This document shows, in pieces, positions 1-64,000 of a DNA stretch of 64,000 nt. Source of the DNA: Thermotoga sp. Mc24 (GTDB taxonomy: Bacteria; Thermotogota; Thermotogae; Thermotogales; Thermotogaceae); NCBI RefSeq assembly GCF_000784835.1, contig NZ_JSFH01000007.1:62001-126000 (forward strand), written 5' to 3'. The stretch's first letter is position 1. Each line of letters starts with the position of its first letter. The position numbers were made by a program, and so were the translations under genes. The notes under the pieces were generated by a model that did not search any database, was not told the DNA's origin, and worked only from the letters and a program-made list of their open reading frames with translations.

Positions 1-587
1 TTGGAAAGATCAGCAGTATTCTCAAAGAAAGAAGGGAACAGCTGATCAAGAAAAGAAAACCGTTTATCAACTTGAAGATGAGAGTGAAAGGAAAACTCTT
101 GCTTGGGGCTGGGAATCCTTCTTCTATCGAGGTGGGCATAACTCTTTCCAGAAATTACGGACTTCCCATAATTCCTGGCACCGCTGTCAAGGGGGCGTTT
201 GCCAGTTTTTTATTCGAATTCGAAAGGGATAAATACGAATCACTCGCTCATATTTTTGGAGACACCGAAAGAGAGGGTGACCTCATTTTTCTTGATGCAA
301 TACCTGTTTCGGATTTGAAATTTTCGCTGGATATCGTCAATCCACACTTCCAGCCGTATTATATGAAAGAAAAACTTCCTCCGAATGATTGGTACGACCC
401 TGTTCCAATAAAATACTTGGTGGTGAGCAGTGGTGTGTTCTGGTTTACCGTTCTTGAGAGTCGTTCCGGAGTTATTGGAAATTCGGAAAAGGAACTAATA
501 AAACAGAGATTCGTGGAGATGCTAAAAGCTTATGGCTTAGGCGCAAAAACAAGTTATGGTTACGGTCGTTTCGAAGAGCCCAGCTGA
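1..587 (+). CDS. cmr6: Type III-B CRISPR RAMP protein Cmr6, 5' end outside window
   Basis: RAMP-superfamily subunit of the Cmr RNA-targeting effector complex. The frame is open back to the first base of the window, so the true start lies upstream and the ATG at 72 is probably internal. Seen: a RAMP motif (GLPIIPGTAVKGA, about 30 residues after the ATG at 72) and a C-terminal glycine-rich loop (GLGAKTSYGYGRF), the arrangement expected of the last Cmr subunit. A strong terminator follows at 622-647, so this is the end of a cmr operon that continues off the left edge. No repeat-spacer array is visible in the window. Assignment to Cmr6 rather than another small RAMP (Cmr4, Csm3) is inference from motif spacing and terminal position. 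Confidence 0.85.
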   Translation, partial: GKISSILKERREQLIKKRKPFINLKMRVKGKLLLGAGNPSSIEVGITLSRNYGLPIIPGTAVKGAFASFLFEFERDKYESLAHIFGDTEREGDLIFLDAIPVSDLKFSLDIVNPHFQPYYMKEKLPPNDWYDPVPIKYLVVSSGVFWFTVLESRSGVIGNSEKELIKQRFVEMLKAYGLGAKTSYGYGRFEEPS

Positions 588-621
588 GCTGTAGAGTCTT
601 GAAATTCAAAAGATATCAGTG

Positions 622-647
622 AGCCCCGCATCAAGCGGGGCTTTTTC
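622..647 (+). terminator. Rho-independent terminator after cmr6
   Basis: Perfect 8-bp stem (AGCCCCGC / GCGGGGCT) with a 5-nt loop, followed directly by TTTTTC. It ends the Cmr transcript and separates it from the next gene. Confidence 0.9.
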
Positions 648-687
648 TTATACATTTTATGAAATTTGTATTCAAGGGGGGATGGAT

Positions 688-1107
688 GTGATATCAAACA
701 AGACAAGGAGAAGAATTAGAAACGAACTTTTGCCTTTTGTTGGAAAGAGAGTTTCTGTCAGGGGGAAAATCAAAGCGTTTGGTACCACAAGAAGTCCTTT
801 CTCGAAAAAGCCAACAATTCTCATAACAAACGTTACTGTGAGGTATTTGGATAAGAAGGTCAAGGTGGATCATCTGTGGGTTGCGATCAAAAGGATCCCT
901 GAAAATATGGATATTGCTGTAGGAGACGTTGTATCTTTCGAAGCTGATGTAGTTAAATACAAACTACTTCCCGACTTCAAAACGAAAGACGACATCCTTC
1001 ACCCGCGCTACAACTACGGCGTTGAAAATCCGAAAAGTTTCAAAATCATAAAAAGAACAGCTGAACCTTCTATGACCCTTCGAGATGCGTTTTTGAGAGT
1101 TCTTTAA
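688..1107 (+). CDS. Hypothetical protein, possible OB-fold
   Basis: 139 residues, not recognised as a known family. The GTG at 688 is chosen because AAGGGGGG (674-681) sits six bases upstream; the ATG at 682 abuts that site and the longer frame from 619 would run through the terminator. The body alternates short beta-strand-like stretches with basic residues (VGKRVSVRGKIKAFG, then ILITNVTVRYL, VKVDHLWVAI, GDVVSFEADVVKY), a pattern that resembles a nucleic-acid-binding OB barrel; this is inference. It lies between the Cmr terminator and the 90-residue gene, whose ribosome binding site overlaps its stop codon, so those two are probably co-transcribed. Involvement in CRISPR defence cannot be claimed from position alone. 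Confidence 0.75.
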   Translation: MISNKTRRRIRNELLPFVGKRVSVRGKIKAFGTTRSPFSKKPTILITNVTVRYLDKKVKVDHLWVAIKRIPENMDIAVGDVVSFEADVVKYKLLPDFKTKDDILHPRYNYGVENPKSFKIIKRTAEPSMTLRDAFLRVL

Positions 1108-1123
1108 GGAGGTGTTTGGTACG

Positions 1124-1396
1124 ATGATTTTTGTGGGAGATGTCAGCACGCTGGATATGTGCAGGCGTGACCATGCAGGAGAAATTAAGCTCAAAGATGT
1201 CCTGACCAAGAACGAGGGATTGCAACGTCTTCAGAAGCTAAGATGGTGGTACCTGTACGAGGTACCAGCGACTATAGCAGGTTTGGCAGTACCCGCGGCA
1301 AAAAGGGTCAAAACTGAACTCAAAACACCATCTGATCTCTGGGTTTTGGCAGAGAACAGATGGCTCGTTTTCCATATTGAGGGAGAAAAGAACTGA
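1124..1396 (+). CDS. Hypothetical protein, 90 residues
   Basis: Unrecognised soluble protein. AAGGAGGTG (1107-1115), overlapping the stop of the upstream gene, points to the ATG at 1124, so the pair is probably translationally linked. The sequence is rich in Leu, Trp and basic residues with a WWYLYEVP core and no signal peptide or membrane segment; one Cys only (in DMCRRDH), so no obvious metal site. The next gene has its own extended -10 promoter at 1470. Function unknown. Confidence 0.7.
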   Translation: MIFVGDVSTLDMCRRDHAGEIKLKDVLTKNEGLQRLQKLRWWYLYEVPATIAGLAVPAAKRVKTELKTPSDLWVLAENRWLVFHIEGEKN

Positions 1397-1469
1397 ACCT
1401 CGCACACCACAGTAACAATGATGATAACACAATATCGAAAATTATTTGATCGTTTTCGAAAGAATAATG

Positions 1470-1478
1470 TGATATAAT
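1470..1478 (+). promoter_or_regulatory. Extended -10 promoter of the GGDEF gene
   Basis: TGATATAAT is a perfect extended -10 (TGn plus TATAAT). No good -35 is seen at 17 bases. Predicted start near 1485, about 30 bases before the GTG at 1517. Confidence 0.6.
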
Positions 1479-1516
1479 TCAGACAATAAAAAGTTGAATC
1501 TCAAAGGGTGACAGCT

Positions 1517-2368
1517 GTGAATAACGATCATTTTGAATTGTTGAAAAAAGTGTTGCGTTCCTCACAGCTTGTAATCGGTTTTGTTTTCCTGGAAAACGAC
1601 GGTGAAAGTGGGAAGCTTTCTGTGAAAGTTTCTGAGGGAAAAGTTCCTCCCTTTTTCAAGGAGGGATTTTTCTTCACACTGGAAGAACTGAGACATCTTC
1701 TCAGAATGAAAAACAGCAAAACTGCGATTATTTCAGTGTTGAAAGATGGTGAATGTAGGAGATCTCTGGTTCTATATCTGAAAGGGTCTCTGAGTGAAGA
1801 TGCTGTTCTTTTGATTCAGACTCTACTGGTGGCTGTTGAAAGTGAGGGACTCTCGCTTGGCATGAAAGAGCTGAAATACATGGCTTATCACGATCCACTG
1901 ACAGGACTTCCAAACAGACGCTATCTCTTCGAGTTGGGAAACAAATATCTGGACTTGGCAAAGCGTGAAGGAAAGAAGGCATTCGTTCTTTTCTTGGATC
2001 TTGCTGGATTTAAGGCAATAAATGATACATACGGTCACCTGACAGGTGATGAGGTGTTAAAGACAGTTTCGAGAAGGATTTTGGACAGGGTAAGAAGGAG
2101 CGATGTGGTGGCTCGATACGGTGGCGATGAGTTTACCATTCTCCTCTACGATATGAAAGAAGAGTATCTGAAATTCTTCCTGGAAAGGATTCTTTCCACC
2201 TTCAGAGAACCCATCAGAGTGGGGAACACAACTTTAACTGTTGCATCGAACATAGGAGTTGCCAGATTTCCTGAAGACGGAGAAAATCTTGAAGAACTTC
2301 TGAAAGTAGCAGATATGCGAATGTATAGAGCAAAGGAAATGAGAACACCTTATTTGCTTCGCTCATGA
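1517..2368 (+). CDS. GGDEF-domain protein, probable diguanylate cyclase
   Basis: 283 residues. The C-terminal half is a GGDEF domain that makes cyclic di-GMP from two GTP: the domain entry motif DPLTGLPNRR, then LFLDLAGFKAINDTYGH with the metal-binding Asp, and an intact RYGGDEF active site. The usual RxxD inhibitory site upstream of GGDEF reads RRSD, so product inhibition is possible. The N-terminal 120 residues are not recognised and carry no transmembrane segment, so this is a cytoplasmic enzyme with an unknown sensory or packing domain. Start GTG at 1517 follows AAGGGTGA; the GTG at 1508 lies inside that site. No EAL or HD-GYP partner is present in the window. Confidence 0.9.
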   Translation: MNNDHFELLKKVLRSSQLVIGFVFLENDGESGKLSVKVSEGKVPPFFKEGFFFTLEELRHLLRMKNSKTAIISVLKDGECRRSLVLYLKGSLSEDAVLLIQTLLVAVESEGLSLGMKELKYMAYHDPLTGLPNRRYLFELGNKYLDLAKREGKKAFVLFLDLAGFKAINDTYGHLTGDEVLKTVSRRILDRVRRSDVVARYGGDEFTILLYDMKEEYLKFFLERILSTFREPIRVGNTTLTVASNIGVARFPEDGENLEELLKVADMRMYRAKEMRTPYLLRS

Positions 2369-2431
2369 TTTTTCAATTTTTATTCCTTCTTTTTTTCAAA
2401 ACTCTTATCTGTTTTTTTAACTTCAGCGAGT

Positions 2432-2437
2432 TATAAA
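2432..2437 (+). promoter_or_regulatory. Possible -10 element, leaderless start
   Basis: TATAAA followed by T, ending nine bases before the GTG start of the next gene. No ribosome binding site is visible between them, so transcription may begin at or next to the start codon. The -35 is only T-rich. Confidence 0.35.
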
Positions 2438-2445
2438 TATCCTTC

Positions 2446-2991
2446 GTGGAAAGACTAATAGAGCTTTCTCTACAGGTTATAAAGCTTTACGAGGAACTGG
2501 ATAGTATCCAGAAAAATTTTCCTTCCTGCAATGGATGCAGGGAGTGTTGTAATACTCCCTCTGTTAATATTGAGGTTACCATTCTTGAATTTGTTCCCCT
2601 CGCAATTCATCTCTTGCAAAACGATTCGATAGAGAAGTGGTTAGAGATCCTTGAAAATGTTGATGAAATGGATCGATGTGTACTCTTCGATCCACATTCT
2701 GAGCGTGGTGGTTGTTTGTATCACTCTTTCAGACCTATGGTGTGTCGTCTCTTCTCGGGAAGTTACGTTCTTAGAAAGGAAAAACCAGAAGTGTGGGGAT
2801 GTAAATATCTGAAACCTGCGCTTTCCAGTTTCATTGAAACCCTTCCAAACTGCAGCGAAATGTACTCAAAACTGCTCGCTATAGATTTCTTCCTCGCACA
2901 GGAAAGATATCCCATAAATATCGCACTGAAAAAAGCTTTGGAATACGTTTACTATCGGATTTTCCCGGCGTTCAAACATAGGAGTGCATGA
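2446..2991 (+). CDS. YkgJ-family CxxCxxCC cysteine-cluster protein
   Basis: 181 residues. Seen: CNGCRECC (about residues 29-36) followed later by Cys, GGCLYHSFRPMVCRLF and a C-terminal Cys before YLKP, the spacing of the YkgJ/UPF0153 metal-binding domain thought to hold an iron-sulfur cluster or zinc. No enzymatic role is established for the family; the rest is helical. GTG at 2446 is the only plausible start near the motif and has no Shine-Dalgarno sequence (see the possible -10 at 2432). The gene stands alone, with a convergent tRNA gene downstream. Confidence 0.8.
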   Translation: MERLIELSLQVIKLYEELDSIQKNFPSCNGCRECCNTPSVNIEVTILEFVPLAIHLLQNDSIEKWLEILENVDEMDRCVLFDPHSERGGCLYHSFRPMVCRLFSGSYVLRKEKPEVWGCKYLKPALSSFIETLPNCSEMYSKLLAIDFFLAQERYPINIALKKALEYVYYRIFPAFKHRSA

Positions 2992-2997
2992 ATGAAT

Positions 2998-3032
2998 AAA
3001 AAAACAAAAGGGATGCTCCTCTGGCATCCCTT
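2998..3032 (-). terminator. Terminator of tRNA-Glu
   Basis: On the minus strand a perfect 9-bp stem (AAGGGATGC / GCATCCCTT, 7-nt loop) is followed by TTTTGTTTTTTT. It begins eight bases beyond the tRNA 3' end. Confidence 0.85.
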
Positions 3033-3039
3033 CGATCTC

Positions 3040-3115
3040 TGGCGCCCCCAAGGGGATTCGAACCCCTGCCTCTGGCTTGAAAGGCCAGTGTCCTAGGCCG
3101 CTAGACGATGGGGGC
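3040..3115 (-). tRNA. tRNA-Glu (anticodon UUC)
   Basis: Complete cloverleaf on the minus strand: 7-bp acceptor GCCCCCA/TGGGGGC, anticodon stem CTGGC/GCCAG around loop CTTTCAA, T-arm CAGGGG TTCGAAT CCCCT, encoded CCA end. Its 3' half is repeated in degraded form at 4074-4114. Confidence 0.97.
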
Positions 3116-3136
3116 ATGAAGTGTGCACCAGAAAGA

Positions 3137-3165
3137 AATATACTATAAAATACAGAACAGTTCAA
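3137..3165 (-). promoter_or_regulatory. Promoter of tRNA-Glu
   Basis: Minus strand TTGAAC, 17-base spacer, TATATT, with the -10 ending about 21 bases before the mature tRNA 5' end. Confidence 0.65.
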
Positions 3166-3261
3166 GTGGTCAAGGATGTAAATAAATCGTTACGAGATAA
3201 TGCTTCGTGGGGATTGCGAGCTTCTTTGTTTTTTTGATTCTAAATTGCATTTATATTTTCA

Positions 3262-3290
3262 TCTAAAATCAAAGGGCCACGAGGGGCCCC
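3262..3290 (-). terminator. Possible terminator of the SPW gene
   Basis: Minus strand GGGCC-(6 nt)-GGCCC hairpin directly after the stop codon of the SPW gene, followed by the weak T tract TTTGATTTTAGAT. Confidence 0.5.
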
Positions 3291-3291
3291 G

Positions 3292-3618
3292 CTATTTTTC
3301 TTCCTGCTTCTTTCTGTCGAAGAAAGCAAGGATCAGGGCGATGATACCAACTACCAGGCCGTTTGCAAGTGCTGCTCCTTTGGAACCGGTTATACCCGGA
3401 ATGAAAGCGGCTATGATCAACCAGATTCCCAGCAGAAGCTCAATCCAGCCGGCAACTTTTGAGGTCCCAAGCATGAAAATACCTGCTATGAGAAGAACAA
3501 CACCGACGATCAGAAAATCCGCAATGTTCGCTCCTTTACTGCCAACGATTCCAGGAATGAGGGAAGCAACGATCAACCAGAGCGAGAAGATAAGAACAAT
3601 CCAACCTCTCCAAGACAT
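3292..3618 (-). CDS. SPW-repeat small integral membrane protein
   Basis: 108 residues with four predicted transmembrane helices arranged as two copies of one unit: SLWLIVASLIPGIVGSKGA and GIWLIIAAFIPGITGSKGA, each followed by a second hydrophobic helix. This is the SPW repeat family, whose function is unknown. Start ATG at 3618 follows AGAGGAGGG; the ATG at 3636 lies before that site. The gene is 14 bases downstream of the ArsR-type regulator and is presumably its target, transcribed from the promoter and operator at 3959-4016. The duplication of the unit within the protein is direct observation. Confidence 0.85.
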   Translation of the reverse strand: MSWRGWIVLIFSLWLIVASLIPGIVGSKGANIADFLIVGVVLLIAGIFMLGTSKVAGWIELLLGIWLIIAAFIPGITGSKGAALANGLVVGIIALILAFFDRKKQEEK

Positions 3619-3632
3619 ACCGATCCCTCCTC

Positions 3633-3878
3633 TCATTGGGAAGTTTTTAAAACGTACTTAAAACCTTCCCTTAGTATATTTCTGACGTGTTTGTTGTTCA
3701 GTTTGTACCGCATGTACCTGCCGTGACGTTTGGCTTTTACGAGATTTAAGTGGCGCAAAACTTTGAGCTGAGCTGACACTGCCGATTGATCCATCCTCAG
3801 GATCTCGGCTATCTTTCCAACGCACATGTCTTTTTTCGAGAGGAGGAGCAATATTCTGAGTCTTGTTGGATTCATCAT
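3633..3878 (-). CDS. ArsR-family winged-helix regulator, N-terminus apparently frameshifted
   Basis: 81 residues covering the winged helix: NPTRLRILLLLSKK, recognition region ILRMDQSAVSAQLKVLRHLNLVKAKRHGRYMRYKL. No metal-type Cys pair in helix alpha-3, so the signal is unknown. The ATG pair at 3878 has no good ribosome binding site, and a stop lies just upstream in this frame. In the neighbouring frame, from an ATG at 3948, reads NEFNLERFACKRWIEA, which is what the missing first helix of an ArsR protein should look like; removing one A from the run at 3878-3880 joins it as IEAMMNPTRLRIL, matching the family pattern xKALxxPTRLRIL. So the gene is either frameshifted or restarts internally. It sits upstream of the SPW gene. 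Confidence 0.75.
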   Translation of the reverse strand: MMNPTRLRILLLLSKKDMCVGKIAEILRMDQSAVSAQLKVLRHLNLVKAKRHGRYMRYKLNNKHVRNILREGFKYVLKTSQ

Positions 3879-3958
3879 TTGCTTCTATCCATCGTTTGCA
3901 GGCAAATCTTTCCAGATTGAACTCGTTTTCTATTTCAAAAGTTATCATCCCTAAACAA

Positions 3959-3990
3959 ATACATGAATATATTATCATCTGTTCATATGT
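3959..3990. promoter_or_regulatory. Imperfect palindrome, likely ArsR-type operator
   Basis: ATACATGAATA, ten bases, TGTTCATATGT. The halves are inverted repeats (8 of 11 positions) with the ATGAA...TTCAT core typical of SmtB/ArsR operators. It lies between the -10 and the start of the regulator gene, so autorepression is the likely use. Confidence 0.6.
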
Positions 3991-4016
3991 TATACCATCT
4001 TGTGAGTCAACGTCAA
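3989..4016 (-). promoter_or_regulatory. Promoter of the arsR-SPW pair
   Basis: Minus strand TTGACG, 16-base spacer, TATAAC. The predicted start falls inside the palindrome at 3959-3990. Confidence 0.6.
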
Positions 4017-4073
4017 GTTATTAATAAACGATTTCATGAAATTTTGAGGAAAGTTCTTATCGTTCTATGTGTT

Positions 4074-4114
4074 TGGCATTCCCAAGGGGATTCGAACCCC
4101 TGCCTCTGGCTTGA
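4074..4114 (-). repeat. Degraded duplicate of the tRNA-Glu 3' half
   Basis: 34 bases (4081-4114) are identical to 3047-3080 of tRNA-Glu and the match extends to the CCA complement at 4074 with three mismatches. It carries the T-arm and the 3' side of the anticodon stem but no 5' half, so it cannot be a tRNA. It is 1,034 bases from the intact copy in direct orientation and brackets the arsR-SPW pair. Confidence 0.9.
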
Positions 4115-4123
4115 TATTGTAAA

Positions 4124-4987
4124 ATGATAAACGACTCAGCAACGCTATCGAGGGATGTGAAACACTTGAAGCCTGTTTTTTATCTCTTACTCAGTGTTTT
4201 AGTGGCGTCCTTTTCAGGGATATTCATAAAGCTCTCTTCTCTTCCACCTACAACCATCGCTTTCTACAGAGTTTTCATTGCTTCATTGCTTTTCTTTCTG
4301 GTGAAGAGAAGAGTCGGGCTTTTTTCTTTGAAGAAGGAGATGCTTTCCTTGATTGCTGGCTTTTTCCTTGCGATGCACTTTTTCTTCTGGGTTTCCGCCT
4401 TCAACCACACCACCGTTGCCGGAGCTGTTATACCTTTGACGCTTCAGCCTGTTTTGACGGGATTGCTCTCGTGGCTGATCTATGGAGAAAGGATCAGTCC
4501 TTTCAGAATTGTCACGGGAAGCACGGTTGTTACGGGGGTGGTACTGGCTCTTGCTGGAAAAGAGGGTTTTTCAGGTGTTTCGAGGGGTGATTTGCTTGCA
4601 GTTGTTGGTGTGGTGTTCTTTTGTGGGTACCTTGTTCTTGGAAGATACCTGAACAGGGCCATGGGAAGTATGGAGTTCAGTCTGAGAACGCACGCTTTAG
4701 CTTCAGCTGTTCTGGCTTTTCTTGTGCCATCGTTCGGGGTCGTTGAAACGAAGGAGTGGTTCATCCTAATCGGTCTGGGGGTGGGATGTTCGTTTCTGGG
4801 GTATCTTTTCATCAATCTCTCGCTCAGATATTTTTCCTCAAGTGTGGTGAGTGTTGTTCTGGTTGGAGAGCCGGTTCTTTCTGTCCTGTGGTCTTTTCTT
4901 CTTCTGGGTGAAGCTGTGACATTTTTTGAAGCCATCGGTTTTATAGTTTCAGTAATAGGACTTGTATTATTCATTCTAAAAACTTGA
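4124..4987 (+). CDS. EamA/DMT-family permease
   Basis: 287 residues with about ten hydrophobic helices in two similar halves, as in drug/metabolite transporters of the EamA family; the first half has FSGIFIKLSSLPPTTIAFYR, the second VVLVGEPVLSVLWSFLLLGE, both classic family signatures. Substrate unknown; family members export amino acids, nucleosides or other metabolites across the inner membrane. The start is uncertain: ATG at 4124 has no ribosome binding site and is only nine bases from the tRNA remnant, while GTG at 4157 or TTG at 4166 follow GAGGG. The duplication may have replaced the native upstream region. Confidence 0.85.
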   Translation: MINDSATLSRDVKHLKPVFYLLLSVLVASFSGIFIKLSSLPPTTIAFYRVFIASLLFFLVKRRVGLFSLKKEMLSLIAGFFLAMHFFFWVSAFNHTTVAGAVIPLTLQPVLTGLLSWLIYGERISPFRIVTGSTVVTGVVLALAGKEGFSGVSRGDLLAVVGVVFFCGYLVLGRYLNRAMGSMEFSLRTHALASAVLAFLVPSFGVVETKEWFILIGLGVGCSFLGYLFINLSLRYFSSSVVSVVLVGEPVLSVLWSFLLLGEAVTFFEAIGFIVSVIGLVLFILKT

Positions 4988-5012
4988 AACTGTCCAAATA
5001 AAGTATTAGAAT
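4984..5012 (+). promoter_or_regulatory. Promoter of the zinc-ribbon gene
   Basis: TTGAAA, 17-base spacer, TAGAAT. The -35 overlaps the stop codon of the upstream permease gene. Confidence 0.65.
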
Positions 5013-5073
5013 ATACTACAGAAGCGAAGCGAAGGCTCACAAGACGCGGTAATACTCACAAGGGGGTGTTTTC

Positions 5074-5256
5074 ATGCCTTACATATACAGATGCAAAAAA
5101 TGCGGGGCAATCTACTACTCTGCAACGTCCATCGAATATCAGCTGAACAAGTACTGCGAAAAATGTGACGGAGAGCTCGAGCAGCTGGGTGAAGAAGGAG
5201 AAGTGATGGAAAAAGAAGAAGAGGAGAAAAAAAGCGAGAAAAAGAAGAAAGAATAA
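5074..5256 (+). CDS. Small FmdB-like zinc-ribbon protein with charged tail
   Basis: 60 residues. The N-terminal half begins MPYIYRCKKCGAIYY and closes with YCEKCD, a four-cysteine zinc ribbon of the FmdB/YjdF regulatory type. The last 25 residues are almost only Glu and Lys, a disordered tail. Ribosome binding site AAGGGGGTG precedes the ATG, the gene has its own promoter (4984-5012) and a shared bidirectional terminator, so it is monocistronic. Molecular role unknown; a binding or regulatory function is inferred from the fold only. Confidence 0.8.
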   Translation: MPYIYRCKKCGAIYYSATSIEYQLNKYCEKCDGELEQLGEEGEVMEKEEEEKKSEKKKKE

Positions 5257-5275
5257 GGGAGGCATAGCCTCCCTT

Positions 5276-5277
<2 letters not shown>
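5253..5277. terminator. Bidirectional terminator between zinc-ribbon gene and argD
   Basis: 9-bp stem AAGGGAGGC / GCCTCCCTT with loop ATA, followed by TTTT on the plus strand and by TTATTC on the minus strand. It overlaps the end of argD and so serves both convergent genes. Confidence 0.85.
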
Positions 5278-8474
<3,197 letters not shown>

Positions 8475-8490
8475 TCTTTTTCAACCCCTT

Positions 8491-9510
8491 TCATGGATAT
8501 ATTGGAGTGAATTCGAGTCCTTTCGTCTCGGCCAGCCCGAACATGATGTTCATATTCTGAACTGCCTGCCCCGATGCCCCCTTCACGAGATTGTCTATTG
8601 CACTCATCAGTATGAGAGTGTTCGTTCTCTCTTCCAACTGCATACCAATGAACACGTGGTTGGATCCATAGCACCATTTTGTTGAGGGATAAATTCCCGT
8701 GGGAAGAACATGAACGAACGGTTCGTTCCTGTAGAATTCGAGGTACGCTTCGTATATCTCTTCGAGGGATTTGTCCGTTTTCACGTATATCGTCGAGAGG
8801 ATACCGCGTGTCATGGGAACAAGATGAGGTGTAAACACCACCTTCACTTTCTTACCTGAGATCTTCTCAAGTTCCTGTTCCATCTCGGGAACGTGTCTGT
8901 GCTTTGCCACGTTGTAAGGTCTGAGACTTTCGTTCACCTCGGAGAAAAGATAATCCACCTTCTCCTTTCTTCCCGCCCCGGAAACACCGGATTTCGCGTC
9001 GACCAGTATCGTTTCTGGATCCACAAGGTTGTGTTTCAGCGCGGGAGCAAGAGCGAGTATGACACTCGTGGGGTAACATCCGGGGTTTCCCACCACCTGA
9101 GCGTTCTTTATCTCTTCACGATGGAGTTCTGGAAGTCCATAGACTCTTTTTACATTCTCGTATCCCGGTAGCTCTTTTTCGTACCACTCTTTGTACACCT
9201 TCGGATCGTCGAAACGAAAATCCGCGCCAAGATCTATTACCCTAACACCTTCAATCTCTTTGACGAGATCATAGCTCGCACCGGCCGGAAGCGCTGTGAA
9301 AAGAACATCGCAATTCTTTGAAACTTCCTCTGGATCGAACTCGCTGAGCACACTGTCTTCTAGTGTCGAAGGGAAGACTTCTTCGAGTTTCTTTCCAGCG
9401 TAGGTTCTCGAGGACAGATAGGTTATCTTCACCTCGGGATGGCTCTTCAAAAGCCTGACGAGTTCCAGCCCTGTATACCCTGTCACACCTATTATTCCAG
9501 CCCTGATCAA
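8491..9510 (-). CDS. argC: N-acetyl-gamma-glutamyl-phosphate reductase
   Basis: 339 residues; NADPH-dependent reduction of N-acetylglutamyl phosphate to the semialdehyde. Seen: Rossmann start [14 protein letters not shown], catalytic Cys145 in GNPGCYPTS, and [10 protein letters not shown]. Overlaps argH by 4 nt (ATGA) and is 16 bases before argJ. Confidence 0.97.
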
Positions 9511-10703
9511 TCTTTTTCCCTCCCGTACTTTTCCGCCACCATCCTGTAAGCGTCACGGAACGGCACTCCCTGTTTCACAAGTTCATAGACCCTGTGTGTG
9601 GCCAGCACTTCCTCAGTAATACTAGACTCGGATCTTTCTTTATCAACTTCAAGATGGTCAAAAATTATTTTCATTATTCTTACGATATTCTTACTAATCT
9701 CAAAAGCCTCTATCATTGGTTTCTTCAGAAGCTGGAAGTCTCTGTGGTAACCGAAGATGAGATTCGACGGCAGAGTGACCGTCATCAGCATCTTCGAAAC
9801 TATCGCGTGGTGATAAGCTCTTACGAGTTCCAGTGGATCAGGATTTATTTTGTGCGGCATGATGGAACTTCCCGTGCAGAGCTCTTTTGGTAGCTTGAGA
9901 TAACCTATCTCTGGAAGCGAGAAGAATATGATATCGGAGGCGAACCTGTTCAAGTCGTAGGATATCTGGGAGAGCGTGTGAAGAATCAGATACTCAAACT
10001 TCCCCCTGCTGTTCTGGGTGTAGATGGGATTCCACTGGACCCTCGAGAATCCGAGTTCTTTTGCAGTGAACTCTCTGTCTATGTCTATGGGAACACCATA
10101 ACCGGCTCCAGTTCCTAAAGGCGATTGATCTACGATTTCGTAAGCTGTTTTGAGAAGTTTCAGGTCGTCTTCGAGGGCGTCTTTCAGCGCTCCAGCCCAC
10201 GTGGCAAAATCTGTTGGCATCGCTTTTCTGGTGTGGGTGTATCCTGGAAATTTCACATCACCAAATTTTTCTATGAATTTTCCAAGAGTCTTTTGAAGTT
10301 CTTTGAGGAGGCTTTCTATCTCTTTCAACTCTTCTTTGTACATGAGTCTCAGTGCGGTTAAGACCTGATCGTTTCTTGAACGAGCGGTGTGGATCTTTTT
10401 CCCGATCTCTCCAAGCTTTTTCACGAGAAAGTTCTCGATGGCGGTGTGGCAGTCTTCCTCCTCTGGCTTTATCTGAAACTTTCCTTCCTTTATAAGGTTC
10501 GAAAGCTCACTGAGCGCTTCTTCTATTTTTCTCTGTTCCTCCGCACTCAGAAGGCCTATTTTGCGTAGCATTCTGGAATGTACTACGGAGGCCTTTATGT
10601 CGTATTCTATGATCTTCATGTCTGTTATGTAATCGTCTCCGACGGTGAATTTTTCTACTTCTTCGTTGACTTTGTAGCCTTTTTCCCAGAGTTTTTCGTT
10701 CAT
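9507..10703 (-). CDS. argH: Argininosuccinate lyase
   Basis: 398 residues; splits argininosuccinate into arginine and fumarate. Seen: [10 protein letters not shown] at 105-114 and the fumarase-superfamily signature [12 protein letters not shown] at 278-289 with the catalytic Ser. Shorter than the usual 450-470 residues of enteric enzymes because the C-terminal domain is reduced. Overlaps argG by 4 nt. Confidence 0.97.
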
Positions 10704-11929
10704 ATCTGATACCCCTTTTTCACGAGCTGGTAGACCTTCAACCTCAGGGCGTGAATGTTGATGAAGCCCTTCGAGTCAGTCGCATTGAAGCCCCCTTCAA
10801 CGTCCATGCTTGAAAGTTCCGGGTTGTACAGCGAGTACGGCGAATATCTCGCGACGGGCATAACGTTTCCTTTGTAGATGGATACCGTCACCTTTCCGGT
10901 CACGTTCTCCTGTGCTTTTCTGAACGCTGCGAGGAGGAACTCCATTTCTGGAGAAAACCAGAAACCGTTGTATATGAGCTCCGCGAACTTCGGAGCGAGC
11001 ATGTCTCTCAGGTGCATGACTTCTTTGTCCATGGTGATTCCCTCGAGATCTCTGTGTGCGATCCACAGGATCGTCGCACCCGGGGTTTCGTACACCCCTC
11101 TTGATTTTATACCTATGAATCTGTTTTCGACCATGTCGAGCCTTCCCACTCCGTTTTTCGCGCCTATTTCGTTCAGATACTCGAAGAGTTCGAGAGGATC
11201 CGTTTTTTCTGTTCCATCATTGGGATTCACGACCTTCACCGGAATGCCGCTTTCGAAGTGGATCTCGAGCAGTGTTTCTTCGTCCGGAGCATCCTTTGGA
11301 GAGACCGTCCATGTGAACACGTCCTCGTCAGGTATGTGTGCCGGATCCTCCAGTTTGCCCGCTTCGTGGGATATGTGCATGAGGTTTTCGTCTTCGCTGT
11401 AGGGTCTTTTTTTGGAGACTTTGATGGGAATTCCTTTCTCCATGGCGTAGTTTATGAGATCTGTTCTTCCCTTGAATTTGGCGAGAAATTCAGGGTCCTT
11501 CCAGGGTGAGATGACTTTGAGATTCGGATTCAAAGCAGCGTAGGTGAGTTCGAATCTCACCTGGTCGTTTCCTTTACCAGTTGCACCGTGTGCGACGTAC
11601 TGTGCTCCTTCTTTCTCGGCTATTTCCACCTGTCTTTTGGCTATGAGAGGTCTTGCGATGGCGGTCCCAAGAAGGTACCTTCCTTCGTACATGGCGTTTC
11701 CAAGTAGTGCGGTGAATATGTAATCCGTGACGAATTCCCTTCTGAGGTCTTCCACATAGACTTTTGAGGCACCTGTCTTCAATGCCTTCTCTCTGATTGC
11801 ATTGAAATCGTCTTTCTGACCAATGTTCGCAACGTAGGCTATCACTTCGAAACCTTTTTCGCAGAGCCACTTCAGGATAATGGAAGTATCGAGACCACCA
11901 CTGTATGCAAGAACGACTTTCTCTTTCAT
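10700..11929 (-). CDS. argG: Argininosuccinate synthase
   Basis: 409 residues; ATP-dependent condensation of citrulline and aspartate. The N-type ATP pyrophosphatase loop AYSGGLDTS is at residues 8-16; [17 protein letters not shown] binds citrulline/ATP. ATG at 11929 follows AAAAAGGAGGG. First gene of argGHCJBD, the same order known from Thermotoga neapolitana, where ArgR controls it; I could not recognise a convincing ARG box by eye. Confidence 0.97.
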
Positions 11930-11961
11930 GAAGAACCCTCCTTTTTGTTCTTGATAGCATA

Positions 11962-11967
11962 ATTATA
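11962..11967 (-). promoter_or_regulatory. Possible -10 of the arg operon
   Basis: TATAAT on the minus strand 33 bases before argG. No good -35 is present; the upstream stretch is very A/T-rich. Confidence 0.4.
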
Positions 11968-12070
11968 GGATTATTTAAAATGATTTATATGAAGTGTTTT
12001 TTCACTGTTATTTTCAATTTTGTAAAGGATGAAATCCACATATTATTTTCGTGTTTATGAATATCAATTA

Positions 12071-12110
12071 CGGAAAAGACAATCTCCGTCAATATTGAAA
12101 GTCCTTTCCG
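12071..12110 (+). repeat. Inverted repeat overlapping a promoter
   Basis: CGGAAAAGAC (12071-12080) and GTCCTTTCCG (12101-12110) are inverted repeats with one mismatch, 20 bases apart. The second arm fills the first ten spacer bases of the promoter at 12095-12124, so it may be an operator for the 30-residue peptide gene. Confidence 0.55.
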
Positions 12111-12124
12111 TGAGATAGTAAAAT
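12095..12124 (+). promoter_or_regulatory. Promoter of the 30-residue peptide gene
   Basis: TTGAAA, 18-base spacer, TAAAAT; 23 bases later begins the ATG at 12148, with GGGAGGTGA between. Confidence 0.6.
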
Positions 12125-12147
12125 AATAAATGGGAGGTGAGAAATCA

Positions 12148-12240
12148 ATGATAACAAAGATCCTTTCCATCTTTGCACTTTTCGTTTTCGCCGTGGGGGT
12201 ATGGAAATATTTCAGAATGAAAAAGAAGGAAGAAAAATGA
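12148..12240 (+). CDS. 30-residue single-span membrane peptide
   Basis: A short gene supported by an optimal ribosome binding site (GGGAGGTGA, 12132-12140, seven bases from ATG) and by its own promoter. The peptide starts MITKILSIFALFVFAVGVWK: one transmembrane helix of about 17 residues, then YFRMKKKEEK, a basic tail that should stay in the cytoplasm. No similarity recognised. Its five-base separation from the tRNA-Ser promoter region makes co-transcription with the tRNA possible but the tRNA has its own promoter. Confidence 0.65.
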   Translation: MITKILSIFALFVFAVGVWKYFRMKKKEEK

Positions 12241-12244
12241 AAAC

Positions 12245-12273
12245 TTGAACAAGGAAACGATTGAGTGTATAAT
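12245..12273 (+). promoter_or_regulatory. Promoter of tRNA-Ser
   Basis: TTGAAC, 17-base spacer, TATAAT; the -10 ends 18 bases before the tRNA 5' end. Confidence 0.8.
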
Positions 12274-12291
12274 ATTTTTCTGGTGTGGAGA

Positions 12292-12382
12292 GGAGAGGTG
12301 GCCGAGGGGTCTAAGGCGCACGCCTGGAGAGCGTGTGGTGGCCAAAAGCCACCCGTGGGTTCAAATCCCACCCTCTCCGCCA
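12292..12382 (+). tRNA. tRNA-Ser (anticodon GGA)
   Basis: Class II tRNA with acceptor GGAGAGG/CCTCTCC, anticodon stem CACGC/GCGTG around loop CTGGAGA, a long variable arm (TGGTGGCC AAAA GCCACCC region), T-arm GTGGG TTCAAAT CCCAC and encoded CCA. Confidence 0.96.
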
Positions 12383-12389
12383 GAGAAAG

Positions 12390-12417
12390 ACCGGGACTTT
12401 TCAGGTCCCGGTTTTTC
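12390..12417 (+). terminator. Terminator after tRNA-Ser
   Basis: 8-bp stem ACCGGGAC / GTCCCGGT with a 7-nt loop, then TTTTTC. rimP starts 27 bases later and must rely on read-through or a promoter I cannot see. Confidence 0.85.
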
Positions 12418-12443
12418 ATTCATCATACGGGGTGGGTGAGAGC

Positions 12444-12896
12444 ATGTTTGAAGAAATGATCCTCGAGAAGGTAAGAAAAGAAGCAGAAAGGATAGCAGAA
12501 GAACAAGGATTGGAAATATTCGATGTTCAATACAGACGTGAGAGCAGAGGATGGGTCCTCAGAATCATCATAGACAATCCCGTGGGTTATGTGAGTGTGA
12601 GGGACTGTGAGCTCTTTTCGAGGGAGATGGAACGATTCCTCGATCGTGAAGACTTCATAGAACACTCCTACACACTCGAAGTCTCTTCGCCGGGACTCGA
12701 CAGACCGTTGAGGGGTCCGAGAGATTACGTTCGTTTCACCGGAAAGCTCGCAAAAATAGTAACAAAGGATGGAAAGACCTTCGTAGGCAGAATCGAATCC
12801 TTTGTCGACGGAACTATCACGATCTCGGACGAGAAGAGGAAATACGAAATAAACATCGATGATGTGAAGAGAGCGAATCTGGAAGTGGAATTTTAA
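12444..12896 (+). CDS. rimP: Ribosome maturation factor RimP
   Basis: 150 residues; helps assemble the 30S subunit. Seen: EEQGLEIFDVQYRRES, LRIIIDNP, the family signature LEVSSPGLDRPL (about residues 81-92), and a C-terminal SH3-like barrel (GKLAKIVTKDGKTFVGRI). ATG at 12444 follows GGGTGAG. It is 12 bases from nusA, the standard rimP-nusA pair. Confidence 0.96.
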   Translation: MFEEMILEKVRKEAERIAEEQGLEIFDVQYRRESRGWVLRIIIDNPVGYVSVRDCELFSREMERFLDREDFIEHSYTLEVSSPGLDRPLRGPRDYVRFTGKLAKIVTKDGKTFVGRIESFVDGTITISDEKRKYEINIDDVKRANLEVEF

Positions 12897-12908
12897 GGAG
12901 GTGGCATT

Positions 12909-13943
12909 ATGAACATAGGCTTGCTGGAAGCCCTCGACCAGCTGGAGGAAGAAAAAGGAATTTCCAAAGAAGAGGTCATTCCTATCCTTGAAAAAGCACT
13001 GGTGAGTGCTTACAGGAAGAACTTTGGAAATTCCAAGAACGTGGAGGTTGTTATAGATAGGAACACGGGAAACATAAAAGTGTATCAGCTCCTCGAAGTT
13101 GTGGAAGAAGTGGAAGATCCAGCAACACAGATATCTCTCGAGGAGGCGAAAAAGATCGACCCCCTCGCGGAAGTTGGGTCTATTGTGAAGAAGGAACTGA
13201 ACGTTAAGAATTTTGGAAGAATAGCCGCGCAGACAGCGAAGCAGGTTCTCATCCAGAGAATCAGAGAACTCGAGAAGGAGAAACAGTTCGAGAAGTATTC
13301 CGAACTCAAAGGAACGGTTACAACCGCTGAAGTCATAAGAGTCATGGGCGAGTGGGCAGACATCAGAATAGGAAAGCTCGAGACAAGGCTTCCAAAGAAA
13401 GAGTGGATCCCCGGTGAGGAAATCAAAGCCGGTGATCTGGTGAAGGTCTACATCATCGATGTGGTTAAAACAACCAAGGGGCCGAAGATACTCGTGAGCA
13501 GGAGAGTACCGGAGTTCGTAATTGGCCTGATGAAACTCGAAATTCCGGAAGTGGAGAATGGAATCGTGGAAATAAAGGCCATTGCCAGAGAACCCGGTGT
13601 TCGAACAAAGGTGGCAGTTGCATCGAACGATCCGAACGTGGATCCCATAGGTGCCTGCATCGGTGAAGGAGGATCGAGGATAGCCGCCATACTGAAGGAG
13701 CTCAAGGGTGAAAAACTCGACGTTCTGAAGTGGTCGGACGATCCCAAACAGCTCATAGCGAACGCCCTTGCGCCGGCTACCGTCATAGAAGTGGAGATAC
13801 TCGACAAAGAGAACAAGGCCGCACGCGTTCTAGTTCCTCCGACACAGCTTTCCCTCGCCATAGGAAAAGGAGGGCAGAACGCGAGACTCGCTGCAAAGCT
13901 CACAGGATGGAAAATAGACATAAAACCGATCATGAATCTGTGA
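12909..13943 (+). CDS. nusA: Transcription termination/antitermination factor NusA
   Basis: 344 residues; binds RNA polymerase and nascent RNA in elongation, pausing and termination. Seen in order: N-terminal RNAP-binding domain, S1 domain (about 130-200, YSELKGTVTTAEVIR...), first KH (VDPIGACIGEGGSRI) and second KH (LAIGKGGQNARLAAKLTGW). The C-terminal acidic repeats of proteobacterial NusA are absent, as usual outside that group. Strong AAGGAGGTGG site. Confidence 0.96.
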   Translation: MNIGLLEALDQLEEEKGISKEEVIPILEKALVSAYRKNFGNSKNVEVVIDRNTGNIKVYQLLEVVEEVEDPATQISLEEAKKIDPLAEVGSIVKKELNVKNFGRIAAQTAKQVLIQRIRELEKEKQFEKYSELKGTVTTAEVIRVMGEWADIRIGKLETRLPKKEWIPGEEIKAGDLVKVYIIDVVKTTKGPKILVSRRVPEFVIGLMKLEIPEVENGIVEIKAIAREPGVRTKVAVASNDPNVDPIGACIGEGGSRIAAILKELKGEKLDVLKWSDDPKQLIANALAPATVIEVEILDKENKAARVLVPPTQLSLAIGKGGQNARLAAKLTGWKIDIKPIMNL

Positions 13944-13962
13944 AGCAGAAGGAGGTGCTCAG

Positions 13963-14421
13963 ATGTACGAAGAACTTCGAAACGAATTGAAGAAGAGAAA
14001 ATACAGAATCACAGCACAGAGGGAAATGATTCTCAAGATCTTCCTGGAGTCTCGAGGAAGGCATCTGGGAGTAGAAGAGGTTTACCGGGAACTTCTGAAC
14101 AGGAACGTTCGAATAAGCAAAGCCACGGTTTATAGGGCGGTGGAACTTCTTGTGGAGCTTGGATTTTTGAGAAAGCTGAACTTCGGAGAAGGGCTTTACA
14201 GGTACGAGCTGGCCGATCGATCTAACAGGGAATCGCATCAGCACGTGATTTGCCAGAAATGCGGGAGGATCGTGGAGATAAACTCGGAACAGGTGAATAA
14301 GATAATATCAGACATCTCTGAAAAAACGGGTTACGTTATAAAATGGCACGACTTGAAATTTTATGGAATATGTCCCGAATGTCAGGCGAAAGAAAAAGAA
14401 GAGGAAAAAAGATCAAAATGA
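13963..14421 (+). CDS. Fur-family metal-dependent regulator
   Basis: 152 residues. Winged helix with YRITAQREMILKIF and SKATVYRAVELLVELGFL, then the dimerisation domain with HQHVICQKCGRIVEI and a second CPEC pair, which together form the four-Cys structural zinc site of Fur/PerR/Zur proteins. Which metal or peroxide it senses cannot be decided. Follows nusA by 19 bases with an AAGGAGGTG site, so probably co-transcribed. Its last 86 bases overlap the 3' end of the convergent comEC-like gene, and the second Cys pair lies in that overlap. Confidence 0.92.
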   Translation: MYEELRNELKKRKYRITAQREMILKIFLESRGRHLGVEEVYRELLNRNVRISKATVYRAVELLVELGFLRKLNFGEGLYRYELADRSNRESHQHVICQKCGRIVEINSEQVNKIISDISEKTGYVIKWHDLKFYGICPECQAKEKEEEKRSK

Positions 14422-15511
14422 AGTAAAGATACTGTGGAAGAGGAACTTCAGGGAGCAGATTCGCCAGTTTTATGAACCCGTTCAGAGGAAGCGATACGAT
14501 GTTCGTTATCTTTGCTGCGATCAGAGCGGATGTTTTGAGACCCAGGAGGAAAAGAAGAAACGAAAGGTGAGCGAGCCACGTTACTGGTATCATGAGAAGG
14601 GATACAGGAATGGAGAGAACCAGAGCCGACATATTGGTTCCTCCAAAGAAAAGGCAGAGAAACGGTAGAGCCGACAGATAAGCCTTCACTGTCAGTTCGA
14701 AAATGTTTTTTGACTCCAGTATGCAAAGGGTGACAAAGAAGGACAACAGGAAAGAGGGAGTGAAAACAACGGTGGGATCCACGATCATCATGAAGGATCC
14801 CACCGTTGCTGTTGTATGAAGGGGGGTCGTCCTGAAGCCGGTAATTTTGAACACTACCCAGAGAAGAATGGTCAAGTAAGCCCTGATGACAGAGGGTGTA
14901 CCCACTGTGATCACATAGGGAACGAGTAACAAAAGTGCGGCAAGCTCCTGATACGTTCTTCTCCATGTCAAAAAAGACAACAGCGTTGTGTAGAGTGAGA
15001 AAGCTATTCCTATGTGCAATCCGGAAACCGCGAAAAAGTGCCCCAGACCACTTCTGTAAATGTCTCGGTCTTTCTCTCCGAAAAGCACAGAAAGAACCGT
15101 TCCATTCGTCATCTTGGAGAAGGATTCTTTCAGAGTCTTGAAAGAAGGCTTTTCAACTTTTCTTATGTACGATGGATGAAAGGTGTTTCCATCGAAGTAT
15201 CCGATTGCGTAGATGTATCCCTCTTCTGAAGTTTCTATTCTCACAGGGTATATCTTCTTCCACTCTCCTTGAAATACTTTCGCCTGTCTCAGTCGTCCCC
15301 TTTCAACGTATCCTACCAGCTCGTAGTTTCCGGCAGGGACGGTGCCAATCTGATAGAGAGAAGCGCTCAGCAGAGTGAAGAATATCACCACAGAAATATC
15401 CCTGTTCCTTTTCCAGAAAAGAGCCACCAGTGGGAAAAGCACATACCACGGAAAACGAAAAAGGGCGCCGATCAGCGCCCCGAGACACAGCGAGAAGAAA
15501 ACGAGTATCAT
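14336..15511 (-). CDS. ComEC/Rec2-type membrane protein, competence domain only
   Basis: 391 residues with multiple transmembrane helices. The hallmark GHFFAVSGLHIGIAFSL (about residue 160) identifies the Competence domain that forms the DNA-uptake channel in ComEC. The C-terminal metallo-beta-lactamase domain of full ComEC (700-800 residues) is absent and no such gene is adjacent. An N-terminal DUF4131-like part with two helices and a soluble OB-like section precedes the core. ATG at 15511 overlaps the apgM stop by 4 nt. A role in transformation is inference from the family. Confidence 0.87.
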   Translation of the reverse strand: MILVFFSLCLGALIGALFRFPWYVLFPLVALFWKRNRDISVVIFFTLLSASLYQIGTVPAGNYELVGYVERGRLRQAKVFQGEWKKIYPVRIETSEEGYIYAIGYFDGNTFHPSYIRKVEKPSFKTLKESFSKMTNGTVLSVLFGEKDRDIYRSGLGHFFAVSGLHIGIAFSLYTTLLSFLTWRRTYQELAALLLLVPYVITVGTPSVIRAYLTILLWVVFKITGFRTTPLHTTATVGSFMMIVDPTVVFTPSFLLSFFVTLCILESKNIFELTVKAYLSALPFLCLFFGGTNMSALVLSIPVSLLMIPVTWLAHLSFLLFLLGLKTSALIAAKITNIVSLPLNGFIKLANLLPEVPLPQYLYFILIFFPLLFLSPDIRDIFHKISSRAIL

Positions 15512-16713
15512 GCTCCGAATTTTTCCAGCTTTCCGGCGTACGCGAGAGCCAGTGTCATGACGTCGCTTGCGTGGATCGTTCCGAGTGTGCCCCTCGCGCA
15601 TTCGAACTCGTTGAAAGCTTGAGAAAGACCTCTTCTTGTATACTTCGACCAGATGAGAAGAGGTACGGGATGCCAGCTGTGTGCTTTCAGCGGAACGGGA
15701 GTGGAATGATCACCCGTGATCACAAGAACGTCGGGATTCAGAGAAACTATCTCTGGAATGAGCGCATCGACCTCTTCTATCACCTTCACCTTTTCTTCGA
15801 ATTTTCCATCCTCACCGTAAGAGTCGGTTTTCTTCACGTGGACGTAGAAGAAGTCGTAGTCGTTCCATCTTTCCTTCAGCGTTTTTATCTCGTCGGCTAC
15901 AGTCTGGCCCGTTTCTATTATCTCCATTCCCACGAGCTTTGCAAGACCTCTGTACATCGGGTACGTTGCTATGGCTCCCGCTTTCATCTTGTAAACTTGA
16001 GGGAATTTCGGAAGATCCGGGTACTTGGAAAAACCTCTGATGAGGGCGAAGTTTATCTTCGGATTGTCTTTCAGGACTTCCGCTATCTTTTTGATCAACT
16101 CGTTGGTGATCCTTGCCGTTTTTTTCGAAGGTTCGTCCAGACCTTCTGCCCAGACCATGGGATGTCCTTCTTTCTGGGGATCTGCATCTGTCACGTTATC
16201 TCCGAGCCCTTCTCCTGTGAATTTCACAACGAATCTGTGTTCCTTTCCAGGGTAGAAAGTGATCTCCACGTCTTCGATTTTCTTTATCTTTTCCGAGAGC
16301 AGCTGAACCACCTTGGAGGATTCTTCTGTGGCAGGCCTTCCGGCTCTTCTGTCGAGGACCACTTTTCCATCCCAGGTGGCGAAATTCGCCCTTGCAACGA
16401 CGTCTTTTTCTCCCACTTCAACACCTATACCGAGAGCTTCGAGGATTCCTCTTCCAATCTGGTACTTTATGGGATCGTATCCGAAGAGCGAAAGGTGTCC
16501 TGGCCCGCTTCCCGGGGTGATTCCGGGAAGAACGGGTATCGTCTGTCCGAGATCACTTTCTTTTGCCAGATTGTCCAGATTCGGAGTGTTCGCAGCCTGA
16601 AGAGGTGTTTTTCCGTTCACGGGAATGTCCCCAAGACCATCCATTACGAGGAGAACAATCTTTGCTTTTTCTTCTGTGACGAGTTTCGATACGAACTCCT
16701 GTTTATCGAACAT
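15508..16713 (-). CDS. apgM: Archaeal-type cofactor-independent phosphoglycerate mutase
   Basis: 401 residues of the alkaline-phosphatase superfamily; interconverts 3- and 2-phosphoglycerate with two divalent metals. Seen: VLLVMDGLGD (metal Asp near residue 25), PGSGPGHLSLFGYDP (catalytic Ser region), DFFYVHVKKTDSYGEDG and ITGDHSTPVPLKAHSWHPVP. This is the aPGM form common in archaea, distinct from bacterial GpmI. Three bases downstream of the TPR gene. Confidence 0.95.
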   Translation of the reverse strand: MFDKQEFVSKLVTEEKAKIVLLVMDGLGDIPVNGKTPLQAANTPNLDNLAKESDLGQTIPVLPGITPGSGPGHLSLFGYDPIKYQIGRGILEALGIGVEVGEKDVVARANFATWDGKVVLDRRAGRPATEESSKVVQLLSEKIKKIEDVEITFYPGKEHRFVVKFTGEGLGDNVTDADPQKEGHPMVWAEGLDEPSKKTARITNELIKKIAEVLKDNPKINFALIRGFSKYPDLPKFPQVYKMKAGAIATYPMYRGLAKLVGMEIIETGQTVADEIKTLKERWNDYDFFYVHVKKTDSYGEDGKFEEKVKVIEEVDALIPEIVSLNPDVLVITGDHSTPVPLKAHSWHPVPLLIWSKYTRRGLSQAFNEFECARGTLGTIHASDVMTLALAYAGKLEKFGA

Positions 16714-16715
16714 CT

Positions 16716-18332
16716 CTATCCCTCCTTCTGAAAAGTCAGTTTCTCCAGTAGATATTTTAACCTTTCGTCATCTGATACAGGTGTTCCCTGCTCTATGGAT
16801 TGTAGAAACGCGATAACAAGATCCGAGAGTCTGTTGAAATCAAACCTGTCTGCGTGCCTGAATCTGGCGAGCCTCAGAGAAAATTTCCAGTTCACATCCT
16901 GGGTCTCCGCGACCAGTTCTCTCAAAAGTTCCTCCATGGTAGGTTCTTCTTCAGCGAGAAAATACTGGAAAGTTCTCGTCAAAACGATTGTGGAGGCGAT
17001 CATCACAGAGCTACCGTAGAACGCGGAGACGAATTTCACGGCGTTTTCTTCCATTTTGAAGATATCGGGGGATTCGAACATGATACCGAGGATCACTTCG
17101 AGCATTTCTGAAGAGTCCAGTGTTGTATCGTAAAACGGAAATTCCCCTTCTCTGAGTCTCTCTATTCGTCTTTTCGCATACTCGTCTTCTGAATCGATTT
17201 CTTCCGAAAGGGCAACAACATCGATAGTGCCATCGAAAAAGTAATCTTTCAGCCATTCGAATTCCTCTTGAGAAGGAATCACCACATCCTTTTCTGCGAG
17301 TGAGATCATGAATTCGGCTCTATCTTTCAGCTCATCCGAGACTTCCGAGAGGATGGATATGGCTTTTTCCTTCTCAAAGTGAAGCAGGATTGTTCCGTAG
17401 TTGTACTTCAGAATCTCTTCTTCTCTATGCCTTCGGTAAGCGTCCTCAAAAACCTCGAGGGCTTCTTCGTACAGTCCGAGCGTCTTGAGGAGTAGCCCGT
17501 ATTCGTTGGCTACAAGAGAATCATCGGGATTTTTTTCATAAAGTCTCTTTAGGATTTCGAGAGCTTCGAAGAGTTTTCCGAGTTTTATGAGAGTGTAAGA
17601 GAGATTGTACTCCACATGATCTTTTCGTTCTATTTCCAGAGCCTTTTTGAAGAACTTCTCTGCTTCTTTGAATCGTTGGAGCTGATTGTAGATAACTCCC
17701 AGTCTTTCGTAGACTTCGACAAAATTGGAGTCTTTCTCGAGGATTCTCCTGTATTCTTCGATCGCTTCTTCGAGCCTTCCTTCTTCCAGAAGGAGATCTC
17801 CTTTCTTGAGGAGTGGTAAGAGAAACTCTTTGTTGACTTCGTAGGCTTTTTCGTAGAAGAGAAGACTGTCTTCGATCTCGTTTTTCTCTTTGAGTATACC
17901 GGCAAGTTCAAAATATGCTGGTGCGAAACGGTCGTTCATCGAAATGGCGAGCCTCATTTCGATTTCTGCTTCTCCAAGCTCTCCTCTGTGTTTCAGGAGA
18001 AGTCCACGGTAGAAATGATAGCGGTAGTCGTACTGAACTTCCTTGGCTTTTTCCAGAATTTTCTCGGCTTCGTCGAGCTTTCCTTCGCGCAGGAGCTGTT
18101 TGAATTTCTCGTAGAGGAAGAACACATAATAGGATCTGTAGTATTCATCCTTTGTGATCTCGTATTGGGCTTCCAGACCCCTCAATATGACATCGAGGGG
18201 TATCCTATCTTCTTCCAGTACCTTCGGGAGATCTTCAGCGAGGACAGGGAGTTTCACTGGAAGATTATTCTGTTTCGCTTTTTCTGGATCCAGCGGGAGA
18301 TAAACGATTGCCTTTATATTTCCACCTCTCAT
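16716..18332 (-). CDS. TPR-repeat protein
   Basis: 538 residues, soluble. Residues about 70-310 are a run of tetratricopeptide repeats (for example FAPAYFELAGILKEKNEIED, FVEVYERLGVIYNQLQRFKE); the last 200 residues form an acidic helical domain I do not recognise. No signal peptide. ATG at 18332 overlaps the fakA stop by 4 nt; an AGAGGTGG just after it would suit an AUA start at 18317 but nothing else supports that. Function unknown beyond protein binding by TPRs. Confidence 0.85.
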   Translation of the reverse strand: MRGGNIKAIVYLPLDPEKAKQNNLPVKLPVLAEDLPKVLEEDRIPLDVILRGLEAQYEITKDEYYRSYYVFFLYEKFKQLLREGKLDEAEKILEKAKEVQYDYRYHFYRGLLLKHRGELGEAEIEMRLAISMNDRFAPAYFELAGILKEKNEIEDSLLFYEKAYEVNKEFLLPLLKKGDLLLEEGRLEEAIEEYRRILEKDSNFVEVYERLGVIYNQLQRFKEAEKFFKKALEIERKDHVEYNLSYTLIKLGKLFEALEILKRLYEKNPDDSLVANEYGLLLKTLGLYEEALEVFEDAYRRHREEEILKYNYGTILLHFEKEKAISILSEVSDELKDRAEFMISLAEKDVVIPSQEEFEWLKDYFFDGTIDVVALSEEIDSEDEYAKRRIERLREGEFPFYDTTLDSSEMLEVILGIMFESPDIFKMEENAVKFVSAFYGSSVMIASTIVLTRTFQYFLAEEEPTMEELLRELVAETQDVNWKFSLRLARFRHADRFDFNRLSDLVIAFLQSIEQGTPVSDDERLKYLLEKLTFQKEG

Positions 18333-19915
18333 TGTAGAAGCATCAAATAAGGATAGTGAGGCTGTCCTCCTTCGTAGATTTCAAGATCGAGATTTGGGAA
18401 TTCTTCTCCTATGAGTTTTTGAATCTTTTCAAGTTCTGGTTTTCTGTAGTTGTCTCCCAGAAAAACCGTCAGTATCTCTTTTTCGTGTGCGTTTTCCTTT
18501 TCCAGAGCTTCTTTCAAGACCTTCACGAGGCTGAACCCGTGGGACACGAGTTCCTTTCTGACAAACAGCAGATACTCGCCTTTCCTTATTCGTCTGTTTC
18601 CGTACCTGGAATCTCTCACTGCCCTTGTAACGGAGATGGGAACACACTGGGAGATGGCTTCTTCAAACCTCTTTAGAAGGTCTTCCGGTTCCGCGTCGGA
18701 ATCGTACTCCACCATGGCGGCCACACACTCTTGAACGAAGGAAGTTGGAACAACGATCACTCTTCTATCGTCGAACGCATCCGCTACTTGTTTTGCTGTG
18801 AGAAGGACGTTTGCGTTGTTCGGGAACAAAAAGACATTCCTGGCGTGTGTCTGTTCCACGGCCGCTTTCAGATCGGCAAAGCTGGGATTCATGGTCTGAC
18901 CGCCAGGCACTATCACGTCCACTCCAAGGCTCTTCAGTATATCTGAGATACCCTTTCCGGGAGAAACAGCAACAACCCCGATTTCCTTTGTGGGCTGTGT
19001 AGAAATCACGTGTTCGTGCTGAAGCTTCATGTTGTCTATTTTCACCTTCACTATTTCTCCGAATTCAATGATTTTTTCCAGTACCTGACCTGGATGATTC
19101 GTGTGAACGTGCAGTTTTATCAGGTCATCCTGTTCGACAAGGACAACAGAGTCACCGATCTCGTTGAGGAAAGCTTCGAGTTCGCTTTTTTCAACCACCT
19201 GGTTCCTTTTGACTGCCACTTCCGTGCAGTAGCGGTTCGTTATCTCTTCAAAGGCCATCCTCTGGAGCTCTTCAACGGAGGCCTGTTCTACCTCTTCCAG
19301 ATTAACTTGTATGTTTCCCTTTATGGCATCCCTCATACCTTCGAATATGTAATAGAGGCCTTTCGCACCGGCATCTACTACACCGGCTTCTCTGAGTTTT
19401 TGAAGCATGTGTGGGGTTCGGTTCACAGTGTCTTTCACTGTTTCGACGATCCAGTCGAAGAGTTCCTCGAAAGTTTCAAAATTCTTGTTTTGTAGCTGTT
19501 CATCCAGAACTTTCACAACCGTCAGCATCGTTCCTTCAACAGGTCTTATGACGGCGCTGTAAGCGACTTTTCTGGAATTGGAGACCATTTTTACGAAATC
19601 TGCTGGTGCGATGAACTCTTTTGGGGAAGCGTCTGCCAGTCCTCTCAGAATCTGAGACAGTATCACCCCGGAATTTCCCCGGGCTCCCATCAGTGCACCT
19701 TCTTTTATGGCTTTCCATACCTCATTGAGATCGTCACTTTTAACGTTGTCTATGTACTTGCACGCTTCCAGCATGGTGGAACACATGTTGGATCCTGTGT
19801 CTCCGTCTGGAACTGGAAACACATTCAGGGCGTTTATTTCATCTCTGTGTTTTAATAGATTTTCAGTTGCCTTCTTTATGATGATTTTGAGAAATCTGCC
19901 TGTGATCTTTTTCAA
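18329..19915 (-). CDS. fakA: DAK2/DegV-like protein, fatty acid kinase subunit FakA family
   Basis: 528 residues of the YloV/FakA family. N-terminal DAK2 kinase domain with PVPDGDTGSNM (37-47) and GARGNSGVILSQILRG, a middle domain with LHVHTNHPG, and a C-terminal DegV-like domain (GIGVVAVSPGKGISDILKSLG). FakA phosphorylates fatty acids presented by a FakB lipid carrier; no fakB gene is in the window. It follows a Asp23/YloU gene, the same asp23-yloV pairing as in Firmicutes. Confidence 0.9.
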   Translation of the reverse strand: MKKITGRFLKIIIKKATENLLKHRDEINALNVFPVPDGDTGSNMCSTMLEACKYIDNVKSDDLNEVWKAIKEGALMGARGNSGVILSQILRGLADASPKEFIAPADFVKMVSNSRKVAYSAVIRPVEGTMLTVVKVLDEQLQNKNFETFEELFDWIVETVKDTVNRTPHMLQKLREAGVVDAGAKGLYYIFEGMRDAIKGNIQVNLEEVEQASVEELQRMAFEEITNRYCTEVAVKRNQVVEKSELEAFLNEIGDSVVLVEQDDLIKLHVHTNHPGQVLEKIIEFGEIVKVKIDNMKLQHEHVISTQPTKEIGVVAVSPGKGISDILKSLGVDVIVPGGQTMNPSFADLKAAVEQTHARNVFLFPNNANVLLTAKQVADAFDDRRVIVVPTSFVQECVAAMVEYDSDAEPEDLLKRFEEAISQCVPISVTRAVRDSRYGNRRIRKGEYLLFVRKELVSHGFSLVKVLKEALEKENAHEKEILTVFLGDNYRKPELEKIQKLIGEEFPNLDLEIYEGGQPHYPYLMLLQ

Positions 19916-19931
19916 GGTCTCTACCTCCGTT

Positions 19932-20261
19932 TCACCTGATACCTACCACATGGACTGTTATGTTCAGCTTTTCACACCCAGCGAGGGTTTTCAGCTTGTG
20001 AGCAACGTTGTCCGCAATGTTCTTGGCGACTTCTCTGATGTTCACTCCGTATTCTACTTCGATGTACACATCAACGTTGAGAGAAGAATCTTCCAGTTCC
20101 TCGATCTTAATGCCTCTGTCCCCTCCGAAGATTCGTTCGAAGAAGGATCGGGAATCTCCAAGTCCTACCGTTCCATAGCTCTCCAGAGTCGCAAAGTACA
20201 CGATTTTTTTCAATGCGTTGAGTGTGATTTCGAGCTCCCCGTTTTCCAACATGATCCTCAT
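19932..20261 (-). CDS. Asp23/YloU-family protein
   Basis: 109 residues: two-part pattern of the family, an N-terminal ITLNALKKIVYFATLESYGTVG followed by strands VDVYIEVEYGVNIREVAKNIADNV and VHVVGI. ATG at 20261 overlaps the dxs stop (ATGA); the ATG three codons later is also possible, behind GAGG. Directly upstream of fakA. In Staphylococcus Asp23 is a membrane-associated envelope-stress protein; role here unknown. A second paralogue is at 26371. Confidence 0.85.
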   Translation of the reverse strand: MRIMLENGELEITLNALKKIVYFATLESYGTVGLGDSRSFFERIFGGDRGIKIEELEDSSLNVDVYIEVEYGVNIREVAKNIADNVAHKLKTLAGCEKLNITVHVVGIR

Positions 20262-22084
20262 ACTTTCCCCTCCCTACTTCTGGCCTTAATATATGTTAGC
20301 ACAGTTTTTGTGAGTCCCTCCGAATCCAGCCCCAGCGTGCTGAGAAGCTCCTTTCTTCCCCCATGAGGAACAAAAAGATCTTCGACACCCACATTAACGA
20401 TCTTTCCCTGCCATCCCATTTCTTGAAGTCTCTGAGCAACAAAGGATCCAAAACCACCGATTCTCATAGCCTCTTCAACGGTGATAATGATATCGTGATC
20501 CCTGGCGATTTCTTTCAGGACAGCTGTGTCCAGCGGTTTCACCGTGAGGGCGTTCACCACGGTCACGTCCAGTGGTATTTTCAAAACTTCGTTCAGAATG
20601 GTTCCGGTCGCTATTATTGCAGCTTCTTTCCCCCTCCTCAATATCTTCCAGCCAAGGTCTACCTTTTTCATGTTCTCCAGAATGGATTCGACTTCACCGT
20701 AGAAGGATTCCTTGGGGTATCGAATGGCAACAGGCCCATCGAGGTTCTTTAGAATGGTGTAGAGTGAACTCACGAACTCCTCAGGAGAGGACGGAGAAAT
20801 GATTTTCATGTTTGGAACAGGAAGCAGATAATTTATGTCGAACAGACCGTGGTGTGTGGGGCCGTCTTCTCCCACCACTCCGGATTTGTCGATTGCAAAG
20901 AGAACGGGAGCGTTCTGTAGGGCCACATCGTGAACGATTTGATCGTACGCTCTCTGCAAGAAAGTGGAGTATATGGCGACCACAGGTTTCATTCCATGAA
21001 GACCGAGAGCGGCTCCAAAAGTTACGCACGTCTGCTCCGTTATTCCGAGATCGAAGAAGCGATCGGGATGTTCTTTCTGGAAGATGGAAAGCCCCGTTCC
21101 ATCAGCCATCGCAGCCGTTATGGCGACAATTTTTTTATCTTCTCTCGCTATTCTTGAAAGGGTATATCCCAGGAGTTCACTGTAAGAGAGCATTTTCGGT
21201 TTTTCAGATGGCGGAGCGCTGTGATACTTTGTGGGATCTTCTTCTGCGGCGGTGAATCCTTTCCCTTTTTTAGTCACCACGTGAACAACCGATGGATAAT
21301 CGTAGTCTCTGATTCTTTTGAAAACTTTTTCCAGTAGCTCTATGTTGTGGCCGTCAAAGGGGCCGAAGTATTTCAATCCGAGGGATTCAAAGAAGTTGGT
21401 TCCCTGTATCATTCCCTTGAGACTGTCTCTCAAATATTTCATCTCTTCCTCGACTTCGAATCCAATTTCTGTCTTTTCGAGAACCTTCTTCAAGACTTTT
21501 TTTCCTTTCAGGTAAATAGGACTGGTTCTCAATTTCGAGAGATGGTAGGCCAACCCACCTACGTTCGGCGAAATGGACATGCCGTTGTCGTTCAGTATGA
21601 TCTTCATTTTTGAGTTGAGATTCTTCAGCTGGTTCAATGCTTCGAGTGCCATTCCGGAGGTGAGGGCACCATCACCGATGACAACCACAACGTGTCTCTT
21701 CTCTTCGAGCAGCTCAAAGGCTTTTTCGAAACCAAGGCCTGCGGCTATGGAGGTTCCAGCATGGCCTGTTCCAAACCAATCGAATGAGGACTCTCTTCTT
21801 GTCACAAAGCCACTGAGACCACCAAAGGTTCTTATTGTGTGAAACAGATCATCACGACCGGTGAGGATTTTGTGTGTGTAAGTCTGGTGGCCGGTATCCC
21901 AAATAATGGCGTCCTCTCTCGGGTCGAAGACCCTGTACAGAGCGAGGGTCAATTCTATTGTTCCAAGATTCGATGCGAGGTGCCCCCCGTTTTTCAGGAC
22001 AACTTCTGTGATCCTTCTTCGAATATCCTCGGCCAGTTTTTTCAGCTCATCGTAACTCATTCTCTTGATCTCGTCCAGGAGCAT
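20258..22084 (-). CDS. dxs: 1-deoxy-D-xylulose-5-phosphate synthase
   Basis: 608 residues; thiamine-diphosphate enzyme joining pyruvate and glyceraldehyde 3-phosphate, first step of the MEP isoprenoid pathway. Seen: HLASNLGTIELTLAL, GHAGTSIAAGLG, TPP motif GDGALTSGMALEALN starting at 137, PTHHGLFD and the C-terminal transketolase fold. ATG at 22084 follows GGAAGGTGAG and overlaps xseB by 38 nt in another frame. Confidence 0.97.
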   Translation of the reverse strand: MLLDEIKRMSYDELKKLAEDIRRRITEVVLKNGGHLASNLGTIELTLALYRVFDPREDAIIWDTGHQTYTHKILTGRDDLFHTIRTFGGLSGFVTRRESSFDWFGTGHAGTSIAAGLGFEKAFELLEEKRHVVVVIGDGALTSGMALEALNQLKNLNSKMKIILNDNGMSISPNVGGLAYHLSKLRTSPIYLKGKKVLKKVLEKTEIGFEVEEEMKYLRDSLKGMIQGTNFFESLGLKYFGPFDGHNIELLEKVFKRIRDYDYPSVVHVVTKKGKGFTAAEEDPTKYHSAPPSEKPKMLSYSELLGYTLSRIAREDKKIVAITAAMADGTGLSIFQKEHPDRFFDLGITEQTCVTFGAALGLHGMKPVVAIYSTFLQRAYDQIVHDVALQNAPVLFAIDKSGVVGEDGPTHHGLFDINYLLPVPNMKIISPSSPEEFVSSLYTILKNLDGPVAIRYPKESFYGEVESILENMKKVDLGWKILRRGKEAAIIATGTILNEVLKIPLDVTVVNALTVKPLDTAVLKEIARDHDIIITVEEAMRIGGFGSFVAQRLQEMGWQGKIVNVGVEDLFVPHGGRKELLSTLGLDSEGLTKTVLTYIKARSREGKV

Positions 22085-22274
22085 CTATCTCACCTTCCAG
22101 CTCTTTCATCACGTCGATGATCTTCAGTCTGTTTTGCTGAAGAATCTCTTTGCACTTTCTGTAGAGTTCCACTCCGCGTTCGAAGAGTTTGATGGATTCT
22201 TCAAGGGGAAGATCTTCTTTTTCCAGTCTGTTTACGATTTCCTCCAGTTCTTTCATCATTTCCTCGAAATTCAC
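22047..22274 (-). CDS. xseB: Exodeoxyribonuclease VII small subunit
   Basis: 75 residues. Signature NFEEMMKELEEIVNRLEKEDLPLEESIKLFERGVEL is that of XseB. Forms exonuclease VII with XseA, which overlaps it by 4 nt upstream. The C-terminal 12 codons overlap dxs. Confidence 0.94.
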   Translation of the reverse strand: MNFEEMMKELEEIVNRLEKEDLPLEESIKLFERGVELYRKCKEILQQNRLKIIDVMKELEGEIDAPGRDQENELR

Positions 22275-23455
22275 TCTATCACCTGCGCTTTCTTGGTTCC
22301 ATCTTTGAAAACGAGTGACACAGCGTCTCCTTGTTTCAAGATAGAAGATTCTTTAACGATTTCCTCACCTTTTTTCACCAGGACAAACCCTCTTTCGAGA
22401 GGTCTCAACGGGTTCAAACTTTCGAGCATTCTACCGAGACTGTCGAGTTTCTCTTGGTTGTGCTCGAAATAATCTATGAGTTTCTTTCTCAACTTTGTGG
22501 TCAATTCTTTGACCTTCTCTATTTTAAATTCGTTTAGCTCGAGTTTCCTTCTGCCGATCATTCTGAGGCGAAAATAAAGTGTTTCCAACTTTTTCTCTTC
22601 CACGTTGAATCTGTTAGACAGGGAAGTTGTTAGCTTTTCGAGGAATAAGTCCAGGTCTTCGTGTATCTCACTCACATCCGGTATCACGTACTCGGCAGCA
22701 CCCGTTGGAGTGTGCATTGCCACATCTGCCACGAAATCCGCTATCACACGGTCTATCTCGTGTCCTATTCCCGTCACAACGGGATGTCGAAGTTTGAGAA
22801 TCTCACGGATCACATCCTCTTCGTTGAAGACCCAGAGGTCCTCTTTGGAACCGCCACCCCTCACGATCATAACAAGATCGAGATCGTATTCGTTAGCCTT
22901 TCGCAGAGCTTTTATGAGCTCCTCTCTTGCAGAATCACCCTGAACGGAAGCGTGGAAAACGTAAATTTCGAGTGGGGCTTTTCTTTCTCTGGCAGTTCTT
23001 ATCACATCCTGCAAAGCAGCGGAGTCTCGAGATGTGATGATACCGATCTTCTTAGGAAATCTGGGGATGGTTTTCTTTGCTCTGGAAAGGAGACCTTCTT
23101 CGAGGAGTTTTTTCAGTGTGGTTTCGAATTTTATCTGATACATACCAACTCGATCCAGATATCTCACGTTCGAGCAGATGAATCTGTAGGTTCCATGAGG
23201 AATGTAGACACTGACACTTCCCTCGACAAGAGCCATTCTACCTTCTTGAAGACGAATTCCCATGTTGTCTCCACCAAATATTACACACTCCAGTCTGGCG
23301 TTTTCCTCAACCAAGGAGAAAAAAATATGCCCCTTTCTGGGGCGCACACCAGAGATCTCACCGTAAACGCTCACGTTGGTGAGATAGGGATCTCCTTCTA
23401 TCAGGTTCTTTATGTACTCGTTTATCTCTGTAACGGAATAGGTGTAATCCTTCAT
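22271..23455 (-). CDS. xseA: Exodeoxyribonuclease VII large subunit
   Basis: 394 residues; single-strand DNA exonuclease. N-terminal OB-fold (VSVYGEISGVRPRKGHIFFSL), catalytic core with GIITSRDSAALQDVIRTARER, MIVRGGGSKEDLWVFNEEDV and TGIGHEIDRVIADFVADVAMHTPTGAAE, then a coiled-coil region. Overlaps folD by 4 nt. Confidence 0.96.
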   Translation of the reverse strand: MKDYTYSVTEINEYIKNLIEGDPYLTNVSVYGEISGVRPRKGHIFFSLVEENARLECVIFGGDNMGIRLQEGRMALVEGSVSVYIPHGTYRFICSNVRYLDRVGMYQIKFETTLKKLLEEGLLSRAKKTIPRFPKKIGIITSRDSAALQDVIRTARERKAPLEIYVFHASVQGDSAREELIKALRKANEYDLDLVMIVRGGGSKEDLWVFNEEDVIREILKLRHPVVTGIGHEIDRVIADFVADVAMHTPTGAAEYVIPDVSEIHEDLDLFLEKLTTSLSNRFNVEEKKLETLYFRLRMIGRRKLELNEFKIEKVKELTTKLRKKLIDYFEHNQEKLDSLGRMLESLNPLRPLERGFVLVKKGEEIVKESSILKQGDAVSLVFKDGTKKAQVIE

Positions 23456-24267
23456 TTCATTTGTCTCTCCGCCGCTCTCACAACGTGTTCAAACAGGAGT
23501 ACGGTTGTCACCTGCCCCACACCCCCTGGAACGGGTGTCACTCTGGCGATCTCTTCAACCGATGGATCGACATCTCCCTGGAGTTTTCCATCCACGTAGT
23601 TTATTCCCACGTCTATCACAATAGCTCCTTCTTTTACCATGTTCTTTTTCAAAAAGTTCGCTCTACCGACGGCTACCACCACAATGTCGCTGTTTTTCGT
23701 TATTTCTTCGAGATTCACCGTTCTGGAGTGACAAACCGTGACGGTCGCGTCCCTTCCTTTCTTCAAGAGCATCAGGGCGAGTGGTTTTCCCACGGTGACA
23801 CTCCTTCCAACAACGGTTACTCTTTTTCCGGAGAGGCTTACCTCTCTTTCCAGTATTCTCACAGTAGCTTCGGCAGTGCACGGTGGAAAGAGCTCTTCAT
23901 CGTAAAGAAGAAGTCCGAGATTAGCAGGATTCACACCTTCAACGTCTTTCTCAACGGGAACATAGGAAAGGATTTCCCTTTCGTCGAGACCTGGAGGAAA
24001 AGGTCTTGCGACGAAGACTCCGTTCACACTTTCGTCTGATTCGAGTTTCTTCAGAGTGGAAACTATATCCTCAGGAGAAACGTTCAGAATTTCAAAAGCT
24101 ATTCCGAGTTTCTCGGCTTTTTTCCTCTGAGACTTTAAATAAGAAAGAGTCGATGGATCATCTGTGCACACAACGCTGACCAGTTTGGGAGTGAAACCGA
24201 GTTTTTCTATTCTCTCTTTTGTTCTTTCCTCGATGCTTTGAGCTATTGTCTTACAGTCGATCCACAC
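23452..24267 (-). CDS. folD: Methylenetetrahydrofolate dehydrogenase/cyclohydrolase
   Basis: 271 residues; interconverts 5,10-methylene-THF and 10-formyl-THF with NADP. Seen: SYLKSQRKKAEKLGI (catalytic Lys), GVFVARPFPPGLDE (family PLPxH is modified to PFPPG), VVGRSVTVGKPLALMLL and PVPGGVGQVTTVLL. GTG at 24267 follows AAGGGGGT; 13 bases from fhs, so the two C1-folate genes are coupled. Confidence 0.95.
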   Translation of the reverse strand: MWIDCKTIAQSIEERTKERIEKLGFTPKLVSVVCTDDPSTLSYLKSQRKKAEKLGIAFEILNVSPEDIVSTLKKLESDESVNGVFVARPFPPGLDEREILSYVPVEKDVEGVNPANLGLLLYDEELFPPCTAEATVRILEREVSLSGKRVTVVGRSVTVGKPLALMLLKKGRDATVTVCHSRTVNLEEITKNSDIVVVAVGRANFLKKNMVKEGAIVIDVGINYVDGKLQGDVDPSVEEIARVTPVPGGVGQVTTVLLFEHVVRAAERQMK

Positions 24268-24280
24268 GTTGTGACCCCCT

Positions 24281-25909
24281 TCATGAAACACCCACTACGT
24301 TACCATCATTGTCTACGTCCATATTCAAGGCGTTTGGTCTTTCCGGAAGACCAGGCATCAAATTTATATCCCCTGAAAGAGCAACAACGAAACCTGCTCC
24401 AGCAGATACGAGAAAATCACTGACAACGAACGTGTATCCTTCGGGTGCACCTCTGAGAGATGGATTGTGGGAAATGGACTTTGGAGTTTTGGCAACGATC
24501 ACGGGAAGATCATCAAAACCGTGTTTTTTGATAAACTTAAGAGCATTTTTTGCGGCATCGGAAAATTCCACTCTTCCGGCTCTGTAGATTTCTTTTGCAA
24601 GGATCTCTATCTTCTTTTCCACAGGATCGTTCATCTCGTAGAGGTAAACCGGTTTTACATCCTTTGCAGCTTCCATCACAGCTTTTGCGAGTTCGATGCC
24701 GCCTTCACTACCCTTTTCGAAGACCTCGCTGACTGCCACCCTCACACCGAGTCTTTCGCATTCTTTCATCACGTAAGCGATTTCCTTTTCTGTGTCCGTA
24801 CCGAACCTGTTCAGCGCTATCACGACGGGTAGATTGAATTTTCTCAGATTTTCGACGTGTACTTTGAGATTCTTGAATCCTTCTTTGAGGGCTTCCAGGT
24901 TTTCCTCGTGGATGTTTTTGAGGTCCGCGCCACCGTGGTACTTCAAAGCTCTCACTGTGGTCACCAGAACGGCTGCGTTCGGATAAAAGCCACCGATACG
25001 GGAAACAAAGTCGATGAATTTTTCAGCACCGAGGTCTGCGCCAAAACCCGCTTCCGTGACAGTGTATTCGGAGAGTTTCATAGCCATCTTCGTCGCTATG
25101 ATGGAATTGGTACCGTGTGCGATGTTGGCGAAAGGTCCGCAGTGTATGAGCGCTGGAGTTCCTTCTGTTGTCTGAACAAGATTGGGATTCATGGCATCTT
25201 TCAAAAGAACGGCCATGGCACCCTGAATTCCAAAATCAGAGACCCTGACGATTTTCCTGTCAGTGTTGAGCGCTACGATTATTCTTCCAAGCCTTTCTTT
25301 CAGATCCTTCATGTTTTCAGACAGAGCCAGAATGGCCATCACTTCGGAAGCGGCTGTGATTATGAATCCATCCTCTCTTGGAAATCCGTTTGCCGATCCT
25401 CCAAGACCGACCACTATGTTTCTCAAAGCACGATCGTTCATGTCCATAGTTCGCTTCCAAAATACTCTTGTTATGTCTATTTTGAGTTCGTTGCCGTGTT
25501 TTATGTGGGAATCCAGAACGGCCGCCAGCAGATTGTGAGCGGAGGCCACGGCGTGTGTATCTCCTGTGAAATGAAGGTTTATTTCATCGGAAGGAAGAAC
25601 CCTCGACCTGCCACCTCCTGTCGCACCGCCTTTCAATCCAAGGGTGGGGCCGAGGGAAGGTTCTCTCAAAGTAACTATCGATTTCTTACCGATTTTGTTC
25701 AGAGACATGGAAAGTCCTATGCTAGTGGTAGTTTTTCCTTCACCTGCAGGGGTGGGGGTAACCGCCGTCACGAGAATCAGTTTTCCGTCTTCACGATTTT
25801 CGAGACTTTTCAAGAATCTGTGGTCGATCTTCGCTATGTAGTGGCCGTAAGGATAGAGAACATCGTCTTTCAATCCCAACTGATCGGCGATCTCTTTGAT
25901 CGGTTTCAA
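24281..25909 (-). CDS. fhs: Formate-tetrahydrofolate ligase
   Basis: About 542 residues; ATP-dependent formation of 10-formyl-THF. Seen: [19 protein letters not shown] (P-loop, about 53-60), ITREPSLGP-like stretch [34 protein letters not shown]-like [10 protein letters not shown], and [19 protein letters not shown] at 25909 follows AAGGTGAT; a TTG at 25924 would add five residues but overlaps the nusB stop and has no site. Confidence 0.95.
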
Positions 25910-25920
25910 GATTATCACCT

Positions 25921-26349
25921 TCAAAGTTCGAATTTTTCTTTTGGAGCGTGTTCTTTGGCGATTCTGTCCAGTATTCCGTTGACGAATTTTCCGCTGTTTT
26001 CTGTACCGTATCTCTTGGCTATTTCTATGGCTTCATCGATGGTCACTTCTATAGGGATGTCTTTTTCGAAGAGAAGTTCGTATGTAGCGAGTCTCAGAAC
26101 GTTTCTGTCCACAACCGATAGTCGGTTCAAAGACCACTTTTCCAGATATCGGGAAATGAGATCGTCTATCATGGGAAGGTTCTCTTTTATACCTTTTATG
26201 TATCGTTGGGCATCTTCTTTTGCCTTTTTATCGTAGGTTTCATCCAGAATTTCCTCAAGAATCTGCTCAAGATCTTCGTCTCTTCTGAATTCATGCTGAA
26301 AAAGGGCTTTGAAGACAGCAAGCCTCATTCTTCGCCTCGGTGTTTTCAT
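25921..26349 (-). CDS. nusB: Transcription antitermination factor NusB
   Basis: 142 residues, all-helical RNA-binding protein acting in rRNA antitermination. Seen: [17 protein letters not shown] and [49 protein letters not shown]. Between an asp23-like gene and fhs. Confidence 0.96.
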
Positions 26350-26370
26350 GTCTGGATCTCCTTTCCAGAT

Positions 26371-26736
26371 TTATTCTTTCTTTTCTTCATCCTCCTTGGT
26401 TTCTTCTGGTTCTTCTTCCAGTTCCTCTTCTTTCTCAAAGACGTTCTCCACTGTGACGTTGATGGATTCCACTTTCATGGATGTCATCATTTCAACATCG
26501 TGTTTGATCTTTTCAGTGAGTTTGGAAACGTATTCCGGGATCGACTCGCCGTAGGGCACATCGATTTTGAACTCGATCACAAGGCTGTCATCCGGGTTTC
26601 TGGTAACATCGAGGCTCTTTCTGATCTTCTTGATAACCTTCGAGCTCACATCTCCCAAAAACTCTTCGATACTTCTGATTGCGATTTCTTTTATCACCCC
26701 GTCGGATATTTCGATGTTCTTGTATTCTTCCGCCAT
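26371..26736 (-). CDS. Asp23-family protein with acidic tail
   Basis: 121 residues: ISDGVIKEIAIRSIEEFLG, then the conserved strand pair VIEFKIDVPYGESIPEYVSKLTEKI and VESINVTVENV, the Asp23 pattern, followed by a 27-residue tail nearly all Glu/Lys. It lies between efp and nusB, a conserved position for asp23-like yqhY genes next to nusB in Firmicutes; function unknown. Confidence 0.88.
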   Translation of the reverse strand: MAEEYKNIEISDGVIKEIAIRSIEEFLGDVSSKVIKKIRKSLDVTRNPDDSLVIEFKIDVPYGESIPEYVSKLTEKIKHDVEMMTSMKVESINVTVENVFEKEEELEEEPEETKEDEEKKE

Positions 26737-26750
26737 AAAGATCCCCCCTT

Positions 26751-27308
26751 TTATACTCTTCCAACGTACTCTCCTGTTCTCGTATCAACTTTTATTTTAT
26801 CACCAACTTCGATAAAGTAAGGTACAGTGATCTTCAATCCAGTTTCAAGAACCGCAGGTTTTCCTCCACCAGAAACGGTGTCGCCTTTAAAGGATGGTTC
26901 TGTCTCCACCACTGTCAGTTCAACGGTGGTTGGGAGTTCTATTCCTATGGGTGTTCCTTCGTGAAACACGAGGTCCAATTCCATGTTTTCAACCAGGTAG
27001 TATTTTGCATCGCCTATTTCTTCCTCACTCAGAGCGTGTTGTTCATAATCATCGAGCGTCATGAAATAATAGTGATCTCCGTCTCTGTAAAGGTACTGGG
27101 CTTTCCTGAAAGAGAGCTCTGCTTCTGGGACCTTATCACCACTTGGAAAGTTCACTTCCCTGACGAGCCCTGTTTTCACATTCTTGAGTTTTGTTCTGAT
27201 GAGTCCGCTTCCTCTTCCCATGAAGTGTTTGCTCGCCTCGAGGACTCTGTATATTTCTCCATCGTAGATGATGAACATACCCTTCTTCAGATCACCTACT
27301 TCGATCAT
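26751..27308 (-). CDS. efp: Elongation factor P
   Basis: 185 residues, three beta-barrel domains; rescues ribosomes stalled at polyproline. The tip loop of domain I reads [14 protein letters not shown], with Arg32 where E. coli has the beta-lysylated Lys34. Arg-type EF-Ps in some bacteria are rhamnosylated by EarP; no earP is in the window. AAGGAGGTG precedes the ATG. First gene of the long operon to comEC. Confidence 0.96.
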
Positions 27309-27324
27309 CTGAACACCTCCTTAC

Positions 27325-27359
27325 AACAAAATCTACGAGGGGATTTCCTCCCCTCGTAG
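27325..27359 (-). terminator. Hairpin between transketolase and efp
   Basis: Perfect 11-bp stem CTACGAGGGGA / TCCCCTCGTAG with a 5-nt loop; on the minus strand it is followed by ATTTTGTTG. It most likely ends the transketolase transcript, with partial read-through into efp possible. Confidence 0.75.
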
Positions 27360-27380
27360 AATTTTATCATGAACGATTTT

Positions 27381-29288
27381 TCAGAGCATCTCTTTAAGTC
27401 TGTAGATTATTCCTTCTTTATCCAGACCGTACAGTTTGTAGAGCATTTCGTAGCTACCGGACACGGCGAACTCTGGGACACCTGCTCTCACGTACTTCTT
27501 TGGGAGAATACCGTTTTCAAGAAGGACGGTTCCAAGGTAACTTCCGAGCCCTGTGAAAACGTTGTGATCTTCCACAACGAGAACGGGTTTTCCATTGACC
27601 ATCTTCAGGGTTTCTATATCGAGGTCCACCGGACAGGAGACGTTCAGAACGGTTACGTTCACTCCTTCTTTCTTGAGTTCATCTGCGGCACTCACAGCTT
27701 CGCAGAGTGTGGAACCGTAGGTGATGATCACCGCATCGTCACCTTTTCTAACGACATCGATCTTTCCATATTCGAAGGTGTAACCCTCTCCGAAGAAGGG
27801 TTTCCCGTTTTCATCGAGGATGATGGGAAGATTGGATCTTCCCATGGCGATCACGAAGTTCCCGTATTCCTTCGCAGCGTACCTCACAGCTCTGTCTGTC
27901 TGGTTGGGGTCACCGGGAACGATCACTTTGAAGCCATACCAGTTCATCGGCCCCGAAACGTAGTCGAGTCCATGGTGAGTCTTTCCGTCCTCTCCCACGT
28001 TGAGTCCACAGTGCGTGACAACGACTTTGAGATTCGTTCCGTTGATGGCGTTCAGCCTGTGCTGGTTGTAGGTTTCGGAAATTCCAAAAACACCGAAGTC
28101 GGCGAAAAACGTGATCACGCCCTCCGCGGAGAGTGCCCCCGCCATGGCAGCAGCGTTGTGTTCCTGAACACCCACTTCCAGGAGTTTCTCAGGGAACTCT
28201 TTGTCGAGCAAATCGAGTTTGACCGATCCCTTCAGGTCGCAGTCCACAGCGACGATGGGAGTGGCTTCTGGATTGTTCACGTTCTTCTTCACCAGATCCA
28301 GAAGGGCTTTTCCGAATGCGCTTCTGTTGTCGGTAGATGAGGTGTAGGTGATGGGTTCTCCCGTGTCGATCTTGATCGGATAAGTCTTGTAAACCTTCCT
28401 GTGTTTTTCCGCTGGAAGCTGTTTTCTTTTTTCGATGTACACATCCACGTCGTTTTCAATTCCGAGTTCCGCAAGGGCTTTTTCGAGTTCTTCTCTGTTC
28501 AGAGGTTTCCCGTGGTATTTCACCTCGTTTTCCATGAAGGAAACACCTTTTCCCATGACAGTTTTGGCGAGAATGGCAACGGGATTCAATTCGTCTTCTA
28601 TTGCTTCTTTCAGTGCGAGGTAGATTTGTTCGTAGTCGTGCCCGTCGATTTCGATGACTCTCCAGCCGTCCGCTAAGTAGTTTTCCTTTATGTTCACGGG
28701 CATGACGTCTCTGGCACGGCCACTGATCTGGGCGTCGTTGTAGTCGATGATCACCGTGAGATTCGTGACACCGTACTTTTTCGCCACTCTTCTTGCCTCC
28801 GCTACCTGTCCTTTTGCCTGTTCCGCGTCGCTCATGAAAACAAAGACGTGGTAGTCGTTTCCTGTGAACCTGGATGCGAGGGCAAAACCGAGTCCGGCTG
28901 AAAGACCCTGACCGAGGTTTCCGGTTGACCAGTCGATGATACCAACACCTCGGGTCACATGCCCTTCAAAAACAGAAGCGTGATGTCTGAACCCTGTGAG
29001 GACTTCTTCGAGATCGACAAACCCTAAACGAGCCATAGCTGCGTAAACACCTGGAGAGGTATGACCGTGACTGATCACGACTCTGTCTCTTGCGGGATCA
29101 TCGACGGGTTTGAGTTTTGCGTACTTGAAGACGGTAAGATAAAGATCGATCGAAGACATGGACCCTCCAGGATGGCCTGAGTTAGCTATGTAGGTCATTT
29201 TCAGTATGTCACCGCGGCAGAGTCTTCCGAGTTCTTTCAACTCTTTGAGTTCACTTTCTGGAAGTTTCTCATAGGGAAACCTTTCCAT
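27381..29288 (-). CDS. tkt: Transketolase (full length)
   Basis: 635 residues in one chain: N-terminal TPP domain (NSGHPGGSMSSIDLYL, ISHGHTSPGVYAAMA, STGNLGQGLSAGLGFAL), Pyr domain (VGVQEHNAAAMAGALS, HCGLNVGEDGKTHHGLD) and C-terminal domain. Moves two-carbon units between pentose-phosphate sugars. Odd: the usual GDG metal/TPP motif is FMSDAEQAKGQ at 151-161, with the first Gly replaced by Ser and the second by Ala while the Asp is kept. Divergent from uvrB; strong GGGAGGTGA site. Confidence 0.93.
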   Translation of the reverse strand: MERFPYEKLPESELKELKELGRLCRGDILKMTYIANSGHPGGSMSSIDLYLTVFKYAKLKPVDDPARDRVVISHGHTSPGVYAAMARLGFVDLEEVLTGFRHHASVFEGHVTRGVGIIDWSTGNLGQGLSAGLGFALASRFTGNDYHVFVFMSDAEQAKGQVAEARRVAKKYGVTNLTVIIDYNDAQISGRARDVMPVNIKENYLADGWRVIEIDGHDYEQIYLALKEAIEDELNPVAILAKTVMGKGVSFMENEVKYHGKPLNREELEKALAELGIENDVDVYIEKRKQLPAEKHRKVYKTYPIKIDTGEPITYTSSTDNRSAFGKALLDLVKKNVNNPEATPIVAVDCDLKGSVKLDLLDKEFPEKLLEVGVQEHNAAAMAGALSAEGVITFFADFGVFGISETYNQHRLNAINGTNLKVVVTHCGLNVGEDGKTHHGLDYVSGPMNWYGFKVIVPGDPNQTDRAVRYAAKEYGNFVIAMGRSNLPIILDENGKPFFGEGYTFEYGKIDVVRKGDDAVIITYGSTLCEAVSAADELKKEGVNVTVLNVSCPVDLDIETLKMVNGKPVLVVEDHNVFTGLGSYLGTVLLENGILPKKYVRAGVPEFAVSGSYEMLYKLYGLDKEGIIYRLKEML

Positions 29289-29404
29289 CGTTAAACTTCA
29301 CCTCCCACAACTGGGTCATAATATTGATCAAGAGATAGTTTTACCTGTCCTTTGAGATTCTACCATTATAGATATGTTAAAAAGTTTTCCAGGAGGAAAA
29401 AATT

Positions 29405-31399
29405 GTGTTCAAGCTGGTGAGTGAATTTAAGCCAACGGGTGATCAGCCACAGGCCATAGAAAAACTTGTGGAAGGTTTGAACAGGGGAATGAGGTTTCAA
29501 ACACTCCTTGGTGTTACGGGGAGTGGAAAGACTTTCACCATGGCCAACGTGATAGCGCGTGTAAACAGACCCGCCCTTGTGATCTCGCCAAACAAGACGC
29601 TTGCCGCCCAGCTGTATCAGGAGTTCAAAACGTTCTTTCCGGAAAATCGAGTGGAGTTCTTCATAAGTTACTACGATTACTATCAGCCAGAGGCCTACAT
29701 TCCAACGAAGGATCTTTACATAGAGAAGAACGCCGACATCAACGATGTGATCGTGCGAATGAGAATGTCCACGTTGAAATCTGTGAGAACTCGCCGCGAT
29801 GTGGTGGTAGTTGCCAGTGTTTCGTGTATTTACGCCACGGGGGATCCGAACGATTTCGACAGGATGAACATAAATCTCGCCGTTGGAGATAGAATAGACG
29901 TTATGGAACTCGCGGAAAGACTGGCAAGGATAGGCTATCAGAGAACGGAGGATGTGTCTCTTTCTGGATGCTTCAGACTGAGAGGAGACACGGTGGAGAT
30001 CTACCCGACGTATCAGGATGAGGGAATCAGGATCGAATTTTTCGGGGACGAAGTGGATTCGATAGCGTTGATAGACAGATTCAATCGCAATACGTTGGAG
30101 CGTCTCGACAAGATCATCATCTATCCTGCCGTTGAATTTGTCACAACGGAGGAGAAACTCAAAAGGGCCGTCGAATCAATAGAAGAGGAGCTTAACGAAA
30201 GACTCTCGGAGCTCAAAAAACAGGGAAAGATTCTCGAGTACGAACGCTTGAAGCAGAGAACTCTGAACGACATAGAGTTACTGGAGACCATGGGATACTG
30301 CCCGGGGATAGAGAACTACTCCAGGCACTTCGATGGAAGAAAACCTGGAGAGCCTCCGTACACACTTCTCGATTATTTCGATGAAGACTTCATCGTGTTC
30401 ATAGACGAATCACACATCACGGTTCCTCAACTCAGGGCCATGTACAACGGAGACAGATCCAGGAAGAAAAATCTGGTCGAATACGGTTTTCGCCTGCCTT
30501 CCGCTTACGACAACAGACCACTGACTTTTGAAGAATTTTTGAAAAAAACAGGCCAGATCATCTTCGTTTCCGCTACACCGGGGGATTTTGAACTTTCGAT
30601 CTCTGAACAGGTTGTCGAGCAGATCATTAGGCCCACCGGACTCGTGGATCCGGAGGTGGAGGTACGTCCCACCGCGGGACAGGTGGACGATCTTGTGAAC
30701 GAGATCGTGAAAGTGAAAGAGAGAGGGGAGAGGGCCCTCGTTACGGTGCTCACCAAAAAAACGGCAGAGCTCTTGAGCGAGCATCTGACGGAGCTTGGTA
30801 TAAGATCGCTCTATCTTCACTCCGAACTGGACGCCATAGAGAGGGTCGAAGTCTTGAAGAAACTGCGACGAGGAGACGTGGACGTGGTCGTTGGTGTGAA
30901 CCTTTTGAGGGAGGGTCTCGATCTTCCCGAGGTGTCACTGGTGGCGATCATGGATGCGGACGTGGAGGGCTTTCTGCGGTCTGAAACAACGCTCATCCAG
31001 ATCATAGGAAGAACTGCAAGGAACGTCAACGGAAAGGTCATCATGTACGCCGACAGGATAACAAACGCGATGAAAAGAGCCATTGAAGAAACGAACAGAA
31101 GAAGGAGGATTCAGCTCGAGTACAACAGAAAACACGGTATCACTCCACGTTCTGTGATAAAGCCTCTGGAGATAGAAGTATTCGAGCAGTTCATGGTGAA
31201 AGAGGAACCAGAGAGGTACGGAGACACCGTGAAGAACATCTTTGAGATGAAGAAAACGCTCTCGCCGGAGGAATACATGGCCATTCTCGAAGAGGAAATG
31301 TATCGAGCTGCGAGCGAGCTCAGGTACGAAGACGCAGCAGCCTTGAGAGATGAGCTGTTCAGAGTCAAAGAAGAGATAAAAAAGGAAAAGGGGCTTTGA
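29405..31399 (+). CDS. uvrB: Excinuclease ABC subunit B
   Basis: 664 residues; damage-verifying helicase of nucleotide excision repair. Seen: Walker A GVTGSGKT (36-43), beta-hairpin region [16 protein letters not shown] box ([19 protein letters not shown]), helicase motif [26 protein letters not shown], and the C-terminal UVR coiled coil ([20 protein letters not shown]) for UvrC. GTG start at 29405 follows AGGAGGAAAA. Monocistronic with its own terminator. Confidence 0.98.
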
Positions 31400-31410
31400 G
31401 CCCCTTTTTT
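31386..31410 (+). terminator. Terminator of uvrB
   Basis: 10-bp stem AAAAGGGGCT / AGCCCCTTTT with loop TTG, then TT and C; it overlaps the last uvrB codons. Confidence 0.9.
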
Positions 31411-31415
31411 CTTTC

Positions 31416-31493
31416 TGGCGGGGACGACGGGATTTGAACCCGCGACCACCGGTGTGACAGACCGGCATGCTAACCAGGCTGCACCACGTCCCC
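31416..31493 (-). tRNA. tRNA-Asp (anticodon GUC)
   Basis: Minus strand cloverleaf: acceptor GGGGACG/CGTCCCC, anticodon loop CTGTCAC on stem CCGGT/ACCGG, T-arm GCGGG TTCAAAT CCCGT, encoded CCA. Confidence 0.95.
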
Positions 31494-31506
31494 TGAACCG
31501 AATACT

Positions 31507-31535
31507 ATTTTCTCAGAAAAGTCACGGGTTGTCAA
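31507..31535 (-). promoter_or_regulatory. Possible promoter of tRNA-Asp
   Basis: Minus strand perfect TTGACA overlapping the korC stop codon, 17-base spacer, weak GAAAAT. Confidence 0.4.
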
Positions 31536-32092
31536 GAGGATTTGTGGTACAAACTACCGATGAACTCCCTGCCTTTTTTTATAGCGATCAGATCGATTTT
31601 GAGGAGATCTTCCCTGGTTTTTGAAAGTTTTTCCCTGAGCGCTTCTTCCGCGGCCTCAAAGCTCACCACTCCCGTTAATTCCAGAAAAGCTCCGAGCATC
31701 ACCATGTTCGCGGCTTTCACGTTTCCCGCTTCTTCCGCTATTTCGTTCGCTGGTATTTCGATCGTTTCTATATCGCCCCTGTCTATGATCTGTTCAACAA
31801 CAGAAGAATTGACCAGAAGCAAGCCCCCGGACCTGAGTTTTGCTCCGAATTTCATCATGGAGGGAAAGTTCATTGCTATCACTTCCGTGGGATGATCAAC
31901 CACGGGGGAAGTGATTGGCTTTTCATCAACGATCACGGTGCAGTTGGCGGTGCCTCCTCTCATTTCGGGACCGTACGAAGGAAGCCAGGTAGCGTTTTTT
32001 CCTTCTATAACAGCAGCCGCAGCAATTATCTGTCCTGTGAGCATGATTCCCTGACCACCAAAACCGGCTATTATTATCGCGTGATATGCCAT
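31532..32092 (-). CDS. 2-oxoacid:ferredoxin oxidoreductase, gamma subunit
   Basis: 186 residues; CoA-binding/gamma domain of the pyruvate/2-oxoacid:ferredoxin oxidoreductase family. Seen: IIIAGFGGQGIMLTGQIIA, LPSYGPEMRGGTANC and SPVVDHPTEVIAMN, all typical of KorC/VorC. Last gene of the operon; one base after the beta subunit stop. Confidence 0.94.
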   Translation of the reverse strand: MAYHAIIIAGFGGQGIMLTGQIIAAAAVIEGKNATWLPSYGPEMRGGTANCTVIVDEKPITSPVVDHPTEVIAMNFPSMMKFGAKLRSGGLLLVNSSVVEQIIDRGDIETIEIPANEIAEEAGNVKAANMVMLGAFLELTGVVSFEAAEEALREKLSKTREDLLKIDLIAIKKGREFIGSLYHKSS

Positions 32093-32093
32093 A

Positions 32094-32837
32094 TCAATCG
32101 CCTACCTTGTCAACAAAAACCTTCGGGGGGAATTCCTTTACCATGTTCTCCAGAAGCCAGTTTTGAGCTTCCACTGGACTCATCCCCCAGTTGGTGGGGC
32201 AGGTGCTGAGCACTTCCACCATTCCGAATCCCAGACCCTTTATCTGTGCGAGGAAAGCTTTCTTTATGGCTTTCTTTGTGTTCAAAATATCCTTTGTGGT
32301 ACTCACAGTTGTACGTTCAAGGTAAGCAACTCCACCGATCGTACTCAGAGCTTCGGAAACGTGAAGAGGATACCCATCGTTCGCTGCGGTTCTGCCGTAT
32401 GGAGTCGTGGTGGTTTTCTGTCCCAGAAGGGTGGTGGGGGCCATTTGTCCACCCGTCATACCGTACACCGCGTTGTTGACAAATATCGTTGTCAGTTTTT
32501 CTCCACGGTTCGCCGCGTGAATCGTCTCTGCGATACCGATGGCCGCGAGATCCCCGTCTCCCTGGTAGGTGAAGACTATCCTGTCTGGAAGTGCTCTCTT
32601 TATACCAGTTGCCACTGCGAGTGCTCTTCCGTGTGGAGCAACCGTTCCGTCTACCTCGAAAAACTCGTAAGCGAAGACTGAGCATCCGACGGGGGCTACC
32701 ATTATAGTTTTTTCCTGGATGTCCAACTCGTCTATCACTTCTGCTATCAGCCTGTGTATTATTCCGTGGTGGCATCCTGGACAGTAAGTGAATTCTCTAT
32801 CACTCAAGGCTTTCGGTCTTTTGAATATCACTTCCAT
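32094..32837 (-). CDS. 2-oxoacid:ferredoxin oxidoreductase, beta (TPP) subunit
   Basis: 247 residues. Begins with [15 protein letters not shown], a cluster/TPP region typical of beta subunits, then [14 protein letters not shown] and the thiamine-diphosphate motif [36 protein letters not shown] at 32837 follows AAGGAGGTGAG and overlaps the alpha stop by 10 nt. Substrate (2-oxoglutarate, branched-chain 2-oxoacid) is not decided by the sequence. Confidence 0.94.
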
Positions 32838-33889
32838 TTTCTCACCTCCTTGAAGGCAGACAGTATTTCTTCGGGTGTCGGAACAAATCCTCCCATGCGT
32901 CCGTAGAAGTGTACCGGCACCTTTCCCTCCACCGAAATCTGAACGTCTTCGACCATCTGTCCAGAGCTCATTTCCACAACGAAGATGAGTTTTACTTTTT
33001 CGGCCAGTTCTTTGAGCCTTTTTTTCGGGAAGGGCCAGAGTGTCACAGGTCTGAACAGACCAACCGGTATACCTTCTTCTCTCAGAGAGTCCACAACACT
33101 CTTGAGGATTCTTCCCATCGTACCGTAGCCGACCATCAGGTATTCTGCACCGTCCACCTTGTACTCTTCCCATCGCTGCTCTGACGCTTCTATCAGTCTG
33201 TACTTTTCCTGTAAACGCTTGTTCATTCTCTCAAGACCAACAGGATCTATGTTGAAAGCGGCTATTCTGTGCGGCTCTCTATTTCTGGCACCCCGAAGCG
33301 CCCAATCTGAATGATCTGGAAGAGTGGACAGATCTCTCATCTTCAGCAACTCAACGGGTTCCATCATCTGACCAATCATTCCATCCGCCAGTATGAGAAC
33401 GGGGTTTCTGTATCTGTCAGCGAGATCAAAGGCCAGCTGGGTCAGATCCACGGCTTCCTGAAGTGTTGATGGTGCGAGAACGATCAGTCTGTAATCTCCG
33501 TGACCTCCTCCTTTCACCGCTTGAAAGTAATCACCCTGCGAAGGCTGGATATTTCCAAGCCCGGGACCTCCACGTACCACGTCGACAAAAACGCAGGGAA
33601 GTTCTGCACCTGCAATGTAGGAGATCCCTTCCTGCATCAGGCTGAAACCAGGAGACGATGTCGACGTCATGGCACGTTTTCCGGTGCAAGCGGCTCCATA
33701 AACCATGTTGACCGTTGCTATTTCACTTTCGGTCTGAAGGAAAACGCCTCCCACTTCAGGAAGTCTTCTCGCCATGTATTCTGCTATCTCGCTCTGGGGA
33801 GTGATTGGATAAGCAAAATACAATCTACAACCCGCTCTTATCGCAGATTCTGCTATCGCTTCGTTTCCTTTCATCATGAGTTTTTTCAT
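32828..33889 (-). CDS. 2-oxoacid:ferredoxin oxidoreductase, alpha subunit
   Basis: 353 residues. Seen: [73 protein letters not shown] with catalytic-type Glu, and [25 protein letters not shown]. This is the pyrimidine-binding alpha subunit of VOR/KOR-type enzymes. ATG at 33889 is preferred (GAGGAG nine bases upstream); the GTG at 33898 is part of that region. Confidence 0.94.
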
Positions 33890-33901
33890 AAGCACCACTC
33901 C

Positions 33902-34135
33902 TCAAACCTTCACGTTGACTTTCTTCTGAACCTCTCTGAAAACGGTTATACAAACATCCGGACAAGTGAGATAGCAGAATCCGCAGGCTATACATCCATT
34001 TCCTTTGTACACCGCAGGATGATAGCCTTTCGAATTGTACCTGTGGGAAAACTCGATCACCTTTGCAGGGCACACGGAGATGCACAGGCCACAACCCTTG
34101 CATCTTTCTGAATCGATCGTTATGTAGCCTCTCAT
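33902..34135 (-). CDS. 2-oxoacid:ferredoxin oxidoreductase, delta (2[4Fe-4S]) subunit
   Basis: 77 residues with two cluster motifs: CKGCGLCISVCP and CIACGFCYLTCP. Transfers electrons from the TPP site to soluble ferredoxin. Between the P-loop ATPase gene and the alpha subunit. Confidence 0.95.
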   Translation of the reverse strand: MRGYITIDSERCKGCGLCISVCPAKVIEFSHRYNSKGYHPAVYKGNGCIACGFCYLTCPDVCITVFREVQKKVNVKV

Positions 34136-34139
34136 ATTC

Positions 34140-36768
<2,629 letters not shown>

Positions 36769-36772
<4 letters not shown>

Positions 36773-37842
36773 TCGATCACACTCCGATAGTCCTTCGCTT
36801 TTTCTTCTCCTCTGAGAACTCTCAAAACGCCGAGTGCGAGGGCTTCCATTTCCAGCTCTCCCGGGATTACCTCTATTCTTCCGAACTTTTCGATGTAATC
36901 TGTGATCATCCGGACGAATCTGTTTTCGTGGGCCATGCCACCCGTTATTACTATGGCGTCGGGTTTTTCTCCAAGAACTGCACACATCCCACCAATTTCT
37001 TTTGCTGTCTGATAGGCCATGGCTTCGACGACCAGTTTCGATTTCCTCGAGGATTCCATACTATCGAGGGCTTTTCTGAGGTCCCTTGTTCCAAGGTATG
37101 CCAGGAGTCCTCCTTTTCTGGTGAATTCTTCTTTCAGTTCGGTGGCCGAGTGTTTGTAGGAGTAGGCCGTTTTCACAACGTCCCCAACGGGCAGTTCTCC
37201 CGTTCGCTCCACACTGAAAGGTCCTTCGTCGTTCGCATTGTTCACATCTATAATCTTTCCGTTTCTACAGGCACAAACAGAGATTCCGCTTCCAAGATGT
37301 GCCACTACGATCTTCACTTCTTCCGGTGTTTTGCCCATTTTCTCAGAAACTTTTCTCAGTACCGCTTTGATGTTCAGGGCGTGGGAGTAGCTTTTTCTTT
37401 CGATCTCAGGAATACCCGAGAAACGCGCCTCATCGCACAACTCATCTACCGAGACTGGATCCACTATAAAACAAGGTATTCCGTGGGGTTTTCCCAGTTT
37501 GTAGCCGATTACAGCTGCCAGATTGGATACATGATCAACGGGAGAACGATTGATGAGGTAATCCACCATGTATTCGTCGACAACATAAGTTCCCCCCGGA
37601 ACCGGCTCGAGTACTCCTCCTCTGGCAGCGATCGCACTGAAATCTTCTATTCTGTAACCGACCTCGTCTATGAAGTCTTCCACCGCCTTTCTTCTCGAAG
37701 GTTCCTGATCAATCGACTTTTTGAACTTTTTCAGTTCTTCAGCGCTATGAGTGAGGTTCTTTTCAGCGATCTTTTTTTCATCTTCAAACACAGCTACCTT
37801 CGTGGAGGATGAACCGGGGTTTATCACGAGGATTCTGTACAT
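36769..37842 (-). CDS. buk: Butyrate kinase (first copy)
   Basis: 357 residues, same family as the gene at 34756 and clearly paralogous: ILVINPGSSSTKVAVFEDE, ARGGVLEPVPGGTYVVDE, IVVAHLGSGISVCACRNGK, VITGGMAHENRF. ATG follows AAGAGGTGAT. First gene of the buk-ptb-buk2-ATPase-oxidoreductase operon, with a promoter and operator at 37882-37930. Confidence 0.95.
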
Positions 37843-37881
37843 CCGATCACCTCTTGTGTTGACAAAAGATTACACGAAATT

Positions 37882-37899
37882 TTATGGAATGTTCCATAA
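37882..37899. promoter_or_regulatory. Palindromic operator upstream of buk
   Basis: TTATGGAA TG TTCCATAA, a perfect 8-2-8 palindrome placed at the predicted transcription start, directly after the -10 at 37902-37907. It is not the Rex pattern (TTGTnA...TnACAA). The repressor is unknown. Confidence 0.75.
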
Positions 37900-37901
37900 G
37901 A

Positions 37902-37930
37902 ATATTACCATACAGAAACATCAAGATCAA
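37902..37930 (-). promoter_or_regulatory. Promoter of the buk-ptb-oxidoreductase operon
   Basis: Minus strand TTGATC, 17-base spacer, TAATAT. Confidence 0.6.
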
Positions 37931-37955
37931 AATTTGTCAACATTTTGAGAGAAGA

Positions 37956-37981
37956 AGAAAAACGGGCCCATTACGGGCCCG
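37956..37981 (-). terminator. Terminator of the coiled-coil secreted protein gene
   Basis: Minus strand stem CGGGCCC / GGGCCCG with a 5-nt loop followed by TTTTTC, 21 bases after the stop codon at 38003. Confidence 0.88.
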
Positions 37982-38002
37982 CCGGGATGTGGGGAAAGAG
38001 AG

Positions 38003-38626
38003 TTACTCCTGAACCATTTCTTCCAGCACTTCAAAGCCTTCGTCGGTGAGGAGAACAAAGAGCATTCTTCCGTCGCCTCTGAAATTTCTGTACTGATCCA
38101 CGGTGATAATGTCGTCCACCTTGTCAACGAAGTCTCTGTAGATGTCCTGAACTTCATCTCTTAGATCGTCTATCTGGTCTTTCAGGTCTTCCGCTGTCTC
38201 TGTGTCTCTTTTTACGAGAGCGTTGTAGTACTCTTCATGGAGCTGTAAGAACTTTTCTTTCAGGGAATCGAGTTGTTCTTTTGTTTCTTTCGCGACGTTG
38301 TAGAGTTCCTTCAATTGATCGTCGTTCAGATTCAGATTGTTTAGTGCTTCTGCAATCCTCGTCTTGAGAACGAGTTTCAGCTGTTCTTCGTCTCTGATCT
38401 GGAGCTTGAGACCGTAACCAAAACCTCTTTCGGTTCTCATCTGAGGTGTTCCATACATGAAGGCATCGGGAGTGCAATAAGGATCTCCTTTGTAGCCTGG
38501 GAACTGCTGAGCGTAACCCATGGGCTGTCTTTCAAAAGCCGGTCGTTCTGCGAAACCTCTGTAGCCCGCCGCGAACACACCCAGTGCCACTGTCAGTACG
38601 AGCATCACCACAAGAAACCTTTTCAT
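38003..38626 (-). CDS. Secreted Spy/CpxP-like coiled-coil protein
   Basis: 207 residues. Signal peptide MKRFLVVMLVLTVALGVFAAG with likely cleavage after Ala19/Ala20, then a Gly/Pro/Tyr-rich stretch, then from residue 85 long amphipathic helices with NLNDDQLKELYNVAKETKEQLD, the kind of LTxxQ-like arrangement seen in periplasmic Spy/CpxP chaperones. That assignment is weak and based on pattern. Single gene with AGGAGGTGG site and its own terminator. One Cys only. Confidence 0.75.
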   Translation of the reverse strand: MKRFLVVMLVLTVALGVFAAGYRGFAERPAFERQPMGYAQQFPGYKGDPYCTPDAFMYGTPQMRTERGFGYGLKLQIRDEEQLKLVLKTRIAEALNNLNLNDDQLKELYNVAKETKEQLDSLKEKFLQLHEEYYNALVKRDTETAEDLKDQIDDLRDEVQDIYRDFVDKVDDIITVDQYRNFRGDGRMLFVLLTDEGFEVLEEMVQE

Positions 38627-38704
38627 ACTTCCACCTCCTCTTCAGAGTCTCCAACTTCATCTTAATGTTTCGACCGTGAAAAAAACGTGAAATTTTTTCC
38701 TGGT

Positions 38705-39736
38705 TCAGGAGAATTTTTTGAAGAGTTTTTCGAAGATGTTCAAAGCCTCTTCTATGTCGTTTCTTGAAACGTCTTTGTGGGTTACCAGTCTGATCTCTGT
38801 ATCGGATATGGCGTTCACGAGTACTCCGTTGTTTCTGAGCTCTTCTATAAACTCGTGCGCGCTCACTTTCAGATTGTCGGTCCTCAGAATCACCATGTTG
38901 GTTTCCACATCTTCGGGATTCACGGAGTACCCTATTTCTTTCAACTTCAAGGCGAGAAATCTGGCGTTTTCATGATCTTCCCTCAATCGATCTACCATTT
39001 TTGTCAAGGCGATTATTCCAGCGGCAGCGAGAACACCTGCCTGTCTCATTCCTCCACCGAGCATCTTCCTTGCCTTTCTCGCTCTTTCTATGAAGTCTCT
39101 GTCTCCTACAACCATCGAACCAACGGGAGCGCATAGTCCTTTTGAAAGACAGAACATCACGGAATCGGCGTACCTGGCGTACTCCTTCACGGGAACACCT
39201 GAAGCGATTGAAGCGTTGAAGATCCTCGAACCATCTATGTGGACTTTTATGCCATATTCTTTGGCTATCGTGTAGATCTCTTTTATGTTTTCAAGCGGGA
39301 CCACTCTTCCACCAGAACGGTTGTGTGTATTCTCGATGACTATGAGCGAAGTTCTGGGGAAGTGTATGTTTTTTGGTCTTATGGCTTTTCTCACATCATC
39401 GGGGTCCATGGCTCCATTTTTTCCTGGCACAGTATGGGGCATGACACCGGAGAGAACCGCCATGGCTCCAACCTCGTACCAAAAGATGTGGCTGTCTGCC
39501 TCCAGAATCACTTCATCGCCCCTCTGGGTATGAGCCATTATGCTCACCTGATTTCCCATGGTACCGGAGGGTACAAAGAGAGCCGCTTCCTTTCCAAAGA
39601 TCTCCGCGGCGAGTCTTTCGAGTTCGTTGATGGTTGGATCTTCTCCGTACACGTCGTCTCCTACCTCAGCCTGTGCCATGGCTTTTCTCATCTCTTCTGT
39701 TGGTTTTGTCACGGTGTCAGACCTGAGATCGATCAT
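38705..39736 (-). CDS. ltaA: L-allo-threonine (low-specificity) aldolase
   Basis: 343 residues, PLP fold type I; cleaves threonine/allo-threonine to glycine and acetaldehyde. Seen: [30 protein letters not shown] opening, [22 protein letters not shown] with the cofactor Asp, and [16 protein letters not shown] with the Schiff-base Lys. ATG at 39736 follows GGGAGGTGG. Confidence 0.96.
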
Positions 39737-39760
39737 CTTGCCACCTCCCACACGATTTGA

Positions 39761-39788
39761 TTGAATTTTATCATTATCGAGTTATAAT
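39761..39788 (+). promoter_or_regulatory. Promoter of the aldo/keto reductase gene
   Basis: TTGAAT, 16-base spacer, TATAAT; the AGGAGGTGA site of the gene begins 16 bases later. Confidence 0.75.
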
Positions 39789-39818
39789 AATATTGGACTA
39801 ATTCAGGAGGTGATCAGA

Positions 39819-40643
39819 GTGTTATACAAGGAGCTTGGAAGGACAGGGGAAAAGATACCGGCTTTGGGCCTTGGAACATGGGGTATCGGTGGTTTTGAAA
39901 CACCCGATTACTCGAGAGACGAGGAGATGATCGACCTTTTGAAAACAGCGATCGAGATGGGATACACCCACATAGATACGGCGGAGTACTACGGCGGCGG
40001 ACACGCAGAGGAACTCATCGGTAAGGCGATAAAGGACTTCAAGCGCGAGGATCTTTTCATAGTGTCCAAGGTGTGGCCGACACACCTGAGAAGGGACGAT
40101 CTCTTGCGCTCCCTCGAGAACACCCTCAAACGACTCGACACGGACTACGTGGATCTTTACTTGATTCACTGGCCGAATCCAGAAATTCCCCTGGGAGAGA
40201 CCCTTTCCGCAATGGCAGAGGGTGTCAGACAGGGCCTCATCAGATACATAGGGGTTTCGAATTTCGACAGAAAACTCCTCGAGGAGGCCATCAAAAAGTC
40301 TCAGGAACCCATAGTCTGCGATCAGGTCAAGTACAACATAGAAGACAGAGATCCAGAAAGAGATGGACTTCTCGAGTTCTGCCAGAAGAACGGAGTGACT
40401 CTGGTGGCTTACTCTCCACTGAGAAGAACTCTTCTTTCAGAAAAAGCGAAGAGAACACTCGAAGAAGTGGCGAAAAATCACAACGCAACGGTCTATCAGA
40501 TCATGCTCGCGTGGCTTCTCGCAAAACCAAACGTTGTTGCCATTCCGAAGGCCGGCAGAGTAGAACATCTCAGGGAGAATCTGAAAGCAGCGGAGATCAA
40601 ACTTTCCGAAGAGGAAATGAAGCTACTGGACAGCCTTGGCTAA
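39819..40643 (+). CDS. Aldo/keto reductase
   Basis: 274 residues, (beta/alpha)8 NADPH-dependent carbonyl reductase. Seen: GTWGIGGF, GYTHIDTAEYYGGGHAEELIGKA (catalytic Asp and Tyr), IVSKVWPTHLRR (catalytic Lys), DLYLIHWPNPEIPL (His) and IPKAGRVEHLRENLKAAE. GTG at 39819 follows AGGAGGTGATCAG. Substrate unknown. Its last 21 bases overlap the convergent HAD gene. Confidence 0.93.
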   Translation: MLYKELGRTGEKIPALGLGTWGIGGFETPDYSRDEEMIDLLKTAIEMGYTHIDTAEYYGGGHAEELIGKAIKDFKREDLFIVSKVWPTHLRRDDLLRSLENTLKRLDTDYVDLYLIHWPNPEIPLGETLSAMAEGVRQGLIRYIGVSNFDRKLLEEAIKKSQEPIVCDQVKYNIEDRDPERDGLLEFCQKNGVTLVAYSPLRRTLLSEKAKRTLEEVAKNHNATVYQIMLAWLLAKPNVVAIPKAGRVEHLRENLKAAEIKLSEEEMKLLDSLG

Positions 40644-41402
40644 TTCTCCAAGGTTTTTGAAGACGAAGTCCGGTTTTGTTTCAGCCCTTTCGAGGTCTTC
40701 CGGGGTAGTCTCACCGGTGAGAACGAGAATGGAGACTATTCCCGCGTTCTTTCCCAGTTTCACGTCCGTGTACAGTCTGTCTCCTACCATTGCCATTTTC
40801 TCTTTTGGAATACTGAATTTATCGGATATTATATCCACAACCAGTGGATTGGGTTTCCCAGCGATCAGGTCTGGCTTTCTTTCCGTCGAAGCTTCTATCG
40901 CTGCCATGATGCTTCCAGCGTCCGGAATGGGTCCTTCTTTCGAAGGACAGTTGATGTCCGGATGGGTGGCTATGTAGAATTTTCCCTTTCTGAGTAAAAC
41001 ACAGGCCTTTTTCAACCTTTCATACGTCAGTGTTTTGTCAAAACCCAGGACCACGAAATCCGGATTTTCCTCATCGATGACGTGTCCGTAAGACTCAAAG
41101 ACCTTCCTCAACTGTGAAGTTCCCAGAAGAAAGATACGACACCTTCCAAACCGCTTCAGCATATACTCTGCGGTGATTTCTCCAGAGGTTATGACGGCAT
41201 CGTCCGGCACGTTCACTCCCATGTTTCTCAGCTTCCTCACGTAGTCCTGTGGACCAAGCGAAGAGTTGTTGGTGAAAAAGACGAATCTTTTATTCCTATC
41301 TTTCAAAGTCTTCAGAAATTCCAGAGATCCAGGAAGAAGCGAATCATCCAGATAGAAAGTCCCGTCCATGTCTAAGATGAAGAGTTCTATTTTATCCAGC
41401 AT
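40623..41402 (-). CDS. HAD-family sugar phosphatase, NagD-like
   Basis: 259 residues. HAD motifs FILDMDGTFYLDD (nucleophile Asp), FFTNNSSLGPQDYVRKL, and MVGDRLYTDVKLGKNAG; a C2 cap lies between, with GAPIPDAGSIMAAIE-like IPDAGSIMAAIEAS. NagD/4-nitrophenylphosphatase subgroup. Overlaps trmH by 11 nt. Last gene of the long ruvB-led operon. Confidence 0.92.
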   Translation of the reverse strand: MLDKIELFILDMDGTFYLDDSLLPGSLEFLKTLKDRNKRFVFFTNNSSLGPQDYVRKLRNMGVNVPDDAVITSGEITAEYMLKRFGRCRIFLLGTSQLRKVFESYGHVIDEENPDFVVLGFDKTLTYERLKKACVLLRKGKFYIATHPDINCPSKEGPIPDAGSIMAAIEASTERKPDLIAGKPNPLVVDIISDKFSIPKEKMAMVGDRLYTDVKLGKNAGIVSILVLTGETTPEDLERAETKPDFVFKNLGELAKAVQ

Positions 41403-42120
41403 CTTTCATCCTCCTCTGTCTCACAGCTTCGAAGAGAACTATCCCCACACTCACCGAAACGTTCAGGGAATCTATGTCGTTCTCCATCGGGATGGTGACC
41501 ACTTTGTCGCACTTTTCCCGCACGAGTCTTCTGATGCCTTCTCCCTCGTTACCAAAGACAAAGGCAGTGGGAAAGGTGAAATCCTCCTCGTAGATAGGTG
41601 TTCCATCTATGTCTGAAGCGTAAGTCCAGATGCCTTTTTCTTTTAATTCCTCTATCGTTCTTGCCAGATTGGTTACAACGGCGATTCTGGCTCTGAAAAC
41701 CGTTCCAGCCGAAACTTTCACGACGGTTTCCGTTACCTTAACTGACTTGTCCTTTGGAATGATGATTCCATTCGCTCCCGCACCCACGGACGTTCTCACG
41801 ATCGCACCGAGATTGTGTGGATCCTGAATCTGGTCGAGAAGAACTACCAGAGGTGGCGTCTTCGCTTCGAGAATTTCCTCCACAGAACTGTACCGGTACT
41901 CTTCTATATCGAAAACCACTCCCTGATGCTTCTTCGTTCCCGAGAGGTTCTTCAATTTTTCTTCCGATTCGAAAGAGTACCTGATCCCTCTCTTTTCAAC
42001 TTCTTCCACAAGAGATAGAAAGTAACTGCCTGGATTTTGCATTTTCTGGAAGAACACTTTCTTTATAGGAACGTTATTCCTGAGCGCTTCCTCCAGGATC
42101 TTTCTTCCGTAGACCCTCAA
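41392..42120 (-). CDS. SpoU-family RNA 2'-O-methyltransferase (RlmB-like)
   Basis: 242 residues. N-terminal L30e-like substrate-binding domain (VYGRKILEEALRNNVPIKKVFF), then the trefoil-knot SPOUT domain with VVLLDQIQDPHNLGAIVRTSVGAGA, FVFGNEGEGIRRLV and IPMENDIDSLNVSVSVGIVLFEAVRQR. Likely acts on 23S rRNA as RlmB does, but TrmH-like tRNA targets are not excluded. Its start overlaps mrnC by 47 nt. Confidence 0.93.
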   Translation of the reverse strand: MRVYGRKILEEALRNNVPIKKVFFQKMQNPGSYFLSLVEEVEKRGIRYSFESEEKLKNLSGTKKHQGVVFDIEEYRYSSVEEILEAKTPPLVVLLDQIQDPHNLGAIVRTSVGAGANGIIIPKDKSVKVTETVVKVSAGTVFRARIAVVTNLARTIEELKEKGIWTYASDIDGTPIYEEDFTFPTAFVFGNEGEGIRRLVREKCDKVVTIPMENDIDSLNVSVSVGIVLFEAVRQRRMKDAG

Positions 42121-42496
42121 GATCTATCACCACCCGAAGCAGTTCTTCGATCCGGTCAAAGTCTCTTTTCAGAAAAAGGTAACCGATCAGGGCTTCAAAG
42201 CCGGTGCTCTTTCTGTAGGCGGGGTCGTTCCCGTGTCTTTTCGCCGCCTTCGAATTCATCGCTCTTTTCACTATTTCTTGCTCCTTTTCATCGAGGAGAT
42301 TCCATATATTCTCCAGCATCCATGCCTGACCATGTTTTGAGGTGTGTTCTTTGACCCTCTCGTGTATGACGGACATTCTGTAATTCCCTGTGAACATCGA
42401 TCTGAATATGAGTTCTAGAACGGCATCTCCCAGGTACGCGAGAACGATCGATGGTAATTTCTCTGGTTCTGCTTCGAATTTGAAGAGCTTTTCCAC
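42074..42496 (-). CDS. mrnC: Mini-ribonuclease III
   Basis: 140 residues; RNase III catalytic domain without the dsRNA-binding domain, used for 23S rRNA 3'/5' maturation in Firmicutes. Seen: LAYLGDAVLELIFRSMF (catalytic Asp), RNSKAAKRHGNDPAYRKSTGFEALIGYLFL with the second acidic site in FEALIGYL. Directly before trmH and overlapping it; this mrnC-rlmB pairing is also common in Firmicutes. Confidence 0.92.
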   Translation of the reverse strand: MEKLFKFEAEPEKLPSIVLAYLGDAVLELIFRSMFTGNYRMSVIHERVKEHTSKHGQAWMLENIWNLLDEKEQEIVKRAMNSKAAKRHGNDPAYRKSTGFEALIGYLFLKRDFDRIEELLRVVIDLEGLRKKDPGGSAQE

Positions 42497-42500
42497 TCTT

Positions 42501-44149
<1,649 letters not shown>

Positions 44150-44158
44150 GTTTTCACC

Positions 44159-44995
44159 TCAGAGTTTTCTAATGACCTCGAAGATGATCTGTGCGATCTT
44201 TCTCCCCGTCTTCTCAGCAACTTCCAGGACTTCCTCTGCGGTGAGTGGCTTTAGGTCTTCAGGGACGGCCCTGTCGGTGATGGCGGAGATTCCCAAGACT
44301 CTTATCTGACCGTGCCTCGCCACTATGACTTCCGGAACGGTTGACATTCCAACGGCATCGGCTCCGAATTTTCTGAGCATCCTGAGCTCAGCGGGCGTTT
44401 CGAAACATGGTCCCGTAACAGCCACATAGACACCTTGATAGACGGGAATACCGAGTTCTCTAGCACTGTTGTAAGCGAGTTCTATAAGTTCCTTATCGTA
44501 AGGCTCTGACATGTCCGGAAACCTGGGACCCCACTCGTCCACGTTGGGACCTATGAGAGGGTTGTCACCCATGAAGTTGATGTGGTCGGTTATGATCATG
44601 GGTCTTCCCACTTCGAAATCCGGATTCAACCCGCCAGCGGCGTTGGTGACAACCAGAATTTCCACACCGAGAAGTTGCATCACCCTGATGGGGAATGTGA
44701 CTTCCTTCATTGAATATCCCTCGTAGTAGTGAAATCTTCCGTTCATCAGCATGACGTTCTTTCCGAAGAGTTTCCCGAAGATCAACTCACCCTTGTGGCC
44801 CGGGGCTGTGGAAATGGGAAATCCCGGTATCTCGCTGTAAGGTATCTTCTTTGATGTTCCTTCCTTTTCCACCTCGTCTGCTATGACAGAAAGACCAGAA
44901 CCCAGTATTATCGCTATTTCGGGTGTTTCATCGATCTGGCCTTTCAGATATTCAACTGCTTTTTCCACTCTCTCCTTGTAGGTCTTTATATCCAC
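44159..44995 (-). CDS. Purine nucleoside phosphorylase
   Basis: 278 residues; phosphorolysis of purine nucleosides. Seen: IAIILGSGLSVIADEVE, STAPGHKGELIFGKLFGKNVMLMNGRFHYYEGY, VTNAAGGLNPDFEVG, VYVAVTGPCFETPAELRML and VGMSTVPEVIVARH. Trimeric high-molecular-type PNP I. GTG at 44995 follows GGGGAGGTG; the longer open frame upstream starts inside dnaB's downstream spacer. Confidence 0.95.
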   Translation of the reverse strand: MDIKTYKERVEKAVEYLKGQIDETPEIAIILGSGLSVIADEVEKEGTSKKIPYSEIPGFPISTAPGHKGELIFGKLFGKNVMLMNGRFHYYEGYSMKEVTFPIRVMQLLGVEILVVTNAAGGLNPDFEVGRPMIITDHINFMGDNPLIGPNVDEWGPRFPDMSEPYDKELIELAYNSARELGIPVYQGVYVAVTGPCFETPAELRMLRKFGADAVGMSTVPEVIVARHGQIRVLGISAITDRAVPEDLKPLTAEEVLEVAEKTGRKIAQIIFEVIRKL

Positions 44996-45032
44996 ATCGA
45001 ACACCTCCCCGGTCTTTTTCAAGAAAATTCTA

Positions 45033-46388
45033 TCATGAGTGCACCACATCTACTTCATGGAACGTAACTGTTCTGGGGTCGAAGATGAGGGTGATCGTTC
45101 CAACGGGACCGTTTCTCTGTTTACCTATTATGATCTCGGCTTCATGGGGTTCGTGAAGTTTACTTTCTTCTTTGGACTTTTTGCTCCTGTAATATTCCTC
45201 CCTGTAAATGAAGATGACTGTGTCTGCGTCTTGCTCTATTGCACCGGACTCTCTGAGATCGCTCAACCTTGGTCTTTTATCTTCTCTCTGTTCCACAGCC
45301 CTTGAGAGCTGTGAGAGTGCTATCACCACTATGTCGAGTTCTCTTGCGAGGAGCTTCAGAGATCTCGAGATCTCGGATATTTCCTGCTGTCTGCTTTCTT
45401 TTCTTCCTTTCAGGTGCATGAGCTGAAGGTAGTCGACAAAAATAGCCTTTATATCGTATTCCTTTTTCATTCTTCTCGCTTTCGCCCTCAACGATCGTGG
45501 ATCAAGGAGTGATTCGTCGTCCACCACTATGGGTGCTTTGTAGAGTCTGGAAGCCGCTATCGTGAGCCTTTCCCATTTCTCTTGATCCAAGTATCCTGTT
45601 CTGATGCTGTAAAGATCCACACCGGACTCCATACTGAGAAGCCTCTGAGCGAGTTGTTCCTTGGACATCTCGAGACTGAATATCCCAACAGGAATTTCGA
45701 AATCGACAGCCATGTTCCTCGCTATTGAAAGTGCGAAGGAGGTTTTTCCCATGGATGGCCGTGCGGCTATGATCACCAGATCGGAACTGTGGAATCCCGT
45801 TGTCTGTTTGTCCAGACTCTTGAATCCCGTTGGAAGTCCTGTCACGAGAACACCGGGTTCTATGAGATTGGCTCTTTCTCTGAAATTCTCTAGGTTTTCA
45901 AAAACCCGGTGCATGATACCTCTCAGATGATCGTAGGATTTCGTCGTTTTCATTTCAGAGATCTCGAAGATCATCTTCTCTGCGTTATCGAGGAGAATCT
46001 CCACGTCTTCTTCCATGTAAGCACTTTCTGAGATTTTTCTTGAGACCTCTATGAGTCTCCTCAGAATGGATTTTTCTTTTACAACTTCGGCATAATACAG
46101 GGCGTGTGCAGAACTGGGTACAGCCTCAGCGAGCTGGGCCACTTCCAGATCTCCTCCGACTTCTTCGAGTTTTCCCATACTCTGGAGTTTGTCACAGACA
46201 GAAACCACATCCACCGGTTTTCCTTCGTCGTAAAGCTCTTCCATTGCTCTGAAAATGTACTGGTGTTTTTTCAGGTAGAAATCTTCGTGGCTCAGGATTT
46301 CGAGAACGTCGTTTATAACGGATGGATCTATCAATATGCTTCCGAGCACGGCAATTTCGGCCTCCAAGTTGTGTGGAGGAACGCGCAT
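45033..46388 (-). CDS. dnaB: Replicative DNA helicase
   Basis: 451 residues; hexameric 5'-3' helicase. N-terminal collar domain (PPHNLEAEIAVLGSILIDP), RecA core with Walker A ARPSMGKTSFAL (209-220), Walker B IKAIFVDYLQLM, IVIALSQLSRAVEQREDKRPRLSDLRESGAIEQDADTV and the arginine finger region IIGKQRNGPVGT. No intein. ATG at 46388 follows GAGGTGAG. Confidence 0.97.
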   Translation of the reverse strand: MRVPPHNLEAEIAVLGSILIDPSVINDVLEILSHEDFYLKKHQYIFRAMEELYDEGKPVDVVSVCDKLQSMGKLEEVGGDLEVAQLAEAVPSSAHALYYAEVVKEKSILRRLIEVSRKISESAYMEEDVEILLDNAEKMIFEISEMKTTKSYDHLRGIMHRVFENLENFRERANLIEPGVLVTGLPTGFKSLDKQTTGFHSSDLVIIAARPSMGKTSFALSIARNMAVDFEIPVGIFSLEMSKEQLAQRLLSMESGVDLYSIRTGYLDQEKWERLTIAASRLYKAPIVVDDESLLDPRSLRAKARRMKKEYDIKAIFVDYLQLMHLKGRKESRQQEISEISRSLKLLARELDIVVIALSQLSRAVEQREDKRPRLSDLRESGAIEQDADTVIFIYREEYYRSKKSKEESKLHEPHEAEIIIGKQRNGPVGTITLIFDPRTVTFHEVDVVHS

Positions 46389-46399
46389 GTTCTCACCTC

Positions 46400-48946
46400 T
46401 CAAAAAACGTTGAGCCCTATCCCTTCTTCCGTGTCGAAACCAATACCGCTGTTCGGGAAATCTCTTATGAAGAAAAGAATGGAGAAACTTTCGAGAGTGA
46501 AATTCCTGCCGAATGAAGCTGAGACCTTCGTTCCAAGACAGTGCAGTGCCTTTTCGATGGACAGAGAAAATTTTTCCACATTCCAGTCTTTCAAGGAAAA
46601 AGATATTTCCAGCACCGGATCACCATTCTTTGTCTGATAAGAAAATTCCAGGTTGTCGCTGGAATAACTCATTTTCAAAGAGTGAGTGGACTCTCCTTTT
46701 TTAAACGTCCCACGTATCCAGAATTTATCCAGTTCAAAGGGATCAACGTTCAGCTTTGTATACGCCGTTATTTGCGGATTTTCCATGAAAAGGAAACTCT
46801 TTCCGTATATCCTCATCTGATCCTCAATGTACTTGATGTGTGGTTCTCTGTAGTAGTAGGTGAAATAGAATCTGTTCAAAAAAGCTCCCATTCTCTGCTG
46901 GAAGTTCCAGCTGGTGTAACTTCTGCTGATCTCATCCAAAACGAATCGGGTTGTGGAGTTCACGGTGTGAGTGATCTCTCCTGTTTTGAACGAGTAAGAG
47001 GCTTTGAGATACGGATCCGAGAACTCCTTGTCAAGGAAATCGTAGGTTGTCTCCAGAGAAGATTCGAAGTTTCCGTAAGAGAGTGCGGCTTTCAAATCGA
47101 TCTCGTTTTTTGCCTCATTTTGGTAAAACTTTCTGAGGTTTTTCCCAGAAACCGTGAAAAGCTTGTAGTAACTCTCAAAAGAGAAAGGCCCCACGGGTAC
47201 TCTGAGTGTGGTTGTGAACAGATTTCCGACACGGTAGCCGTCTTCGTTCGATCTGTACACGCCAGCGTATATTTTATCATCCAGTATGAGGAACTTTCCG
47301 AGGGAAAGATTCCGAAAGTCCCATATGGAGTCTGTCTTGAGGTAACTCGTTCGTTCGTCGAGGTTTTGGTTTTCAAACAAGTACTTTCCAGTGGTACTGA
47401 CGCTCACGGACTGAAAAAGCAAGAAGGGAACGGAACGAAAAGAAAGACTCACCGACCCGGAGTTTCTCTTTTCCTGATCATCCATACGCGTTTCGTGGTT
47501 GAAACTGTCCACAGAAAAAGTTCCTACATCCGTTTTGACGGTCACTTTTTTCACAGTTACTCGTGGGAATATGTAACTGTCTTTGCCATCCGATTCTTTT
47601 TTGAGAATCACGTCAAGGCTTCCGTTCAGAATCTTCTCTTTTCTTTCGAACTGGTATACTCTCTCTTCGTTTTTCTGTGAGAAAAGGAAGGTGTTCTTGC
47701 TGTCGAAGAACTTTACCAGAACGCTGTGGGATGTCGATTCTTTGTAGTCCAGATTCAAAGACCAGTTTCCCACCTTGTGATTCCAGTTGAGTTCCTTCGA
47801 TAATTCTCCATTCAGTACACTTTTGGTTGAAAAATACAGGAGTCCAGAGGGGTAAGACACGTTGTAGGAGGTTTTCAGGTAAGGATTATTCCCCACGCCC
47901 ACTTCAACGGAGAACGGTTGCGGTTTGTCGGATAGAGAAGTGAAAAAGATGGGTTGATAAAACAGCGGTATCTCCAGAAGATAGAAGACCACATCCTTTG
48001 CCAAGAGGTAGTCGTTCTCTTTTATTTCTATGTATCTGGCTTTGAGTTTGTAATGGGGTGGGGTTTCCGAGCAAGTAGAGATAGAACCCATTTCCATAGT
48101 CGTTTTTGATCCCTCAGAAGTGAGCTCTTCGCTGGACAGATAAATTTTCTTCTTTTCTTTTTCTATTTCGAGAACAGTGCTTCCCCGTATGTGAGTAAGG
48201 ACACTTTTTTCGTTTTCTAGATAGAAGATCAAACGTTCACTCATCAGAATCGTATCGGCTTTTCTGTATATCACTCCGCCTGAAGCTTCGAGTTTTTTCG
48301 CTTTTCCTTCTTCGGTGAGCTGAACTGTGGCTTCGCTCGCCTGGACAGTCATATCTTTGTAGGCTATTTCAACATTTCCATGAAAGATCATTTCCTCTGG
48401 AAACCTTTCCATTCGATCGGACACTATGACAACCTGTGATGAAAAAAGAGAAGAAACGACGAGGATAAAGACGACGAAAAACAGTCTCGAGAGAAATTCT
48501 GTGATTCTGTAAGCGAGAAAGGTATCGAGAAGGATAAACAGGAGAGTTCCAACTATCGTGAACACGATGTTTGGTATCCACGGTGCGAGTACAGGATCAA
48601 GAAGATTTTCCTTTCCCATGGCACTGAGCCACGCTCCGCTTCCCTGATAAAGAACAACGAGTACGAAGGTGAAGATCACACCCCAGGATTTGCTTCTCAG
48701 CTGAAAGAGAAGAGAGAGCGGCACTCCAACGAGCACTATCACTATTGGTGTCAGAGCGTTCTCGTATCTGCTGTGAAGCTCTACGATCCAGGGAGAAGGT
48801 TTCACTCCCACTTTTTTGAAGAATTCTATCTTTTCCTTGAGTTCCCTTCCCGTCATCTCTTTCGGTGTTTTTCCCACACGAAGGAGTTTTTCTACGTCCT
48901 CCGTGATGTCCAGTTTCATCTCAGAAAAATGCACGTCGAGTTTCAA
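46400..48946 (-). CDS. LptF/G permease C-terminal half fused to OstA/LptD-like outer-membrane protein
   Basis: 848 residues from a TTG. Residues 1-160 are the C-terminal half of a YjgP/YjgQ (LptF/G) permease: a conserved PKEMTGRELKEKIEFFKK segment, then ENALTPIVIVLVGVPLSLLF and three further helices. A hydrophobic stretch (about 160-180) leads into an OstA/LptA-like beta-jellyroll (MIFHGNVEIAYKDMTVQASEATV), then an LptD-like domain with AKDVVFYLLEIPLFYQPIFF and a roughly 500-residue beta-rich barrel ending in Phe (GIGLNVF), the usual outer-membrane C-terminus. The frame continues upstream of the TTG as NNDWYLFDGRYYTVDKDGF, which belongs to the permease, so the first half (48943-49584) is one base out of phase. 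No internal start behind a ribosome site splits permease from OstA part. Confidence 0.8.
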   Translation of the reverse strand: MKLDVHFSEMKLDITEDVEKLLRVGKTPKEMTGRELKEKIEFFKKVGVKPSPWIVELHSRYENALTPIVIVLVGVPLSLLFQLRSKSWGVIFTFVLVVLYQGSGAWLSAMGKENLLDPVLAPWIPNIVFTIVGTLLFILLDTFLAYRITEFLSRLFFVVFILVVSSLFSSQVVIVSDRMERFPEEMIFHGNVEIAYKDMTVQASEATVQLTEEGKAKKLEASGGVIYRKADTILMSERLIFYLENEKSVLTHIRGSTVLEIEKEKKKIYLSSEELTSEGSKTTMEMGSISTCSETPPHYKLKARYIEIKENDYLLAKDVVFYLLEIPLFYQPIFFTSLSDKPQPFSVEVGVGNNPYLKTSYNVSYPSGLLYFSTKSVLNGELSKELNWNHKVGNWSLNLDYKESTSHSVLVKFFDSKNTFLFSQKNEERVYQFERKEKILNGSLDVILKKESDGKDSYIFPRVTVKKVTVKTDVGTFSVDSFNHETRMDDQEKRNSGSVSLSFRSVPFLLFQSVSVSTTGKYLFENQNLDERTSYLKTDSIWDFRNLSLGKFLILDDKIYAGVYRSNEDGYRVGNLFTTTLRVPVGPFSFESYYKLFTVSGKNLRKFYQNEAKNEIDLKAALSYGNFESSLETTYDFLDKEFSDPYLKASYSFKTGEITHTVNSTTRFVLDEISRSYTSWNFQQRMGAFLNRFYFTYYYREPHIKYIEDQMRIYGKSFLFMENPQITAYTKLNVDPFELDKFWIRGTFKKGESTHSLKMSYSSDNLEFSYQTKNGDPVLEISFSLKDWNVEKFSLSIEKALHCLGTKVSASFGRNFTLESFSILFFIRDFPNSGIGFDTEEGIGLNVF

Positions 48947-49584
48947 GAAACCATCTTTATCGACGGTGTAGTACCTTCCATCGAAAAGGTACCAGTCGTT
49001 GTTTTTTTCTGAACCCTTTTTGCAGTGACTATTGTTTCTTCACGCCCGTATCTGAAGATAACCACGTTCCACATTGTGCTCGTTCTCTCGTCGTATTTTT
49101 CCACGTAGAAGTACTGGTCGTCTCCTATCTTTGAGATGACGTTTTCAATGACAAAAACCTCGGGTTTTTTCAGAACGTACTTTGACATCGCTTCTTCTGC
49201 TTTTGATTGATACTCAGGAACGATTTGATCGCTGAGGAAGAAGACCGCGATGGAGAGAAAAGCCCCAAGAATCAGAAAGGGAACGATCAGATTTTTCTGG
49301 GAGATTCCGTGAACCTGGATGGCCATGAGTTCTCTTTCCTCGGAAAGGCGGGAAAACGTCCAGAAAATGGCGAGGAGCACACCAACGGGAACACCCATGG
49401 CGACAAAGTAAGGGAGGTAGTAGTACAGCATGAGAAAGAGTTTTGCTATTCCCACCCTGTGCCTCACTATCAGATCGGAGAGCTGGTAGAGAATCTCGAG
49501 ACTGACGAAGACGATGAAACCACCAAGACCGATCAGGAACGGGATGACAGAAAGTTTCAAGAGATATTTAATCAGAACTTTCAA
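48943..49584 (-). CDS. LptF/G-type permease N-terminal half, frameshifted
   Basis: 213 residues with three transmembrane helices (13-33, 50-78, 100-118) and the YjgP/YjgQ pattern MGVPVGVLLAIFWTFSRLSEERELMAIQVHGIS plus a beta-jellyroll start (YFYVEKYDERTSTMWNVVIFR). Up to KRVQKK it is normal permease; after the run of seven A at 49002-49008 the frame gives a short non-family tail and stops. Reading one extra A continues as NNDWYLFDGRYY into the next gene. Either a frameshift mutation, a sequencing error, or expression by slippage or reinitiation at the overlapping TTGA. Overlaps phoU by 17 nt. Confidence 0.8.
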   Translation of the reverse strand: MKVLIKYLLKLSVIPFLIGLGGFIVFVSLEILYQLSDLIVRHRVGIAKLFLMLYYYLPYFVAMGVPVGVLLAIFWTFSRLSEERELMAIQVHGISQKNLIVPFLILGAFLSIAVFFLSDQIVPEYQSKAEEAMSKYVLKKPEVFVIENVISKIGDDQYFYVEKYDERTSTMWNVVIFRYGREETIVTAKRVQKKTTTGTFSMEGTTPSIKMVS

Positions 49585-50275
49585 AGAGCACCCCTCCGGA
49601 TTTTTTGAAGAGAAGGAGCTCGTCGTGGTAGCACTTGTAAGCCTCCCCCTGAACCATGTAAACGGAGACTTCCACGATGTTGGTGGCGTAATCGGCTATG
49701 ACCTCTATGTTACCGGCTATCTCAAGAAGGAGGAGAGCCCTTTTCACATATTTGGGTGATTCCATCATGTAGAGCAGGAGCTCCTCACGGACCTTTTCAT
49801 ACAGGTCATCGACCTTCGAATCCATCCTGCAAACTTCGAAAGACCTTTCCACGTTCACATCAGCGAACATTCTGAGAGCGAATTTCAACATTTCTGACGT
49901 TTGATTCGCCATGGCTGGAATGTCTTCGAGAGGCTTCAAAGGCGGTTCTTCCATGAGTTCAAGGACATTTTTTGCAATGTCATGACATTTATCGGCTATG
50001 TTTTCGATGAGTTCTGCCACCCTTATACCAGCTGTTACTGTTAGAAGGGGTTTTCCTATAGGAGAAAAGAGGCCGAGCATCTCCATGGCCTTTTCCTGGA
50101 TTTCCACTTCCATCTGATCGACAACCTCTTCATCTGCGATCACTTCCCTGGCGAGCGATTCGTTTCTTTCAACGAGTGAAGATATGGAGTTTCTGAACAT
50201 CTTCTCTATGAACCATCCTGCCTTGAGAACACCTTTCTTGAATTCTTCTACCTTTTCGTTCAAAAGTCTGTTCAC
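49568..50275 (-). CDS. phoU: Phosphate transport accessory protein PhoU
   Basis: 235 residues, two three-helix bundles each with the E/DxxxD metal-site pattern (DEEVVDQMEVEIQEKAMEML and DSKVDDLYEKVREELLLYM). Regulates the Pst system and phosphate signalling; no pst genes are next to it. Matches the length of the structurally known T. maritima PhoU as I recall. Confidence 0.94.
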   Translation of the reverse strand: MNRLLNEKVEEFKKGVLKAGWFIEKMFRNSISSLVERNESLAREVIADEEVVDQMEVEIQEKAMEMLGLFSPIGKPLLTVTAGIRVAELIENIADKCHDIAKNVLELMEEPPLKPLEDIPAMANQTSEMLKFALRMFADVNVERSFEVCRMDSKVDDLYEKVREELLLYMMESPKYVKRALLLLEIAGNIEVIADYATNIVEVSVYMVQGEAYKCYHDELLLFKKSGGVLFESSD

Positions 50276-51048
50276 TCGATACGCCTCCCATAGCCGAGTT
50301 TGTCTCTTATAACCGTTACGTAATCGTATTCAGGAGGCCTCAGGATCCTGACGTATCTTCCGGATTTCCTTACTTCGATTCGCTTTGTTTTTCCCGTCAG
50401 GACACCATCTACCAGCATGTTTATACCTCTCTGGGCTTCAACCACCACTTTGAAATTCGAGGGTATCACAACGCTTCTGGTGAGAAAGAATTGGGGTGCG
50501 ATGGGAGAGATCTCCAGCACCTCGCACTCTGGGAATATTATGGGCCCTCCTATGGAAAGAGAGTACGCCGTGGAACCTGTCGGCGTGGAAATCACCACGC
50601 CGTCTGCGAAGAACCACATGGAAGAGTGATGCTCCACCTCAACCTCTATTTCGACCATCTTTCCACTCAAATCGCGCTCAAGGGTGACGTCGTTCAGTGC
50701 GAGATGGTTTCCGAGTTCGCTTTCGATCTGGATGAACCATCTTGTTTCTTCTCGAAAGTTCCAGCTTCTGAGATCCTCGAGAAATCGATCTATCTCATCG
50801 AGGGTGTAGGATGTGAGAAATCCCAGTCTGCCCGCCTTGAACCCCACCATCGGTGTTCCATCGGCCGCTTTTTTTGCCGCCTTGAGTACGGTTCCGTCTC
50901 CTCCAACCACCACTATCAAATCTGCTGCAATTCTTCCAGGAACGTTCGCTTCACCGAACTCGACTACTTCGTGCTCTTTTGAGATCTTCTCTTTCAGGAA
51001 TTTGCTCTCTTTTTCTCGCTCTTCTCTATAGAGGATGGCTATTTTCAT
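50272..51048 (-). CDS. nadK: NAD kinase
   Basis: 258 residues; ATP-dependent synthesis of NADP. GGDGT at 49-53, GFLTSYTLDE, ADGVVISTPTGSTAYSLSIGGPII and a final beta domain. Overlaps phoU and yggT by 4 nt each. Confidence 0.96.
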   Translation of the reverse strand: MKIAILYREEREKESKFLKEKISKEHEVVEFGEANVPGRIAADLIVVVGGDGTVLKAAKKAADGTPMVGFKAGRLGFLTSYTLDEIDRFLEDLRSWNFREETRWFIQIESELGNHLALNDVTLERDLSGKMVEIEVEVEHHSSMWFFADGVVISTPTGSTAYSLSIGGPIIFPECEVLEISPIAPQFFLTRSVVIPSNFKVVVEAQRGINMLVDGVLTGKTKRIEVRKSGRYVRILRPPEYDYVTVIRDKLGYGRRIE

Positions 51049-51341
51049 GAAAGTCTCACCGCCAGATCGAAGAGGGTTTGTACGAGAAAACCGTCCAGGA
51101 ACATGAGAATGAAGATGGCGATCATAGGGGATATATCCACAGAACCTATTGGAGGCACAACACGTCGAATGGGATTCAAAACAATCGAAGATAGAGCATC
51201 AAAGAACCTTCTTGCAGGATGGTAATAATAAGGCACAATCCAGCTGAGAATCGAAGAAACAACGATGGACACGATTTCCACGTATATGAACGTTCTCAGG
51301 ACCACCGCGATCGATCTGAGCAGATTGGCTATCACGAACAT
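51045..51341 (-). CDS. YggT-family membrane protein
   Basis: 98 residues with two or three hydrophobic helices and the YggT hallmark LNPIRRVVPPIGSVDISPMIAIFIL. Function unclear; linked to osmotic and cell-division phenotypes in other bacteria. Between nadK and yggS. Confidence 0.93.
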   Translation of the reverse strand: MFVIANLLRSIAVVLRTFIYVEIVSIVVSSILSWIVPYYYHPARRFFDALSSIVLNPIRRVVPPIGSVDISPMIAIFILMFLDGFLVQTLFDLAVRLS

Positions 51342-52031
51342 TCACTTCCCTCCCTCGAATATGACACTTCCAATTCTCACCATGGTTGCTCCTTCTTCTA
51401 TCGCTACTTCGAAGTCGTTGCTCATTCCCATGGATAGTTCCTTGAGTTTTACGTTCCCGCTGAATTTGTCAGCGAGCTCGTCTCTCAGCTCTCTGAGGGT
51501 TCTGAAGCCCCACCGCACTTCTTCAGGATCTTCAGTGTAGGGAGCCATGGTCATGAAACCGAGAACTTCAATGTGTGGGAATTTCTGACAGAGTTTCAGG
51601 AACCCCTCGATTTCTTCAACCAGAAGTCCGGCCTTCGTTTCTTCTTTGAAGACATTCACCTCAAGCAGAATCTTCTGAATTTTCCCAAGTTTTTCTGCCC
51701 TTTTTTCTATTTCTTTCAACTCTTCTTCTCTCCAGACAGAGTGGATCAGTTCACATCTTGGAACGATGTATTTCACCTTGTTCGTCTGTATTCTTCCAAT
51801 GAAATGCCAGATGATGGGTTTGCCCTTGAAGTATTCACTCTTTCTAACGAGATCCTGTGCTCTGTTTTCTCCGAACTCTCTGACACCAAAAGACACGAGT
51901 TTTTCCATTTCTTGAACACTGGCGTATTTCGAAGCAACTACGAGTCTCACTTCGGAGGGATCCCTGTTTGCTCGAAGAGCGGCGTTCTTCATCCTGTTGA
52001 AAACTCTTTCGAGGTTCTCTTTCAATCCCAT
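51342..52031 (-). CDS. YggS-family PLP homeostasis protein
   Basis: 229 residues, single-domain (beta/alpha)8 PLP-binding protein: VRLVVASKYASVQEM with the PLP Lys, FGENRAQDLVRKSEYF, WHFIGRIQTNKVKYI, LKELSMGMSNDFEVAIEEGATMVRIGSVIFE. Controls free PLP level, no catalytic activity known. yggS-yggT order as in many bacteria. Confidence 0.95.
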   Translation of the reverse strand: MGLKENLERVFNRMKNAALRANRDPSEVRLVVASKYASVQEMEKLVSFGVREFGENRAQDLVRKSEYFKGKPIIWHFIGRIQTNKVKYIVPRCELIHSVWREEELKEIEKRAEKLGKIQKILLEVNVFKEETKAGLLVEEIEGFLKLCQKFPHIEVLGFMTMAPYTEDPEEVRWGFRTLRELRDELADKFSGNVKLKELSMGMSNDFEVAIEEGATMVRIGSVIFEGGK

Positions 52032-52042
52032 GGGAGACCACC

Positions 52043-53047
52043 TCAGAAAAGACGGTTTTCTGGGACTTCGTACTTCAAGTGTTTGTAAGCCTTTTCAGTG
52101 ACGACCCTTCCCCTTGGAGTTCTGGCAAGGAATCCTGCCTGGAGGAGGTAGGGCTCATAAACTTCGCTCAAGGTGTCCGCTTCCACACCGAGTGAAGCGG
52201 CGAGAGCGTTCAATCCGACAGGTCCCCCTTTGTAAATCTCAATGATCGTCTTCAGGATCTTCCTGTCGAACTCGTCCAGTCCTTCGTCGTCTATGTTCAG
52301 AACTTCCATGGTCTTCAAGACGATATCGGTGTCGATTCTGTCTGCCTTTACCACCGTGAGCATGTCCCTCACTCTCTTTGTGAGTCTTATAGCAATTCTT
52401 GGTGTGCCTCTCGATCTTTTCGCTATCATCTCTGCCGCTGTGTCTTCTATCTCAACATCCATCAGGTTTGCCGCCCTTTTTATAATCTCTTTCAGTTCCT
52501 TCACAGTGTAGAAGTCCAGTTCGAGGATGATACCGAACCTGCTTCTGAGGGGAGAACTCAACAAACCACTCCGAGTCGTGGCACCAACGAGCGTAAAGGG
52601 CTGAACGTCTATTCTGATGGATTTCGCGCTCGGGCCCTTTCCGATCATGATGTCTATCTGGAAGTCCTCGATAGCGGAATAGAGGAGTTCTTCCACGGCC
52701 TTGTTCAATCGGTGTATTTCGTCTATGAAGAGAACATCTCCCCGTTCCAGACTTGTGAGGATAGCGGCCATGTCTCCCTGCTTCACAAGAACCGGTCCGC
52801 TTGTAACATGGATGTTCGTCTGGAGTTCACTGGCGATTATGTGTGCGAGGGTCGTTTTTCCAAGTCCCGGTGGTCCTGCGAGGAGGACGTGGTCGAGTAT
52901 CTCTCCCCTCATCTTTGCGGCTTCGAGAGCGAGGGAAAGCTTCTTTTTCACGTTTTCCTGACCGATGAATTCATCGAGGCTTTTGGGTCTTAGAAACTGC
53001 ACACCGGAGTCGTAAACGGTTCTTTCAGGTGTGAGAAATTCACTCAC
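52043..53047 (-). CDS. ruvB: Holliday junction branch migration helicase RuvB
   Basis: 334 residues. AAA+ motor of RuvAB: Walker A GPPGLGKTTLAH (58-), Walker B LFIDEIHRLNKAVEELLYSA, sensor VGATTRSGLLSSPLRSRFG, arginine-rich region and winged helix ending TPRGRVVTEKAYKHL. GTG at 53047 follows AGAGGTGGAAAG; 334 residues equals the family length. First gene of the ruvB-to-HAD operon. Confidence 0.97.
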   Translation of the reverse strand: MSEFLTPERTVYDSGVQFLRPKSLDEFIGQENVKKKLSLALEAAKMRGEILDHVLLAGPPGLGKTTLAHIIASELQTNIHVTSGPVLVKQGDMAAILTSLERGDVLFIDEIHRLNKAVEELLYSAIEDFQIDIMIGKGPSAKSIRIDVQPFTLVGATTRSGLLSSPLRSRFGIILELDFYTVKELKEIIKRAANLMDVEIEDTAAEMIAKRSRGTPRIAIRLTKRVRDMLTVVKADRIDTDIVLKTMEVLNIDDEGLDEFDRKILKTIIEIYKGGPVGLNALAASLGVEADTLSEVYEPYLLQAGFLARTPRGRVVTEKAYKHLKYEVPENRLF

Positions 53048-53083
53048 CTTTCCACCTCTTCTGTTTTCTTCTTTCCTGAGAAA

Positions 53084-53092
53084 ATTATACCA
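53084..53092 (-). promoter_or_regulatory. Extended -10 promoter of ruvB
   Basis: Minus strand TGGTATAAT, a perfect extended -10, 36 bases before the GTG start and just downstream of the ompalpha terminator. No clear -35. Confidence 0.6.
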
Positions 53093-53096
53093 TCCA

Positions 53097-53125
53097 AACA
53101 AAAAAGGGGGCTTTCGCCCCCTTTT
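53097..53125. terminator. Terminator after ompalpha
   Basis: Stem AAAAGGGGGC / GCCCCCTTTT with loop TTTC, T-rich on both strands; on the minus strand it ends the ompalpha operon. Confidence 0.88.
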
Positions 53126-53140
53126 CTTCTCTGAGGAAGT

Positions 53141-54352
53141 TCATTTATTACTTCCCATCACAAAACCAATTATTACACCGACGATTCCGATGGCAACACC
53201 CGCAAGGGCCATGGTCTGAACGTCGGAAATCTTCTTGCTGAGGGTGGCACTCACGCTGTTCACATCTTCCATCCATGGTTTCGAAGAAACGACCTCATCG
53301 ACTTTCTGGGAGAGCTCTGCGTTACTCTGATTGAGATTCTTGACTTCTTCTTCGACTTTGGTGACTCTTGCTGTGACTGCTCCCAAGTTTCTTTCTAGTG
53401 AATTCACCTTGTCAACTGCTGACTCTACCTGAGAAACTCTCTTTTCCAGACTCTCAACACGGCTGTTCACAGTTGTGATCTGACCCTCGAGAACGCTCAC
53501 ACGTGCATCGAGAGCTCTTGCCGTCTTCTGCTGGGTTTCAAGGTCACTCTGGAGTTTGGAGACGAGCACTTTGAGGTTTCCTATCTCTCCAGACAGAGCG
53601 GTGTTGTTTTTCTCGATGCTGGTAGAGAGTTCGGAGAGTTTCTGGTCGAGTGTGGCTGTGTAAGATTTGAGAGTTTTTTCCACGTAATCTTTAAGAGAAG
53701 CTTCGGAGTTCTTCATGAGCGCTTCAAGGTTCGTCGCTTTCGTCTCAACAGCGGACAGTCTTCCTTCAAGATCGTTCAGTTTTGAGACGGTCTGTGCGAT
53801 CTTGCCGTCGACGTAATCTTTGTCCACGAAGTCTCCCGAAAGTTTGGATTCGAGAGCGGCGATTTTCGAAAACACCTCGTTCACTTTGGCATCTATATTC
53901 TGGATTTTATCTGACTGACCTTGAACCTGGCTCATGACTTCGACTCTGAGGTTTTTGAGGTCAACAAGAGTGGATTTCAGGTTCGCCACGTCGTTCTTGA
54001 GGGTTTCGAGATCGGACGTCACTCCCCCGAAATTATCGGAGAGGTTCTGAACCTTCATCAAAGCGGTACTGACGAGATCCTCGAGAGTAGAAACTTTGTT
54101 TATCAGCCCAGAAACGTCAGTGGAGGGTTGTTTGAGTATGTTGTAGAGCCTGTAGAACGCCACCGCTGCCTGGTACCTCGTGAGGTAGGAGTTACCCTGG
54201 AACGTACCGTCGGGCATTCCGGTGATAACGCCGAGTTTCGACATCTCTGTTACTGCCTCGTAGGCCCAGTGGTTCACGGGAACGTCCTTGAACTGCTGCG
54301 AGATTCCGACGAGAGCTCCAAGCATCAGAACAAACACCAGAAGCTTCCTCAT
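53141..54352 (-). CDS. Ompalpha-type outer-membrane/SLH coiled-coil protein
   Basis: 403 residues. Signal peptide [20 protein letters not shown], one SLH domain at about 20-75 ([34 protein letters not shown]), then about 300 residues of heptad coiled coil with repeated Val/Leu-x6 spacing ([19 protein letters not shown]), and a C-terminal hydrophobic anchor ([20 protein letters not shown]). This is the rod that spans the Thermotoga periplasm from cell wall to outer toga. AAAGGAGGTG site; start overlaps the panB stop by 4 nt, although such an abundant protein should also have its own promoter, which I could not identify inside panB. Confidence 0.95.
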
Positions 54353-55160
54353 GAAGACACACCTCCTTTGGATTTATCTGTGAACGAATGTTCTTCGGTG
54401 GGAAACAGACCTTCTTTTACCTCTCTTCTGAAATCTTGCAGAGCTTTCAATATGACTTCGTACAGATTCGCGTATTTCTTGGAAAAGCGAGGCACAAAGT
54501 CCGGATTCAGGCCGAGAAGGTCATGCCAGACGAGTACCTGGCCATCGCAGAAACGACCTGAACCGATACCAATGGTTGGAATGGAGACACTTTCTGTGAT
54601 CTCCTTAGCGACTTCCTCGACGATGAGCTCCAGAACGATGGCAAAAGCCCCCCTCTTTTCAAGTTCTTTGGCGCTTCTCAAGAGGTATTCTCTGTTTTTT
54701 CCGTTTTTCCTTGGACTCTGTAACCACCGAAACGGTTCACGAATTGAGGCGTGAGACCTATGTGACCCATCACTGGTATTCCACTTTCGACCAGTTTTTG
54801 AACGAGCTCACCGAATTCCTCTCCACCCTCTATTTTCACGGCATTCGCACCGACCTTCAAGAACTTCCCAGCGTTCTCCACGGCTTTTTCCACGGAAGTC
54901 TGGTAGGAAAGGAAAGGCATGTCTGCTACTATGAAAGCGTCTGGGGCTCCCCTTTTCACGGCTGCCACGTGTATCAGCATTTCTTCCATAGTTACGGGAA
55001 TCGTGTTTTCGTACCCGAGAACGTTGTTTCCAAGGGAGTCTCCAACGAGAATGACATCTATGCCGGCATCTCTCGCGATTCTGGCGCTGGGAGCATCGTA
55101 CGCGGTGACCATCACGATCTTTTCCTTACCTTTCATCTTCTTGAGCTTCTCGACGTTCAC
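54349..55160 (-). pseudogene. panB: Ketopantoate hydroxymethyltransferase, frameshifted
   Basis: First step of pantothenate synthesis. The 5' part (54678-55160, GTG at 55160 behind GGGAGGTGG) carries [46 protein letters not shown] and [24 protein letters not shown], then runs into a non-family tail and stops. The 3' part (54349-54681) resumes the protein one frame over: [45 protein letters not shown]. Adding one A to the run of six at 54695-54700 joins them into about 270 residues, the normal PanB length. Both halves keep all family motifs, so the break is recent, an error, or tolerated by slippage. Confidence 0.85.
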
Positions 55161-55920
55161 TTTCTGCCACCTCCCTGAGCAGCTTCACAATCTCATCGTA
55201 GAGCACGGTGTTTCCGAAGATCCTTTCGTACTCCCTGCGCTCTTCCTCTACCACCTGCCAGTCTCCTCTTTTCACAGGGCCTGTCAGAGAACATTCCACT
55301 CTCATCTTCTTTATGTTGTCCGCCACACCTTTCATCAGGGTGTGAATGAGGAGTTCCGGTTCATCCAGACCAAGAAGAGTGTATATCCTCTTTGAAAGAT
55401 AGGCAAGTGCCACCGGGAAATTCGAAGCGATGACAGCGGCGAGATGGTAAGCTTTCTTTTTTTCCGAAGGGATCACGAAGTACCTTCCGGAGATCTCTTC
55501 TGCGATTTTTTTCACAACCGCGAGACCTCTTTCGTCTCCTTCCAATCCAAAGACGATCTGGTCTTTCATTTCAAGGGCTTTTTCGAGGCTGGAAAAAGAA
55601 AAGTTCGGGTGGATCGATGCTCTTCCACTCTTTTTGAAAATCTCCGACGAGAGAAATCCAGAACAATGTACCAAAACAGCGTCTCCGAGATTCAAGTGGT
55701 TCGCCACCGTTTCTATGTATCTGTCCGGGACGATAACGAAGACCACACCGTTCAACTCAGGGTGCTTTTCTATCGTGGCAGCTTTTCCCCCGTAAACTTC
55801 AGCAAGGTTTCGAGCCTTATCTATACTGCGGGACAGGATGTATCCTATTTCACACCGATCTTTCAAACACTCAAGAAAAAACCTCGTGAGGGTTCCGGTG
55901 CCCACAAAGTTCAGAACCAT
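55126..55920 (-). CDS. NAD(P)-binding dehydrogenase, DUF2520 family
   Basis: 264 residues. Rossmann domain [60 protein letters not shown] (catalytic His region) and a helical C-terminal DUF2520 domain with [23 protein letters not shown]. Resembles 6-phosphogluconate/ketopantoate-type dehydrogenases; immediately before panB and overlapping it by 35 nt, so a ketopantoate reductase role is possible, but canonical PanE motifs are not evident. Confidence 0.88.
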
Positions 55921-57032
55921 TTCAATATCTCCCTCAATTTTTCAACGATTCTCGAAGTGGAGTTTGCTGTTATCACAGCCCTCTTCTGGCTCGATCCGCC
56001 TTCTATGTTCAACTGTTCTTTCAATTTCTCGAAGATCTTTCTGCAATCTATCCAGTTCGAAACGATCTCTACCCGGTCAGGATGCTCTAAAAGAACGATT
56101 GTGTCTTTGCGATCTGCGAGGAACTTGGGTAAGTACTTCATTTCCTCTGGAGTTCCAGAGAAGTGATACAGATAGTACTTTCCGATCTTTTCTGGTTCTG
56201 CTACTTTTGAGAGAATCTCGGCGTACTTTTCCGACAGTTTGTCGAGCTTTGCACTCTTCTCTTTGACTTCTTCGAGAAGGTTCTCTGCTCTCTTCAGGAG
56301 TTCCTTTGTGGATGTGGTCAGCACTCTGGAGAGTGACTTCAAGAGTTTATCTTTTTCTCTGTAATCTTTCAGGGCTCGATCGCCTGCAACGAAATAGATC
56401 CTTGTTAGCACCTTCTTCACCTTCTCCGTGTCCACGATCTTTATCAGACCGATTTCTCCAGTGTTTTCTACATGAAACCCTCCGCAGGCGGTGACATCGA
56501 AATCTCCTATCTTCACCACTCTGACTTTTCCTTCCACATTGGGCAGTTTTCTGAGGTTCATTTTCTCTGCTTCTTCTTTTTCTATCTCGAGAATTTCAAC
56601 TCTCTCACAGCTTCTCACCACTTCGTTGGCCAGATCCTCAGCTTCTTCCAGAACATCTTCGAGAACGAACGGAGCGTTCAGATCTATGGTGGAGACCCTC
56701 TCTCCCATGAGGAAACTCACCGTTTCAAGATCGGCCACTTTCAGAAAAGCGGCTGAGAGGATGTGCTGAGCGGTGTGCTGACAGGCGATGTCTTTTCTCC
56801 TGGCAGGGTCTATTTCGTACTCGTACTCACCCGGTTCGAGATGAGCATCCAGATAATGGAGGATGTATCCATTCTTTTCCTTCACCTTCAGAACATTTGC
56901 AGGACCGATCTTTCCTCTATCTCCGAGCTGTCCACCCTTTCCGTCTGGATAGAAAGGGCTTGTTCTCGAAACGGCGATGATTTTCTCACCATCTTTTATA
57001 ACCTCGTCTATTCTTATTCTACCCGCAGTCAT
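55911..57032 (-). CDS. AlaX-like alanyl-tRNA editing protein with DHHA1 region
   Basis: 373 residues. Editing-domain zinc site HTAQHILSAAF (HxxxH) and CGGFHVENTGEIG (C/H), preceded by an N-terminal barrel SPFYPDGKGGQLGD, and followed by a coiled coil and a DHHA1-like C-terminal domain. Lacks the alanyl-tRNA synthetase catalytic core, so it should deacylate mischarged Ser- or Gly-tRNA(Ala). Its ATG overlaps the stop of V-ATPase subunit D by 4 nt. Confidence 0.92.
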   Translation of the reverse strand: MTAGRIRIDEVIKDGEKIIAVSRTSPFYPDGKGGQLGDRGKIGPANVLKVKEKNGYILHYLDAHLEPGEYEYEIDPARRKDIACQHTAQHILSAAFLKVADLETVSFLMGERVSTIDLNAPFVLEDVLEEAEDLANEVVRSCERVEILEIEKEEAEKMNLRKLPNVEGKVRVVKIGDFDVTACGGFHVENTGEIGLIKIVDTEKVKKVLTRIYFVAGDRALKDYREKDKLLKSLSRVLTTSTKELLKRAENLLEEVKEKSAKLDKLSEKYAEILSKVAEPEKIGKYYLYHFSGTPEEMKYLPKFLADRKDTIVLLEHPDRVEIVSNWIDCRKIFEKLKEQLNIEGGSSQKRAVITANSTSRIVEKLREILKWF

Positions 57033-57649
57033 CTTTTTCCAACCTGCACCCTTTCTTTCAATCGCTCGATCTTGAAGAACTCTTCTCTTTCTTGTTCTTC
57101 GAGGGTATCCTGAATGTATTTTATCGTTTCTTTGAGCTGGGGGATCACCACGTTCTCCAGAGCATTGACCCTTTTCTTCACTTTTTTTGCCTCGTAAGCC
57201 AGTCTATAGACCTTGTTCTCAATCACCGCAACTTTTGCTACCAGCTCGAGCGCTTTCCTGAAGGCGAGATAGGCCTGATCGAGAGCTGCGTTTGTGCTGT
57301 AAATCTCGTAAGGTATTTCCGTATCGAAACCTTCTATTTCCATCTCAGGTACCTCAACTCCCATGACACTTCTGAAAACGATCTTCAGAGCGCTGAACTC
57401 AGAAATCCCGCTGGCGTATTCTTCCACACTCTCTATTCCCAGGTCCAGATTAGCTCTCTGAAGGGAACGGTAAGCTTTTTCGAAGACCTTGAGCAATTCC
57501 TCCTGAAGTTTCCTTGCTTCTTCTATGAGGCTCACAAGTTCCCTCATGATGACCGTTCGTTTTCTTTCCAGAAGATCGTATCCCTGAAGTGCTAAGGAAA
57601 GACGTTCTTTCAGAGCGATCAGGTTGCCGCGGGTTGGAGCCACACTCAC
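57029..57649 (-). CDS. ntpD: V/A-type ATPase subunit D (central stalk)
   Basis: 206 residues, long antiparallel coiled coil. Opening [30 protein letters not shown] is the family signature. Rotating shaft inside the A3B3 head. 4-nt overlaps with subunit B upstream and alaX downstream. Confidence 0.96.
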
Positions 57650-59028
57650 GTTTTTTCACCTTCTCTGTAGTACTTCTCTATGTGTTCCTCTTTGATCCTC
57701 GTGAGTTCATTTTTCGGAAGGATCGATAAGGTTTTCCACGCCAGATCCAGGGATTGTTCTATCGTCCTTTCTTCGTCAAAACCCTGATTCACGAAAGAGT
57801 GTTCAAACTCCTCACCGAATTTGAGATACAGTCTGTCGATATCCGGCAGGTCCTCTTCACCCACGATAGAAGCGATGGATTTTACCTCCATCACCCTGGA
57901 ATAGGCAGAGAAGAGCTGTGAAGCGACATCCGGATGATCTTCTCTTGTGTAACCTTTCCCTATTCCGTCCTTCATGAGCCTCGAGAGGGACGATAGAACG
58001 TCGAGTGGAGGATATATTCCCCTGCTGAAAAGGTTTCTGGACATGACGATCTGTCCCTCTGTTATGTATCCGGTGAGGTCAGGTATTGGATGCGTTATGT
58101 CGTCGTTCGGCATAGTGAGTATCGGTATCTGAGTGATCGAACCGTTCTTCCCTCTTATGATACCAGCCCTCTCGTAGATGGAAGCCAGATCTGAGTACAG
58201 ATACCCGGGGTAACCTTTTCTCCCGGGTACTTCTCCTCTGTAGTTTGAAAGTTCTCTCAGAGCTTCGCAGTAGTTGGTCATATCGTTGAGAATGACCAGA
58301 ACATGCATACCGAGATCGAAGGCAAGATACTCGGCTATCGTGAGAGCTACCCGTGGAGTAGCTATTCTCTCTGCCACGGAATCGTTCGCCAGATTCAGAA
58401 CCACGACCATGTTTTTTATAGCTCCGCTTTCCTCAAGACTCTTCACCACAAAACTAGCATCGTCCTTTCTCAGTCCTATTGCACCAAAGACCACCGCGAA
58501 TTCCTCGCCTGTTGTCACCTTCGCCTGACGCGCTATCTGGACCGCGAGCCTGTTGTAAGGAAGACCGTTTCCGGCGAATATGGGAAGTTTCTGCCCTCTT
58601 ATCAAAGTCATCAGGACATCTATACTGGATATACCCGTCTGAATGAAATTTCTGGGATATTCCCTCGCAGCAGGATTTATCGCGGAACCATTTATATCCA
58701 TAGTTTTTTCAGGAATGATCTCACCGAGGTCGTCTCTTGGGTTTCCGAGGCCGTCGAGTGTCCTTCCAAGCAGATCACGAGAGAGTTTGACTTCCAGAGG
58801 TCTGCCGAGGAATCTAACCTTCGTTTTTCCAACGTCTATCCCGTCAGTTCCTTCGAACACCTGAATCACGACCGCTTTTTCTTTCGCTATGATGACTCTT
58901 CCCATTCTTCTTTCTCCATTTTCCAGAACTATTTCGACAACCTCATCGTATCGGACACCGCTCACGTTTTCCATGACCATAATTGGGCCTTTTATCTCAG
59001 AGAGGCCGGTTTGTTCTTTCACAGCCAT
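57646..59028 (-). CDS. ntpB: V/A-type ATPase subunit B
   Basis: 460 residues, non-catalytic nucleotide-binding subunit. Seen: [13 protein letters not shown]-like [31 protein letters not shown] where a degenerate loop replaces Walker [16 protein letters not shown], and [24 protein letters not shown] at 59028 follows GAGGTGAT, four bases after subunit A. Confidence 0.97.
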
Positions 59029-59032
59029 CGTA

Positions 59033-60796
59033 TCACCTCGTTCCTGTTGCATAGAGTTTTTCAAGCTGTTCAAAATGATCTTTGATGATTTTTTCGGTTT
59101 TTACGATTTCTTCTTCGAAATTCCTGCTTTCTTTCAGCGTAGAGAGCTTTGAAACGATTTCCGGTGGAAGAATTTTCCCAACAGGAATCGATTTTTCGAT
59201 GAACTTTCGTGCACTGCGGTATGTATCGACAATGAGCTTCAAAATTCTGAACTGCTTCTCAGGAGGGCAGAAAGCGTCCACCTCACTAAAAGCATTTTGC
59301 TGTAGAACACCGACCTTTATGATTCTGGCCACCAACACCGTTAATTTCTGATCGTCTGGAAGGACGTCTTCCCCCATTATCTTTATAATCTGCTGAAGCC
59401 TATCGTCTTCTACAAGAATGTCAATTGCTTCCTGACGGTATTCTGGCCACTTCTCGTTCACATTTTCCTTGAACCAGTCTTCCAACACTTCAGCGTACTC
59501 ACTGTAACTCGTGATCCAGTTTATGGAAGGATAATGTCTCGAGTACGCCAGGTTTCTATCCAGAGCCCAGAAGCATCTGACGAATCTCTTCGTGTGCTGT
59601 GTGACCGGTTCTGAGAAGTCTCCACCTGGAGGTGAAACAGCACCTATGATGGTCACAGATCCGGTGGTTCCGTTGAGGTTCTCACAAAGACCGGCCCTTT
59701 CATAGAATTGAGCGATTCTGGAAGCAAGATAAGCGGGATATCCTTCCTCCACAGGCATCTCTTCCAGTCTCCCGGAGAGTTCACGCAGTGCCTCAGCCCA
59801 TCTGGAAGTGGAATCTGCCATGAGAGCCACGTGGTAACCCATGTCTCTGAAGTACTCTGCAATGGTGATACCCGTGTATATGGAGGCTTCTCTCGCGGAA
59901 ACAGGCATGTTCGAAGTGTTGGCTATCAAGACGGTTCTATCCATCAGAGGTTTTCCGGTACGTGGATCCTGAAGGTGAGGGAATTCTTCCAAAACCTCTG
60001 TCATCTCGTTACCTCGCTCTCCACAACCTATGTACACGACCACGTCTGCGTCTGCCCATTTCGCCAGCTGATGTTGTGTGATGGTTTTGCCTGTTCCAAA
60101 ACCTCCAGGTATGGCAGCGGTCCCTCCTTTGCTGATCGGAAAGAAGATGTCGATGACTCTCTGTCCCGTAATCAAAGGAATCGAAAGCTCCAGAAACCTC
60201 TTCACTGGCCTCGGGACACGAACGGGCCATTCCTGGTAAAGCTTTATTTCCTCTTCTCCGTTTTCTGTTTTCACCACAGCTATAGTGTCGGTTACTTTGT
60301 AATCACCACTTTGTTTCACATTCAATAAGGTCCCTTCTTTTATGTGAGGAGGAATCATTATTTTATGCTTCACACTACCCGTTTCCTGGACCTCGGCTAT
60401 CACTTCTCCTCCTCTTACTCTATCTCCTTCTTTTTTCAGCACATTGACAGACCAGAATTTTTCAGTGTCCAACCCAAAGGCTTGAATTCCCCTTCCTATG
60501 AAAGGCCCCGAGCTTTCAAGAAGTACCTTCAGCGGTCGCTGTATTCCATCGTATATGTTTCCAAGGAGCCCCGGTCCCAGAGCAACCGAGAGCATCTTTC
60601 CTGTTCTCTCAACGAGTTCGCCGGGTTCCAGCATGGAGGTTTCTTCATAGACCTGAACGATCGCTGTTTTTTCGTCCAGCGCAATCACTTCTCCGGTCAA
60701 TCTCATCTTTCCAACGTAAATCACTTCATGCATGAACAGCCCTTCCGTGTTTTCAACGCGTACAACAGGACCGTTTATTTCCAGAACACGCATCAT
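59033..60796 (-). CDS. ntpA: V/A-type ATPase catalytic subunit A
   Basis: 587 residues. Walker A GGFGTGKT at 231-238, the V/A-specific non-homologous insert (about 110-190), [19 protein letters not shown] with catalytic Glu, and [20 protein letters not shown]. Not an F-type beta subunit. Start ATG overlaps the subunit E stop (ATGA). Confidence 0.98.
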
Positions 60797-61371
60797 ATTT
60801 CACCTGCCTTCTTCGTTATGAAGGTGAATATTTCGCTTTTTCGTTCTTCGAGGAAAGTATCCACGGTGCTTCGAACGATTGTTCTGTCCTTCTTTAAAAG
60901 GATTCCTCCAGTTACTTCTGAGCTCGTTTCCACTCTCTTGTCCCCTGCTATTTCAGAAACGATTTCGGCGTCTTCAGGATTGCAGACTATCACAAAATCT
61001 TCGCTCTCTATCAATCTCAAAGCGTCGTTGTAGAGTTTTCTGTAAAGTATCTTTTTCTCTTCGATGGGCAAATTGAGAAGCCGTTCTCTCAACGATGAGA
61101 ATACTCTGGATATCAATTTCTTATTGTAGAGGAGTTTCTCTTTTCGCAATTCCGACGTGATCTGGGAAGTTTTTCTATCTATCATCTGTTTTCTCTCCAG
61201 CTCCGCTTTTCTCATCAATGTCTCTTCGTACTCTTTGAGTTCCTTTTCGATGTGCTTCTTCTCTTCTTCAATGAGTCGATCGTACTTCTCTTTCAACTCT
61301 TCGCGAATTTCTCTCAAGCGTTGTTCAAAAACGGAGTAGAGATTTTCAAGTTTTGTCTCTATCTCATTCAT
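60793..61371 (-). CDS. ntpE: V/A-type ATPase subunit E (peripheral stalk)
   Basis: 192 residues: N-terminal 100-residue charged coiled coil (EKKHIEKELKEYEETLMRKAEL), C-terminal globular head with VTGGILLKKDRTIVRSTVDTFLEERKSEIF, diagnostic for subunit E. Overlaps F by 8 nt. No separate G/H stalk partner gene is seen. Confidence 0.93.
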   Translation of the reverse strand: MNEIETKLENLYSVFEQRLREIREELKEKYDRLIEEEKKHIEKELKEYEETLMRKAELERKQMIDRKTSQITSELRKEKLLYNKKLISRVFSSLRERLLNLPIEEKKILYRKLYNDALRLIESEDFVIVCNPEDAEIVSEIAGDKRVETSSEVTGGILLKKDRTIVRSTVDTFLEERKSEIFTFITKKAGEI

Positions 61372-61678
61372 TGAGCTTCACCCCCACCACGTCTTCCACG
61401 TATCTTGTAATGAAATTCCTGTCGCCTCGCCAGCCGTGTCTGTCAGGTATGACGAATACCAGGGGAAGTTTCCCGGAAATTTTGTGTGATTTGATCTCTT
61501 CTGGTATTTCTTTCGCGGCGAGTTCTGTGACGAGGAGGATTCCAATGGTTTTGTCTTCTATTGCTTTTTTGAAGGCCTCCAGTGTTTCTTCCCTTCCGTG
61601 GACAACTGTACCCGCAACACCTGCCAACCGAAGACCAATGGCGGTGTCTATGTTGTCACTGATGAGGAAAAACCTCAT
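61364..61678 (-). CDS. ntpF: V/A-type ATPase subunit F
   Basis: 104 residues, CheY-like fold: FFLISDNIDTAIGLRLAGV, IGILLVTELAAKEIPEEI, PLVFVIPDRHG. Binds subunit D in the rotor. Confidence 0.94.
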   Translation of the reverse strand: MRFFLISDNIDTAIGLRLAGVAGTVVHGREETLEAFKKAIEDKTIGILLVTELAAKEIPEEIKSHKISGKLPLVFVIPDRHGWRGDRNFITRYVEDVVGVKLNE

Positions 61679-61679
61679 C

Positions 61680-62108
61680 TCATAACCTCCCGAGTATCAT
61701 GATACTCACGATAAGACCGTATATAACTATTCCTTCGGCAAGACCAACGTAAATGAGAGTTCTTCCAAGCAGTTCTGGTTTTTCACTTATGGCTCCAACT
61801 GAAGCCGCTCCTGTCATTCCCACTGCTATGCCTGCTCCAACCGCTGCCAGTCCTGTGGATAGGGCAACTGCCATCAATCCAAGGCCATTTGAAGATTGCG
61901 ATGATGGAGCCTGTGTGGTGGGGACGTTCTGTGCGAACGCGCTCGAAGAAAGGCTAACAACGGCGAGGAAAACTATCAATGAAAACGCAACCACGTTGCC
62001 GAGAAGAATACCAAAAGCTGTTTTTTTCTTGGTAGTTTTCCTAGAAAGGAAAAAACCACCAATCAACGTTGCCACCACAAGAATCATCGCTGCTACCAGA
62101 AAAACCAT
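61680..62108 (-). CDS. ntpK: V/A-type ATPase proteolipid subunit K
   Basis: 142 residues. C-terminal helical hairpin (76-142): LSTGLAAVGAGIAVGMTGAA, SEKPELLGR loop, and YVGLAEGIVIYGL with the ion-binding Glu125 and Tyr130. The first 60 residues add two more hydrophobic segments (1-20 and 33-58) with no carboxylate, the second ending SSSAFAQ like a signal-peptidase site, then a Ser/Gln linker. So only one of the two hairpins can bind ions. Na+ or H+ choice cannot be decided. Confidence 0.94.
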   Translation of the reverse strand: MVFLVAAMILVVATLIGGFFLSRKTTKKKTAFGILLGNVVAFSLIVFLAVVSLSSSAFAQNVPTTQAPSSQSSNGLGLMAVALSTGLAAVGAGIAVGMTGAASVGAISEKPELLGRTLIYVGLAEGIVIYGLIVSIMILGRL

Positions 62109-62122
62109 GCTTACACCTCCAA

Positions 62123-63979
62123 TCAGAGTTTGTATCTTTCTGGATTGAATTCCCTTCCACTGTCTTTGAAGAATCTTGTGAAAAATTCGTAAAATTCAAG
62201 CCTCAAAGTCTGAATGAATACGACGAGTCCCTCCAGACCGATTATTATGATGTTTCCAAGAAAGAGTATCACGAACGTCACAACAGGATTCTTTGCCATT
62301 TTTGCCATGGTGTAAAATGCAAGGAAAAGTCCGGCGTGGTTCAAGGCAAAAGCTCCAAGCCTCACAAAGGAGAGGGTGTTGCTGAAGTAGCTTATTAGAA
62401 TCTCGAAAACTTCGAAGAAAGCCTGTACAATTCTTTCTGATAAAGGGGCTTCTGTGAATATGAAACTGTACACATACATAACACCCACGAGGACACCCAT
62501 GGATATGAGTCCAAACCTTGGGAAAGACCCATTCATGAAAAAGATCAAAACCGATACGACGGCGATCCAGTAGAAAAGCAGTCCGAGTATCCCGTTGTGG
62601 TTGAAAAGTAGTTCTCGTTTTTCTCGATTTTTTAGATTGTTGACAATGTTCAAAATCATTGCGAACGTGATGGTGGCTATTCCAATATATATGGAAAAAG
62701 CGAGGAAGTAGTTTATGTTTTCCATGGGCCTTTTCCAGATAGAAGGAATGATCTCGTAGCCGAATACGCTCCCGTAAAGCATCCCGAATATAGAAGAAGA
62801 TACTCCTGCCGATCCAATTACATAGAGAAGATCGTTTTTTAATCTCCAGTACAATCCAAAGCCGAACAGCGCCAGAACCAGACCGTGCCCAACATCACCG
62901 AACATCATTCCAAAGAACGCCAGAAACATTATGGCAACAAAAGGGGTGGGATCTATTTCGTCACTGGAAGGTATGCCGAACATTCGTGTTATGGACTCGA
63001 AATGTTTGAAAAATCCTCTGTTTTTCAAGAGTGTTGGGGGTTTCGTATTCGGTTGGCACGACAGGAGAACCATCCGGGGATTGGATTCCAGGAATCGTTT
63101 CATTTCTTCCAGGTTCTGATGGGTTGTCCAGCCCGAGATCACGAGGAAATTCTCCGTTGATTTCGTTTTTTGGAGGAGATCGTGGATATTTTTCAAGATG
63201 TAGATGTACTCAAAATAATTTTTCACAAGCCGTCTGTTCTTGTAGAACTCCCTTCTTATGGTTGAATTCAGTATCTCTATTTCTGAATCCAGCACCTTCA
63301 GTTCATCTTCGAGCTGTAAGGAGATTTCAGAAGGAGTACCGGAGTAGCTCTCGGAGAGAGAGTACTCCACGAAACCGGCTGTCGTTAACGTGCTCTCCAA
63401 GTCCAATTCCTTTCGATGGATAACGAAAAGCCATGTTTTTTCCTCCTCGACTGCTACTTCCAGTATCAACACATCTTCATCTTTGACGCTCTCTTTCAAT
63501 CTTTCCACGTAATCGTTACCTATGTTTCCAAAGTGGTATCGGAAGAATTCAGATTCTCTTAAATCTTTCAGATTCACATCTATCATCCGAAGTCTTTCAA
63601 CTATCTCGAGATCTTTCGTTTTCTTTTCTCTTTCCTGCTTCAAATCGTTCATTTTTCTGTGTAGAGTTTCAACAACGGGAAGTACTTTTTCTATGAACGC
63701 ATTCACATCTTTCAGTGAGATATTCATTTTCGAAATGTCCACATTCTGGGGTTCCGGTGATGGTGTTTCACCAATCATCTCGTAGAGGTTCATGAACTTG
63801 CTGTAAATATCATCGTAAAAGGTATGGTCTGGGGTTCTAAGAAGATTCAGGGTCTCCTCTTCGAAGATAGACTCCAGCGGAATCATTTCCACACTCTCCG
63901 TATCGAGGATTCTTTTCAGCAATCTTTCGGATTCATCAACAGGTGCTATGATGCTGAACGCACTGAGTTTCTCTTGCAT
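62123..63979 (-). CDS. ntpI: V/A-type ATPase subunit I (a-type)
   Basis: 618 residues. N-terminal 330-residue soluble part with coiled coils (peripheral-stalk base) and a C-terminal half of seven or eight transmembrane helices including PFVAIMFLAFFGMMFGDVGHGLVLALFG and TLSFVRLGAFALNHAGLF, with the conserved ion-path Arg in SFVRLGAF. ATG at 63979 follows GAGGAGTGATC; first operon gene in the window, upstream region outside. Confidence 0.95.
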   Translation of the reverse strand: MQEKLSAFSIIAPVDESERLLKRILDTESVEMIPLESIFEEETLNLLRTPDHTFYDDIYSKFMNLYEMIGETPSPEPQNVDISKMNISLKDVNAFIEKVLPVVETLHRKMNDLKQEREKKTKDLEIVERLRMIDVNLKDLRESEFFRYHFGNIGNDYVERLKESVKDEDVLILEVAVEEEKTWLFVIHRKELDLESTLTTAGFVEYSLSESYSGTPSEISLQLEDELKVLDSEIEILNSTIRREFYKNRRLVKNYFEYIYILKNIHDLLQKTKSTENFLVISGWTTHQNLEEMKRFLESNPRMVLLSCQPNTKPPTLLKNRGFFKHFESITRMFGIPSSDEIDPTPFVAIMFLAFFGMMFGDVGHGLVLALFGFGLYWRLKNDLLYVIGSAGVSSSIFGMLYGSVFGYEIIPSIWKRPMENINYFLAFSIYIGIATITFAMILNIVNNLKNREKRELLFNHNGILGLLFYWIAVVSVLIFFMNGSFPRFGLISMGVLVGVMYVYSFIFTEAPLSERIVQAFFEVFEILISYFSNTLSFVRLGAFALNHAGLFLAFYTMAKMAKNPVVTFVILFLGNIIIIGLEGLVVFIQTLRLEFYEFFTRFFKDSGREFNPERYKL

Positions 63980-64000
63980 ACAGATCACTCCTCAAAAGTC

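Follow-up and report, generated by a model that had tools for sequence, protein, structure and literature searches.

A conserved LptF/G–LptD fusion gene in Thermotogota and Bipolaricaulota and its putative internal signal peptide

In Thermotogota and Bipolaricaulota, the LptF/G permease and LptD are encoded by one fused gene, which is conserved over the two phyla and under selection. In the window, that is, the whole stretch of 64,000 nucleotides of Thermotoga sp. Mc24 DNA that was analysed, this gene is interrupted by a frame break; it is the fusion, not the frame shift, that makes the locus of interest. With a probability of about 0.7 we favour the reading that the gene gives rise to a single precursor, from which signal peptidase I would release two proteins, an inner-membrane permease and an outer-membrane LptD, exporting a (glyco)lipid other than lipid A. 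The components as such are already known; new is the joined gene with a putative internal signal peptide, kept over two phyla, and no description of an LptF/G–LptD fusion was found in the open literature searched.

The fused gene and its parts

On the minus strand of the window, a short frame (48943–49584, 213 aa) starts with TTG behind GGAGG (49584), reads ...RVQKK before a run of seven A (49002–49008; minus-strand letters GGGTTCAGAAAAAAACAACGACTGG) and stops at 48943; the TTG start and the Shine-Dalgarno sequence are kept in relatives. This frame matches PF03739 over positions 1–200 of 353 (E 7.8e-50), and the −1 frame, which is without stop from about 49009 to 46400, matches positions 197–351 of 353 (E 1.7e-32) and then LptD_N. 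Since the two matches abut at the A run, they represent a single permease cut in two rather than a chance arrangement. In the alignment to relatives, the A run is the place where a base is lacking; the alignment ends at residue 194–197 of the short frame, the last ~17 residues of which are therefore out-of-frame noise. The coordinates given in the preliminary description, with the −1 break at A7, are thus borne out by the frames and their matches, as is the C-terminal Phe; its estimate of about 1,060 residues for a read-through product agrees with the 1,059–1,062 residues of the uninterrupted relatives in the genus. The parts of the locus are:

49003..49584, minus strand: 5′ part of the fused gene, N-terminal half of the LptF/G permease with TM1–3 and the first part of the periplasmic jellyroll (PF03739 1–200/353)
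49002..49008, minus strand: A7 run, site of the frame break (relatives G004 and G006 read CAG AAA AAA GGT AAC GAC, unshifted)
48943..49002, minus strand: out-of-frame tail of the short frame, TTTGTFSMEGTTPSIKMVS and stop, not a conserved protein (alignment to relatives)
48536..49003, minus strand: C-terminal half of the permease in the −1 frame, with the remaining jellyroll and TM4–6 (PF03739 197–351/353)
48437..48514, minus strand: segment AYRITEFLSRLFFVVFILVVSSLFSS, resembling an internal signal peptide and placed between TM6 and LptD (sequence; a helix in the model, followed by pLDDT <50; Bipolaricaulota and split genes have textbook signal peptides)
near 48436–48442, minus strand: putative signal peptidase I site (sequence)
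47936..48433, minus strand: LptA/LptD_N jellyroll (beta-taco) with a TC...PHY motif (profile matches, model)
46403..47914, minus strand: LptD-like outer-membrane beta barrel with C-terminal Phe (Foldseek: LptD 5iv9, E 2.9e-19)

In the relative G004, PF03739 is matched over positions 1–351 of 353 with 302.8 bits, above the curated cut-off; in the window the match is split over the two frames. The AlphaFold model of another relative (L071) has six transmembrane helices and a periplasmic jellyroll (strands 149–225) between TM3 and TM4. With the full domain, the six helices and the jellyroll, the permease is like LptF and LptG of the LPS exporter, and 29 of 29 members of the fused family match both TIGR04407 and TIGR04408, although the best member listed stays below the equivalog cut-offs of both. 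Unlike the LptF plus LptG pair of the LPS exporter, there is normally one LptF/G gene per genome (PF03739 search of Thermotogota; LptB is also present), which implies that the permease would work as a homodimer; a further difference is that the permease is here joined to LptD.

Judged by sequence and model, the C-terminal part is LptD, comprising an LptA-like jellyroll and a barrel of the LptD fold. Pfam LptD_N (PF03968) is matched by 12 of 29 members, NCBIfam returned LptD (NF002997, best E 9.4e-11) and LptA, and a profile search of the PDB returned LptD and LptA chains; the Pfam profile of the LptD barrel found no match in the members searched. A model of the window's own C-terminal part (pLDDT 87) begins with a helix, which is followed by a jellyroll and a long barrel, and all of its top 20 Foldseek hits are LptD, the best (5iv9, full-length LptD) at E 2.9e-19 with a modest TM-score of 0.42. 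A TTC...PHY motif is nearly invariant in the aligned members, its Cys invariant. The protein thus shares with the LptD translocon the N-terminal jellyroll, the Cys/PHY motif, the long barrel and the C-terminal Phe, but differs from it in that the barrel is very divergent (about 10% identity) and lies in the same frame as a permease.

Distribution, partners and cargo

PF03739 is matched in 100 of 103 Thermotogota genomes, and in about 88 of the 100 (counted from the results table) the frame holding the match stays open for 950 codons or more; several of the others run into the end of their contig. Among 100 Bipolaricaulota genomes searched, ~75 of the 91 with a match have a frame of at least 950 codons, and a scan of genome contigs yielded eight Bipolaricaulota loci, every one of them a single long frame (1,046–1,164 codons), with one running off its contig. 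Over both phyla the fused frames measure about 950–1470 codons. Compared with G004, dN/dS in the window is 0.03 for the 5′ part of the permease, 0.07 for its 3′ part and 0.10 for the LptD part. Long single frames in both phyla together with these low values mean that the fusion is genuine and of old standing, and that selection maintains it. The preliminary description had proposed just such a union of an LptF/G permease, an OstA/LptD jellyroll and an outer-membrane barrel, to be abandoned if all relatives had separate lptF/G and lptD genes; the fusion was instead found in two phyla. In almost all Thermotogota genomes and in most Bipolaricaulota, LptD is contained in the gene of the permease, and the shared fusion may bear on the relationship of the two phyla. 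An outer-membrane gene survey listed the Thermotogae as being without nearly all genes studied, bamA apart (PMC8871954).

Signal peptidase I, BamA, LptB and a separate LptA-like protein are encoded in the same genome; the LptC family gave weak matches in the genus and its near relatives, and these fall on the LptA-like genes. The LptA-like protein, which has a signal peptide, is found in G004 (L126, 6957–7574) and in G000 (C12:49164–49688), and its gene lies near those of a patatin-like protein and an Ompalpha-like coiled-coil protein, both named by eye. With LptB, LptF/G, an LptA-like protein and LptD, the Lpt route of these diderms without LPS would seem to be nearly complete, and its cargo becomes a direct question. 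None of the 61 genomes searched has LpxC, while the controls were positive, which speaks against lipid A from the Lpx pathway as cargo; the cargo would then not be ordinary lipid A but another amphiphile, perhaps a glycolipid. Glycolipids have been proposed as Lpt cargo in LPS-less diderms, with Lpt orthologues of T. maritima cited (PMC10353723); Borrelia burgdorferi, the case treated there, is likewise an LPS-less diderm with an Lpt exporter, but its LptF, LptG and LptD are encoded by separate genes. The diderm Firmicutes resemble the Thermotogota in having one LptF/G homologue instead of two, but they do possess LPS genes, and no LptD was found in them (PMC5007114).

The joint between permease and LptD

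The LptF/G proteins of E. coli have their C-terminus in the cytoplasm, behind TM6. The fused proteins examined continue beyond TM6 with a few basic residues and a hydrophobic segment, which leads into the jellyroll of LptD; by inspection, the joint has a positive n-region, a hydrophobic core and small residues at −3/−1 ahead of the exported domain. In Bipolaricaulota it is often a textbook signal peptide (the slash marking the putative cut: RLRRLVPFALIIALGSANGWAQ/ELPP, SAFAQ/DEEK, WPAQA/APQT and also ...ANGWAQ/E). The c-region in the genus Thermotoga, SSLFSSQ, is weaker than that; the LptA-like protein of the genus begins with a signal peptide of similar appearance, MKKLLIAFFILVSLFAFSK. The full AlphaFold model of a relative has a helix at the joint (356–373), followed by the longest low-confidence gap of the model (pLDDT <50 at 371–383) and then the jellyroll. 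Within Thermotogota, the joint is also the least conserved hydrophobic stretch, with a conservation of 0.31 as against 0.46–0.79 for the transmembrane helices.

Under the precursor reading, one chain would be made, with the permease in frame with a complete LptD and an internal signal peptide as the joint. The permease would insert through TM6, and the hydrophobic segment behind it would direct the export of LptD as its signal peptide until signal peptidase I cuts behind this segment; BAM would then put LptD into the outer membrane while the permease stays in the inner membrane, the two in a ratio of one to one. Together with LptB and the separate LptA-like protein encoded elsewhere, they would form an Lpt exporter for an amphiphile other than lipid A. 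Precursors of this kind have a precedent in FbcH of Bradyrhizobium japonicum, the cytochrome b/c1 precursor, in which a membrane protein and its secreted partner are joined by an internal signal peptide that is cut by signal peptidase, as experiment has shown. FbcH comprises respiratory proteins that are unrelated to the Lpt fusion, whose precursor would work alike. The Lpt fusion would add a rare bacterial case in which an inner- and an outer-membrane protein are joined via an internal signal peptide.

Natural split forms bear on the same question. In one Thermotogota metagenome-assembled genome (UR.bin268, locus L103) the TGA stop of the permease coincides with the joint; within a few bases there follows an ATG, from which an LptD starts with a signal peptide of its own, MHLRYKSFSPVLFIISLFFIILSGTKVFSA/TAY. 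Another such genome, G051, has two permease genes in tandem (L038, L039) and, on another contig, an LptD with an N-terminal signal peptide; no other Thermotogota genome seen combines a pair of full LptF/G paralogues with a separate LptD. A tree of the permeases, whose bootstrap is not fully settled and in which the G051 branches are long, places L103 and both G051 copies inside fused clades with support of 100/99; this nesting makes them look like secondary splits. Two Bipolaricaulota genomes (L150, L151) also have adjacent but separate frames. In the lineages with such forms, at least, the two halves are thus able to function separately.

Besides the Bipolaricaulota signal peptides and the split genes, the low conservation of the joint and the gap in the model were counted in favour of the precursor; counted against it were the weaker c-region of Thermotoga and an unspecific motif scan. 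The latter, which compared the joint with the in-out helices of these permeases for the signal-peptidase motif, failed to tell them apart (TM5 passes in 39 of 39 rows listed), and the motif alone was for this reason not used as proof of a signal peptide. Several Bipolaricaulota rows turned out to be other-frame frames of the same loci, admitted by the length filter and visible as very long branches in the tree, and the Bipolaricaulota rows were on that account left out of the statistics of the motif scan and of conservation and dN/dS.

Should the protein stay uncut, the joint would add a seventh transmembrane helix to the permease, and a single chain would cross inner membrane, periplasm and outer membrane and tether the toga; the energy-coupled permease and the surface translocon would then be one molecule that also pins the toga to the cell. 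We regard this as unlikely, though not negligibly so. The weak c-region in Thermotoga itself and the indifferent motif scan speak for it, as does the persistence of the fusion over two phyla, which could mean that continuity is needed. Against it stand the textbook signal peptides at the Bipolaricaulota joints, the split LptD with its own N-terminal signal peptide nested among fused forms, and the poor conservation of the joint segment. The putative internal signal peptide and the natural split versions consequently make a mature protein spanning both membranes, as envisaged earlier, less likely, while the fused gene itself stands.

At one further joint, that of L037 (G045), a proline-rich linker and a near-lipobox (VTGFC) were seen behind the internal signal peptide; by its sequence this fused protein may be lipidated or tethered.

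The frame break in strain Mc24

A homologue of the fused gene was found in 60 of 61 genomes searched, nearly always as one open frame of about 1,100–1,200 codons, and all six genus-mates are unbroken. At the site of the break, G004 and G006 read CAG AAA AAA GGT AAC GAC TGG without a shift, other relatives GAG GAA AGA or AAG GAC AGA; the A run is not conserved among the relatives compared. Judging from these comparisons, the break looks like a one-base homopolymer deletion, which either arose in the assembly as an error or is a mutation of very recent date, and not like a programmed event. A second clean one-base loss lies in the same window, in panB (ketopantoate hydroxymethyltransferase, identified by eye; minus strand, ~54695), where T6 stands in place of T7 of G004.

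A true mutation of the strain, perhaps arisen in culture, with the exporter lost or rescued by slippage, is possible, yet we would put it somewhat below even odds; it concerns the break only and is compatible with the precursor reading of the fusion. It is favoured by the single clean base loss within a conserved frame and by the quality of the assembly: a first tally gave 4 of 159 genes frameshifted, but the reverse comparison showed two of these to be ambiguous or broken in G004 instead, so that over ~197 kb of the source contig two clean breaks face up to three candidate breaks in G004 itself, and the assembly is not unusually error-rich. Disfavouring it, practically all other genomes of the phylum retain the gene, for which reason its loss should be costly, and the strong purifying selection on all three parts shows no sign of relaxation, which would make any break very recent.

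Far less probable is a functional split, with a ribosomal −1 shift or transcript slippage on A7 yielding a short permease fragment plus some full-length protein. The A7 run is there, selection is the same after the break, and a hairpin (48969–48994, minus strand) starts ~7 nt downstream of the run (region z −2.2; 6 of 200 shuffles as good); its stem, like the run, is not kept in the closest relatives. A programmed −1 site of the form X XXY YYZ would be in phase with the upstream frame and conserved in relatives, whereas the heptamer A AAA AAC found here has its codons AAA AAC in the post-shift frame, that is, in the wrong phase; as the split is moreover local to the source assembly of 12 contigs, programmed frameshifting is unlikely. 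The short product would also stop within the jellyroll, no relative in the genus has a shift, and panB has suffered the like homopolymer loss. A −1 shift is thus no mechanism conserved in the genus, the comparison of run and frame having shown no genus-mate that needs one; from the options listed at the outset, mutation or sequencing error emerges as the best, and slippage is unlikely as well. Reinitiation at the overlapping TTGA where the short frame ends, with TTG 48946 opening a second functional gene, was rejected as next to impossible, since it would leave two half-permeases, the PF03739 match crosses the break and the relatives are continuous.

Apart from the window, two broken copies were seen, one with an in-frame TAA within the barrel (L044, G050) and one with several frameshifts in the Marinitoga lauensis draft (L121). 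The fused proteins of family f11 (e.g. L042, L088) are ~300 residues longer than the others (1,434–1,474 aa), with the extra part after the permease.
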